From: Coptis chinensis
Lineage: Eukaryota; Streptophyta; Magnoliopsida; Ranunculales; Ranunculaceae
Length of the DNA stretch: 64,000 nucleotides
Reading direction: 5' to 3'
NCBI GenBank assembly: GCA_015680905.1
Contig: CM027382.1
Coordinates: 1,302,001 to 1,366,000, forward strand
Part shown: piece by piece, positions 1-64,000 of the stretch
Position numbering within the stretch: position 1 is the first letter of the stretch
Layout: each line of letters begins with the position of its first letter
Notes under the pieces: generated by a model
What the model was told of the DNA's origin: nothing
Seen by the model: only the letters and a program-made list of their open reading frames with translations
Databases searched by the model: none
Position numbers and translations under genes: made by a program

Positions 1-72
1 ATGGAAATTCAATTAATGCATGAATGTGATTGTGAAAACCATATACTCATTGTGTTTGAATCTTTCTTGCAG

Positions 73-2521
73 TGTATTTTGGTTTCAGAAGAGGATGAAG
101 AGGCTACTTTTGTTGAGCCTTCAAAGCGTGGAAGGTAGTCCTTTGTTTTCCCGTATTCTCTAATCCAGGAAAGTTTTGACTTCTTTTTGAGAATAAATTA
201 AAAGCATTTCTAATAGTGCAGATACTGTGTAGTTTTTGATCCGTTGGATGGATCCTCCAACATTGACTGCGGTGTTTCGATTGGAACTGTACGACTCCTC
301 ATCTTGAAACAGATTTGGTTAGTTTTGTTATCAGGATACATATCTCCAACATGTCTAACTTTTTCTGTATCTTCTGTATAGATCTTTGGGATCTATCTGA
401 TTAAAGATGGTGGAGAACCAACTCTTGAGGATGTTTTGCAACCTGGGAACAAAATGGTGGCAGCTGGCTATTGCATGTATGGGAGCTCTTGCACGGTACA
501 TAAATATTCTTCTTATGTCAAGAGATCAATCTTTTATTTACAGTGTATTGAAGGTCCAGCTTATTGGATTTTCTGATCTATTCCTCCCATTCTTTGTCCA
601 GTTATGATGCTAAACTATTATGGAGCTCAATTTTGTAGTTTGTGTTGAGCACGGGAAGTGGTGTCCATGGTTTTACACTCGATCCTTCCCTAGGGGAGTT
701 CATAATGACTCATCCAGATATCAAGGTTGGTATTATTGTTGATTGTTGAATTATTCATATAAAATCTTGATAGTTTTTGTTTCTAGTACCTTTCTATCTT
801 CTCAACATATGTAAGAGGAGTATATACTGAATATTTTCTCTTGTACACAGATTCCGAAGAAGGGTAAAATCTATTCGGTGAATGAAGGGAACGCGAAGAA
901 TTGGGATGGACCAACAGCCAAGTATGTGCCTGTCACTTGATTGGACTAGTGATTATTTATTAGGGATGGGTCCCTGTTTTCAGACATTCCTTTCTACGTA
1001 CAGGTACGTGGAGAAGTGCAAATTCCCTACAGATGGTTCATCCCCAAAATCTCTAAGATATATTGGAAGGTAACAACATGCTTAAACTTTTCTATTTGTG
1101 GGGCACAAGTAATTTGTAAATATGTGCAACTAATACACGCCTGTGGACTGGAATGACTCAAACCTTTGTTCTTTAATTGAAATGCTGGGTTTGGGAATTT
1201 AGCTACGCAGTTATCAAGAATACAAAAGTAATAAAACATTAGTCAGTTTGCAATGTATTCTTGAAATGGTGGTATTTTATTGGGATATTGTCTTTCTGCT
1301 CTCGTTAGGACAACTTTGATTTTTGCTGTATTACCAACAGTACTACCATTGCTACCATTGCTGTCAGTTAATATACATCCTATGCTCCCAAGGATGAGGT
1401 CCTGAAGCCATCAGGTTTTAGTTTCACCAATTAATGAGGTGGAGAAGTCCGTTAAGTAGATAACATTTCTCCGATTAAAGTTCACATCAGAGTCAAATTG
1501 ACTCCTTGATTATATACCACAATGCCTCCAGTACGATTTTCTTTCTGCCTTTGAAGCCTTGTATTGTTTCAACTCGTATATGTTAAAGCTTCTATATACA
1601 CTATTACTTCTCTGACCCTTTTAATCGGGGAGGAAGCCGGGACTGATTCTGTTCCATGATAACTTTTAGTTGACATAACACAGTAAAAGATTATTACTCT
1701 TCCCCTTTCCGTTGTGCGAATGGAGAATGTTATGAAGTTTTATATGATTGAACCTCTAAATTCTAATGTAACATTGCTGCGATTGTCTACAGCATGGTTG
1801 CCGATGTCCACCGCACATTACTTTATGGAGGCATATTTTTGTACCCTGCAGATAAGAAAAGTCCAAATGGAAAACTACGGTATGGTATTTGGAACATCGT
1901 ATTCTCCTTTTGATATGCACATCAAATTTTGATACGTCTCATTGTAATAATTTGGTGGCATATGAGATATTTTTGGATCCTTTTTTAATGAAGTTGTATG
2001 TCTTGAAACAGAGTTCTCTATGAAGTTTTCCCAATGTCTTTCTTGATGGAACAAGCAGGAGGTCAAGCATTTACAGGCAAAGAACGGGTGAGGACTAGAG
2101 AACATCCTTGCTTTTCAAAGTGGATGGTTTTTTCGCTTTTTGTATCAATAGTTGAGACTTATTCTACCATGTTCTTTATCGTATGTATGGTTGGCCTTGG
2201 TTCCATTGGCATCATCTGTAGACCTGTCCATTACTATTTAGGTTCATATTAATTTTCTTTTAAAGATATGCTTTTATACTGTAGGAAAAACATTCACGTT
2301 AGGGTTCCTGTAAGTTAGAATACTGGAGAGAGAGAGAAAAATTGTCAGTGATTCTGCTTCTAATTGATGCTGTTAATTATGGAGGATAACTTTTTTGGTC
2401 TTGGCAGGCACTTGATTTGGTTCCGACGAAGATCCATGAGCGATCCCCAATATTCCTCGGCAGCTATGATGAAGTTGAAGAAATCAAAGCGCTTTACGCA
2501 GCTGAAGAAAAGAAAGCATAA
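73..2521 (+). CDS. FBP (cyFBPase): Cytosolic fructose-1,6-bisphosphatase, 3' nine exons (5' end outside window)
   Basis: This enzyme hydrolyses fructose-1,6-bisphosphate to fructose-6-phosphate in the cytosol, a control step of sucrose synthesis. Exons read by eye are 73-134, 222-288, 382-495, 639-725, 851-921, 1004-1069, 1793-1879, 2012-2087 and 2408-2521. All introns are GT-AG, and together the exons encode 247 residues plus stop. The metal and active-site block [10 protein letters not shown] lies across exon 2. The sugar-phosphate region [20 protein letters not shown] is in exon 7. The end [20 protein letters not shown] is typical of the cytosolic form; the plastid form ends differently and carries a redox-cysteine insertion. 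The family is about 340 residues long, so roughly 94 N-terminal residues lie upstream of the window. No frame break was seen. The intron of about 720 bp (1070-1792) holds nothing I recognise. Confidence 0.95.
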
Positions 2522-3877
2522 ACGTGCAAATCCTAAATATAGTCTTTAACTTTCCCCTTATATTATACTTTCTTATAATGCCTCTTTGAAATTTGAGGAT
2601 ACAATTATTGATGAAAAGAAGAAAAATCAGTTATTAGCTTCATATTCTCGGTTGGTATCATTCACTAGGAATTCTTCTTTGTGCATAGAAGCATGCATTT
2701 GAAGGTGTTTTTTTTTGTCATTGGTCTCAGCAGCGTGTTACAGTTCTGACAACACAATGTATTACCCGTCAATCACATAGAAGGACCCCCTTCATCTTTC
2801 AGCTTATTCACTGGAACCATCAGTGTCATACAGGTTTGGAACCATGCTCAGCACTTGATCCTGAATGGTTAAGTTCAGTGAAAACTGGATCTTCTTGTAT
2901 CTTGGCAGTTGGCAGAGGGAACCAACAGAAATTCAGCAAGAATGAGTGTCAATACCTTTACTGCAGACTTACTCAGCTAACACAAGTTTCATCGAAAACT
3001 TTTATTTTCCCATGTTTTGGTACTATTTATTACCATATCTCAAAAATGCTAAAGAATGTGATGTGCATTTTGAAACTGGTTGAGCCGCCTATAATCCACC
3101 AACTGGCAGACATTTAAACGTCAACCATACTACAAAGACATGCATTTGCGGAACTTTACAAACACTAGTAATAATTGCCCAAACACAAAAGTTAACATCC
3201 AAAACTCCCAAGAACTTTGCCGACTAAACCATATGGAACCTTATGCATGAATGACAGCACATACATTATTACTTGGTATATCATTCTGTTGGGCCATTAG
3301 TACCAGGGATCTCTTACTACCAAATGATAAAACATCGCACTCAAGAGAGTAGTCCATAGGGGATAAAAAACCAAGACCAGAGAAATTATCGACTAATAAA
3401 AAAACATACATACCAGTTTCAAAGATAATGGTTCCAGAATCCCTATTTTGTGCGCACTATTGTTCCATCAACAAGTGGTGGCTTAACAAAAAAACCAATA
3501 AAAAGTATGTACCATTATACTGTCTATAGGTGGTGGTAGTAATGTAGTATACTCTTCAAATTTGAAGAAGAAATTTGGAGAAACTGGTCACAAATTTTGA
3601 CCAACTCTAACTGGTTGCAAATATCGACCGACAAATGAGATTGTAGACCCTACCACGCGTGCTATTGGTACCAGTACTATTGTCGCGCAACATTACCACT
3701 GTCACCCCCAAGTCGAAATAAAAACTCACCCGACATTCCCACTGTCGCACCAAATTGAAAAAAAAAAAAAACTTGCGACATTAGTAATGGCGCGCGGTGA
3801 TGGTCAAAGTCCAAAAAAAAAAATTCGGCGACATTACCAATATCGTTCCGCATCCGCATCTAAATTGCCAAATTTGC
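2522..3877. other. Intergenic: FBPase 3' UTR and unrecognised sequence
   Basis: This stretch starts with the likely 3' UTR of FBPase. Several short open frames occur, but none resembles a known protein. The 3650-3870 part has scattered copies of an 'acattaccactgtcgc'-like phrase, suggesting decayed repeat sequence. I see no gene here. Confidence 0.6.
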
Positions 3878-3885
3878 GAACAGAC

Positions 3886-4274
3886 TATATACCAAAATAT
3901 CGCCGATATATATATAAATTATATGACTTTGATCAATATTTCGGTATATCGGTATTTTGGTACACCGACATCGATATTTCCAATATATATCCACCGAATA
4001 TAAAACCATTTTTTCTCGATATATATATATCGGAATTTCCGATATATATATATCCGATATAAATTGTTGACTTTGATCGATATTGTTGACTTTGACCGAT
4101 ATATGGTTGATATTTTCGATATAATAGACGATATTTCCGATATATTGATATACAAAACAAAATTTTGACTAGTCAAAAAAAAAAATGGATATATCCGATA
4201 TTTCCAATATATCTAATATATATCGGTTTTTGAGTACACTGATATATTCATCGATATCGATATTTTGGGCTTTG
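3886..4274. mobile_element. CGATAT-rich MITE, copy 1, in the SEC5 promoter region
   Basis: This is a 389-bp non-coding element. Left end TATATACCAAAATATCG and reverse-complemented right end CAAAGCCCAAAATATCG form an imperfect terminal inverted repeat. It is flanked by a perfect 8-bp target duplication, gaacagac, at 3878-3885 and 4275-4282. The body is built of CGATAT/CCGATATATC sub-repeats and a conserved 3' block (ACAAAACAAAATTTTGACT, then a CAAAAAA run). An 8-bp duplication fits the hAT superfamily. The element ends 207 bp before the SEC5 start codon, so it is part of the proximal promoter or 5' UTR. Related copies lie at 18.7, 24.1 and 28.0 kb. Confidence 0.85.
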
Positions 4275-4481
4275 GAACAGACAAGTGATGACCGAATATA
4301 CTACTATCTAGAGTTGGAATTCCGAGAAAAAACATTCGTTTTTCCCGGTATTTCCAATGAAATATCGTAATTGTAAAATATCGTCCGAGACTTGACGGTA
4401 TTTCCCGGGAAAATACACCTCGTCCATGACTATTTATTTCTCTATCCTATAAACAGATCTGAAGAACGCAAGAAGAAGAAA

Positions 4482-4825
4482 ATGTCAAGCGATAGTGACG
4501 ACATAGACGAAGATGAGCTATTACAAATAGCATTAAAAGAACAATCACAAAGAGATCTAAATTACCATAAACCCCCTCCTTCTTCTTCTTCTTCCTCCAA
4601 AACCAAAACCAAACCACTCGTTCAACCTCGTAAACCTTCCACAAAGATGCAACAGATAGATGACGATGATTCTGAAGTTGAGTTACTTAGTATATCATCT
4701 GGTGATGATGATTCTTCTTCTAATAAAGATCGTCGTCAACCTACTGGGAAGAAGAAAAGAGAAGATGTTCGGAGTTGGGATGGTTCTGAACCTGATTGTT
4801 GGAAACATGTTGATGAAGCTGAGGT

Positions 4826-4861
<36 letters not shown>

Positions 4862-7800
4862 GAATGGAAATTTTTTGATAATGAATGATAATGAATTTTA
4901 CAATTTTATGACAATGCAAAATTTTTTGAATAGCAAATCCTATTATTCTAAAAACAAACTCGTTAGAACCAGCTGTCATAACGTGAAGTCTCTTGAGTAG
5001 CTCAATAGACTGTTGTTCCAAGAACCCAAATCCATAACTTTTTTTTTTAAAAAAAAAAAAAATAATAAAATGTAACTTAAATTCAGCTTGTGAATCTGAA
5101 TGTGTTTAATAGATTAGTTAATTTAGTTTTTGGATGGATATCAAATTTGTTGAAGTGGTAATAGTGAGAGGAAGTAATGGTATGGGTGGAGAGGGAGTTG
5201 TTTAAAAAAGGTAATAATGAAAAATTAAACAATAAAAACTTTACTGTGCTGTTTTTCAGCTTGGTAGAAGAGTACGTGAAATGAGAGAAACAAGAGCAGT
5301 GCCATTAATTCAACAATTAGAGCCGAAGGGAGTACCAGTTGCTCGAAAGGGACTTACCAATTTGATCTCCTTTCCTCGAGGCATGGAATGCGTTGATCCA
5401 CTTGGACTAGGGTAAGTTTTTTTTTTTTTAATCTTGGTATTTTGTTACTCTGTTGTACTTTCAAAAGTCTTAACTTAATGTTGTATGTTAAACAGGATTA
5501 TAGACAACAAATCATTGAGGTTGATAACTGAATCTTCAGAAAGTTCTCTTGCCAAGCTTGATAAGGAGTCTCTAGATAACAGCATTCGCGGTAATTCAGC
5601 TTGTAACATTTGAATTATTGATTACTATATTGTGATTTCTGTTTTCGTGTTTACTAACGGTTGCGTAAGTCTTTTTCTTTCTCTTATTATTATTATTATT
5701 ATTATCATTGCTTCACCTGTAAAAGAAGATTTTTTTGCCAAGGTAAACATTGTAATCATAGAAGCTTAATATCTCTATGTCTCTATCGATTTAGATATTT
5801 GGATTCTGTGGCATACTTTCTGACTCTCCCTCTGTCTTATTTTCTTTTTAATCTTTCTTTAGATCGATGTAATTAAAACTTGTTATTAAAAAGAAGAGCG
5901 GGAAGTATTTTCCTTTATAAGTACTGCCCACATCTATGTACTCTTTTGGTGACACTTTGACAATGATCCTACTTGAAAGTCAACACAAGTAAAAAACCAT
6001 GTTGGCGCATGTACAATAGTCTGGAAATATTCAAAATGCTGATATAATGTGTTACATAACAGGAAAGGGTTTTAGGAACTCAGCTAAGATTACGTTTAGC
6101 ATGAAGTGTTGGTTTATATATGTCTTTTATGAAGTGAAATAGAATTAACTCTTTAGAAGCTTCCATCTTTTGGAATCTTCGACAATATCAAGTTTAAAAA
6201 ATTTTGAAGAGTGGATGCTCAAGTCTAAAAGTTGCAGCTCAATCTGCATTGTAAAGCCTTGTGGTTTGACACCTCTCTCCTTCACGCATCCACACTCTGA
6301 GTTTTTAAATTTGGATAACATGTACCAAAAAATTGGTCAAGGACTAACTATCGACAGTGCCTTTATGTTATGCCGTACCTGTTTCTTATATATTACTAGT
6401 GAAATCCATTCATTTCATAAATTGAGCCTTAACATCTTGAACAGGCTCCATGCCATCACGTAAGACATCATTTGGTGGATTTTCTTTGACAAGCAGATCA
6501 TCTTGTCAGTTGGCCCAGAGTCTGCTCTGGATGATAGGAGGCATATAAGTTCCATATTTGGAATCATGCTTCCCTGACAAATCATGTTGGAGAAGAAATC
6601 CTTTAGAGGCGGGCGGCTGTGTTCAGGCTTGGCCCACAAGTGATTATGTAACTCATGACTCTTCGAGTTTTTATCATCTCTAAATCTTTTCATTTCCTCC
6701 TTGAACATTGTTTGAAACTTGTTGGTTGTGAACAGGCTGTTTTTTTTTATCTAGTAGGTGGATAGCTATTGAGTTATTTATTTTTTATTTTTTTGCAGAG
6801 AAATTAGTATTTGTCTCTGAGAAATTCGATCCAAAGCTATTCTTGTCAAGGATACACCAAAATACATGTGCAGCAGATTTAGAGGCTGGTGCGCTTGCTT
6901 TAAAAACTGATCTCAAAGGAAGGACTCAACAAAAGAAGAGATTAGTTAAAGAAAATTTTGATTGTTTTGTTTCTTGCAAAACTACTATCGATGGTATGGT
7001 ACAACTTTGACATAATTATTTTCTTTCATTCAGCTTCGTACTGCTTTCTTTTGTAAAGTGCTTGTTATAGCTTAGTATGCTTATCAGTGTTTAAAGTTAC
7101 AAGAGTGTGCCTTTTAAAGTTTGACTTGGTCAAGTTAAATCAAGATTACACTAAGCAATTAATATGCTTATAGTCGTATACACTGGGGGATGGCAAAGGA
7201 CTGGCCAATGCCGGTTTAACTTTGTCAGACTACACTTCTACTCTGAGTACTCAAATCTTTTATAAAAATTTCAACGAGTTCATTGGTTTTAAGTTATTTA
7301 TCTACTGATAGGGGGAGGCGGTCAGGGATGTACATGATCATGCAAATGTGGGTCATGGTGGTGGGACAAATTTAAATACTTGTATTTGAACCTATGGTTG
7401 TTGGTGGAATTATATTTTATTGGATTAGTTGCTTCTGGTTTATAACTTACTTTATCATTTGGTTGAAAACAGACATTGAGTCAAAGTTGAAGCGGATAGA
7501 GGAGGATCCTGAAGGTGCAGGAACTGCTCACTTGTATAATAGTATACAGAGTGTGAGTTCACTTGCAAACCGTGCATTTGAACCTCTATTTGAGAGGCAG
7601 GTTGGACTACATGCAATTTTGAATATAAAATTTTATGATAAACTTAATTAGATTATGTTGATGTTTTTAGGTGATATAAATGCAGGCTCAAGCTGAGAAG
7701 ATCAGGTCGGTTCAAGGAATGCTCCAGAGGTTTAGAACACTATTTAATTTGCCAAGTGCAATTCGTGGGAACATTAGCAAGGGTGAATATGACTTAGCTG

Positions 7801-10800
7801 TCAGGGAATACATGAAAGCAAAGTCAATAGTTCTGCCTTCTCACGTATGTAACAGTGCCTTCCATTTTACCTTTTGGCGCATTAGTATGGCTTTCATTAT
7901 TAATTGTTAAGTGGACACTTGAGCCCATGTTCACCACACTAAGAGAGTCTTTTCCCCACGAATCTTTCAGTCTAGCTTATGTACTATACAAACCCTGCAG
8001 TAAAAATGTGTGTCTTTGAGGATGCTGTTCTAGCTTTTGGTTTATCTGTCCTCATGTTGCATCCCTCTTTGAAATTATAATTGAGATGTCCAGTGGCATA
8101 CTGGTCAACTGTTGGGTTGGATTTCCACTTTCTTGAAATATAGGTAATTTAAGGGGTTTGGGAGTAAAGTTCCAACTATATAAAAAAAAAAAGTTATCTG
8201 TGATATTTACCGATTGATCAGTCACTGATTTATCAAGATGTTTGAAGCACATGCATTCTTAAAACTTAAGGCGCTCTTTGATTAACTGTCAGCTTTTTTA
8301 CACAACTTATTTGGATCATGGAGAATTATCTTATACTTTCAGGTGGGAATACTGAAACGTGTTCTTGAGGAGGTGGAGAAAGTGATGCATGAGTTCAAAG
8401 GCATGCTTTATAAGTCAATGGAAGATCCAGAAATAGACCTAGCAGATGTAAATCTCATTCTCTGTTCCCCTTATTTGCAATTTTAATGTCATGTTTTGCG
8501 ACTTGATGTTGTTGCATGTAGAATTTTAACTGTCCTGTTTAATGTTTATCCTATTTCCGCATCAGTTCACTATCTGTTGATGACAGAGACCTGTAATGAG
8601 ACAATAATGAAACCTCATAGTTGTTTACAACTCCCACTTTGAATCTCATGGAAGTCTTATTAGCCTGGGGTCCTGGACTTTGTATTTATGCAACATTTAC
8701 TAATTCCTTCTGAAAAATCAAATAGGATTATCCTTGTAGAGTTTTGGAGTTTTCAGAATGTGAATTTGAGTAAAGTGATTCTTATGTCCGACTCATCAAA
8801 TTTGTGTCCATTTTCTAGTAGTAGTTGCTTCTAAAATGTGAATTTGGGTAAAGTGATTCTTATGTCCGACTCATCAACGTTTGCGTCCATTTTCTAGTAG
8901 TAGTTGCTTCCAACTCCAAGGCATATTCATTCTTGCCTGTACTACTTATTCTGTGTTTTTTTATGCTGCTAACCTATGCAGTATTCTTTCTTAGCTTGAA
9001 AACACTGTGCGGCTGTTGTTGGAGTTGGAACCTGGGTCTGACCCAGTTTGGCACTATCTTAGTATACAGGTCAGCAATCTTTCATAGCTGCTTATGCATT
9101 TAAGAACCCATGTCTTAAAAATGTTATTTTATCAAATATCTGGTCTTTCAAGGCTTTTCTGTAATTTTATAGATCCCTTCACTTTCATCCAATTTACCTT
9201 TTTTTTGGAGCAGAATCACAGGATTCGAGGTTTACTCGAAAGATGCACAATGGATCATGAAGCGCGGATGGAAGCTTTGCATAATAAAATCCGCGAGAAA
9301 GCGCTTTCGGATGCAAGGTGGAGGCAAATCCAACAAGATTCAAACGGTTCTGTATGTGTAACCAACATAATTTAACTAACTTGGCAGTTAGTGTGAAAGC
9401 GTGAATTGTCCATCTCATTATGATTTAAAAGTTATTAATACTTGGTCTCTTACATTATAATCAGTCAGATGTCGACTATTCCTTTTCTGGGGATAGTCAC
9501 TTCCCAGTGGACAGACAGCCTGTAGATTTGAATGGTGAAGAAGTGGATGCTCTCAGAGGAAGGTATATCCGAAGGTTAACATCTGTACTTATCCATCATA
9601 TACCAGCCTTCTGGAAGGTTGCCCTTTCTGTGTTCAGTGGGAAGTTTGCCAAGGTATTCTTCTCTCTACTATGTCTAGATTGTCACATTGCCATGCCAAA
9701 GTGTCCTTCAAAAATATCTTAGGATGTTTATATATATTCCTTCAAAAATATCGTAGAATGTTATATATATGTGCAACATATGTAATCCAAGGTGGTCAAC
9801 AGCATTTAAAGAAGCTTAACAATTATGGGTTCCTTTAAATGCTTGAGAATGCTTCCTTCTCACAATTCCACACATGCTCACCATCACTCTTCTAGACTTC
9901 TAGTCTTCTCTATACATGCGTGTTAATTTCTGCCTCAAATTTGCTATCCTGGTCACATACTTCGTATTCAATTATACAAAGGAACAAGAAACTCAACTGT
10001 ACAAAGGAATATGAGAATCTTTTGCTCTAGCATTTCGTGCTCATTGAGTTGGATACTAATTGGAATTTTACATGTGGGTATTGTTACTTGAATTCAAGCT
10101 TAGTACTTGTTATGATTCTCTATCCACTTCATGTTCTTCGGTGCTCTTTTTTAACTTGGGACTTCCTTGAGGAAAACTTTACATATTATGCACTTCCTTG
10201 AGGAAAAGTTTACGTATTTTGCACTTGTGTAGAGTTATATCCTTTCAAGCATGACCAGTGGATTATTCATTATTATGGTATCCATGGAAAACTTATATCC
10301 GCTTCTTTCTTCTAAGCCTTCTTTCTTGCCCTACAATACTAGTATTTGCTTCTTTTTCACTTAAAACCTATGACCTTCATTATCAATCTCTAATATCTTT
10401 TGTGGCAGTCATCCCAAGTTGCTGCTGAAGCAAATGTTAAAGCAGCTGTAAATAAGACAGATGAGAAAGTTGGTGACGTGAAATATTCAAATCATTCTCT
10501 GGATGAAGTTGCTGGAATGATACGGACTACTATATCTGCATACGAAGCTAAGGCGAGTATACTCTCTCCATTCATACTAGACATGAAGGGGTAGCCCGTA
10601 GGTGGGACAAGTTTGAATAATCTTGACCTATGATATTCCGATTAGCAGTGTACTTTCCCTCAAGCACTGTACTTTGTTCTACGTTCCGACGTTTTACTTT
10701 TCCTCTTCACTTGCAAAAGAAAACAAAGTACTTTTAGTAGTGACTGAAAAACACTAAACGGTTGATTTTCTTATTTTTATTTTCATTTCTATTTTTTTAA

Positions 10801-13584
10801 GAGTTCTTCAAGTAAACATTTCCCTATAGCCCTAATTTGGTTTTCTTTATCCCTTTTGGGACTTTTGGTTGGGCTTCTTTACTCCTGATCCTCCCAGTCA
10901 GCCCAGCCGGTTTCCTAATTGATTAGAGGCCTAGGAGAGACGCTGAGGTACCACCTAGCCGGTTGTTTTAGGACTGGTTATTACTGTACCGAATCTGCAG
11001 TACAGTCTATTGTTTCATCTAAAGGTTTGACTGGTCTAAATTAATTCAAAACATAGACTGAACCTCGAATAAATGTGCTGATTGCCTCTAAATGTATTCA
11101 ACATCCTACTCCAAAGTCCAAACATACTCCAAAGTCCAAACATACTGTTATACACATATTTTGTGTTCAATAACCATTATTATCTTGTATATGTTCTGTT
11201 TATCTTCTATTAACAAATTTGATTGCTTCCCAAGAGTCAATTGCTTGACTTGAGTCTGGTGCGGTTTTGATGGTATACCTTGAATTTCCTGCATAGCTTA
11301 GTTACTTTTGTTCGAGTCATTTAGTTAGACAGATAGAAATTAATTCAAGTTAGCTCTTGCAGATTCATAGTACGTTTCATGATCTTGAAGAGACTAATAT
11401 TCTCCGTCCATACATGAATGATGCCATAGAAGAAATATCTAGAGCATGCCAAGCCATTGAGGGGAAGGAGTCCGCTCCTCCCAGTGCTGGTATTTACCTT
11501 AGCTTTTAGCTTTTAACTTGATCTCTCTTTGCATTGACTCAAGTTTGAATGCATTTTTTTTTGTCTGAGCCAGTTAGGAATTTACACACGCTCCACTTTG
11601 AAATCACAAAGATGTACATATTAAGGCTATGTTCTTGGATGCGGGCTACAACAGAAGAAATATCAAACGATGAATCATGGATCCCGGTATCCATTCTTGA
11701 AAGGAACAGATCTCCATACACAATTTCCATATTGCCTCTGGAGTTCCGTACTATGATGATTTCTGCAACAGACCAGATCAACTTGTAAGTTTTCAAGCTC
11801 ACTGTTGCATAACTGCATAAGTATGTTCGCTCTCGCTCTTTTAGAGTCCATCTTGGATCAGTTGTTCCCATTGATGTATCGTTCCGCATTGCATCTCCAC
11901 CTTTCAACAATGTTCTTATGATATTCAGATATTGCTGTTTTTCTAAAAAAGAAAAAATTATTGTACTTTTGATTGATAAACTATTGAGATATTAAAATAC
12001 ATAATAAGTAGAAAAACAAAAATATAATTACAATGTTGCGTGAGTCTTGTTATGTCGTAATGCATTTGTCTCTAACTATTGTTTATTCCAGGATGGTTCA
12101 GACTCTAAGAAGCGAGGCTGCAAAGTCGGAGGACATGTTCATACAACTTCAAGAAATTCAAGAATCTATCAGGCTTGCATTTTTGAACTGTTTCCTGGAT
12201 TTTGCAGGTATAGAATGGTATAGTCACAGTCCCTGATTACGCAGTTTAGCCTGAATTATTTTTTTCTTCAAGTATTGAGTATGTGTGTTTGTTATGTGCT
12301 CATCAATCAGGTTATCTAGAACGAATTGGTGGTGAACTTAGTCAGAATAGATCGAACAAGGACATCTCATCCTTGCAAAATGGACATTCTGAAGAGCCTG
12401 AAGGAAATACATGTGGTCTTCACCCTGGGAGTGTTATCAGTGATCCACACCAAAAGTTATTAATTGTTTTGAGTAACATTGGTTACTGCAAAGACGAACT
12501 ATCTTATGAGCTATACAACAAGTACAAACATATTTGGATGCAGTCAAGGTGAATACTAGTAGTTTTTTCTCTCATTGCTCCCTCATTCCTACTTTAGTTT
12601 GGGTGAGAAGCCAAGTTCCTCAATTTGTAAAACTTAATCTGAAACCGAACCTGCATGCTACTGTGGTGGAATCCATTTACTCAAATTTCTTGCTTCAAGC
12701 ACCAAATTATATGCTAGTTTACTTTAGAAATAAGTTAGTGATACAAAGGGATACGAGTACTGAGCCATTCACACCAAGCTTTAAGCATTTCTATCATATC
12801 ATTTATCATCTTAGATGCCTATTTCACTATCTGAGTTGCTTGATTTTGAAATCAACTAATAAGTAATAGAAGTTTTGCACATTTCTTTTTGTTTTTGTTG
12901 CAGGGTAAAGGACGAAGATGATACTGATATACGTGATCTAGTCATGTCTTTCTTGGCACTTGAAGAAAAAGTACTTGCACAGTATACTTTTGCTAAGGTA
13001 TAGTATAACTTGCGTCATTGATGTATTGACTATTGACTGTATTCAAAAAATGTTGGTTGTCGAGAGTATTCTTCCTCTTCTTTGTCAGCTGTGTGTAGGA
13101 ACAATGCAAAGACTGTAGATAAATTTGCTTGTAGCAAATTGAATTGTCTGTGAAGTGTTAAGCAATACCATTCACCAAATGCTTATTTAATGTGTCAAAA
13201 GCTTGAAGGAGTCACAAGCTTCAGCCATCTTGTGGAGCTTGAGAAATCTATTTCTTTCATTCATTGCATACTTTACAGCTGTGCTTTGCTAAGTTGTTTG
13301 TAACAGTTTGACATGAGAGTCTTGTGCTTTCCATCAGGCAAACGTCATCAGAGTGGCCGCTGTAAACTATCTACTGGATGCTGGGATTCAATGGGGAGGA
13401 GCACCTTCTGTCAAAGTATGAGCAGATAAAGTCACATAAGTTGGCATTTTAGTTTGAATTCTCTCTAAATCAAACTCATCTATACAATTGTAACTTCTTA
13501 TCTTATGAAAATTGATATTTCTGGTAGGGTGTACGAGATGCTGCCGTGGAGTTACTGCACACCCTTGTTGCTGTGCATGCAGAG

Positions 13585-13620
<36 letters not shown>

Positions 13621-14943
13621 CCCCCCCCCCCTCCCTCCCGCCCCGTTCCTTTTTCTTCCAACAGTGGTAAACTGATATACGTAACGTATGTATTTCATGT
13701 GCAAAAATTGATAAATTAAAGTTATTCTTCTTCTTCATGCCATCTCTGCTTTGCATTTTTTTTTCAGGTCTTTTCTGGTGCCAAACCCCTGTTGGATAAA
13801 ACTTTGGGCATTCTTGTGGAAGGCTTGATTGATACGTTTCTTAGTCTTTTCCATGAGAACGAAGCCAAAAATCTAAAGTCATTGGACCCAAATGGTTTCT
13901 GTCAGCTCATGCTTGAGGTGAAGTTATGCTATGCACTCAGGCTTTCCTCGGTTTCTTGCATTAATTATAGAATATTTCTGTGTTAAGCTCCGACTAAAAA
14001 AGAATAAAAATTACTGCAAGCAAATGTCAGGCATGATTTCTAAACGGATGAATTGTTGACATGTTCTTTTGCAGCTTGAATATTTCGAGACTATACTAAA
14101 TCCGTATTTTACACCTGATGCAAGTGAGTCTCTTAAGTCTTTGCAAGCAGTGTTGTTAGAGAAAGCCTGTGAGAATGTGACTGAAATTTCAGAAAATCCT
14201 GGGCATCATCGCCGTCCAACTCGTGGGAGTGAGGAAGCAGTTGCTGATGATAGACACCAAGGGATGAGTGTGTCACCGGATGACTTAATAGTAAGACTTC
14301 TCCTGTAATCACTCTTTCACTTGTTCTCTGATATTTTAAGAATGAGTAAATATGATCATATTAGGTTAACAAGATACATGTGTAAAGGGCTTCAAAACCA
14401 CTGAACAGTTGGTTCCTATGGGGTTAAACCTAAATTGTGTCCATAGGATGAGTTTAGCCTGTAATAATCATCTTTTCGGAAATATAAAAAATTAAGGTAT
14501 ATTATCAAATACAATAGGCATTTGTGTGTCCAACATGGACATGTGGATACGCATCCGATTACTTTTGAAATATGGAGTGTCCATGCAACATACTTAGGAT
14601 CCAAGTCTTCGTGGATCCAACCTCCTTGAGTTTTATGCCCAAGTTATTGAAGAGGGATTGGAGATATATTTCCCCTCCACTACAATATTCTTTACCCCCT
14701 GTTAAATTAGCTCCATGTTTGCTTCAGGCACTTGCACAACAGTATAGCACAGAACTGCTCCAAGCTGAGCTCGAGAGGACACGGATCAATACTGCATGTT
14801 TTGTGGAGTCTATTCCATTAGACTCGGTTCCCGAACCCGTTAAATCTGCTTACTCTAATTTTAGAGGAACAATGGATTCTCCAAGCTTCAGAGGATCACA
14901 GCCAGTTGGGTCCCCAGGATTTTCAAGGCAAAGACGCAGATGA
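4482..14943 (+). CDS. SEC5: Exocyst complex component SEC5 (complete, 21 exons)
   Basis: SEC5 is a subunit of the octameric exocyst that tethers secretory vesicles to the plasma membrane. Exons: 4482-4823, 5260-5411, 5496-5590, 6799-6993, 7473-7600, 7686-7844, 8343-8447, 8995-9069, 9214-9351, 9465-9653, 10409-10552, 11363-11489, 11574-11784, 12092-12207, 12311-12548, 12904-12997, 13338-13415, 13528-13584, 13768-13917, 14075-14290, 14728-14943. The sum is 3,225 nt, or 1,074 residues, close to plant SEC5 (about 1,090). Family signatures are VDPLGLGIIDNKSLRL, FDPKLFLSRIHQNTCAADLE, QAEKIRSVQGMLQRFRTLFN and the basic end RQRRR. The N-terminus (MSSDSDDIDEDELLQIALKE) matches the family start. An in-frame upstream ATG at 4392 would add residues not expected in the family. 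Intron 11 (10553-11362) has a GC donor (AAG|GCGAGT); the rest are GT-AG. No disabling change was seen. Confidence 0.96.
8757..8912. repeat. Two-copy 78-bp tandem repeat in SEC5 intron 7
   Basis: The phrase aatgtgaatttgRGTAAAG to gtagtagttgcttc occurs at about 8757 and again at about 8835, with a period of 78 bp and only a few differences. It lies wholly within an intron and looks like a recent tandem duplication. Confidence 0.85.
13585..13640. repeat. (CT)n / poly-C low-complexity tract in SEC5 intron 18
   Basis: A TC dinucleotide run is followed by a long C run and CCCTCCC. It begins at the splice donor of exon 18, so the pyrimidine tract starts within the first bases of the intron. Confidence 0.95.
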
Positions 14944-16058
14944 CGGCAATTGTTATTCTTTATTGGTTGATGTATCTGTGTTGTAATAACTCCTCATGAA
15001 AATATAAGCTTATTTTTCATTTATTGTAGTTGTTTCTAGTTTTAAATACTACGAATGCATTGATTTCTTAGAATATTTTTTCAAATGAACCAAAAAAAGA
15101 AAAGAAAAGAGAGTTGTTCGCTATTTAGTCGTGCTTGTGAAGTGTGCCTGTATTAGCATACGTAGTGATGCATTTGAAAGCTCTTGTTTATGGAGAGGAC
15201 GTTGATTACCAATTGCTGATCCATGGAAAAGTTATGTTGTTTTCGTCAACTGTATCTATAAGTTTTGTGGGATATGTTGTACGTCAAGATTCGAACCATT
15301 GGGTTTGGTTAACTGATTTTGCCGCATGTCCGAAAAGGTTTCTTTGGTATGACCAATGGTCCTGTGAAATGCAAGGCAGCCATAACTGTAGCAGTCCCAT
15401 GCTTCTGCTTGCAGCGTTTGAATAATGCCCGATGTTGATTCTACTGTTACAGTGGCGACTCAATCCGATGTTGATTCTACTGTTACAGTGGCGACTCAAT
15501 GGGAAAATGTCCAATATTGTTGCAGCGTTTGTTCCGTTTTGGGCCCACTCAGAATTTCCACTGTTCATACTCAAAAGCAATATTGAATCATATCTCCTAA
15601 GCAGTCCTGAAGCATCTCAAAAAGTTGAAGCGCTGTCGGTAGCTTAGAAAAGTGAGAACCTAGTAAATAAAATGCTTCAATAATTACTAAATGAAAGACT
15701 TCTTCCAAGATATATTTGTTATTCTCATCCAAAACTCAAGTCATTCTCATTTCTCAACATAATGACAGAAATGTTTAAAATGTTCTCAACCATGAAAAAG
15801 TCCTATAGATAACATAGAAAATAAAACAATTATAGTGTACCCGAAGAATATAATATTTCAAGTACAACTCAACAACTTAAGTAACACTTGTCGACACAAG
15901 CCAACTTTTGTTATATATATATATATATATATATAAATATAAAATATTAATGTCCACCGGATAGTGAGATAACTCAGAGCTGATCGATACCAAACATAGA
16001 ATGTTTTTTTTTATAGTTTTACTGACACTATTATTATTCAAAATTAGTATATTAAAAA
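14944..16058. other. Intergenic between convergent SEC5 and PB1 genes
   Basis: This region holds the SEC5 3' UTR (poly-A-rich around 15,090), an (AT)n run near 15,914-15,934 and the PB1 gene 3' UTR. Open frames of 93 and 98 codons on opposite strands around 15,144-15,580 overlap the 36-bp tandem duplication and resemble no protein I know. I see no supported gene. Confidence 0.6.
15429..15500. repeat. Perfect two-copy 36-bp tandem repeat
   Basis: Two adjacent 36-bp units both run from ccgatgttgattctactg to tggcgactcaat (15429-15464 and 15465-15500). They are identical, so the duplication is recent or the result of slippage. Confidence 0.95.
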
Positions 16059-17510
16059 TCAAAGAGGTGGCTTCACAACCTTGACATCAGGATTTAAAGC
16101 ACCAGCTTGTCTCGGGTCCACACCAACAGTGGTAACCGCCGTTGGATAAGAAGAAGTCATCACTACTCCACTTGGTGGTGGTGGCGCAGTATAGTAGACT
16201 TGCCTTCCCGCACTATCAAACGCCACTTGTGTACTATACCCACCTGTTTCTCCCATCATCATTTTCGTGATTTGAGGCAGTGCCTGTACTTGTTGTGGTT
16301 GTGGTTGCTGCTGCATCTGTTGCTGCTGAAGAACTGGTGGTGGTGGTGGGCCCATACTATACACCGGTTGTTCCCTGTAAACATCCGGTACACCTCTTTG
16401 TTGCACTCCTACTCCTACTCCATAATAACCCTGACCACCACCCATTTGTCCGGTAACCTGTCGCACATTCATCGCCGGAGTATTATACCTTCCCGCCACC
16501 GGTGGTGGCGGAACAATATACACCGGTTGCTGTTGGTTTTGCTGCATCTGACTTTCTACTCCGGGAACCGGATCTGAATACCCTCCTCCGGTCACTGCCG
16601 ACATATTTCTATCTTGCCAATAACCACCAGCCGGCATCTGACGTGGCACCGGAACAACCGTCGGAGCTGGTTTTTCCGGCATGAAAAAATCACCTTGAAA
16701 TCCTCTACCAGTCATATTTAGATTCTCCTCATTTTTCCTAATAAACATAGCTTGTTGTTGTTGTTGTTCCTGATTTGCAATCTGCAGCCTCTGTAACTCT
16801 TGTATCTGTCTTTGAATCTCATCATTCCGATCCGAAATATCAGGCAATTTCGGTTCTGAAATCGATAATTCAATCTTCTGATCCGGTAATTTCGGCTTTT
16901 CGAAACCGAACAAGAAATCTTGATTCGAAGCAGTAGAACATGGAGACGATGATTGAATACTAGGTACCGAATTCAACGCGTCTACAAACCACTGTTGATT
17001 CGGTTTATCACCACCATCAGTTGAAAAACTCGATTGATTTGAATTATTATTACTATTCAAAACAAACAAAAACAGCCTTAATCTAGCTGGTCTAGCACCA
17101 CCACCACCACCACCACCACCACCAGTACTAGTACTACGATAAAGACGATCATATTCTAGCATCATATGTTCAAGATCTTCATCATTAGTAACTGAAATCA
17201 AAGCATCTAAATCTTCACCTGGTAATTGATATTTGAAACAAATATCAGAATCACTACAAATCGTTGAGAGTTTTGAGATGATGTTTGAGAATTTAATGTT
17301 TCGATCCATTGATAAGATTTTCGTATCTCCACCAACGTAAGACAGTTGATTATCGTGTGGTCTCGGGAGGATTTTTCCACCGTAGCTACACATGAATTTC
17401 ACTTTGTAGTTTGAAGATTGTTGTTGTTGTTGTTGGTCATCCCATGATTCAGATCGGGGTGATGAGTCGTGTGAATCGGGGTATGATGACGTGTAAGGAT
17501 AGTTTTCCAT
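16059..17510 (-). CDS. PB1-domain protein (octicosapeptide/Phox/Bem1p family), intronless
   Basis: This gives a 483-residue single-exon product. The start at 17510 (MENYPYTSS) is chosen because it matches plant PB1 proteins; the open frame runs 52 codons further upstream without conserved sequence. The PB1 domain covers about residues 35-125. It has the basic lysine strand (KVKFMCSYGGKI) near the start and the acidic OPCA-like motif (GEDLDALISVTNDEDLEHMM) near the end, so it has both interaction faces. Low-complexity runs follow: polyQ before the domain, a nine-glycine run just after it, then Q/P-rich and PPPP segments to the C-terminus. PB1 domains form front-to-back hetero- or homo-oligomers. 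The cellular role of this plant subfamily is not clear from sequence. It is convergent with SEC5. Confidence 0.9.
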   Translation of the reverse strand: MENYPYTSSYPDSHDSSPRSESWDDQQQQQQSSNYKVKFMCSYGGKILPRPHDNQLSYVGGDTKILSMDRNIKFSNIISKLSTICSDSDICFKYQLPGEDLDALISVTNDEDLEHMMLEYDRLYRSTSTGGGGGGGGGARPARLRLFLFVLNSNNNSNQSSFSTDGGDKPNQQWFVDALNSVPSIQSSSPCSTASNQDFLFGFEKPKLPDQKIELSISEPKLPDISDRNDEIQRQIQELQRLQIANQEQQQQQAMFIRKNEENLNMTGRGFQGDFFMPEKPAPTVVPVPRQMPAGGYWQDRNMSAVTGGGYSDPVPGVESQMQQNQQQPVYIVPPPPVAGRYNTPAMNVRQVTGQMGGGQGYYGVGVGVQQRGVPDVYREQPVYSMGPPPPPVLQQQQMQQQPQPQQVQALPQITKMMMGETGGYSTQVAFDSAGRQVYYTAPPPPSGVVMTSSYPTAVTTVGVDPRQAGALNPDVKVVKPPL

Positions 17511-18659
17511 TGTAATTTTAGGGTTTTGGCATTTGAGGAAGAGAGAGTTTTTATTTTCTTGGGTCTCGTTTTTATTATTTTCTTTGGAAGAAATGAAACA
17601 CAAGAGATATATGGGAAGCAACAATGATTGGTTTGGGGACCGCGGTGTAATTAAGATCAACGCCACGTATATGCTTTCACGCGTTACGAGATATTATTCT
17701 AGTACACCACTCTGTCGACTATCCATTTCAATGAAATACACGTGCAATTCACAATCGTAAAGCTGTTTTCTTCTACCAAGTTTAATTCTCTTCTTTCTCC
17801 ACGAAGAATTAAGGACGGAGATATAATCAGTGCCCAAAATATCGCCGATTATAAGTCCTATGTGCCCTTCAACCGATCCGATCAAGAAAAAATTTAGAGA
17901 TCTAAGTTGGTGTTATAAAATTGGTGATTTTTTCTGTTTAATCGGAAAATCGGTATAAAAAAGCCGATTAATAAGATTATAGGTTTTTTTTTTTTTAACC
18001 CACAAAAAAGTTCAAAAAAGAAAAACCCACGAATCTATATATTGAAAACGTTACACTTCACGGAGAAAAAATAATTAAAACCGTAAAAAATGAAAAATCA
18101 CCAAAGAAAACTCTTAGGCCAGCTAGCACTTCACCACTCAGGCAGTCAAGCTTGTAGTTTTTTTACTTTATTTTGTTTTAAGTTGTTATATCACTTATAT
18201 GTGACATCTCTACACTATATGATAGTCGGCACTTCTCAACCGAATAGTGTATTTATAATCTCTCAATTTTAAGATTTTAGAACCACCTCCCTACGTTTAT
18301 TTAAATTATATCTCTCTTATTTATTAATTACAATTGGCTCCCTGATCTCTATTAAAATTGAACCACCTCCTTCTTCAATAATTTTAGGATAATCTTCTTA
18401 ATTTAAAAGCTAAAATTTATGTATAGAAATTGTATATCTTCCCATTTTAGAAAATTGTTTTCTTTTCTTAGTGAGAGATTCACAAAAAAATTGTTTTCTT
18501 TAGTTTTTTTTTAACAATTTTCATTTTATTTCTTTACAACTTGGCTTAACCGATATCATTAGACATTTTGATATATGCTAGTATATTATAGGTTAATTAA
18601 GGCGATTAATCGTTATAAGCTCTTGGAGCGATTTGCTCCCGATTAGCGCTTAAACTGTA
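17511..18659. other. PB1 gene upstream region and decayed repeat sequence
   Basis: This contains the PB1 5' UTR and promoter. From 17831 there is a sequence, GCCCAAAATATCGCCGAT, identical in type to the left end of the CGATAT MITE family; its matching right end is only at about 18,997. The stretch between is AT-rich, with CGATTAA-type phrases at 17,935-17,980 and 18,600-18,650, and contains no gene. It may be a MITE of this family split by later insertion, but I found no target duplication that proves it. Confidence 0.5.
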
Positions 18660-18997
18660 CAGACACCGACATTAATATATTCGATATATCTCAACCGAAT
18701 ATTGAATATATTTTTTTCCGATATATATTACAATTTCCGATATAACAATATATATCGATCGATATATCTGATATAAATTGTTGACTTTTATCAATATTGT
18801 TGATTTTAATCAAATATTGTTGATTTTAACCAATATATTGATGATATTTATAATATAATCAACGATATTTCTAATATATCAATATACAAAATAAAATTTT
18901 AACTGGTCAACAAAAAAATAGATATTTGTGATATATCTGATATATATTAGTTTTTGGATACATCAAAATATCCACTGAATTCGATATTTTGGGCGTT
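18660..18997. mobile_element. CGATAT-rich MITE, copy 2 (left end missing)
   Basis: This is collinear with the 28-kb copy, from the phrase attcgatatatctcaaccga through the ACAAAATAAAATTTTAACTGG block to the right end cgatattttgggc. The usual left terminus is absent at the expected place. No 8-bp duplication is visible. A left-end-like sequence 830 bp upstream (17831) may be its displaced partner. Confidence 0.7.
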
Positions 18998-19354
18998 CGA
19001 TGATCTAAGGAAAAGGAATTTTAGAATCTGTACTGGAAAACAATTCTCAATCATAATAAATGTCAGTGGGAACCACCGAAGAAACTCAAGAAAGCAATTG
19101 GGGTGAAAGAAGAAGTCCAAGTTCAAGATAGGGTCAGTGGGTCAGTAATCACTAATATTTCAACACACATCGCAACTGTATTATAGTCTGCAATAAAGAA
19201 AGGAGAGGAAATTATTTCATATATGACATAAACCTCTACTACTACAGACTCAATGAAACTTCAAATCCCGTTGATGTAAAAAACATGAAAGAAAAAGAAA
19301 CATGATCCAGTCCAACAGTAATAATCTCCCTTCCGATTAAGCTGTATATCTCCA

Positions 19355-21301
19355 TCAAGCAGTCCTTAATGGTGGTGAAACCAATATTACACCATCTCCC
19401 CTAACAAACAGATACTGAACATTTCGCTTTGTAGTCTGAAACACAAACAAAACAAGAGAGCGAAATCATATTGATGATTAACTTGTTCAAAACATCGAAG
19501 GCATAACTAAGATTAAACCATAAAAAAAAAAAAAAAACGTGTAGAGAAGTATATGCAGTTTGCCTAGATTTCTCTTTTCCATCACATGCTATGTACCTAC
19601 TGTTTTTGAGTCATTTTCTTTCTTTTTAATTGTGAATTTATTTCTTATACTAGAGAGGATCATGTCGTAAAGAATCTCTCATCGCCTAAGTAGATCTTTC
19701 TTTTGTCAAACGAAATACCCATATGACGCCAATGAAGGGATCGACCCCACTCAGAGCCTCAGAGTGGTAACGAGGAAGACTACCAAGAGTTGTCGAGTTG
19801 AGGCCTGTACTAGATCATATGACACTTAAATGCTCAATGTTGTCAAGTACAATTAATTCAGATAATGCCTGGATCATATATGCTTTCTTTCTTAGGTGTG
19901 CAAAATAATTTAATTAAAGCTATTTGATTAGACATTTTAAAGAGCTGGTGATCATAATTAATATATAAATGCAATGAAGCTTGACTTCAGCATGAGCAAA
20001 CATTCAAGGCAGAAGCTTACGAAAAGGTCTTAACAAGGGAACTATGTGCTCTGCATTAGCAAGTACGCTAATGTAAGAAATGTTACGTAAATTAACTCTA
20101 CCATGAAAACCTGTTAGACAAGATGTGGAACCTTCTAGGTACAATAAGATCAATGGGTTAACTAGCAAAGAAAAAAAAAGGGTCAATGGGTATTGTAATC
20201 CAAAAGTGTTAACATCTCAAGAGTTTCCAGAACTCAGTTTTTGAGCTACTCAAAATTCCAGAAATTTTCAAATCTCTACCTATGGTTATCTCACCAGTAT
20301 AGCTAATGAAAGAATTTGCAGCAATGTTTATACAAGAATACAGACCTAACATAAGAGAAAAGGTATAGGGCTATATCTGTTATTTCCCTTCCTATTAGGG
20401 CATCTCCAATGGAGAGTGTAGATATACACTTCCACCTAGGCTCCACATAGGAGCCACTAGACTTTTACCCCCGCAATTCCACGTTACCATACAGTGTTAG
20501 ATTTACACCCTAGGTGATGAGCCAAAGGAGAGTGATAGCAGTTTGTAAATTAAGTTCACGGGCGTTATATAAAACAATGTACTAGTGTGTTTTCTAAATT
20601 CTAATCTAAACGTCATCAGAAATGACATGCCATCATAAATACAGTACAACTTCCCTCCAGTTTAAAAAGTCAACACGTGGCTTTTTGTTTCTTTTGTGTA
20701 ATAATACTTATTTTTGGAATTCTTGTCTTGTGGTCTAATGTGACCTAACACAGCAGGAACGCCATTTCGAAAATCGTCTGAATCATTTTAACACACACGT
20801 GAGACCAAATAATGCCTGTCTCTTTTAAGTGGTGTGTATCCCAGGGGGGGAATTTCCCAACGAGTTTACAAATTGTTAGCTAACATATACGGTATACATA
20901 CTCCATTGGGAGTGTCTTTTTTAAGTTGGAGGTGTGAAATTTACCTACTCTACGCTTTACACCTCCCATTGGAGATGCCCTTATGGAGATAATTATCATG
21001 TGTTGATATGAAAACCTACCTTACTTACAAACTAAAGAAAATATACACTGTCCAAGTTTAGAATAATTCTAACACTTTTACAGTTTCGTTATCAAACAAT
21101 ATTTATGCAACAAATATTATCTCAAGTAACACCTTCCCTAGGACATTAAACTTGCAACATGGCAATTCAAAACTTATTAACATAGAAATGTGAAGAGTGG
21201 CATACCCGAATAATCTCCTCATAGGTTTCATCATCTATCTCCACTGTCGTGATAGTTTCTTAAACATCCCCGAGTATCATATTCAAATGCTGGTAATGGG
21301 C
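19355..21301 (-). pseudogene. LSM3 pseudogene (exons 2 and 3 only)
   Basis: Exon 2 (21301-21206) and exon 3 (19435-19355) keep splice signals and coding sequence nearly identical to the intact LSM3 gene at 37.6-40.4 kb. Exon 3 encodes [20 protein letters not shown] then PPLRTA and stop. Exon 2 has the Sm-fold segment [10 protein letters not shown], but the next codon, Glu in the intact copy, is TAA (21262-21260). No sequence for exon 1 (the N-terminal Sm1 part) is found up to 22.6 kb, where the duplication has already ended. The copy therefore cannot make a normal LSm3 protein. A 583-bp MITE lies in its intron 2. Confidence 0.9.
20398..20980. mobile_element. Tourist-like (PIF/Harbinger) MITE with verified empty site
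   Basis: This is 583 bp with termini GGGCATCTCCAATGGAG and CCATTGGAGATGCCC (inverted repeats), flanked by TTA duplications at 20395-20397 and 20981-20983. The duplicated LSM3 locus has the uninterrupted sequence cttcctattatggag near 38,690, which is exactly the pre-insertion site with one TTA. TTA target duplication and this GGGCATCTCC terminus fit PIF/Harbinger MITEs. It has no coding capacity. Confidence 0.93.
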
Positions 21302-21749
21302 CTGAAAATTAAAACCAAACCAGTGAAAGCTAGTTAGTAAACCTCAGGAGAGAGAATCATAACACACAAATAATTCATCCCCCCACCGGTAAAGCTTTCA
21401 CTTCGACATAAGTTCCCACGCTGCTTCTTTCATGTGTTCCTTATAAGAACCAATGATGAATGCACAAAAGGAGTAAGGGAGGGAGCTGGCGAGAAGACAA
21501 CTCGCCAATTTTATAAAGTAAAACAATACACAGCAAAAAAAAAAGAGGCCAAAAATACTTATAAACTCAGCAGCTGATCTAACAAAGGTCTTTCAAATGT
21601 ATAACCCCTCCTCTCTATTTCACAAGACTTCCAACACCATATGAAAAGCTTTATTTTGGGCTTTGGAGGATAGTATGCTAAACCAAAGCCGGTTTATCTC
21701 TAAGAACAATATGAACTAGTGATGCCCAAAAACAATATAAAGGTAGTCA

Positions 21750-21905
21750 AGTGAGCGGAGCGAACGTTCTGGGCCGAGTGGGGGTATGTGGACAAAAAGT
21801 CATTTGGTTGGTTTCTGTCAGTCCTCATTCCTCATCTCTTCTCTTCATCCCTCTCCACTCTCCCTCTCCGTTCACGCCCCCACTGCATAGCAGTACGCTG
21901 TCGAG
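21750..21905. mobile_element. Short CT-rich terminal-repeat element, copy 1
   Basis: It begins gtgagcggagcgaacgttct and ends near gttcacgcccccactgcata. The interior has GGTTGGTTTCTGTC followed by a CT-rich tract. A reverse-oriented relative lies at about 40708-40915. The LSM3 paralogous segment (about 39,380-39,405) lacks it. Exact ends are uncertain and no clear target duplication was seen. Confidence 0.6.
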
Positions 21906-22115
21906 AGTCGAGACCATACAGGGGTAAGGCTGTTCATTGCAACTTTCAATCACTAGATAATTTTATCCATTCCATAATTATATTTAATCCATTTAAAGGA
22001 AATGGTCAAACACAAAATCTTTGCCTTGGATCCGTCTATTACCCTAAAACCACACAAAGATAAACTCCACGACAGATCTACCCAAGCATAAACCCCATGG
22101 CTTACATCCTAGACT

Positions 22116-22657
22116 AGGTACAACACATTCCCTATACTAAACATTTATATAGGACTAGCTAGACTCAAACAACTTCCTTCCCGAGCAAAAATCAATGAGA
22201 TAAACAAACAAACAAACAAACGGGTAAAGTATAAAGTAGACGGACCAAACTTGATATGGAGGAAGGCATGCATTCAACCTTATCTCAATGCACAAGCACA
22301 CACAAATAACCACAGCGACATATCATATATACTCAAAAAGTTGGTGGAATCCATAACTTACCAAGCACAAACTCATGTATAGGAATAGTTCTCCATCTGC
22401 GCGCGTTAGAGAAGAGCAGAAGAAGAGGAGTTGAAATGAATTTATTTCGTGGCTCTCTTTTTTCGAGTTTTTCTTCTTCGGAAATGTGGATTGTCGTTAT
22501 GAAACACACGTGCAGTTCACATGTTGGCACTGTGTCATGGTGTGTTCGGTCCATGAAATGCTAGAACAAGTGAACAACCAACCTTGCTGATCTGCAGGTC
22601 CTACATTCTGCTTCATAGTTAGTTACCCACACACCCTGAACAAGTACACCAACTATT
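22116..22657. other. Gene-less spacer
   Basis: This follows the end of the segmental duplication. It is AT-rich with an (AAAC)n run near 22,205-22,220. A 73-codon minus-strand open frame (22333-22554) resembles nothing known. Confidence 0.5.
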
Positions 22658-23272
22658 TGTTGGAATCTCTTGTGTATTTCTAAATACTAGTGTGTGTGTG
22701 CAAAGTGGAAGAGATGAACAAATGGTATTCTCGCCACTTTAAAAAGATAGTAGATAGTCCCAGCGTTGGTTATCCACCATCGGGTAGGGTTGGTTCGGGC
22801 CCTCGGGCTTGTTGTGGGTAGTGGTTTGACCAATAATAGCCTAAACTTGTTTTGCCTTTTTTTTTAAATCAAGTTTCAAGAGGTGTTTATTAGGAGTTGG
22901 TCTCTCTTTCTCCTAATCTCTATAAATGGATTTGTGAGTCCATAGAAAATAGACTTGATCGAACTCAACTCGAGGAGAAACGAAAACTCAAACCAGTCCT
23001 TTTCTTCTTCTTCTTCTCACGTGCGGAGAGTTATATTGCCGCTCTGTAGAGGGTAGTCGCGTTAGTGCAAAGTCGGTCGCGCTTAACCATTGAATCTATG
23101 GAGAAGAAGACGCTTCGTTGTCGCTTCGCACCATTGGAAGGGGCGAAATCTTTCCATAAGGACGTTCTAATCAGCGCCTTGGTTATTCCCTTCCATCCTT
23201 GTCCTTGTTTCTTCATTGCTACTGTTCCTTCTGTTCTACTTTAGTTGCTGTGTTCATACAACTATTCTAACA
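22658..23272. mobile_element. Solo LTR, Copia-type fossil
   Basis: This is a 615-bp LTR with termini TGTTGGAAT and ATTCTAACA, flanked by a 5-bp direct duplication, ctatt (22653-22657 and 23273-23277). A TATA-like ctataaatg lies near 22,919. No internal coding region or second LTR is present, so it is a solo LTR left by recombination. The intact termini and target duplication suggest moderate age. Confidence 0.85.
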
Positions 23273-23330
23273 CTATTTGCTTACCATGAACAACAAAAGT
23301 ACACCAACTATTTTTTTGTTTTTCATTAAT

Positions 23331-23430
23331 GCCGAATAGCAAATTCGGTAAAATTTTTGGGTGATAATACCAAAGATTGCCAACATCAAAGAGTCACTGA
23401 TCTTATTTAAAATAGGTTTAAAAAAAAATA
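23331..23430 (+). mobile_element. Degenerate tRNA-derived SINE fragment
   Basis: The stretch from gccgaatagcaaattcggta to cttatttaaaataggttt is collinear with the SINE at 34629-34755. It has lost the short segment around the pol III B box and ends in an A-rich tail. Box A is degenerate. It lies just downstream of the solo LTR. Confidence 0.7.
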
Positions 23431-24140
23431 GAAAATTGTACACTCCAATTAGCGGCTAATTTTATATCAATTTAGAGTTGGTTATTGTATTTAAAGTCAA
23501 CTACCAATTACATGAAAAATACGTCTAATTAGAGCATACAATCGGAATTATAACAAATTTAGGCACTTTATTAAATGCCCAAGTCTTATCTCAAAATTAG
23601 GGTTTGGCCTCCAAACTTTAACGGTAAATTAGGGTTTGGTCATAAGGGTAAATGTGTCAATATATAAAATATGGATGTGCAACCGTCAATTTTGACCTAA
23701 ATACAAATAAACGATCAATAGGTGACCAACTGCAAATTATCCAATTGAAAAATGGCCCAAAAGCCAAATAGCCTATATATATTGGCTACGTTGAGATACA
23801 GAAAATGACATATGGAATTAACATACGCAATTCTATCTCCTATACAATGAACTAAAAGCTGATTTTATGGGGATGTGATCTCCACAAAAAATCAGTTTCT
23901 TTGAACATGTCTAACCCTACCAAAGGTTGAGTTTAAGTTAGAAATTTATCTGACGGTCCAGAATTTTAACACTCTTTTGACAAGACTAGACACATCCGAT
24001 TGAGCTAATTTTTTGTGGAGATACTATTCATAATATGAAGGTAATATCTACCAAAAATCAACCCTTAGAGCATTGTGCAAGTCCGCAAATGAGCGACCAT
24101 TCAATTTGAAGAACTCCGTACTTTCTGTATTTTTATAGAA
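23431..24140. other. Gene-less stretch with a decayed MITE core
   Basis: About 23,870-24,065 carries a gatctccacaaaaaatcag phrase and, 150 bp on, an inverted ttttttgtggagat phrase. The same pair of phrases forms the core of the MITE at 53.9-54.2 kb, so this is probably an old relative of that element. Nothing else is recognisable. Confidence 0.5.
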
Positions 24141-24148
24141 GTTTAGAG

Positions 24149-24559
24149 CATAGTACAAAATATCCCGATATATCGTGATATTTGGGGATATCTATCCATA
24201 TTTCAGAAAAAGATATTTAAATATCACGATATGTTTAGAGATATATATAACTGCAAATATCAGTTATATTTCGATAATATTTGCGATATTTGTGATATTT
24301 ATGGATATTTGGCGATATTTTGTATATATAACAATTTTATTTAATATTTACTATTATATTTCAAATAAATATAAATAATGTATCATGATATATCAATAAA
24401 TATCTATAATATCCACGATATTTGTCGATATTTTGGATATATCTACGATATTTGCATGTGAAAAAATGTCAAATATCCCCAAAGAGGGGGATATATCCAC
24501 GATACATATCCAGAAATTGAATATCGATAAATATCCATATCCTGATATTTTGTACTATG
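24149..24559. mobile_element. CGATAT-rich MITE, copy 3, abutting the receptor kinase gene
   Basis: This is 411 bp with a near-perfect 16-bp terminal inverted repeat (CATAGTACAAAATATC at both ends). A perfect 8-bp target duplication, gtttagag, lies at 24141-24148 and 24560-24567. The body consists of GATATT/CGATAT sub-repeats. It sits 15 bp beyond the stop codon of the receptor kinase, so it probably forms that gene's 3' UTR or polyadenylation region. Confidence 0.88.
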
Positions 24560-24574
24560 GTTTAGAGTATTCAG

Positions 24575-26849
24575 TTATGGCGCAATTTCGACTTCCCTTC
24601 CATATCCATACATTAACATGTTGGTATCAAATGGGGCAGAAGGAATCTCAATGGCCACGGTCCCTTCTAGCATATCTACCACTTTCCTCATGGAAGGCCG
24701 CCTCGAAGGTTCAAACTGGATACACCATAATCCTACCATTTCCAATTTCATTGCAATCTCTTCCTCCTCTTTACCTTGGCATTCATGCCATTTTGAACCT
24801 CCTCCATCACCATATGTGTTCTGTACATGATGCGAGAAGACCCACTTAGGGAAGTACATCTCACTTGTCTTGCTAACATCAACCTCAAAATTCCTCCTCT
24901 TCCCTGCCATCTCTAACACAACCATTCCAAAGCTATAGACATCAGACTTATCTGTCACTGGACCAAACTTCTCATACCACATTTCTGGTGGAGCGTAGCC
25001 TGGAGTGCCTGTACCATGTGTCATTGAGATGTGACTATTCTCTTTGTTCAAAGCCATTGCCAACCCAAAATCTGACACCTTTGGCTGAAATTTGTCATCT
25101 AAAAGGATATTATGAGGCTTAATATCACAATGTAGTATTCTATTTCGACATTCCTCGTGGAGATAAGCAAGTCCTTTGGCTGTTCCAATGGCAATGTCAA
25201 ATAGTTGACTCCAAGTCAAAGTCATTATTCCTGGTACATCTTGAGGTGACGATGTGTTTTTGGATTGACCTTTGTTCATATGCTTCTTTTGGAAAATGTA
25301 TTTTTCTAGAGAACCATTCACCAGGTACTCGTAAATAAGAGCTATGCTAAAATGATCAAAGCAATACCCAAGAAGCCGAACTAAATGATTGTGGTGTATG
25401 CAGCCGATCGTGAAGACCTCATTGAGGAACTGAGTCTCGATCTGATTAGTAGTCTCATCGAGGACTTTAACAGCAATGATGAAGCCATTGGGAAGTTGGC
25501 CTTTAAAGACTGAACCAAAGCCTCCTTGGCCAATCTTTTGAGAGAAGTTATTGGTGTACTTCTTGAGTTGCTTGTAGGAAAATCTGGTTGGCCTTTCTAA
25601 AGAGTAGTTGTGCAAGAAAGTCTCTATTGAAGCTGGAGTTGTACCGTTGTCCCGCTCCAAGTAGCGCTGCAACTCATGATCATCTGTGCTTCTAAAACGA
25701 CTATGTTTCTTATGCCTTCGTTTGTATGAAATGTACAAGGCACATAGAAATATGAATGCTGCTCCGGTCAACCCTGCAATCCCTTTTTTCACACAAAGAA
25801 ATAGATCAGTAACAATATTATAGATCAAAACCAAATGAATCTCTCATGTTAAAGAACAACTTGAACTTGTTATTAACTTACCTAAAATAAGTCGAATTCT
25901 TTTGTTGTGAGGTTTGCTTGGAAAATTCATTCCTACATCATTAAGAATAATAGGATCCCCTTCAAAACAACAATAAAAACTAACTTAATCAACCAGAGGA
26001 TCAACATGACAATCTTGAATCTAAAAAAATAAATAATCACTTCCTGATTACTTACCATCAGTGCAATTGTGTTTGGGAACCCCATCACTACAAAAGCAAC
26101 TCAACTCAATATTAGCCTTCCTTTCTTGATTCAAATACCCACATCTTCCGACATCATTTTCCATACATGAATTACAATCTTCACCCCAACTAACCTCAAA
26201 TCCTTCTTGAAGCACTCTTCGCAAATTCCCAACCTTACCAAGATTACCATAGATAGTAACTGGAATATTAACTGTAAATAGACTACAATAATCAACATGA
26301 TCAAGAAACCCATCATAAAAAAAAACAAAAATTACTAGTCTCACCACACTCCAAACAAGGAGACTTGATCATTTTACCCAGAGTATCTTTACCAGGTTCT
26401 TTAGTACAATTTAAAAAAATACCTCTCCTATAACCAGAAGTGCTATGAAAAGTATCTGTCATGGCCCAATTTTGTGTTTCACCTGAATTTGGCAATAAAC
26501 CAGTATAAGAAGAAATAGTACCACAACCAAAAAAAGATGTGTCAACAATTCTTATTAATTTATTGGTGTAGACTTCATTTGTAAGGTTTTGTAACAATTT
26601 GAACTTCCTGTGTGTCTCTTCAACTGTGATATAAACTGAGCTGTTTTCACATGTTATCGTTCTGTCTACACCACTACAAAGTGGGCTTTTTCCAAAAGGA
26701 AATTTTAAGATTGAGTTTCCACATGTTGATGGTGCACACTGGTTGTAGTAGTCGGTTGAGTTGGTGGCCGAGTAAATGGGATGGAAGAAAGTTGAGAAGA
26801 AGAAGAAGAATTGCAATATATGGTGTAGTGCAATCTTCATTTTTGTCAA
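24575..26849 (-). CDS. LRK10L-type (WAK-like) receptor kinase, with one-base frameshift
   Basis: Exons are 26849-26056, 25959-25882 and 25782-24575. From the N-terminus there is a signal peptide (about 1-28), a GUB_WAK-type cysteine-rich domain (CAPSTCGN, FPFG, TITC), and a WAK-associated C domain (GFEVSWGEDCNSC, GRCGY, CFCSDG). A transmembrane helix (GLTGAAFIFLCALYIS) then leads into a kinase domain. The kinase has IGQGGFGSVFKG, AVKVL, the catalytic HCDIKPHN (a non-RD type), DFGLA and SDVYSFGM. The family includes wheat Lr10 and Arabidopsis LRK10L, cell-surface kinases linked to defence and ABA signalling. Exon lengths total 2,080 nt, one more than a multiple of three. The break maps to a nine-T run on the coding strand (26325-26317), where eight would keep the frame (CFFYDGF). 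This is either a homopolymer sequencing error or a disabled allele. If intact, the protein would be 692 residues. Confidence 0.88.
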
Positions 26850-27299
26850 AAAAAAAAAAGTTCTCTGTCTTTCTTTGGGTGGACACTTGTTTTCAAGGGG
26901 AGGGGATGCATGTATTGCCGGGAATATTCAAAAGTTAAAGCTCGACTTTTTTTTCGGTTATGTACTTTTGGGCTTCTGGCACAAGTATCGCTGACTTCAA
27001 TGTTTTGAAAACCGAACCGGTGATCGGACCTATTTTTTGTTAAAATGGTTCAACTATGATTCGACTCTGTCCGATTGATATTTATTTAACAAATTTTTTA
27101 ATAATTACAATAATAAAATAAATAAACGCATGTTTTAATTCAATATTAATTGGTATTATATATCAAAATGAATTTTTTATACAAAAAACACATAATAGCA
27201 TGCTGGTTTAGAGTTTGGATTATTTTGTTTAGGTGCTAGGTTCAACTCCTTGGAACCGGTTCAACCACGGTTTAAGCTTAGGCCGGGGTCAACCACCCT
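26850..27299. other. Upstream region of the receptor kinase
   Basis: This is the probable promoter. Around 27,000-27,300, phrases such as ccgaaccggtgatcgg and ggaaccggttcaacc look like the opposing ends of an old MITE, but no clear target duplication is seen. No gene. Confidence 0.4.
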
Positions 27300-27978
27300 C
27301 TGGGACTTGTGAATTTCAGTACTGTATTCAGTGATTTCTAAACACTGCTTGACTTGTGAATTGTATTCAGCGGGACTTTCTTGTACTGTATTCAGTGATT
27401 TGGTACTGACTTGTGAATTTCGGTACTGTATTTAGTGATTTCTAAACATTGCTTGACTTGTGAATTGTATTCAGCGGGACTTTCTTGTACTGTATTCAGT
27501 GATTTCTAAACACTGCTTGACTTCTAGATTGTATTCAGCGGGACTTGTGAATTCTTGTACCGTATTCAGTGATTTCTAAACACTGCTTGACTTGTGAATT
27601 GTATTCAGCGGGACTTTCTTGTACTGTATTCAGTGATTTCTAAACACGGACTTGTGAATTCTTGTACTGTATTCAGTGATTTCTAAACACTGCTTGACTT
27701 GTGAATTTCGGTACTGTATTTAGTGATTTCTAAACATTGCTTGACTTGTGAATTGTATTCAGCGGGACTTTCTTGTACTGTATTCAGTGATTTCTAAACA
27801 CTGCTTGACTTCTAAATTGTATTCAGCGGGACTTGTGAATTCTTGTACCGTATTCAGTGATTTCTAAACACTGCTTGACTTGTGAATTGTATTCAGCGGG
27901 ACTTGTGAATTCTTGTACTGTATTCAGTGATTTCTAAACACTGCTTGACTTGTGAATTCTTCTACTGTATTCAGTGAT
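27300..27978. repeat. Minisatellite of about 64-bp units
   Basis: About ten units are built from two alternating half-phrases. One runs from cttgtactgtattcagtgat to ttctaaacactgcttgactt, the other is gtgaattgtattcagcggga. Units differ by omission or duplication of half-phrases and by a few substitutions, which gives higher-order variants. It has no coding capacity. It ends about 45 bp before a CGATAT MITE. Confidence 0.9.
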
Positions 27979-28022
27979 GTAATTTATCCTGGACCCATAA
28001 AACTAGGTAGCTAGTCCATTCT

Positions 28023-28426
28023 AAGGCCCAAAATATCGCCGATATATCTGATATATCACCGATATATATCATTTTTTTGTACACCAATATGAATATATTC
28101 GATATATCTCAACCGAATATTGAATTTTTTTCCCCCGATATATATCGTAATTTCCGATATAACAATATATCGACCGATATATCCGATATAAATTGCTGAC
28201 TTTGACCGATATTGTTGATTTTGACCAAATATTGTTGACTTTGAACGATATATTGATAATATTTCCGATATAATCGACGATATTTATGATATAATCGACA
28301 ATATTTCCGATATATCGACATACAAAACAAAATTTTGATTGGTCAACAAAAAAATAGATATTTCCGATATATACCGGTTTTTAGTACATCGAAATATTTT
28401 ACCGAATTCGGTATTTTGGACCTTGG
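28023..28426. mobile_element. CGATAT-rich MITE, copy 4
   Basis: This is 404 bp. Left end AAGGCCCAAAATATCG and reverse-complemented right end CCAAGGTCCAAAATACCG form the inverted repeat. The 8-bp duplication tccattct lies at 28015-28022 and 28427-28434. The body is collinear with copy 2 and shares the ACAAAACAAAATTTTGATTGG block with copy 1. Confidence 0.87.
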
Positions 28427-28486
28427 TCCATTCTACACGCAAATACGCAATATTAAGTTATTAACTGATGTCATTATCCATGGAGC

Positions 28487-29141
28487 TAGGGGTGTTTTTC
28501 TTCGCCGAATTTCCGATTTTACCGAAATCTTACTCGAAATTGGTCTGGCTCTAGATGCAGTTTACATGGTCCGATATCCGATTTTTTCGATTTCTAAAAA
28601 TTCAAAAACAAAATTGGATCGGATTCAAATATAACTCTAAAAACCGATTCGATCTGATCCAAAAGTTTTGAAATTTATGATATTATTGCCGATTTATTAT
28701 GAAAATATGTACTTATAATCTAACAAATTTACACTGTCAAATAGATTAGATCTTGAACATTTTCTAGTTTCTATCTTTCCAAAACAAAACAAACCCTAGC
28801 TACTTTCTCCCACTCCCACTCCCACTCCCACTCCTCTCAAACATTTATCTACCTCACCAATTACAAGATAATTTTTCGTCCTTGGTAAGTAAAATTCACT
28901 AGCTCTCTTATTGTATGTTTTGAATTTTTGTTGTGTAAAGAGATCTGTGAACATTTATTAATAATTCCAAAATTTATGAATTATTTATAAATTTCTAAAA
29001 TTTATGAATTTAGAAATATATTTTGAATAATACAAAAAAAAAGCTAAATCGGAATTGGTTAGCATATTAGATTCCGAAAAAATTCGGAAAAAAATTCCGA
29101 CAGAGATCAATCCGATCATATTCGATTCCAAGTCACCCCTA
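28487..29141. mobile_element. hAT-type MITE with TAGGGGTG ends
   Basis: This is 655 bp, beginning taggggtgttttt and ending caagtcaccccta. The flanks catggagc and tatagagc are an imperfect 8-bp duplication (6 of 8 identical). Both TAGGGGTG-type termini and 8-bp duplications are hAT features. Internal CGAATTTCCGATTTTACCGA-like phrases occur near both ends. No coding sequence. Confidence 0.7.
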
Positions 29142-29644
29142 TATAGAGCATAAGTACTTCTAGCTAGGAAAAAAATATATAAAATTAGATTTGCTCACAA
29201 TTTGCCTCCATTTCCGGTCAAATGAATGATGATGCCGCTTGTGAACCTGTCATTTTCCCCACTGAATACGGGAAATTTTGATAGTTATCAGTTGTACGTG
29301 CATTAACACACACAGTTTTAAAGTTTTTTTTTTTAATTTTCTTATCTTCAAGGGTTTATTCGTGAAAACCCCCCATTTTATGGCATGCTTTTGTGTTTAC
29401 CCTCCAAATTTTGAATCATCACAAAAGTCCCCCCACTCCGTTCTGGCCCCGTTCAGAAATCATCTATATTTGCTCTATTGCCAAAAATACCCCTGGTGGT
29501 AAACACAAATATATGAGTCTTTTTGCATCTCTGGGAATAAGAAAATATTACATCTCTGAGAAAATCAAAGTTAAGCCAGGTCTAATTAGTGCTCTCTATA
29601 CTACTTACTAAGGTTTGACTGAAATCGAAGCAAAGAAAAAAAGC

Positions 29645-29980
29645 ATGGCGGGTTTGCAGTATTTAGATTCGCAGCGTGAAGCGCACCCAGAACTAGCTCT
29701 TAAGCTCTTAAGCTCACTCTTAAGCTCGATCAGTTCATCTCACTCCCCGTCTTTCAAGTATACATACATACATCACTAATTAGACTTTACATTAACCAAC
29801 CTTATGTTTCATCTATCCTGATTTGATTATAGGTTGGGAATGTTTTGATTGAGCTCTCACACTTTTTGCCAAAGTGTCTCGCCGATTTCTGAAAAGACTA
29901 GAAGCTATTAGTTTTTCTTCAAGTTATTGAAAAGCTTCAAGACACAAAGGAACTGCGAATTCAGGAGCTGAGCAATACTC
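29645..29980 (+). pseudogene. Captured fragments of 26S proteasome subunit RPN9
   Basis: At 29645 an ATG opens MAGLQYLDSQREAHPELA. This closely matches the N-terminus of RPN9/PSMD13 (MAxLQYLxSxxxxHPEL). At about 29,855-29,980 a second stretch gives FAKVSRRF, then VIEKLQDTKELRIQE, which fits a later RPN9 region (FAVVVSRQ ... GVIEKL.TKE.RI.E), with frame changes between the blocks. Other RPN9 sequence is absent. The pieces lie in genomic order inside the inverted-repeat element. Recognition is from memory of the family, so confidence is moderate. Confidence 0.6.
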
Positions 29981-30079
29981 TACTCTGACTCCACATTCAC
30001 ACCAAATTGAATCATAGTGAGAATGACATTTGTCACACATGTAACTAATGGGTTTTCGAACCAAAGAACCAAGCACCAT
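29924..30079 (-). other. 51-codon cysteine-rich open frame inside the Pack-MULE-like element
   Basis: The product starts MVLGSLVRKP and contains CDKCHSHYDSIWCEC, a CxxC...CxC pattern like a small zinc ribbon. Its last third is antisense to the RPN9-like fragment. It may be a second captured piece or a chance frame. I do not recognise it. Confidence 0.25.
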
Positions 30080-30714
30080 TAATGGTTGCCAATAGCTTGG
30101 TTACCACATACAGCTTCAATTTCTTGATGAAGAGGGCGTCTCTTTCTCTTAAAACCCGACATTTACTTAAATCTTTACTTTTTGCTTTATCGATTCGAAG
30201 CTTTGGTTTTTTATTGAGTTACTCAAAACGAAATAGAAGTTTCTGGTGAGTTGGATTGGATTTTTGTATCTTGATTTTTCGACGGTGTGGCAGCACTAAG
30301 TGGTGGTCGGATATGATGGAGATATATATTGGTGGTTGTCGATGGTCAAAAGCAAGATGAAGGAGATGAACATTATCCATTAGATTTGAAATACCATAGA
30401 TCCCCTCCTCAAAGTCAATTGTTATTGGCAGCTTGTTTCGTGGATGTCTAAGAACACTCACATAAGAGTTATATATATTTGTGTTTACCCCCAGGGATAC
30501 TTTAGGCAATAGAGCAAATATGGATGATTTCTGAACGGGCAGGACAGAGTGGGGGGACTTTTGTGATGATTTAAAATTTGGGGGGTAAACACAAAAGCAT
30601 GTCATAAAATGAGGGGTTTTCACTAATAAACCCTATCTTTAACGATAGTTAAACATGCAAATTCTTGTACAAACTCTGTAATATATATTCTCTTTCCTCC
30701 CTCCCCCTTATTCC

Positions 30715-31004
30715 TAATCATAATGGTGGAATTCAAACTAAATGAGCTCAGTGTTACTATCCTCAAGCTCGGCTTGTTTATTACACGAGTCTTAAATTGA
30801 GCTCGAGTTCGACTAATATAGTTAAATGAGCGAGCTCAAACTGAACCTGATGCTATTTGAGCTAAACGAGACGAGTTTCATCCAACTCATTTGTTACGCG
30901 AATTTTAATTTGAGCTCGAACTCAGTTCATATAGTTAAACGAGCGAGCTCAAACCGAGCTTAAACGAGCTAAGCCCGAACTACTCGGTTCAAATTCCACC
31001 CTTA
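30715..31004. mobile_element. hAT-type MITE rich in GAGCTCGAGC phrases, copy 1
   Basis: This is 290 bp flanked by the 8-bp duplication cttattcc (30707-30714 and 31005-31012). The right end in reverse complement is TAAGGGTGGAATTTGAACCG; the left end is TAATCATAATGGTGGAATTC. The body has repeated AAACGAGCGAGCTCAAA-type phrases. A relative lies at 63328-63555. Confidence 0.82.
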
Positions 31005-31124
31005 CTTATTCCTTTTAATATATCGATTAATCATATTAAATCAACGATTAATCACTGATTAATAATTAATTGCATATATCGCTCTTTGACTGATTAGCTC
31101 TGAAAACTTATTTTAATTGCCTTA

Positions 31125-31667
31125 GGGTGTGTTTGTTTAGTGGCAAACCTCTAGTGGGAAAATATTAGATTTGCCAGCATTTTCCCACTAGAGTTTTGCC
31201 CGGCTAATTTGTAGTGAGAAAATTTTAATTTGTCAGTGTTTGTTTGCAAAAATTTCTAGTGGGAAAAATTAATGAAGGAGAGATAGAGAGATGAAGAGAC
31301 AAGTGAGAGAGGAGAGCAGATGAAGAGACAAGTGAGAGAGGAGAGCAGAGCGAGAGAGAGAGAGGAGATGAGAGCGAGAGATTACCTCTTGAGAGCTAGG
31401 GCTTGAGAGATCGAGTTGCGGCTGTGAAAGAGAGAGAGGAGATGGTGGCAAATTATTGTTGCCCTAGTGGGAAAATAAAGGGTGGCAAAAGAGTTTAGGG
31501 GGGGAGCTGGATTCTATTTTCCCACTTCTAGTGGGAAAATTTCATTTGCTGGCAAATAGTAAATAGTGTTTGCCACTACCCTTAAATGCAGCCAAACACT
31601 GGCAAATGGTGCATCTAGTGGGAAAATTTTATTTGCCACCCCCATTTGCCACTAAACAAACACAGCC
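31125..31667. mobile_element. Tourist-like (PIF/Harbinger) MITE
   Basis: This is 543 bp with the terminal inverted repeat GGSTGTGTTTGTTTAGTGGC and flanking TTA duplications (31122-31124 and 31668-31670). The tgtgaaagagagagaggag-type purine-rich interior lies at 31,270-31,440. Sub-terminal CTAGTGGGAAAAT phrases recur inside both ends. Confidence 0.87.
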
Positions 31668-31670
31668 TTA

Positions 31671-32042
31671 GTTCATCAATTATCTAGTACGGGACTTTTG
31701 AGAAAAAACATAACCAGTATTCTAGTAATGAGCTTCATAAAACTATTATGGTCGATTCCTATAGTTTTCTCATCGATATCAATTATCGTTCTTGTAAACA
31801 TAATCAGTCTATACTCTATGCTAATTAAGTCATATTAAAATATTGACGTGGATTAATTAATCTGTCGACATTACGAGAATCATATCATATATCTGATAGG
31901 CGACATTATGAGAATCGCATATTTTATAGGAGTCCTTCTAGCATGTAATATGGTCGATCAAAACACGTGGATCTAACGACTTGATAGTAGAAGATCCGGT
32001 GAACTAAAAGGGCAAAAAATTAAAAATAAAAGCGTTAAACAC
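31671..32042. other. Gene-less AT-rich spacer
   Basis: No open frame or repeat that I recognise. Confidence 0.5.
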
Positions 32043-33172
32043 TTAATTGGCATAGTATACAATGTACTATCACCTTTTTTTTTTTGCACTTTAGCTATTA
32101 TACAATTTTCTATGCGCTGCAGTATAATGTACTATAAATTTTGTTTCAGGTGACGACTATGATCTAAATTCCGTTCAACTAAAGCTAACGTGGCCTACAC
32201 GTGTCATTGTTTTTGCTGGTGTGGTATAGAGTCATTGTTTATGTCTCCACACCAGCTCAGAAACTATTATTGAAAAACACCAACTCAAAACACACGTCAT
32301 CACTTAACAAGATTAAATATCCATCCATCGTCCAATTTAATGGTAAAGATCTTATCTCATAACAAACTTAAGTTGTGATCAGAATTGTAGAAAGAAAAAT
32401 CAAAATTATGATGCAATGGCGGTCATACTTTAATTATAGCTTCATCTTCTCTATCTTCTTTCTAATCCAACACCTTCACCACCCCACCACCAACCACGTA
32501 CAACCACCAACACAGCCAAAACATGATTTAAATTTTTTAATAAATTAAATCAATATACTTTTCATTTCCACATAAACGAACTAAATCACTCAATTGAAAA
32601 AATGGCCATATATCAATGAATCAAATACTCCATTACTAAATACCCATTTGTATGAATACACATTTAACCGTACAATTCAATCAACTTTCACAATTAAAAC
32701 CCACCAATTGAGAAAAAGAAAAAATAGAGAAAGGGGAGTTCGAAGATGGGTGCATTTATCATAGACCAACAACCCATTTGCCGGAAGATACATATATTTT
32801 TAAAGATTAATAGTTTCATGATGACGAAGGAGTTGAGATGGTTCAAGAGACATTTGATTAAAATATTTAATTAGAGAAATTGGTTACCAATTATCTATTT
32901 ATTTATTTTTTGGTTTTCTTGATTTTTGGTTGGGTGTTTTTAATGGAGGTGTTGAAGAAGGAGGAGAAATGGAAGAAATTGATATCACATGCTGCTCACG
33001 TGCATGGATTTTAGCTTGTGTGTGAGCACTTGACTGACTGAAAATGGGACCTAGTATCAAGTCCAATAAAACTAGTAGTACAATGAACGAAAGTGTACAA
33101 AACAAAATTATATAATAGCTAAAGTGCAAAAATGGTGATAGTATATTGTATATTATGCCAATTAAGTGTAAA
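32043..33172. mobile_element. Inverted-repeat element with about 65-bp ends
   Basis: The left end (acttaattggcatagtatac through gcactttagctatt) is repeated in reverse complement at about 33,105-33,172. The ends are about 65 bp long and the whole is about 1.13 kb. The interior is AT-rich with no coding sequence. I could not define a target duplication, so the superfamily is open; long ends favour a Mutator-like non-autonomous element. Confidence 0.65.
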
Positions 33173-34464
33173 TTAGAAAAGAGAAAAATACGTTATGTCA
33201 TTCTTCTTCTCCAGTAAGTCTCATCAACTCCACCAAAAATTTAAACTAGGGATCACAATCTTTCTATATCGCCATCTCTCTAAACCCATCTCTAACCTTA
33301 CTCCAACTTCTCACAACATTTTTTAGTTCTCCCACTTTTCACAACATTTTTTAGTTAAAAAGTTTTGAAGATGAATTGTGTAGAATTTAGGGTTTTTAGC
33401 CCATGTATTAGTTTATGTATTTGATTTGGATTAATTAGAGAATGGTTATTCATTTTGAAGCTCTCAATAAAAGTATTATTTTTCAGTAATAAGTTTTTTT
33501 TTGTTTTATTTAAATTGGGGTCTACGATACCAATATGAAATTTCAAATGGTGATTTTCTAATGAATTTGTAATATGTGTCTTTCTTGATCTTACCATTAT
33601 TCAATTTCAATCGTTTTTTTTTTTGTTCTATATATTTTTTTTGAGAAAAGTAATTATTTTGTGGATTGTTAATAAACTACAATAAAAATGATACCAAACA
33701 CCCTCCAAACTAGTTTTGATTTTCTTATACAATCTACACACTTGTCTCACCCCCTCTATCCAATTTATTTGTTATTCTCGTTGACCAAACTGTTTAACCT
33801 CTCTCCCCCTTTCTCTATCTTCACTCACTCTTCATTGCTATGCAATTAATATAATTAATTATTATATGGAATGGAAAGTGGTTAGGAAATAATGAGTTTC
33901 AACTAGGACGGTCAAATGGATTCGAATGACCATGTAATTAACCAACCCAACCAAACTAATAAAAAATGGTTTTGGTTTGATAATTTGGTTTTGTTTTGGT
34001 AATGGTTTCAATTTTGAGTTTCGATAGGTATTGATTTGGTTTTGGATTTGCCTCTATGATTAATTTTGAATAGATTATATAAATTGTGTGGTTAAAATTA
34101 ATTGATATAATTTGATAGATGCACGATAATATATGGGTTCGGGTTGGTTTTGAATACCCTATTGTTTTAAAAAATATCCTTTTAGTTTCAGGCTTTCAGC
34201 TACCCTCGAGGCCTGATATTGCTGAATCTTATATGGGGAGGTTGTAAGTTGTAACCTTTCGATAGTGGACCCAAGTGGATTACGTGAGGGTGATAATGGG
34301 CTGGGCTTTGGACTAGATCTGACCGGGCTTGGACTAAGAGTTTTTAAATTTCACGCGGTTTGCTTATTTCCCACGCTACCCGGTTTTAGGATTTGCTATA
34401 TATATATTGAAGTTGCCATCTATTATAGAATTTGCTAAGGTATAATTTTTTGCAGGAAGAAGAA
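33173..34464. other. Gene-less AT-rich region
   Basis: Only short open frames. A repetitive ggttttggtttga/ttggttttggatttg stretch lies at 33,950-34,050 and looks like decayed repeat. Nothing else supportable. Confidence 0.5.
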
Positions 34465-35230
34465 GCATTTGCTAAGGTATTCTCCATGCTTGTGAATTTT
34501 TCCATGGAATAATTCATGGCGTGGAGAAGTTTCACTTGGCAATTGTCTTTCCTATTTCATGGATTTTCTTTTGTATCAAACGAGATTTGCTTGTCAAAGT
34601 TCTCTTAATCACTCGTGAACACCAAACTTGCAGGTGCCGACTAGCAAAGTTGGTAAAACCTTTGGGTGATGATACCAGAAGTCTGGGGTCGAACCCCGCC
34701 AACTTCAAAAAGTTACTGATCTCATTTAAAACAGGTTTGCCAATCAAAAAAACAAAACACCAAACTCTCTACTGAATCTTTTTGTGCTCCTTGTTGTAAA
34801 ACTTTCACAAATATTGCCAAAACATATTTGACATAGAATACCTAGAGAAAAGAATTTCCTCAACTGAAAACAATTTTCTTTTCAAACTGAAAACCACAGT
34901 AATGGGCATTTGCTAAGGTATTCTTCACCATGCTTGTGAATTTTTCTATTGAAGAATTCATGGTGTGTTCAAGTTTCACTTGGCAATTGGCTTTCCTACT
35001 CTGTGGAAGTTCTTTTGTATCAACTGAGGTTTGCTGGTCAAAGTTCTTCTATCAATCAGTCGTGGCCACCAAACTCTCTATTGAGTCTTTTTTGCTCATT
35101 TTTTAAAACTATCGCAAATATTGCCAAAACATGTTTGACAGAGAATAGGTAGAGAAAAGAATTTCCTCAACAGAAAACATCTTCTTTTCAAACTGAAAAC
35201 CATAGGAACAGGCATTTGCCAAATTTTCTA
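34465..35230. repeat. Tandem duplication of a roughly 305-bp unit (about 2.1 copies plus SINE)
   Basis: The phrase gcatttgctaaggtattct starts unit 1 at 34465 and unit 2 at 34906, with a degenerate third start (gcatttgccaaattt) at 35212. Unit 1 is 441 bp because a SINE and its 11-bp duplication (138 bp) are inserted. Without them it is 303 bp, matching the 306-bp unit 2. I recognise no protein. Confidence 0.88.
34629..34755 (+). mobile_element. tRNA-derived SINE with verified empty site
   Basis: The pol III A box TAGCAAAGTTGG and B box GGTCGAACCCC are both recognisable. The tail is A-rich. It is flanked by an 11-bp target duplication, aacaccaaact (34618-34628 and 34756-34766). The second unit of the local tandem duplication has the uninterrupted sequence ggccaccaaactctcta near 35,065, so this insertion postdates the tandem duplication. 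A degenerate relative is at 23331. Confidence 0.9.
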
Positions 35231-37254
35231 TACAAGTATTTATGGCGTTAGGGGCCTGGAGAACATGTGTTTGCAATTGAACAATGTGTTCACATCAAGG
35301 TAATCCATTCTTCTATTATATTTTAGTTTGAATTATCTAATATAATGTGTGTCATGTGTGTTGATTTTTAAACCATTTGACGTGTTCAATCATATTGAGT
35401 TCTGTGAAATATTGTGGATTCTGCTGGTTTTTTCAGGGCAGTGAAACCCAGATTTTATACGAAATATAGAAAAGAAAATTAAAATTTCAGGGTTTTCATC
35501 AGCAGTTTCTTTTTAGATCTTATTTGTGATATTAGGGTCTGAGATTCAAAGGAGAAGGGCGTTTCTTTGGCTCTATTTTCTGTTTGTGTCTTGTCTTGCC
35601 TATTGTAATGTTTCTTTGGACCTTATGATTATGGCCATCTCCTCGTGATCTTGTGTTTATGGTGTGGGCGTGATGCCAAGGGAAGTAGGGATACCACTAC
35701 ACTTCCGTGTCATTCGAGTCTAGCAGTGCCTCCTAAATGTTTTAGGTACTCACCACTTGCAATACGTTTTCCTATCTCTAGTTGTTGCTGTTGCTGTTGG
35801 GGGCGAATTAGGAACCTGACTTAAATAATGGGGGAAGGCACACAAGTCACATTCTGTGCTTCAACATTGTCAAATGACTACTTCAGACCTTGTGAGTTGT
35901 GACTCTGGTCTTTTTGCTCAGATTTTGTGTCCTTGGCTTGCATATAGAAGTAAGCTTATCCCATTTTAACCTCTTTAGACTGTGATATATCGTCAGCTGC
36001 TTATTTTATTATGTTGTTAGACTCTCACATTTCTGATCCATTTTCCAGTGTATATTTAGGGTGTTCATGTTAATAGCAGAATATTTTGATGTCCTACATC
36101 ATTGAACCTCATATTAAACCTCTAGGCAATGTGATCTTGTGTTGTTCCCGTAATGGAAATGCTGCTGATTGGGTCAAAATCCTACCTGTAATTCCTTTGA
36201 AGTTTTCTTTGTGATGTGTGGTGATGGCAATTTGTCCCTGCCATCCCGATCTGATCGTGGTAGTTCAGATACATCTCAAATGAAGAACAAGTTTTCTGTC
36301 GGTCTTTGTGTAATTATGATGTCTGGAGCTCAACTTTTATATTGCCCCTATATGTGTATGTGTGTGAGGTTGGTTTTCTTATGTTCTATTCCAAATACCA
36401 ACTAAAAGCAAGTGAATACTCAGATATGTGACAAGTATACTCAGCTGCTTGTAAATACACTTCAGAGTATTCAGACAAATATTCGGAGTTCAGAATGCCA
36501 TTCCAGGATATTGTTTCAAACTTTCAATTCTATGTAAATACACACTTCATTAAAACTCTGTACTTCATTTGTAGATGGCTTTGGTTCAGATGCAGCTGCA
36601 GCTTGCAGGTGTTCCAGATGTCTCATACACAGCTGTGGTATGTAGAGAGAGAATGTTTCACTCTTTGAGGCTTTCTTTTTACTCTATAAAAACAATGACG
36701 AAAGCTTCAAGCCTTATCTAGCTTCACGCTTCACTCAAATGAAAGAGGTTAGAAAGCGACCGTAAAGGGTCTTCATCTGTGAACCGAATACCAGCGCCGC
36801 ATCCATCGTCCTTTGCACCCTATCCTTCAAATGGAAACCAGGCAACTAGTTCTTATTAAACAGTTCCACACTTCCGCTCATGGAATTATAAACCCATCAT
36901 AGTTTGCGCAGAGAAACAATTATCATTTAAGTTGGCTGATTGGCTCCAGGTTCATGGTTTACTATTCAAACTTTTGTCCTATAAGCTGAAACGTTAAGCT
37001 GTTTTCTTCGACCAAGTTTAATTCTGTACTTTCTCCACGAAGTAAACCGTAGTAACAGAAAGAGTGACATGCAATTAGAGACGTAGACGATAGATATGAG
37101 GAAAAGGAGCTTAGAATTTCAGCAATGCCACATCGGCCCATAGTTCTATTAAGAGTAATCATAGTATGAATGGAAAGCAGAATTCAACACTAGCAACAAG
37201 AGATTCTCCGACATTTGGCATAAGGGTATAATGTTACTGGATGACAATTCAATC
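35231..37254. other. Long stretch without a recognised gene; two exon-like islands
   Basis: At 36574-36638 an open segment (MALVQMQLQLAGVPDVSYTA) is bounded by TTTGTAG and GTATGTAG, like an internal exon. At about 36,742-36,853 another frame gives KRLESDRKGSSSVNRIPAPH, then PSSFAPYPSNGNQATSS, before a stop. They could be remnants of one host gene, but I do not recognise it. The rest has only short frames. Confidence 0.35.
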
Positions 37255-37609
37255 ATGATATATATCAGTGGGAACCACTGAAGAAACTCAAGAACACTCG
37301 GGGTGAAGTCCAACTTCAGTGTCTAATATCTCGACAACTTAGCAACTGTATAGACTGCAATAAAGAAAGGAGGGGAAAAGAAGCATCCTAAAATAATTTC
37401 ATATATATGACATAAAAGTTGAGCCAAGTGCTGAAAAAAAATGACTGAATTACATTTTCAACCTTCTACAAACTCAATGAAACTTCAATCCCGTTGATGA
37501 AAAAATAGTCGTTCGGGATGGGGCTCAAACCTAACAAACATGAAAGAGACAGAAACATGATCCAGCGAAACAGCAATAATCTCCCTTCCGATTACGCTGT
37601 ATATCTCCA

Positions 37610-40433
37610 TCAAGCAGTCCTTAATGGTGGTGAAACCAATATTACACCATCTCCCCTAACAAACAGATACTGAACATTTCTCTTCGTAGTCTGAAAAACA
37701 GACAAAACAAGAGAGCAAAATCATATTTATGATTAACGGTTCAAAACATCAAAGGCATAACTAAGATTAAACAATTAATAAAACACGTAGAGAAGTATTT
37801 GCAGTTTGACTAGATTTCTCTTTTCCATCATATGCAGTACCCACTGTTTTTCAAGTCATTTCCTTTCTTTCTAATTGTGATTTTTTTTTCTTATGCTAGA
37901 GTGGATCATGTCGCAAAGAACAAAGCCTCTCATCACCTAAGTAGATCTTTCTTTTGTCAAACAAAATATCCATACGACGCCAATGAAGCGATCGACCCCA
38001 CTCAGAGTAGGTGACAAGGAAGACTACCAAGAGTTGGGGCTTGCACTAGATCATATGATGCTTAAATGCACAATGGTGTCAAGTGCAATTAATTCAGATA
38101 ACACCTGGATCATATATGCTTTATTTTTGGTGTGCACAATAATTTAATTAAAGCTATTTGGTTATACATTTAAGAGCTGCTGATCATGATCATGAAGGCA
38201 ATGAAGCAAACATTCGAGGCAGAAGCTTACAAAAAGGTCTTAACAAGGGAACTCTGTGCTATACATTAGCAAGTAAGAAATGTTACATAAATCAACACTA
38301 CCACAAAATCCTGTTAGACATGATGTGGAAACTTCTAGGTACAATAAGGTCAACGGGTTAATGAGCAGAGATATAGGGTCACTGGGTAATGTTATCCAAT
38401 AACGTCAACATCTCAAGAGTGTCCAGAAATCAGTTTTTGAGCTACTCAAATTCTCAAAATTCCACAAATTTTCAAATCTCTAACTATGGTAATATGGAAT
38501 CTCATCAGTATAGCTAATGAAAGAATTTGCAGCAATGTTTATACACGAATACAGACCTAACATAAGAGAAAAGGTATAGGGCTATATTTGTTATTTCCCT
38601 TTCTATTTATACAAGAATACAGACGTAGGGGTAAGTAAGTAAACAAATTTAACATAACGGATTAGGTATGTGGCTATATTTGTTATTTCCCTTCCTATTA
38701 TGGAGTTAAATATCACTTGCGGATATGAAAACCAACTGTACTTCCAAAGTAAAAACTATCAAGATTCCAAGTTAGACAAATTCTAACACTCTTACAGATT
38801 CTTTATCAAACAACATTTATGCAAACATTTTAAAAATGATCTCGAGTGAAACCTTCCCTAAGGCATTAAATTCGCAACAACGCCAATTGAAAACTTAAAT
38901 TAACATAGTAATGTAAAGAGTGGCATACCCGAACAATCTCCTCATAGGTTTCATCGTCTATCTCCACCGTCGTGATAGTTTCTTCGACATCCCCGAGTAT
39001 CATATTCAAATGCTGGTCATAGGCCTGGAAATTAAAACCACCACCAAACCAGTGAAAGATAGTTAGTAAACCTCAGATAAGTTTTGAGCGGAGTTCCCAC
39101 GCTGCTTCCCTCATTTGTTCCTTAAAGAACCAATGATGAATGCACAAAAGGAGCAAGGGTGGGAGCTGGTGAGAAGATAACACACCAATTATATAAATAA
39201 AACAATAAACAGCAAAAAAATGCCAAAAATACAAACCCAGCATCTGATCTAACATAGTCTTCCAAATGTATAAGCCCTGCTCTCTATGTTCTTTTAAACT
39301 ATTGAGGATGGTATGCTAAACCAAAGACGGTTTATCTCTAAGAACCTTATGAAGTAGTGATGCCAAAAAACAGCATAAAGTAGTATAGCTCCAATGCTCT
39401 CGAGACCATACAGGGGTAAGGTTATTTATTTAAACTTTCAATCACTATATGAATTTATCCATGCCATACTCTAATTTTAAACATTTAAAGGAACTGGACA
39501 CAAACACAGCCATTGGTTTAGGCTGTGTTTGGTTCAACGAATTTTGATTCTCAAAGAAAGAGAAAATCCAGAAACTAATTTGCCAGAATCCATTTTTGAG
39601 GAATGTGTTTTCTAGTTGTTTGGTTCACAATTTTAAAAACTGGTCCACTGGATCAAACCCCACCTAAAACCTGATAACTCTATACACTAGTGATTTTCTA
39701 GTTCCTCTCGAGCGACGACGATGGAATAACTTCAGCAAATCTCGGCCGACAGACAAAAGGAAAGCAACTTCTCTCGTTTTAAAAAGGATGTTGTTTTCCT
39801 CAATAGTGACCCTGAATGGAAAATGTTTTCTCTGTTTATCATTTTCCATGGTCTACCAAACACCTAATAGAATTTAGAATCCAGGAAAACATTTTCTTTT
39901 CTCCCATTTTCCGTGAACCAAACGCAGCCCATATGAATTTATCCATGCCATACTCTAATTTTAAACATTTAAAGGAACTTGACACAAACACTAAAATCTT
40001 TGTCTTTGATCCATTTATAGATAAACTCCACTATATATCTACCCAAGCATAAACCCCATGGCTTAGACCCAAGTAAACATCCTAGACTGGGAACCACTCA
40101 AGGATAGACTTCCCTAACCTAAAGAAACCAATAAAAAAGAGATCTTTACTCAAACAGTCCAGCTCATGAGTACACAATGAAGACAATAACAAGCCTAACG
40201 AAATATATTGCAAAAAGAATGGTATAATAATTTGCCTAAGTGAAGAGAAGATTAACAACAAGCCCATGACATAAACACCCAGAGAAAATTAAGTAGAATG
40301 AAATTACGTGAAGCTTTCCACGGAGTTCTCTGTCGGAACGAAGCTTGACGTAGATACGTTCATCAAGACTTAGACGTATGAGATCGAGTGGCTCTTTCAC
40401 TGCACTCTCTTCTTCATTGTTACTACTCGCCAT
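37610..40433 (-). CDS. LSM3: U6 snRNA-associated Sm-like protein LSm3 (intact)
   Basis: Exons are 40433-40308, 39024-38929 and 37690-37610 (126, 96 and 81 nt), giving 100 residues. The protein starts [20 protein letters not shown]. The Sm1 motif region has [20 protein letters not shown]; exon 2 continues [20 protein letters not shown]; the Sm2 motif is in exon 3 ([12 protein letters not shown]). LSm3 is part of both the nuclear LSm2-8 ring on the U6 snRNA 3' end and the cytoplasmic LSm1-7 ring in mRNA decapping. Length and splice sites fit plant LSM3. All introns are GT-AG. A damaged copy lies 18 kb upstream, so this is the only functional LSM3 in the window. Confidence 0.95.
39452..39996. 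repeat. 65-bp direct repeats flanking the intron-1 MITE of LSM3
   Basis: The phrase beginning atgaatttatccatgccata and ending gacacaaacac occurs at about 39453-39515 and again at about 39933-39995, one substitution apart. It occurs once in the paralogous copy A (about 21,958-22,016). The repeat is far longer than any transposon target duplication. Confidence 0.85.
39531..39929. mobile_element. MITE with GGCTGTGTTTGGTTC ends in LSM3 intron 1
   Basis: It begins ggctgtgtttggttcaacga and ends ccgtgaaccaaacgcagcc, an imperfect inverted repeat typical of plant MITEs. It is about 399 bp. It is absent from the paralogous locus. No clean 3-bp or 8-bp duplication is seen next to the termini; instead it lies between 65-bp direct repeats. 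Confidence 0.75.
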
Positions 40434-40649
40434 TGTTACTACTCTTTTTTTTCTTCTTCTTTCAGCCCACCCCAGTTTTTAACATTCGGCCGCTTATTTT
40501 GTTTGCCAGGAAATGCCGACTCTTTGTTTCGTGAAATGTCGATAAATCATCTGGCAATTGAAATGTAGACCTATGTTGAAACTTTCGATTCTGTTCTAAA
40601 ACGAATTTACTACTATTAAGTCCTAAAAGTCTTCAGTTGTTGTAATAAT
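40434..40649. other. LSM3 promoter region
   Basis: This is upstream of the LSM3 start, with a pyrimidine-rich stretch (cttcttctttcagcccaccc) within the first 50 bp that is probably 5' UTR. No other feature. Confidence 0.5.
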
Positions 40650-40707
40650 CTGACATTGGAGAGTATGACACTTTTTGAACAAAAAGTATAGAGAGCTATA
40701 CTACTAG

Positions 40708-40915
40708 TATACTGCTAAGCAGTGGGGGTGAGCGGAGTGGGAGAGGAAGATGGAGGAGTGGAGATGGAGAAGGAGAGGGAGAGGAAAAGGGAGAGCGAGA
40801 GAGAAAAAAAGAGAAAAAAGAGAAGGAAGAGAATGGGAGAGACAGACAGAAACCAACCAAGTTGGTTTTGTCTCAGATAACCCCCTTTCTTCAAAATGTT
40901 CGCTCCGCTCACGGA
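40708..40915. mobile_element. Short GA-rich terminal-repeat element, copy 2
   Basis: Ends gtgagcggagtgg and gttcgctccgctcac are inverted repeats. The interior is an almost pure purine tract on the plus strand, followed by gacagacagaaaccaacc. It is the reverse-oriented relative of the element near 21750. The duplicated intergenic copy at 54.3 kb lacks it. Boundaries are approximate. Confidence 0.6.
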
Positions 40916-41083
40916 CAAGTTGATTTTACTATTTTTTTTCATGCACACCACTAGCTTACATAGCACATAAAAGAGATATGAAGTTTACGAACTCCTTCCG
41001 CAAATCTAGATTTTCCCTAATGTAATCATACTATGACAGTGCTACACGCTAAACATAAAAAGCTTGATTGATGAATATATTGA

Positions 41084-41963
41084 GGGGCTATTTGTTTTTG
41101 TCTCTTATAAAACCGGTCTTATAACCTCTTATAAGATGTGTCCTGTTCCAGTGATTTTGGATATTTTGTTTGTTTGTTTTTTGCCTATTATAAAAGGCAT
41201 TCTATTAGAAATGTCTTATAAGATACTCCAATTCTATAAGTACCAAAATTGGATCTATTACCCCTAGCCTCATTTATCTTTTTTTCCCTTTTCATTATCT
41301 TTTTCTTCAAATAACTTCATTGCTCTGGCCACCACCGCCACTGCCGCCACTACTACCACCATTATTAAGACTATCACCACCACTACCATCCACCACCGCC
41401 ACTGCTGCCACTACTACCACCATTATTAAGACTATCACCACCACTACCATCGTACTATTAAGACTATCACCACCATTATCACCGTGCTATTAAGACCAAT
41501 ATCATCACCTTCACTACTACCACCACCACTACTACCGTACTATTAAGACTATCACTACCACCACCACCGTGCTATTAAAATATCTACAACTTCCACTACC
41601 ACTACCACCACCACCACCACCACCGTAATATTAAGACCAATATTATCACCTCCACTACCACTACCACTGTCAATTAAGGTAATTTCCTCAAATCGATATT
41701 CTAATTATCAAAATTGATTTGAAATCGAAAATCAAATTATACGCTTGTTTCAAATTAATCTATTCAAGTTAAATATGATATAAAACAGAGTTATATTTGT
41801 CAAATAATCATCTATAGAATGTCGTGTATTTATTATTATTTTTTTCTATTTTTACAAATGCTTATAAGAGGAACTTAAAATAAAAAACAACCCACTTTAT
41901 AAGACCCTCTTATAACTCTTATAATAACCTCTTATAACTTAACCCAAAAAAACAAATAGCCCT
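41084..41963. mobile_element. 880-bp inverted-repeat element with (ACC)n interior
   Basis: Left end GGGGCTATTTGTTTTTG and right end CAAATAGCCCT are inverted repeats, flanked by TGA at both ends (41081-41083 and 41964-41966). Sub-terminal CTTATAAGA/TCTTATAA phrases recur at both ends. The middle (41,325-41,670) is an ACC/CCACCA trinucleotide-rich tract with repeated ctattaagactatcaccacc units. The partner intergenic copy at 54.3 kb lacks the element. A 3-bp duplication suggests PIF/Harbinger, tentatively. Confidence 0.7.
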
Positions 41964-42639
41964 TGAATCACTTTTTTGATAATCACTTATTCACTAACTA
42001 AATGAAAGGACCATTAATGTCGAAGCTATCGATCTTACATTAGTTGCAATTGACAATCTTATCGGCTAGCAATGGTCATTTCTTTGTAAAATTGAACCAA
42101 TTAGATGTTTATGAATTTGAATCGTCTCATTGAGAGAGTAGATCATTATATCCCAAATGCTTATAAAATAAGAAAAATGAATATCAGTCAGTCAACAAAC
42201 ATAAATTTAGTTAAGCCTAAAAAACAGTGGTATATTAAGAAAATTGATGGGAGGAGGTAGATCTTTATAAAAATATGTGGTGTAAATAATCAAGTAATTA
42301 AAGTAGCATTTGTCTTAGTTATAGACTTAATAGTAGATTGAACCATTAGTAAAAATATCAAACACCTACAAATGAGCGAGGTTAGGTCGGATAGTTGGTG
42401 AAATAAAATCTCAAACATCACAATAACTTTTGTGTTCCACATAATTTGGGGAAATATTACATCGACTTGTCGATATTTCGGACAATTCGACAAAATTATT
42501 GTGTATACGTAGAAGAAAACTAGTCACTGGTTCACCTAGAACCGTGACATAAAATGAGACACACAAAGTTGGTTCCACGCTAACCCTCAATTCAATGAAC
42601 CTTCACCCAAAAAACTCATTTTTTCTCCAACCCAAAAAA

Positions 42640-43170
42640 CTCGTTAGGCAACCCAGGAGCTGCTGGTGCTGGTTGCATTCTTCGAGATAGCCTAGGTGGT
42701 TTTATCTTTGGTATTGCTGCTCCTATTCCGTATGCTACTTCCATCTTTGCTGAGTTATATGCTTTAAGGCTGGGTGTTCTTGCTCTTATTGAGTTACAAA
42801 TGGAGAATATTGTTATTGAAGTCGATTCAAAATATTTACATGAATTGCTCCCCAAAAGATGTGATCAGGAAGTCCCCATTCAATTAAGATTCTCTATGAT
42901 GACATTTGTGATGGCTTGAGTAAGATTCGCAATAAAAGAATTGAATGGAATTATCGTAAAGCAAACAAGACTGCTGATTGTTTGGCGAATTATGCTTCCA
43001 ATTTGGTGACTCATTTGAATTGGAGTGCTGCATAGGATCATCTCATCATTCAACCTACTGAATTTACCAATGTTTTACCTCCTGGGTCTTTGTATTGGTG
43101 GAAGATACCTCCATCTTTCCTGGGTCATGTATTAAATTTGGATGTACAAGGTCATGGTACTGACTGATTA
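42640..43170 (+). pseudogene. LINE-type RNase H domain fragment
   Basis: The first frame reads GNPGAAGAGCILRDSLGGFI, then AELYALRLGVLALIEL and IEVDSKYLHELL. This is the RVT_3-type RNase H fold of plant non-LTR elements, with the D-E-D order D(S)..E(LYAL)..D(SK). A shift of frame follows, then KANKTADCLANYASN, the conserved C-terminal block of this domain, and a typical tail (LPPGSLYWWK). Upstream reverse-transcriptase sequence is absent, so this is a 5'-truncated remnant. It ends just before an (AT)n tract. Confidence 0.75.
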
Positions 43171-43185
43171 GTACCATCTTATTAG

Positions 43186-43262
<77 letters not shown>
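43186..43262. repeat. (AT)n microsatellite
   Basis: A pure TA run of about 38 units. A second, shorter (TA)n lies at 47659-47682, just beyond the other end of the 4.4-kb inverted-repeat element, as if the element inserted into one TA tract. Confidence 0.97.
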
Positions 43263-43265
<3 letters not shown>

Positions 43266-44639
43266 GGTTTGTCTAGAGTGCTACTCTTATAGTGACACCC
43301 TTATCTCACACTTCTCTTGGTCCGTCGGATCTGTTCTTTAGATTATCGGATCTAATTCACTAAAAATCGTGAAATTTCAAAATTTCACACTATTTCAAAA
43401 TCGAAAAAACGAAAAAAATCACGAAATTGGTTTGGAAGGTCTTCTTCTTCTCCACCTTAAAACCAAGCTTCTCTATCGATGACCAAGCACCACGCGATGA
43501 CCAACTCATTGAAGAGTATCTCATTATGAGAAATCAAAATCGACCATTACCGTCAACAATATCAAACAAATCAATGTTTATAAGCATAATCCATATGACC
43601 TTGTAGGTGCGTTTAATTTGTTTATTATCTTGGGGTTTTTTTGTGAACATTTGTTTAGTATATTAATGCTTAAGTCATTAGTTTTATTAGCAACACAATT
43701 AATAATCGTGGATTGAATCTAGTCGATTTAAAAAGAAGGAAAAAGGAAGAAGAACAAAAGGTTAATTTTTTAAGAAGTACACCTAAAGTATTCTAACATA
43801 CAATTTCTACTTTTATATCATCGTATACTTTATTAGTTTATTTATTTTTTTGCTAGAGGTCGTTAGATTAATTATTTCTGTCTAACGCAATGAACGGACT
43901 TAGTTTATTTATTTTCCATGTCGATTCTTGTTTATGTTGTAGAGATGTTCAATTTACACGAAGAGGTTGATTAGAATGAGGTTTTCTGATGCCTCTGTTC
44001 AGAGTGACATGAAATTGTGGTCATTCAAGGTTACGCCTGGGGTCTTTGACAAGCCTGTGTGATTAATGTCAATTACAAGGGTGAGGAGAAGACTTTTCTT
44101 CTTTGAATAAATTTCTTCTATGGTCCTTCTTTGCGAAGATTCGAATGTTGGTTCCTTCTTTGCAGAGCAAATTAGAACGATGGAACTTTGTGCCAAATCA
44201 AACCACCTCCAAATTTAGTGGTTTAGGCTTTGGCACATCCTTTTTTATTGTTTTTTTACACAAATGCTCTTATATTTTTTGCTACCCTACTGTAAGGTTG
44301 CTTCAATTCTAACTTTGCTGTCGTTTATTATCTTTGATGCTATACTGTATAGGGTTTTAATAGAAATTGTGTATGTCTGCAGAACAGAGAACGAGCTTAT
44401 GATTGGCTTATCAGTGAAATGCTTCGGGCAGTATCCTTACTTTTTGCCAAGGTCCTGATATTTCAAGATGGTGCTATAATATATCTGATACTTAAAGTTA
44501 CTGAACTGATATCCATTTTGTGTTGTTGTGTCCTGGTGACATAGCTAGTTTGGATTTATGTTTCACTCCAGTATTTGTCTGATTACCATCTACACCTTTC
44601 TTCTTGTTCTTTTCTACTTCATGTCTTTTTCCATAGCAG

Positions 44640-44982
44640 TAAGTCAAAAAAACCGGCTCGGAACTTAGGGAGTGTTGCATTGGGATTGAGATCAGAGAAT
44701 TGGATGCAGGTAATCTTGATGCTTACACTTAAACAATAAACCAGTTAATTACTACATCGTTATGTCTCGTTGTTACTAAACTAACCAGTAATTGTATCCC
44801 TACCACTTCTTCCGAAGATCTATTTATGATGACTGTTGTTTCCCCCTTTTGAGATCTCAATTTTCTTGTACATTCTGATAATTGCAGGTCATTGTCCACA
44901 TGATGAAAGGCTAGAGGAAGTGAATTCCTTTATATGTGAATGGGGGTCATTAACATGGAAAGAAGCTTACTACCACCGTTGA
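44640..44982 (+). pseudogene. Captured alpha/beta-hydrolase C-terminal exons
   Basis: Exon-like segments are 44640-44709 (after CATAGCAG, before GTAATC) and 44888-44982 (after TTGCAG). Joined, they read GSELRECCIGIEIRELDA, then GHCPHDERLEEVNSFICEW and, after an unrelated tail, a stop. GHCPHDE with the catalytic His is the C-terminal signature of plastid-type plant alpha/beta hydrolases. A third possible exon lies at 44383-44451 (ERAYDWLISEMLRAVSLLFA). The catalytic Ser and Asp regions are absent, so no enzyme is encoded. Exons with retained introns show DNA-level capture. Confidence 0.6.
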
Positions 44983-46111
44983 TTTTCCGGATCATTATAT
45001 TGTCTTTGTGTACTATAGCTTGCCGATGTAAACTTTTTAGTAGAGTAATCACTATTGTATCCTATTGATTATAATGTTTTACTACACTTTTTACACTTCA
45101 TTAATTATAATGTTTTACTTGCTCCTTCCGGTTTTAACTAGATTATTTTGCATTAAGGTTAAAGTAGCATATAATACACTATTAATTTTGTTAATGTTTT
45201 AGTGGCCGAGTTTTTGTATGATGTGTTTGTATCTCTGCAAGTTTTGGTGCAAGTTTTGTATCTCTGCATACATAATTATTTTTTATCGCAGAGATCGCCC
45301 AAGCCAATTTCAATAAGTTAAAACCGATCGTAACAAGTTACGTAAGAGAATCAATAAGATGTTGCAAGTTAAATGGAGAATATAGAGACTAGAAACCGAT
45401 CGGACCAAGTTACGTTAGAGAATCAATAAGATGTTGCAAGTCACATAGCCCAAATTTCGAATCGCATGATTACTATCAAAGTTTATTTTCGCCGAGTTTA
45501 TTTTTTCATCGGAATGATCACCGAAGTTTATTTGGTGTGCTAAATGATCACCGAAGTGGTGAGAAAAGATGCTTGCAGTCTCAGAAACGAAATGGCATGG
45601 TTTTTACAAATCATTTAATCTGTCAGAGTTTTTCCTGTCAGAATTTATTTTTCTGTCAAAGTTTATTTCGGTCAAGGAAGGGCAAACAATAGACACTGCA
45701 ATATCCATTCTCACCACCTTTAATAGAAACATCCATTCTTCTCATTTAATCAGTAGAATTTCAATTAAAGTTCATCCATTCATATTATAGGTCAAACTAA
45801 AGTTCATTTCAATTACACAGTACATATCCAACCACTAAAAAAAAAACTAAACATTATCCATAAGACCTAAACCACCAATCCACCAATCAAGATTTCTTAG
45901 GAGACTTTTACGCCTTAGGCTGAGAAGCAGCAGGAATCTTCTCACCACCTTTATCAATCTTCTTTGGCAACAAAACATTATGAATATTAGGCAACACCCC
46001 ATCAGCAGCATCAGCAAGCAATTTCCCCAATTCATCATCATTCCTAACTGCCAACAACACATGCCTTGGAATAACTCATCATCGACAACGCCACACGACA
46101 TCCAAAGCAAC
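44983..46111. other. Element interior between the captured exons and the GRF gene
   Basis: A near-perfect direct repeat of about 70 bp (caagttacgtWagagaatca, then ataagatgttgcaagt) occurs at about 45,330-45,385 and 45,398-45,450. Repeated 'gatcaccgaagt' and 'ctgtcagagttt' phrases follow to 45,680. Open frames here resemble nothing known. Confidence 0.5.
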
Positions 46112-46477
46112 TTAAGCCAATAACACCTTAACCAGCCACTTGATAATACACAAAACCGCTAAGAGAAGACAGACCAACAACAACTTAAATATTAACATTC
46201 CGATTGAGTGAATTTCCGAATCAGTCGTTATCCTCCTTGTGCAAATAGAAGCTCGACTCTCAGTTGGGGAAAATGTGGGAGCTCGACTCTCATTTATATT
46301 CAACGACGACGAGCTTCCACAATTATTTTCTTCATCCACCCACTTAAAATACCTACATTTCTTATCCTTAGGCAAACGTTTGTCATTTTTTTCGCAAACA
46401 CGGAAAGATCGTCCAGGATTCATTTGGGTATTCGAGACTCTATTAAGAACTGAGCTTCCACAATAAGGGCACCTCAT
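46112..46477 (-). CDS. GRF-type zinc-finger protein with C-terminal membrane helix
   Basis: This is a 121-residue intronless product. Residues 1-50 hold the GRF zinc finger: CPYCGSSVLNRVSNTQMNPG, RSFRVCEK, then CRYFKWVDEE, with the CxxC, NPGR.F..C and C.(F/Y)F.W.DE pattern. A serine-rich linker follows. The end is a hydrophobic helix (IFKLLLVCLLLAVLCIIKWL). GRF fingers bind nucleic acid in topoisomerase III, APE2 and NEIL3; plants have many short GRF proteins of unknown role, often dispersed like mobile genes. It lies inside the 4.4-kb inverted-repeat element, antisense to the hydrolase pieces. The frame is intact, but expression is unproven. The start is the only ATG before the first CxxC. 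Confidence 0.75.
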   Translation of the reverse strand: MRCPYCGSSVLNRVSNTQMNPGRSFRVCEKNDKRLPKDKKCRYFKWVDEENNCGSSSSLNINESRAPTFSPTESRASICTRRITTDSEIHSIGMLIFKLLLVCLLLAVLCIIKWLVKVLLA

Positions 46478-46639
46478 TTATAGATCGAATTTTTCCTTTG
46501 TAGAAGGAAAAAATAAAAAATTAAAAAATATCAAAATATGCAAATGTAAAATCACTTGAATATGTAATAACTATGGAACCCTAAACCAATAACATTAAAA
46601 AACAAATGAACAAACAAAAGTTAAACAGAATATGCTAGT

Positions 46640-46835
46640 TCAAAACTTTAACAGAGTTCAAAACTCTGACAGAGTTCACCGAATATGTTAGTTCAACGAA
46701 CTCGACAGTTTAGCGAACTCGACAATTCAAAACTCGAAGAGTTCAAAAAACTCGACAATTCACCGAACTCGACAGAAGTTCAAAACTCGACAAAATTCAA
46801 AACTCGAGAATTTAAAACTCGACAGAGAGTTCACC
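46640..46835. repeat. Short degenerate repeat array (GTTCAAAACTCGACA-like)
   Basis: About ten copies of a 13-20-bp phrase (ttcaaaactcgaca, ttcaccgaactcgaca) stand next to the inner end of the right arm of the 4.4-kb element. Confidence 0.8.
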
Positions 46836-47700
46836 CTTTGTAATTGACATTAATCACACAGGCTTGTCGCTGACCCGAAAGTAACCTTGAATGACCACAA
46901 TTTCATGTCACTCGAGCAGAGGCATCAGAAAACCTCATTCTAATCAACCTCTTCGTGTAAATTGAACATCTCTACAACATAAACAAGAATCGACATGGAA
47001 AATAAATAAACTAAGTCCGTTCATTGCGTTAGACGAAATAATTAATCTAACGACCTCTAAAAAAAAAAATAAATAAACTAATAAAGCATATCGATGATAT
47101 AAAAGTAGAAATTGTATGTTAGAATACTTTAGGTGTACTTCTTAAAAAATTAACCTTTTGTTCTTCTTCCTTTTTCCTTCTTTTTAAATCGACTAGATTC
47201 AATCCATGATGATTAATTGTGTTGCTAATAAAACTAATGACTTAAGCATTAATATACTAAACAAATGTTCACAAAAAAAAAAAAAACCCCCAAGATAATA
47301 AACAAATTAAACGCGACTGCAAGGTCATATGGATTATGCTTATAAACATTGATTTGTTTGATATTGTTGACGGGTAATGGTCGATTTTGATTTCTCATAA
47401 TGAGATACTCTTCAATGAGTTGGTCATCGCGTGGTGCTTGGTCATCGATAGAGAAGCTTGGTTTCTGGGGTGGAGAAGAAGAAGACCTTCCAAACCAATT
47501 TCTTATTTTTTCGTTTTTTCGATTTTGAAATAGTGTGAAATTTTGAAATTTCGCGATTTTTTAGTGAATTAGATCTGATAATCTAAAGAACAGATCTGAC
47601 GGACCAAGAGAAGTGTGAGATAAGGGTGTCACTATAAGAGTGGCACTCTAGACAAACCGATATATATATATATATATATATCGGGCCGGCTACGTCGACA

Positions 47701-49050
47701 TCTACTATCTATATACTAAAGCAGAGACCTTTAAAAGAGGATTTTCTCTCTCTTATGTGGCACTCTAATATGAGAGTTAGCCTTTTCTCTATCCTGTGGT
47801 ACTCTAATATGAAAGATAGTATTTTCTAATAGCCTACAATCCCACGTACATGGAATCTCTTTGAAGAGTTTGAGTGTATTTATAATTCTTATATTTGGAG
47901 AGTTTGAGAGTATTTTCAATTCTTATATATTTGATCAAATAAAAAAAAAATTGCTAAAAAATTGGTGATTCGTAAAAGGTAATTTCCTATTACGAATCAA
48001 ACACTTTTAGTGTTCCAATTCTTATATATTAGATCAAATAAAAAAAAAAATTGCTAAAAAATAGGTGATTTGTATAAACTAATTTCCTATTACAAATCAT
48101 ACAATTTTAGTGTCTATGATAAAATAAAATACCGACTTATTTTGAATATATCCTTAAAAACAATTATACAAAAAATAACATCACAAAATATATAATAGAA
48201 AATGAAAAAAAAATAATGGTAAAATAATAATGACAAATATTTTAAAATATGTATAATACTGAATGAAACTAACGTCAAAAAACAATTAATGGAAAACTGA
48301 AAACTGGATACAAATGTATCGAATTAACCTCAAATAATATTTAACGGGAAATCGGAAACTGGATGCAAATGCAAGTCTACTATCTATATACTAAAACAGA
48401 GACCTTTAAAGGAAGATTTTCTCTCTCCTATGTGTCACTCTAATATGAGAGTTAGATTTTTCTCTAATCCTATGTGGCACTATAATATGAAAGATAGTAT
48501 TTTCTAATAGCCTACAATCCTACCTACATTGAACCTCTTTGGAGAGTTTGAGTGTATTTATAATTCTTATATTTGGAGAGTTTGAGTGTATTGTCAATTC
48601 TTATATATTTGATAAAATAAAAAAAAAAAAATTGCTAAAAAATAGGTGATTTGTAGAATGTAATTTCATATTACGAATCAAACACTTTTATTGTTCTAAT
48701 TTTTATATATTTGACCAAATAAAAAAATTGCTAAAAAATAAGTGACTTGTAGAAACTAATTCTATATTACAAATCATACAATTTTAGTGTCTATGAAACT
48801 ATGATAAAACACCTAATTTATTTGAAATATATCTTTAACGGCGTAAACAATTATACTAAAAATAACATCACAAAATATATAATAGAAAATGAAAAAAAAA
48901 AATAACGACAAAGCAATAATGACAAATATTTTAAAATATGTATAATATTGAATGAAACTAACGGAAAAAAAAAAACAATTAATGGGGAACCAAAAACTGG
49001 ATGCAAATGTATCGAACTAACCTCAAATAATATTTAACAGAAAATCGGAA
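47701..49050. repeat. Tandem duplication of the Helitron 5' terminal region (675-bp period)
   Basis: Positions 47701-48375 and 48376-49050 are collinear: gagacctttaaa, ttttctctct, atatgagagttag, gatagtattttctaatagcc, agagtttgagtgtatt and tagtgtctatga occur at the same spacing in both, with moderate divergence. Confidence 0.9.
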
Positions 49051-51670
49051 ACTGGATGCAAATACAAGCATTAAACTAATCTTAAAAATTAATTAATAGA
49101 AAATCGGAATATGGATACAACTATATTAAACTAACCTCAAAAAATAATTAACAGAAAATCAAAACTTGGATGCAAATACATCAAACTAACATTAAAAAAT
49201 AATTGTCATAAAATCGGAAACTGGATGCAAATACATTGAGCTAACCCTCAAAGATTAAATTAACAGGAAATCGGAAATTGAATACAACTGCATTGAACTA
49301 ACCTCAAAGAAAAATTAATTATAAATTAGAAACATAATGCAAATGCGTGGAACTAATCTTAAAAAATAATTAACGGGAAATCGGAAACTATATGCAAATA
49401 CAACTTTATCAAATAATAAACGAGAAATCAGGAACTGGATGCAAATCCATTAAATTAATCTCACGTAATAATTAACGGAAATAAAAACTGGATGCAAATG
49501 CATCGAACTGACCTTGAAGAACAATTAACAGGAAATTGGAAATTGGATGCAAATGTATTAAACTAACAAAAAAAAATAATTAACGATAAATCAGAAACTG
49601 GATGCAACGGCATTGAATTGATCTCAAAAAATAAATAACGAGAATTGGAAATTGGATGCAAATCGCATTAAACTAACCTCAAAATATAAATAACGGAAAA
49701 TCAGAAACTGGATGCAAATGAATTGAACTAACCTCAAAACATAGTTGGGTTATATGTTGTGGGAATGTCTCGATAAATATAGTTTTGTATTTAAAATGGT
49801 GTTTATCTTATCTCTTTTCGTATTCAAGTAACTTCAATATATATGAACTTCGCCTTATTAGGCAATCTCACAAAACATCAATCAAACTTCTATTATTAAA
49901 CAACAAAATGAAGTTGAAGGATTTTATCAAATGCAAGTTTTTTTTTTTAATGGAGAGTGGGGTTTTCACGTTATAAGAAATTTGGTTTAGTGATAAATAT
50001 AATATTAATATATAATAATTCTGCATATTTGCAAATATTTTTCAGAATAATTAATATAACAACACCCATTCGTAGATAATCTTTGAAGATCGATTCCATA
50101 TAGTGAGTCATGCATAATTTAAATAATAATTAACTGGAAATCGAAAACTGAATAATCTTCGATGATCCCACATAGTAAATTAAGCATAATTTACTTTTTA
50201 TGTCATGTTTGTAATGACACTACAAATGGATCAGTAGAACTTGGTATTACACACCACATTAGATAATTATAAGGAAATCGAAAACTGGATTCAAATACAT
50301 AACTGAGCTCAAAGAGTAATTAACGGGAAATTAGAAACTTTATACAAATTGCATTAAACTAACGACAGAGAATAATTAACGGGAAATTAGAAATTTGATG
50401 CAAATCTTTGAAAAATATTTAACGAAAAATCGGAAATAGTATGCAAATACATCAAACAAACCTCAAATAATAATTAATGGGAAACCAAAAACTTGATGCA
50501 AATGCATTGAACTTAACTCAAAAAATAATAAACAAAAAATAAAAAACTGAATGCAACTGCATTGAACTAACCTCATAGAATAATTGGTGGGAAATTGGAA
50601 ACTAAATGCAAATGCATTGAAATAACCTCAAAGAATAGTTAACGGGAAATCAGAAACCGGATATAATTGTATCGAACTAACCTCAAAGCATAAATAATCA
50701 GAAACTAGATGCAGATGCATTGAACTAACCTTAAAGAGTTATTAACGGAAAATTGAAAACTGGATCCAAATGCAATGAAGTAATCTCAAAGACTAATTAA
50801 CGAAACATTGAAAAATGGATAAAACCGTACTGAACTAACCTTAGTGAATAATTAACGGGAAATTATAAATTTGATGTAACTGCATTGAACTAACCTCAAA
50901 AAATAATTAACGGGAAATCAGAAACTTGATGCAAATGCATTGAACTAATCTAAAAAAACAATTAACATAAAATCGGAAATCGGATGCAACTGCATTGAAC
51001 TAACCTCAAAGAATAATTAACGGAAAACCAAAAACTGGATGCAATTGCATTAAACTAAAATCAGATATTAACTAACGGAAAATCAAAAATTAGATGCAAA
51101 TGCATTGAAATAACCTCAAAAAATAGTTAACTAGAAATCGGAAGTCGGATGTAAATCGTGATCGCGATCGACCTCAAAGCATAAATGTCCACTTTTTAGC
51201 CTTCTCACATGAATAATTACGAAAGTAATTAGGAACCCAAACGAAAGTGAATTTATAAAACAAACCCTTACATATATGTAAAAGCTGTATAGAAATTGTA
51301 AACTATCGAACTAACCTAGAAAAACAATTAATAGGAAATCGTAAACTAGATCTGAGGATGTATTAAACTAACCTCAAAGTAAGTAATTGGGAGATTGGAA
51401 CATGGATGCAAATACAATGAACTAATCTCAAAGACTAATTAACTAAACATCAAAAATTGGATGGAACTGCATCTTGAATTAACCTTAATGAATAACTAAC
51501 TGGAAATTATAAAGTGAATACAATTGCAATTGAACTAACCTCAAATAATAATTAACAAAAATTGGAAACTTGATATAAATTGTATTGAACTAGCCTTAAA
51601 AAGAATAATTAATGAAAAATTAGAAACCTGGATGCAACGCACTACATTAAACTAATCTCAAATAATATAT
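48940..51670. repeat. Diverged minisatellite of about 55-60-bp units inside the Helitron
   Basis: Some 40 units follow the pattern gaactaacctcaaa, then ataattaacgggaaatc, then ggaaactggatgcaaatgcatt. They are interrupted at about 49,738-50,290 by non-repeat sequence. A second copy of that interrupting sequence (aatgtctcgaYaaatatagttttg) closes the array at about 51,730-51,950, so larger blocks were also duplicated. No open frame. Confidence 0.9.
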
Positions 51671-53345
51671 AATTAATGGAAAATCAAAAATTTGATTGAA
51701 AAATGCATTTAACTAATAACCCTAAAACATATTTGTATTATATGTGAGAGAATAAATGTCTCGACAAATATAGTTTTGCATTTTAAATAAGTATTTATTA
51801 ATTTTTTTTTTTATTGTGATTGGGAATGTCTTGCTATTCAAGCGACTTCATTATTATTTTGGCCACATTGGACATTCTCACAAAACTTTAATCAAACTTA
51901 TATTATTAAACCTAACAATAAAAGAAGTCGATGAGTTTTATCAAGGTTTGTGCTTCCTTTTATAGAGAATGGTGCAAGAAATTTAAATGAGTAATTAATA
52001 TAATTTTTATTTTTTCATAGTTATGCATAGTTGCTTTAAATATTTTTAGAATAATTTAATATAATGACACCCGCTCATAGGACACATTCATGTGATAAAT
52101 CTTTTCAAATGAGAGTAGTGTATTTTTGATGATATGAAAATAATCAATCTGTTTTAGTGATTTGTACACATTAGTACATAAAATTTGAATGGTGATGATT
52201 TCTAACTAAATCACCATAAATCTAATAAAACTATTATACAAACTAGATTAAGTTTAAGATAATTCTATTTGAAAATTATGGATTAATATTCTAAACCATA
52301 AAGTGAAAAAAGTTATCTCAATTTAATCCCTTAGTTTCCAAGACTTATACATATAATCGCCGGCCATTAACATATTTTGGTTTATTTTCAATAAAAAATA
52401 TATTCGATTCGAAAATTTGCCGCTAAGTCACTATAAAAAAAAGCTAGAGCCGAGTTTAAGATAATTCTATTTAAAAAATTACGGATTAATATCCTAAACC
52501 ACAAAGTGAATATCTTTATCTTAATTTGATCCCTTAGTTTCAGAAATACTTTATCTGCACCATAATCACGCTTCATTAACGATTTTGATTTATTTTTAAT
52601 AAAAATATATTCCGATTCGAAAATTTGTGTGAGACATTTTGTAAAGCTTTTTCAGCATACAAAATATTTAATAGATCCCGGGTGTATGCCCGGGTCCAAA
52701 ATCTAGTACTATTCTAACATACTATCTTGACATACCCAGCCGACCCTCAGATCAAACAAAATCTAATAGTCAGATCTATTTCTAGAAAACCAAGCAAATA
52801 ATTAAAAAAATAACGGGCAAAAATAACATTTTGTTTCGCAAAAGGAAAAACTTTCTTCTTCTTCGTAGCTTTTAAGCTTTTACACCAAAAAAAAACACGA
52901 AAGAGAAGAACGAATCGCTGTCCCACATGTTGAGTTCATGAGAATTGACGACGGCTCAAGCCTAACTGCAACTTTGTGGCAAGCCATACCAGTCCATAAG
53001 CGTTATAAGATTAGCCAAGACTTTCAAGTTCAACTTAAACAATTAGCTCAACATTTTTGTACACTGATATTCGTTTCCATAAAAAAAAATTATATTCGTT
53101 GCTTTCTCTGTTATGATATTGTGTTTTCCCAGAAGTGGAACTATTGTGCGTTGGAGCTATTGGATTTCTGATGGAAGGGATTTTTTTTTAGCAGAAGTGG
53201 GATTTGGAGGAGATGACAAGAATGTTATTTGGTGATAAAATCGAGGGTTTACATGATGATGGATTTGAGGGTTCAATTGCGGAGTGTAGGATCTTCGAAG
53301 AGATATTTTATGGAAACGATGCAGGAAACTTAAACCAGTCCAGAA

Positions 53346-53900
53346 GTGTTAAGATTAGCCAAGAATAAATTATTTCTTGCTACCAAGTTGAATGTACGTC
53401 CACTAGACTATGAACTTCGGTTAACATTTTCGGTAAATGCTCGCCAAAAGCTCTCAAACCCACCTTTGAAAGAGGGATTTTATGGCAATGTGGTGTGCTT
53501 AGCATGCGCAACCAGCAGTGTCTCACAACTGGTAGAGGGACAACTCTCAGCTATAGCACAATTAGTTCATGAGGCACGCCAGAATGTAACAGAGGAATAT
53601 GTAAGATCAATGATCGATTACATTGAGGTAGATAGACCCATGAGGCTTGAATTTGCTGGAAAATTGACAATTACTCAATGGACAAGGTTTTCTATATATG
53701 AGTCTGCGGATTTTGGGTGGGGGCTGCCAATGTATGCAGGTCCTATTGATTTAACACCTACACCACAGGTTTGTGTCATCTTACCGGATGGTGAAGCATC
53801 TCCTAGCAGATCAATTGTGGTTTGCATTTGCTTGTCTGAAGCCGTTGCTTCAAAATTTAGAGTGTTTGTTCGAAATTATTGCAATACTTTTTATACAACA
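53346..53900 (+). pseudogene. BAHD acyltransferase C-terminal half
   Basis: The open frame reads LRLTFSVNARQKLSNPPLKE, then GFYGNVVCLACATSSVSQL, ending with DFGWGLPMYAGP. That is the C-terminal half of a BAHD acyl-CoA transferase of the alcohol-benzoyltransferase type, including the structural DFGWG motif. The N-terminal half with the catalytic HxxxD is not found upstream. The frames between 52,938 and 53,340 give no convincing BAHD sequence. After RVFVRN the frame runs into a MITE. It is probably a gene remnant rather than an active enzyme. These enzymes acylate alcohols and amines in specialised metabolism. Confidence 0.82.
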
Positions 53901-54244
53901 TTTTATACAATACCTTTTGAAAATATGAATTAAGCCTTGATTCCTTGTAGATATGATCTCCACACCATGGAGATCATCTCCACAAAAATTCAACTCATTT
54001 GAAAACTCATAACCATGAGAAAATTTGTTCTCAACCTATGAATTTTTATCAACGGTCTAGAAATATCGATTTTGTAACTTTTTTTTGGCAAACTTAGAAA
54101 TGTTCAAAGGACCCAATTTTTTGTGGAGATTATATCCATGGTGAGAACATCTTATCTACAAAAAATTAGCCCTTAAAACATTTTGAAGGGTCCGGTGGGA
54201 GGGTATTGTATAAAACGTTGTATAAAAAGTGTTGTAAACGGAAC
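53869..54244. mobile_element. MITE at the 3' end of the BAHD remnant
   Basis: gcaatactttttatacaaca through attttatacaatacc (53881-53914) is repeated in reverse complement at 54202-54235. The sub-terminal pair gagatcatctccacaaaaat and caattttttgtggagat also occurs at 23.9-24.1 kb, so the two are related. The exact outer ends and target duplication are unclear. The left end encodes the last 18 codons of the BAHD open frame. Confidence 0.75.
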
Positions 54245-54279
54245 CTACCCCTATATATATATATATATATATATATATG

Positions 54280-55795
54280 CCATTGGAGAGTACGACACTT
54301 TTGGAACAAAACAAGTATAGAGAGCATATGAAGTTTACGAACTCCTTCTACAATGACAGTGTTACACACTAAACATAAAAAGCTTGATCGATAGTACTCG
54401 ACCATGTTTAGGATATAGAAAACGAGCGGTGGATACTCAAAAAGTAGTTACTCTATAAATTGTTTGGTCTCTTTTTCTTTAGAGAGATTGTCTCATGTGG
54501 CTGTTTTTCATTGTATTTTTTTTCAACTCTCCCAATAGAATAAAAATCTCAAAAAAAAACACACACACACACACAAATCGACAAAAAAAAACCCGTATCA
54601 ATAACTTCAAAAAGAAAAACTAAACTTCAATTCAACATAATTTTATTGAAGAATCAAAGTAATGGTCGGTCGATTGGAATGGAGATGGGGAAAAAGAATA
54701 AATCATATACCATTTATGTTTTTTTTTTGTTTGCTCCTCCTATTTATGATCTCTAATTTTAATCTGGGAAGATGAAGGGAGAAATTTGTGAGAGAAGAAA
54801 ATGAGTGGGTGAACAAGAAAGCTCAATTTTTTGAGTGTATAACTTGAATGAATAATAAAATGATGTATTTCTCTCTCCTGTCGTTATCTCACATAAACCC
54901 AAATATCTTTTTTTCTGGTTTCACAATCTACTTGGTTTATACCCTACTCCCCAAATATCTTTTTTTCTGGTTTCACAATCTACTTGGTTTATACCCTACT
55001 CGTTAGTTGTGGCCCCAATTCATAAAATGGACGGGACCAAACACTAAAAACTAGTATACATGGTCTTATTCCTTCTACAGGTTGGTCAATTCATGCTGCC
55101 AATACAAACATAAATACACTGAGTCACTTTTTTGGTAATCACTTATTCACTTTTCAACTAAGTGAAAGGACCATTAATGTGGAAGCTATCGATCTTACAT
55201 TAGTTGAAATTGGCAATTTCTCAACATCAACACATTAACAGTTCAATTAACAATCTTGAACTAGATTTGAAAACCAAATATTTTGAACTTTACCTCGCTA
55301 AATCTTATCAAACAGCAATGTTCATTTCTTTGTAAAACTGAACCAATTAGATGTTTATGAATTTGAATCGTCTCATTGAGAGAGTAGATCATTATATCCC
55401 AAATGCTTAAAAAAAAAAAAAAAATATCAATCCACAAACATAAATTTAGTTAATCCCCTAAAAAACAATGGTATATTAAGAAAATTGATGGGAGGAGGTA
55501 GATCTTTATAATATGTGGTGTAAGTTATAGACTTAATAGTAGATTGAACCATTAGTAAAAATATCAAACACCTACAAATGAGCGAGGTTAGGTCTAATAG
55601 TTGGTGAAATAAAATCTCAAACATAACAATAACTTTTGACAAAATTATTGTGTATGCGTAGAAGAAAACTAGTCCACTGTTTCACCCACAAGTCTAGAAC
55701 AAGAGACGTTGTGACCGTGACATAAAAATAAGATGGTCCCACCCTATTAACCCTCAATTCAATGAACCTTCACCCAAAAAAACTCATTTTTTTCC
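54280..55795. repeat. Duplicated intergenic segment, copy 2 (upstream of the trihelix gene)
   Basis: Collinear partner of 40650-42615. It ends about 410 bp before the trihelix start codon and so contains that gene's distal promoter. A 60-bp tandem duplication (atctttttttctggtttcac ... tataccctactc) lies at about 54,903-55,000. Confidence 0.88.
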
Positions 55796-56207
55796 CCAAG
55801 CCAAACAGAGAATAAGAGAAGCGTCTTCTTTTATTCTTTTTCGTCATCTTTAAATTTTTACTCTCACTTAAAAAAATGCTCGATTCAAATCTGTAATTGC
55901 AAAAATAGGCATCAGCTCAAATGTCAAAAGTTACAATCTTTAGTCAAGATATCAATTCCAGATAAGTTAATTGGCGTGGTTTTTTATTTATTGCCAGTAA
56001 AGTTTCCATATTTTGTTAGTTAAACTTTTATGTGAGGTGTATTAAGTGATTTGGTGGCATGCCATTTTTGATTGTTGAGTTGAAATTTTTAGAGATTTTA
56101 GTATCCAAGTGTTTAATGACGGAGAATCTTTAGATTTATTGTGGAAGATGTGTTGGGATTAAGTTAATTGAGGAGAATATGAGATGAGTTTGATTGGAAT
56201 GTGAGAA

Positions 56208-57539
56208 ATGGAGGGGAATTTATCGACAGGGAGTTTGATTTCGGGTTCTTCGTATGGAGTTGTAGACTTGCAAGGGGGGATGCACGTTCATCATCAACAA
56301 CACCCACATGCTTTGCATCAACAACAGCAGCCGAATTCTCAGCAGGGATCGATGGCTCACCAACCAATGCACGATGTTTTCCCCCTCACGGTTGGGAGCA
56401 TGCACGAGTGTGAACAAACGATGGCCATAGCGGAATATAATAAAGGGGAGAGGGCAAAGACAACGACGAGTGATGAGGATGAACCCAGTTTTACTGAAGG
56501 TGGGGTAGATGGGCATTGTGAAGCGGGTAGAGGGAAGAAAGGGGGGTCGCCATGGCAGAGGATGAAGTGGAATGATACAATGGTGATACTTCTGATCACT
56601 GTTGTTTCTTACATGGGTGAGGATGCTGCTGCTGAATGTAGCAATGGGGGAAGAAGAAAATATGCAATTATGCAAAAGAAGGGGAAGTGGAAGTCAGTCT
56701 CGAAAGTCATGGCCGAAAGGGGATATTATGTATCACCTCAGCAGTGTGAAGATAAGTTCAATGACCTCAACAAGAGGTACAAGAGACTCACAGACATCCT
56801 TGGAAGGGGCACTTCATGTAAGGTTGTTGAAAATCCTGCACTTTTAGATATGATGGACCACCTTTCGGAGAAAGCTAAGGAGACTGTTAGGAAGATTTTA
56901 AGCTCAAAGCATCTGTTTTATGAAGAGATGTGCTCATACCACAATGGAAACAGACTGCATCTCCTTCCTGATCCATCATTGCAGCGGTCCTTGCAACTGG
57001 CCCTCAGAAGCAGAGAGGATGATGAAATGCTTGATACAAGAAAGAACCAACAAGATGATGTTGGCGACGGCGATCAAGACGCTGACAGTGACGACCATGA
57101 TGACGAGCCTGAGGAGAATCATGATAATGGGGCCATGTTTGGGTTTCAAGGCGGTTTTGCAAAGAGGATGAAGCAGGGGCATGACCATGAAGATGTGAGT
57201 TTTGGAAACCCCTTAACTCAGGATTGTGACAAAAGATCTTATCCTCACCCACAGAACACCCCTGTCGACATGAATCAAATGCTCTCAGAAGGTAGTAAAA
57301 CAGCTTGGTTACAGAAGCAGTGGATGAAGTCTCGTTCGCTTCAGTTGGAAGAACAGAAGTTGCAGATTCAGGCACAAATGTTGGAGCTAGAGAAGCAGCG
57401 GTTCAAGTGGCAACGGTTTAGCAGGAAAAAAGATCGAGAGCTGGATAAACTGAGGATGGAAAATGAGCGTATGAAGCTTGAAAATGAGCGTATGGCGTTA
57501 GAATTGAAACGGAAGGAATTAGAAGCTGGCTATAACTGA
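56208..57539 (+). CDS. Trihelix transcription factor (At1g21200-like), intronless
   Basis: This is a 443-residue single-exon gene. The N-terminus is His/Gln-rich (HHQQHPHALHQQQQ). A conserved TSDEDEPSFTEGGVDGH segment precedes the trihelix DNA-binding domain (about residues 115-210). That domain has W/I/Y-type helix residues in SPWQRMKWNDTMVILLITVV, GKWKSVSKVMAERGY and SPQQCEDKFNDLNKRYKRL. A Cys-His loop KHLFYEEMCSYH and an acidic stretch follow. The C-terminus is a coiled coil (EEQKLQIQAQMLELEKQRFK, KLRMENERMKLENERMALEL) for dimerisation. The start MEGNLSTGSL fits the family. Similarity to Arabidopsis At1g21200 is strong over the whole length, as I remember that protein. Its DNA targets cannot be read from sequence. 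No damage is seen. Confidence 0.93.
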   Translation: MEGNLSTGSLISGSSYGVVDLQGGMHVHHQQHPHALHQQQQPNSQQGSMAHQPMHDVFPLTVGSMHECEQTMAIAEYNKGERAKTTTSDEDEPSFTEGGVDGHCEAGRGKKGGSPWQRMKWNDTMVILLITVVSYMGEDAAAECSNGGRRKYAIMQKKGKWKSVSKVMAERGYYVSPQQCEDKFNDLNKRYKRLTDILGRGTSCKVVENPALLDMMDHLSEKAKETVRKILSSKHLFYEEMCSYHNGNRLHLLPDPSLQRSLQLALRSREDDEMLDTRKNQQDDVGDGDQDADSDDHDDEPEENHDNGAMFGFQGGFAKRMKQGHDHEDVSFGNPLTQDCDKRSYPHPQNTPVDMNQMLSEGSKTAWLQKQWMKSRSLQLEEQKLQIQAQMLELEKQRFKWQRFSRKKDRELDKLRMENERMKLENERMALELKRKELEAGYN

Positions 57540-60317
57540 CAGATGCAAGGCATCATATTATACACAGGGCTGAGAAAAAAAACTTTTTAATTTCCTGTAC
57601 ATCAATGGAGGATGGCGACTCATGTATACATCTTATCTATTCCCAAATTTGCTCAAAAGTCTCGGAAGGGCAAATATATGTGTTGTGGGTTTTAAAAATG
57701 TGATATTACTCAATCGTGTGCATTATGGAAAAAATTGTTTCCTTCTAATATTCATGTATGTGGTTGTACCATTTGAATATGTTAATTGTAGTTTCGATTT
57801 GGTGCGTCTCATGATTGAATTTCTAGCAAATTTGAGTGAGTTGGCTGGGCTTAGATCTTGCTGTGTGGTAGCTTGGCACGGCTATTTCAGTTTTCCACTT
57901 TAGGTGTCAGCTGGGAGAGGACTGAGACAATGCTAGGAAAATATCCATGGAGACCATGTAGAAGACGGGAATGTGGTGCAATGTATTTTCGGTAGTCATG
58001 ACTGCTACTGACATGCTTATCTATTTTGATATACCAATACTATGACTGTTACTGACATGCTTATCTATTTGATATACCAATACTATGTTTAGTTTAGTTT
58101 TTCAGCTGCCAAATATCTTATCTATGTACACATTGATTGATGTTACAAATCCTCTAATATTTCAGTTGTTTTGGTCTAAGATTTGTCACGGTGATACTAT
58201 GTACATGTTTAAAGATTTCTTGTGCCAGTCTTGTGTATGTGTGTAGGGGGGAGGAGTGTTGAAGAGTAGGTAAGTTTTTCCAGGTCTTTTATCGAGTTCG
58301 GCGACCTCATCATCAAAAAGATTAAGAGCCTCTCATTCTTGTTTGGGATGGTGGTGTTCAGGTGAGCAAATTCTTTTTAGTAAGCAATTAATCCATATTG
58401 CTTTATGTTCTTCCTTGTATTTATATGCCAGATATGAAACGACTTATACACTAGTCATTTATTGCACGTCCAGTAGTTGCAGCCCCAAATGTGTGATAAC
58501 TTGTGTTTGAACTCTTAGCTGCACTTACTAGAACAACAGATCTAGCACATTGTTGCAATTACATCTGAAAGGGTCCCTGAACAAATTGTATATATCGGTA
58601 CTTTTTTTTTGTTCAGGAGGATTGGTCGTCATTATTGGTTTGATGCATGAACAAGTGAACTGAAAGCTACATTTGCTGTGTCTTGGCATGTCGCCCAGGG
58701 ATTTCTTTCAAGAGGGAAGAAGGTAATACACTAATGGCTACGTTTTTTTCAAAGATAACTGTGATTCCATTTTTTGTTAGGATGCACAATTTTCTAGCAT
58801 ATATTTATTCATTTTTAATTTTTCTCTTCTGTTGGTTTACATTAAGATAAACAGGGCTACAAAATGATAGTTGAATCTTTCTTTGGCATAGGCTTGGCGG
58901 TGGTTTAGTGTTGATGGTGATGGTTGTGGTGGGAGAGTGGTCATTTAATCTGTGTCTTTACAGTGGTGGTGTTGGTGCAAGTGGTAAATTTGTGGATTTG
59001 GTGGTGGTGGCAGTGGTGAGGGGAGCTGTAAAGTGGTGGTGGCAGTGGTGAGGGGAGCTGTAAAGTGGTGGCTTTGGTGGTGGTGTTGGTGTGGCGGTGA
59101 TTATTGTATAGTGGTCAGCCCTGGTGGTGTCAGTAATGATTTTGACGGGTGGCAATGTGATGGTGGCGGTGATGTTGTAATGTGAATAGTAGCTTTGGTG
59201 GTGGTCTTACTAACTATGATGAAGGTGGTGGTGTCTGGCTGCAATGCTGGTGGTGGGCAACTGGGTATGCCAATTGATTTTGCTGGTGGTGATGGCCGTA
59301 GTAGCTTTGGTGGTGATGCTAGTAGGGTTGGTGATAGTTGCGACAGCAGTAATGATGGTGGTTATGAGATCTGTCAACGATTACTGTTTTGTGGAGAACT
59401 TACACTTCAGATTGCAGAATGCAAATATTCCATGAAATGAGAACGAAGCATACATACCCACTTATTTCTTAATGGAGACTGACCTCACAAGAGTTTCCAC
59501 CTTGATGGCTTGACATATTTTCTTCAGTTGTGGTCTTATTAGGTGCATTTCAGTCTACCGTGAGAACAGACCTTTTCCCAGGCAGTCTTCTGATTCCTTT
59601 ATGGAAGTCCCAACATGTCAAATCTCTTGCACCATGTTTAAGGGTCTTGATTAAGAAAATGAGCTGTTGTCTTTAGCTTTTGAGAGTAATTGCTTTCTCA
59701 GGTGAATATTAATGGAGTTCTTCAAAGTTGCTTAGAATGGTTTTACTGACTGCTATTTTGATCAACATATCCCTTTGTAAACAGGTAGACGACTCCCCTG
59801 CTTGGAGCTGGAATACAATGACTTAGTTCCACGCTGTTTAATATGATCGCTCTGATGTAAGATGAATTCCCTGGACAACCATTCTCAGGTATGATCTTTT
59901 GAGCCGTAAAACATTCCATCATACCACAGTATTGGAACAAGGAAACTGAATAATGATATCGAGGGAACATCTTCTCAAAAAGCAAAGATGACCTACACAG
60001 CTAACTTCTAACTAAATTTAGATGGCCAAACAAATCAATTTATTGTCACTCTTGTCGGTATCTGCAGCTGTTGTTCCTGCTGGACCTAAATTGTTTCTAT
60101 CTTTCTAACTTCTTTTGACATTTACTACCAACCATGAAGAGCATCAAACACGTATTTTCCCTTACAGAAAATAGCAAAGGAGCACAGAGAGAGAGATAAA
60201 GATTCCATCATTGAAGACAAATTTTGATACCACAATAAATTCATCCAAACCATCTTCACAGAACTCCTGAATTTACTTCCTACTGTTAGATATCTAACTG
60301 TAATTTTCCGTGAGTCG
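57540..60317. other. Trihelix 3' UTR and long gene-less spacer
   Basis: This starts with the trihelix 3' UTR. Two near-identical 45-bp phrases with tatctattttgatataccaa lie at 58,010-58,085. Possible splice-like junctions occur at 58,375 and 58,720, but no coding exon is recognisable. The open frames here are short and unlike known proteins. Confidence 0.5.
58880..59350. repeat. GGT/GTG-rich trinucleotide region
   Basis: A long imperfect GGT/GTG tract with a tandem pair of about 35 bp (gtggtggcagtggtgaggggagctgtaaa) at about 59,000-59,065. Open frames inside it are artefacts of composition. Confidence 0.9.
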
Positions 60318-63045
60318 ATGTTGGTGACTAGTTTGGTAAGTTATCCCAATACTACCACCGATTGTAATGATGCTAAGGAGGTAATCGTTTTTAATCCAGT
60401 TACTGATGATGCTGGAGATGGGCATGGAGGGAGAGGTGAAGAAAGTCTCCAAAATTCAGTATCCACTAATTACACGGGAGATGGAGGTGAAGAAGGTTGC
60501 AGAAATTCAGTTGCAGTTAATGATATTGTAGATGAAGATGGTGTAAGAGGTGAACAAGGTGGTCAAAGTTCGGTTGCTATTAGATGGCCCAGACAAGAAA
60601 CTTTGGCTCTGTTGAAGATTAGATCTGATATGGACATCGTGATTTAAAGAATCTACACTTAAAGGTCCACTTTGGGAAGCCATTTCTAGGTAACAGTTCA
60701 ATTTTTATTTTTACTTGCCGCTTCAATTCTTGGCAACAGTTTCATTATTCTTCAGTTATTATCTGTGTTAGCTTTTTCTACGAACATCCAGAATTGGAGC
60801 GAGAATTTGTTAAAATATAGAGAAAAACTTTTACACCAAGATTGGGAGGACATAATTAACCTTACTCTTAAAATATATTTATTATCATGCAAGAGCATGC
60901 CAAAACAATCTCGAAAGAGACAACTTTATACAGGTCACCTCCTAATAATTAAGTTGCTATTCTCATCACAAAATATATTTCAGTTTTCTAGGGAAACCTT
61001 CCATGTATGGGCACTCTGTCAGCCAATTTGACAATAGAAAGTTGAAAAAAATATATTTACTAGTTTGAAAGCTCAAATATGGAGGGACTAATTTGAGCAA
61101 AACGTTTCTTCTTTAAGTTCAAGTAAAATTGATTGTTTGTGGACAAAGCTGATATAACTTTGGTCTTTATACTGACCAAAAGAAATGGTAATTTGAAAAG
61201 GTGGGTTTAAATTTTGATTGGGACTAAATTACTTCCTCAAAAAGTGCTGATTTCTGTTTCGAAGACATTAGTTAATCCCTTTGAATCGGTTATTTTCCCA
61301 ATATTTCTATGGTAAATTTGAACCTCACTCCAATTGTATGATTTCTCTCTGATCTTAGACGTAATTTTTATTTTTTTATTTTTTATTTTTTTTAGTGTGT
61401 GTGTGTGTGTGTGTCCCAATGTGAAAAGTATAGCTGTGTGTTATTTTCTTCTTCTTTTAATAATTTATCTTTTGATTGTTTTGCCTCTCGTGGTGTAAGT
61501 TTATCTGTTAAAAGATATTATGCTTTTATTGATCTTAACCTTGTACATTCTTTATCCTAACTTGTTAAAAAACAGGTAAGTTTCTCTACTATACCAAGGT
61601 ACCATACTCGACACCTTCCCATGTTAAGGAATTTTTTAGAATAGGACTCCTGTTTAATAGTTCAATTGGTGCATTTTCATCTTCAATGCGAGTCCCTTTA
61701 TATGGTCTTTATTTGTATTTACAAGGTAAAATGAACAGAAGTGAGTGTTGTGATCAGGAAACTAGCAGAGCTTGGTTACTGCCTTTATATGGTCTTTATT
61801 TGTATTTACAAGGTAAAATGAACAGAAGTGAGTGTTGTGATCAGGAAACTAGCAGAGCTTGGCTACTGCCGGGCGCTAAGAAATGCAAGGAGAAGTTTGA
61901 GAACATATACAAGTACCACAAAAGAACAAAAGAGCGGGCTGCAAGAGTTGATGGCAAACCCTACCGTTTCTCTAACCAATTAGAAGCTATAGACAGCCGT
62001 CCCTCTCTTCCACCACTTTCATTTGAGATTCAAATTCCAAATCCAATTCCAATATCAACAACAGTACTGAATGTGACACCAACAAATCCAGCAGACAGCC
62101 CTCAGGCTAATGCTTACCAATCTTGCCAAAATATTTATATTTCTGAATTCATCTCGACTTCCCTCTCACCACGGTCGTCTTTACGCGAAAAGTCTGGCTA
62201 CACTAAAAGGAAGTGGAGTACTTTCTTTGAGAATTTAATAGAAGAGGTAATTTAAAAACAAGAGATCTTCCAAAATCAGTTCTTAAAAACTTTGGAGCTT
62301 AATTTAACATGAGCATATGGCAAGGGAAGAAGCTTGGAAGACACAAGAAATGGAGAGACTTAACAGAGAGCACGAGACTCTAGTCGAAGAGCGACTAGCT
62401 GCAACCACAAGGAATGCTGCTGTGATTGCATTTTTGGAGAAGGTATCTGAACAGAAGGATAGCCCATTATCAATGGAGAGAACTGTCGACAATCTGCATT
62501 TGGACAAAGGTCGGAATTTCATCAAAATGAGTTGTTCTCGATGGCCTAAAGCTGAAGTTCAGGCCTTGATTGTGCTCCGGAGTGACCTTGAACATAGGTA
62601 TCAAGGTAATATACCTAAAGGATCTTTATGGGAGGAAATCTCAGCGGCAATGAGAAGGTTTGGTTACAATCGGAGTGCTAAGAGGTGCAAGGAGAAATGG
62701 GAGAACATCAACAAGTACTTCAGGAAGGTTAAAGAGAGCAACAAGATGCGACCTGAAGATTCTAAGACATGCCCCTACTTTCACCAACTTGAAGCTCTTT
62801 ACAAAGACAAGATGGATAAAATCGACAAAGTGCTCAGTCCAAGTTATGGTTTGAAGGCAGAAGACTTGGTAATGCACATGACGAGCCAATACAGACACCA
62901 ATCTGAATCCCTTCGACTAGAACATATGGGCCTTGATTTGGCAGCCGAAGATCTCAGAAACGAGAATGATCATGAAAATGGAGATGCTGAAGATGTTTAT
63001 GAGAATGTAATCAACAACCCTTCTTCAAGGACCATTACTGAGTAG
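60318..63045 (+). pseudogene. GT-2-type trihelix factor with two DNA-binding domains, broken
   Basis: Exon 1 (60318-60689) starts MLVTSLVSYPNTT. It carries three acidic repeats and the start of the first trihelix (RWPRQETLALLKIRSDMD, then out of frame STLKGPLWEAISR). After the family's conserved intron, exon 2 (from 61845) resumes with KLAELGY and KKCKEKFENIYKYHKRTKE, again with a frame change between them. The central region reads KRKWSTFFENLIEEVI followed by TAA (62253-62255) where family members continue with E/K-rich sequence. From 62317 the frame is open: AREEAWKTQEMERLNREHE, then the complete second trihelix (SRWPKAEVQALIVLRSDLEH to CPYFHQLEALYKDK). Two frame changes in the first domain and at least one stop indicate a pseudogene. 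The 62317-63045 part could still make a one-domain protein of 242 residues. Confidence 0.88.
61695..61868. repeat. 87-bp tandem duplication spanning the GT-2 splice acceptor
   Basis: Two 87-bp units (starting at 61695 and 61782) differ by very few bases. Each contains the intron end tgatcag and the first exon-2 bases gaaactagcagagcttgg. The gene therefore has two competing copies of the same acceptor. Confidence 0.92.
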
Positions 63046-63319
63046 ACCCAGAACCAAGACAGATACGCTTTTCTTTAAAGCTAGCTGAAGGGCGTGTACC
63101 ATGAACTTCAAAATAGACGAGTTTTTCATACTGCAAAATCTGTACGAAGTGTACGTTGTTTGGTTAAAATTTGTGAACATATCAAGGGGAGAAACAAAGA
63201 AACATGTCACAAAAGTCCATATTTAAGAAAAGGTTTGGCACTTTGGCTTTTGGCTCTTGTGCAGTTGCGCTAAATTGTTTTGCTGTCTATTTGCTTCACT
63301 TATTAACACAATCATAGTA
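63046..63319. other. GT-2 pseudogene 3' flank
   Basis: Probable 3' UTR remnant; nothing else recognisable. Confidence 0.5.
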
Positions 63320-63327
63320 CAAGAGGG

Positions 63328-63555
63328 TAAGGGTAGAATTTGAGCCGAGCGGCTCGGAAGCCAAACTTGAGTCTATATTATAGCTTGTGTAACAAACGAG
63401 TTTTATGAAGCTTGGCTTGATAAATTCAAATAACATCTTTATAGTGTAAAATAACCGAGCTATTCGGGCTCGGCTCGCTTAAAGTTCGGCCAAATAAAAA
63501 AAAGAGTTTAGAGTTTGAGCATAGTAAAGCTCGGCTTGATTATCTTCCACCATTA
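63328..63555. mobile_element. hAT-type MITE rich in GAGCTCG phrases, copy 2
   Basis: This is 228 bp flanked by a perfect 8-bp duplication, caagaggg (63320-63327 and 63556-63563). The left end is TAAGGGTAGAATTTGAGCCG; the right end in reverse complement is TAATGGTGGAAGATAATCAA. It is the same family as 30715-31004, which also has an 8-bp duplication. Confidence 0.85.
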
Positions 63556-63563
63556 CAAGAGGG

Positions 63564-64000
63564 CGTCATTAGAAAGAGAGGGAAAGTTAAATGATGTCAA
63601 GAAATACAGTGGGCCGAATGCTTAATTGACAAAAAGGCCCAGATCCATATAACATTCCGTTGCAGGTCATGGAAGGGACAATGATAACAGAAGTGCAGAA
63701 TCAAAAGTGCTCATCAAGTGAAGCAGTTAATGACAAAAAGAACTGACCAAGCTCACATGCGCTTCTTTATTTTACGTGGGGCACCAACACCCAAAGCCAA
63801 ACGACCCTGCGCAATTATAGGACAAATGCAAGAGCAACGGTCCCATGCTCCCCAATACAAAATATGCATTTTTCATTTTAGAAACACTCTACTTTCATTT
63901 TCACATAAATCTTCTAGCTAAGATGGATCATTTTATATAATTTTTTTTATTGTAAAAGAAGAAAAGTGAAGTCGATTTATACAAAAGTCCTCAGAAAAGA
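63564..64000. other. Gene-less window end
   Basis: No recognisable coding sequence or repeat. The longest open frame (63718-63921) resembles nothing known. Confidence 0.5.

Follow-up and report, generated by a model that had tools for sequence, protein, structure and literature searches.

We conclude that the 4.4-kb element at positions 43264-47659 of the window, the 64,000-nucleotide stretch of the Coptis chinensis genome that we analysed, very probably belongs to a Mutator-like (MULE) family that targets (TA)n repeats, within which it is a non-autonomous copy of the gene-capturing, Pack-MULE-like kind. The element has (TA)n on both sides and inverted arms of about 820 bp, which are long terminal inverted repeats of the MULE kind. 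The original prediction of near-identical inverted arms with outer ends that meet (TA)n, and with no visible transposase, was borne out. The left arm (43264-44084, plus strand) was defined by arm-arm comparison and has the tip CGGGTTTGTCTAGAGTGCTACTC, which recurs genome-wide. The right arm (46831-47659, minus strand) is an inverted copy of the left arm, and the two are 95.0% identical with gaps and 96.9% identical counting substitutions. The left end adjoins 76 bp of perfect AT repeat (43188-43263), the insertion target, and the right end adjoins 22 bp of (TA)n (47660-47681). A six-frame Pfam scan of the interior (44085-46834) gave no transposase domain, and nothing in window positions 43100-47800 reached the Rfam gathering score. 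A transposase supplied in trans would recognise the family ends.

We searched the plant's own 936-Mb assembly for the 29-base family tip and found 239 occurrences with at most one mismatch, compared with none for a reversed control. TA repeat adjoins 188 of the 239 tips (114 in T phase and 74 in A phase), and 19 of 20 ends in a fetched sample lie in TA, which supports the suggested targeting of TA repeats. The copies have CGGTTTGTCTAGAGTG-type ends in common, mostly within TA tracts. Among the 18 listed elements, 16 have TA at both ends, in one of these, L018, starting 7 bp out; the left end of L011 and the right end of L015, neither of which shows the family tip, were placed approximately. 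Copy numbers are lower bounds because the genome searches scored the best candidates only (40 of 785, 40 of 665, 150 of 2846 and 150 of 301). We found neither a match of the arms to a known MULE family with 9-bp duplications at non-TA sites nor a GRF gene limited to this copy. The family tip pattern had no exact match in IMG/VR.

The MULE ends enclose host gene fragments with identifiable likely parents. A NAC (NAM) gene fragment (43487-43979, plus strand) lies in the left arm as pieces at 43487-43642, 43643-43676 and 43891-43979, and is 88-92% identical to its likely parent L028, a locus that encodes a NAM domain (PF02365, 8.7e-25); the left arm was compared directly, and the right-arm copy through its identity to the left arm. 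A hydrolase-like host gene contributed exons together with introns (44279-45065, plus strand) in two blocks (44279-44645 and 44658-45065), which are internally shorter than the likely parent locus L100 (C3:113836001-113836939), to which they are 91.5-94% identical. The original prediction had named these as exons of an alpha/beta hydrolase. The captured sequence and its likely parent stand, but the hydrolase name is weakly based (Abhydrolase_6 at E 0.061, below its cut-off, and PDB epoxide hydrolases at E 0.79). Captured sequence from the C-terminal part of a histone H2A gene lies at 45911-46060 on the minus strand (PF16211, 4.1e-8), and a subterminal minisatellite of 17-18-bp units (46637-46824) is related to arrays in transposase-bearing relatives. 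The H2A fragment, the NAC piece and the minisatellite had been overlooked in the original prediction. Several captured host gene fragments inside MULE ends are likewise the mark of published Pack-MULEs (PMC6446971, PMC5907723); unlike those, as far as the available parts of the papers describe them, the window element has a cargo gene that seems to belong to the family itself, as its second gene.

Sequence comparison suggests that the window element is chimeric: a Pack-MULE seems to have been joined to the GRF-bearing end of a two-gene MULE, and a single arm to have been copied to each end. Window positions 46065-46745 match the GRF side of L079, a transposase-bearing relative, at 92%. The type-A copy L010 carries the arm together with the hydrolase-like and H2A parts, as in the window copy, and its other end matches the transposase side of L079 (93% over 248 and 82% over 313 columns); L011-L013 are similar to L010. 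Template switching or recombination could have produced both the chimera and the duplicated arm. That the long arms are instead an accident of the window copy, through an assembly artefact or a palindromic rearrangement, seems to us highly improbable. Although L010-L013 carry a single long arm, with 57-187 columns similar to it (72-77%) at the opposite end, as an accident would allow, two arms arranged in the same way, 99.0% alike, occur at an independent locus, L009 (C3:111.47 Mb), and the transposase-bearing L078 and L079 have arms of about 760-840 bp. Giant arms, part of the combination put forward in the original prediction, are therefore not unique to the window element.

The original prediction left open whether any copy carries a transposase, and relatives whose ends are identical or similar, in contrast to the window copy, do encode one with a MULE domain. 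A 16.7-kb element (C2:5793025-5809752), bounded by family tips that lie in TA, encodes MULE (PF10551, 5.1e-27) and SWIM domains; a FAR1 domain was not found in it, which counts against our reading. The same element has a plant mobile domain gene, a gene tabled, often antisense, for MuDR-clade MULEs (PMC6446971, available part). On C4, L079 has TA-flanked tips with 3-4 mismatches in 22 to the family tip; its FAR1 (2.8e-7), MULE (1.1e-30) and SWIM domains share a strand, and GRF is encoded on the opposite one. The Jittery/FAR1 arrangement of an N-terminal FAR1, a MULE and a SWIM domain was found in L078, L079 and L092, with the SWIM domain of L078 below the Pfam cut-off. L079 is decayed, with a frameshifted GRF gene and its FAR1 part in a different frame, and the transposase frame of L078 has two stops. 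No element copy with both GRF and transposase open was seen, a further point against our reading. We rejected L018 (plus strand) and L031 (1-3900, six frames) as transposase sources, since neither gave a Pfam domain with an E value of 0.01 or lower; for the remaining 3.5-5.8-kb copies, the reading frames were listed.

A target duplication, expected to be 8-11 bp in MULEs, is not directly legible inside TA, and we compared the TA phase of the two ends of each element. The combined phase was odd in 29 and even in 9 of 38 paired ends (p = 0.0017), a parity that points to a mostly odd target duplication, probably of 9 bp. Pairs were formed from nearest facing ends. Of the T-phase ends, 98 of 114 entered the comparison, since 14 were absent from the listing and 2 had a flank or outer-C mismatch; of the A-phase ends, 63 of 74 entered, with 11 excluded for a flank or outer-base mismatch. 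The pair C7:82844445-82856563, scored even, is a mispair whose right end belongs to L021, and C8:1616314-1628868, scored odd, is a possible mispair with a tip at 1622560 in between. Even parity, the minority state, is what the window copy and its sister L009 show, and Jittery-group plant MULEs have an 8-bp (even) duplication where it is known (PMC6446971, in part); both observations weigh against our reading. We also considered entry into microsatellites by homologous recombination, involving a circular form and filler repeats as in the SaTar model, in place of cutting by a transposase. This route would account for elements that are strung together in L017, L021, L026 and L095 with TA tracts between them and for the lack of a plain duplication legible in TA. 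However, the two ends correlate in TA phase as a fixed odd duplication predicts, and in-register recombination would give no evident reason for an odd excess, which makes this route improbable. Under the preferred MULE reading, the element would have been pasted into TA tracts with a 9-bp duplication that the repeat masks.

The predicted intact GRF zinc-finger gene was confirmed as an open GRF zinc-ribbon gene of 121 aa (46112-46477, minus strand; PF06839, 2.8e-8), and hydropathy indicates a hydrophobic C-terminal segment in its protein. GRF genes at many other loci make it a recurrent rather than an accidental cargo, and this genome-wide recurrence rules out a gene private to the window copy. 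A GRF gene lies within 10 kb of 28 of the 150 listed transposase matches, which are of the FAR1-MULE-SWIM type, compared with a random expectation of 0.42 on average and 3 at most (500 runs). The count used 122 GRF places entered by hand, counting each place once even where it had a second segment and leaving aside rows outside the listing. The other 122 of the 150 matches have no listed GRF gene nearby, which speaks against our reading. Among the matches listed, 27 of 29 GRF-transposase pairs are convergent, and the paired GRF lineages include ones 45-58% identical to the window GRF. The opposite-strand second-gene plan of MuDR and Abermu elements is present in these relatives and not in the window copy.

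The diverged GRF loci keep open frames (20 loci, with L085, which has no start codon, omitted). Ten pairs of diverged copies, picked by hand from the alignment and not from a tree, gave a pooled pN/pS of 0.64 (p = 0.0019; sister-pair range 0.33-1.21), and these sequence comparisons show mild purifying selection. Of the close copies, 10 of 28 are open, and this, like the spread of the sister-pair ratios, weighs against our reading. Among eight open near-identical copies we counted 14 nonsynonymous and 8 synonymous distinct changes, one of the latter in the stop codon; these changes are near neutral, which counts against our reading. If GRF were a host gene captured passively, in the way of the NAC, hydrolase-like and H2A pieces, and had been amplified by hitchhiking, then its position beside captured fragments in the window, the 18 of 28 close copies that are not open and the near-neutral changes would all be expected. 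We nevertheless regard passive capture as unlikely, because it does not account for the convergence with the transposase gene, for frames that stay open across lineages 45-58% identical to the window GRF, or for the pooled pN/pS; among the cargo, the linkage, frame and selection tests covered GRF only. We propose an accessory function for the GRF protein in a two-gene element, where it might act through palindromic subterminal repeats, with AACTCTGWCAGAGTT as a candidate. In GTDB genomes, the GRF protein gave no match. IMG/VR held one weak match to it (L101, 31% identity), whose frames look phage-contig-like.

The original prediction of an undescribed element type was not supported. Relatives have a MULE transposase, and the type is not new because (TA)n-targeting MULEs with long TIRs are already published, as MuTAnT (PMC4486113) and SaTar (PMC5907723). 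The literature comparisons here draw on parts of the cited papers. MuTAnT of Medicago truncatula likewise inserts into (TA)n, has a variable terminal G stretch as here, makes a 9-nt duplication outside TA, and has a putative autonomous copy, AutoMuTAnT, with a Jittery-like transposase (PMC4486113). The MuTAnT and family tips have GGTTTG-CTAGA in common, a score reached by 78 of 20000 shuffles, in a comparison with the 16-base TIR mask only (PMC4486113). AutoMuTAnT is reported with a single ORF, and 90% of MuTAnT copies are 200-300 bp; unlike MuTAnT, for which the available part describes no GRF or host cargo, the window element has arms of about 820 bp, host fragments and GRF (PMC4486113). SaTar and AgS-MULE of guayule and rice are likewise non-autonomous, microsatellite-targeted and joined in arrays, with 400-bp TIRs in the autonomous relative, whereas SaTars also use non-TA repeats and were proposed to enter by recombination (PMC5907723).

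Opposite-strand second genes are known from MuDR of maize (mudrA/mudrB, transcribed in opposite directions; PMC6446971, PMC9168764) and from Abermu MULEs of barley and other plants (types I and II), in which ORFR lies opposite the transposase gene (PMC9168764). MudrB is apparently required for integration, and MuDR differs from the present family, which has a FAR1-type transposase and targets TA repeats (PMC6446971, PMC9168764). Abermu elements resemble the family in their 9-bp duplications at TA-rich sites and GGG...CCC ends, but their transposase is nearer MuDR and far from Jittery, their TIRs are 138-145 bp, and the available text describes neither ORFR as GRF nor microsatellite targeting (PMC9168764). 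ORFR has a Ka/Ks of 0.39-0.56, and the authors who described it suspect that this opposite-strand gene may matter little for transposition, which counts against our reading (PMC9168764). VANC, the anti-silencing protein of Arabidopsis VANDAL elements, is a MULE protein that binds a short motif in tandem repeats; a similar role for GRF is conjectural (PMC5735166). Jittery itself is tabled with one ORF in its dicot/monocot row (PMC6446971) and stated to have one gene (PMC9168764). In the literature covered, we found no GRF second gene in FAR1/Jittery-type MULEs: titles and abstract openings of open-licence papers gave no GRF gene in a MULE, which supports novelty weakly. The term "GRF" is absent from the main text of PMC5907723 and from PMC8599713, PMC9168764 and PMC13317346; it occurs once in PMC8774480, as a software name.

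We tentatively propose, at somewhat less than even confidence, that FAR1/Jittery-type MULEs occur in plants as two-gene elements, that their convergent second gene encodes a GRF zinc-ribbon protein whose C-terminal segment is hydrophobic, that this protein serves as an accessory factor in integration or anti-silencing, perhaps by way of a 15-bp palindrome repeated in subterminal arrays, and that small annotated plant GRF genes may often be such transposon genes. The recurrent second gene is missing from the survey table of PMC6446971, as far as its available part goes. TA-phase parity offers a simple detector of a target duplication buried in a microsatellite. If the proposal is true, mudrB, ORFR and VANC would have a counterpart in FAR1-type MULEs, small plant GRF genes would have an origin, and it would become testable how MULEs reach TA repeats and persist there.

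The window element occupies positions 43264-47659, where two inverted arms (95.0% identity with gaps, 96.9% over substitutions) lie between two perfect AT tracts of 76 bp on one side and 22 bp on the other, as originally predicted. A chance origin of the arms was ruled out by their length. A six-frame Pfam search of the interior (44085-46834) returned only two domains above cut-off, GRF and the C-terminus of histone H2A, both on the minus strand, in agreement with the earlier view that no transposase is visible in this copy.

We searched the genome (935.6 Mb in 116 contigs, including the window) with the arm and found at least 45 matches, the best 40 of 785 candidates having been scored. One further locus, L009 (C3:111.47 Mb), shares the full layout of the window element and matches it at 93.5%. 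Four type-A copies (L010-L013) share its left arm, hydrolase-like exons and H2A fragment; comparison with the window element gave no GRF match in them, and their opposite end resembles the arm over just 57-187 columns at 72-77%. L014 is a fragment. In L017-L027, paired ends lie 3.5-5.8 kb apart and there is little in common beyond the outer 145-205 bp, except that L024 also has the minisatellite; the interiors are different sequence, partly apparently gene-derived. Frames in L024 (1156-2077) and L027 (808-1086) resemble, by eye only, PPR, kinase-like and EF-hand gene fragments.

The original prediction asked whether all copies lie in TA tracts. The 29-base family tip, allowing at most one mismatch, occurs 239 times in the genome (123 forward, 116 reverse), and a reversed-tip control gave 0 occurrences. 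TATATATC precedes 114 of the 239 tips and ATATATAC another 74, giving 188/239, a lower bound with a single mismatch permitted across the entire flank and tip. A TA tract was present at 19 of 20 tip ends fetched with flanks, and at both ends of 16 of the 18 elements printed with both ends, including L018, where TA starts 7 bp out on one side. We counted the outer C to the element because it is found with both TA phases. At L017, L021, L026 and L095, neighbouring family elements are joined through common TA tracts, like the end-to-end elements described for SaTar arrays (PMC5907723).

We also looked at the flanks of the window element. Directly left of its TA tract, a frame of RNase H type reverse-transcriptase-like sequence (42650-42996; RVT_3, PF13456, 3.3e-8) could be the 3' part of a LINE, and the tract may therefore be tied to a retroelement tail. 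On the right, TCTACTATCTATATACTAAAGC (47701-47722) resembles a plant Helitron 5' end, and two 100-bp tandem units, 89% alike, follow at 47917-48113.

A target duplication inside a perfect TA tract is not directly readable, but its parity is: slippage adds or removes entire TA units, so phase is kept, and a duplication is odd when the left flank ends in T while the right flank starts with T. Among 38 facing end pairs, which include at least one mispaired even pair and perhaps one mispaired odd pair, odd pairs outnumbered even ones 29 to 9 (two-sided p = 0.0017). This bias fits the 9-nt duplication of MuTAnT outside TA tracts (PMC4486113) and the 9-bp duplication of Abermu (PMC9168764), and it speaks against entry into microsatellites by recombination, as modeled for SaTar (PMC5907723). 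Against an odd duplication count the 8 bp listed, where known, for Jittery-group elements in a survey table (PMC6446971) and the even parity of both the window copy and L009, for which the only candidates we can offer are slippage by one base or a duplication of 8 or 10 bp.

Relatives carrying a MULE transposase, a possibility raised in the original prediction, were found. A 16.7-kb element (C2:5793025-5809752) has exact family tips that lie in TA at both ends, a subterminal minisatellite of the same kind near each end in inverted orientation, a MULE transposase domain (5.1e-27) and, in another frame, a SWIM finger; no FAR1 domain appeared in its scanned plus frames. Within it, a plant mobile domain gene (L036 7639-8990; PF10536, 2.7e-19, two frames) lies opposite to the transposase strand. 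Among the matches listed, at least ten further transposase matches sit, by eye, 1.3-3.2 kb inside a family tip.

GRF was predicted to be possible constant cargo; it gave no match in L010-L013. The GRF-minisatellite module (core 1981-2750) recurs at 87-96% at 34 or more loci besides L009. Six of these were read: all have a family-type right tip, and in five of them TA follows immediately; the sixth, L032, lacks TA at its right end and has it at its left. L030 and L035 together form a single complete 6.25-kb copy with TA at both ends. At L078 and L079, a GRF gene and a FAR1-MULE-SWIM transposase gene lie on opposite strands about 4 kb apart, enclosed by arms of about 760-840 bp; the tips of L079 lie in TA, with 3-4 mismatches to the family tip over 22 bases, and those of L078 are eroded, yet adjoin TA. 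Among the matches listed, 28 of 150 transposase matches lay no more than 10 kb from any of 122 GRF places, versus a mean of 0.42 and a maximum of 3 in 500 random placements. The 29 GRF-transposase pairs comprised 27 convergent, one divergent and one same-strand. By eye, three groups can be told apart among the GRF genes read, with amino-acid identity down to about 50%, so the pairing probably does not stem from one recent duplication. The remaining 122 transposase matches had no listed GRF nearby, which broken copies, domesticated FAR1-type genes and GRF places beyond the matches listed may partly explain.

Pooling ten hand-picked GRF pairs gave pN/pS = 0.64 (Fisher p = 0.0019; per pair 0.33-1.21), and the median NG86 dN/dS was 0.46 over 205 of 210 non-independent pairs. 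Invariant columns include the two cysteines of a CxxC, another cysteine further on and several positions in a hydrophobic C-terminal segment, whose best 19-residue hydropathy is 3.15. In the young window-type copies, 10 of 28 are open. Eight open copies carry 14 nonsynonymous and 8 synonymous distinct changes. All 28 together carry 73 and 54, with shared changes counted repeatedly, where a ratio of about 2.2 to 1 would be expected without selection; selection within this burst is not clear.

The hydrolase-like exons match L100 (C3:113.836 Mb), in which about 230 bases stand in place of 12 in the element, and a NAC fragment in the arm has L028 as its likely parent (NAM, PF02365, 8.7e-25). The GRF-bearing side of L079 is 92% identical to the GRF gene and minisatellite of the window, and the other end of type-A L010 matches the transposase side of L079 at 82-93%. 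In the simplest history, a type-A Pack-MULE would have recombined with a two-gene GRF MULE or copied sequence from it, and the NAC-bearing arm would then have been copied onto the opposite end, the order of steps being inferred. Both window arms and both L009 arms form one group in the arm tree (0.999), so either the arm duplication is older than the split of these copies or conversion has kept the arms alike.

From homology and parity, we propose that a transposase acting in trans would recognize the ends and insert elements into TA by cut-and-paste. For the GRF protein we suggest an accessory role. By eye, the subterminal arrays are largely made up of 17-18-bp units centred on the near-palindrome AACTCTGWCAGAGTT. 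Short motifs, tandemly repeated in the elements that encode them, are the binding sites of VANC anti-silencing proteins (PMC5735166), and mudrB is apparently required for integration (PMC6446971); both are analogies only. The opposite-strand gene of Abermu is described as possibly unimportant for transposition (PMC9168764).

The prediction of an undescribed element type was not supported, because TA-microsatellite targeting with long TIRs (PMC4486113, PMC5907723) and gene capture (PMC6446971, PMC5907723) are already published for MULEs, as are opposite-strand second genes (PMC9168764). Plant Jittery elements have one ORF in a survey table (PMC6446971), and PMC9168764 likewise gives a single gene. 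Among the open-licence papers listed, none describes a GRF gene in a MULE, judged by titles and the beginnings of abstracts. Taken together, we rate the finding a variant on a known theme: the window element belongs to an ordinary type, and the interest lies in the two-gene GRF-FAR1 MULE behind it.
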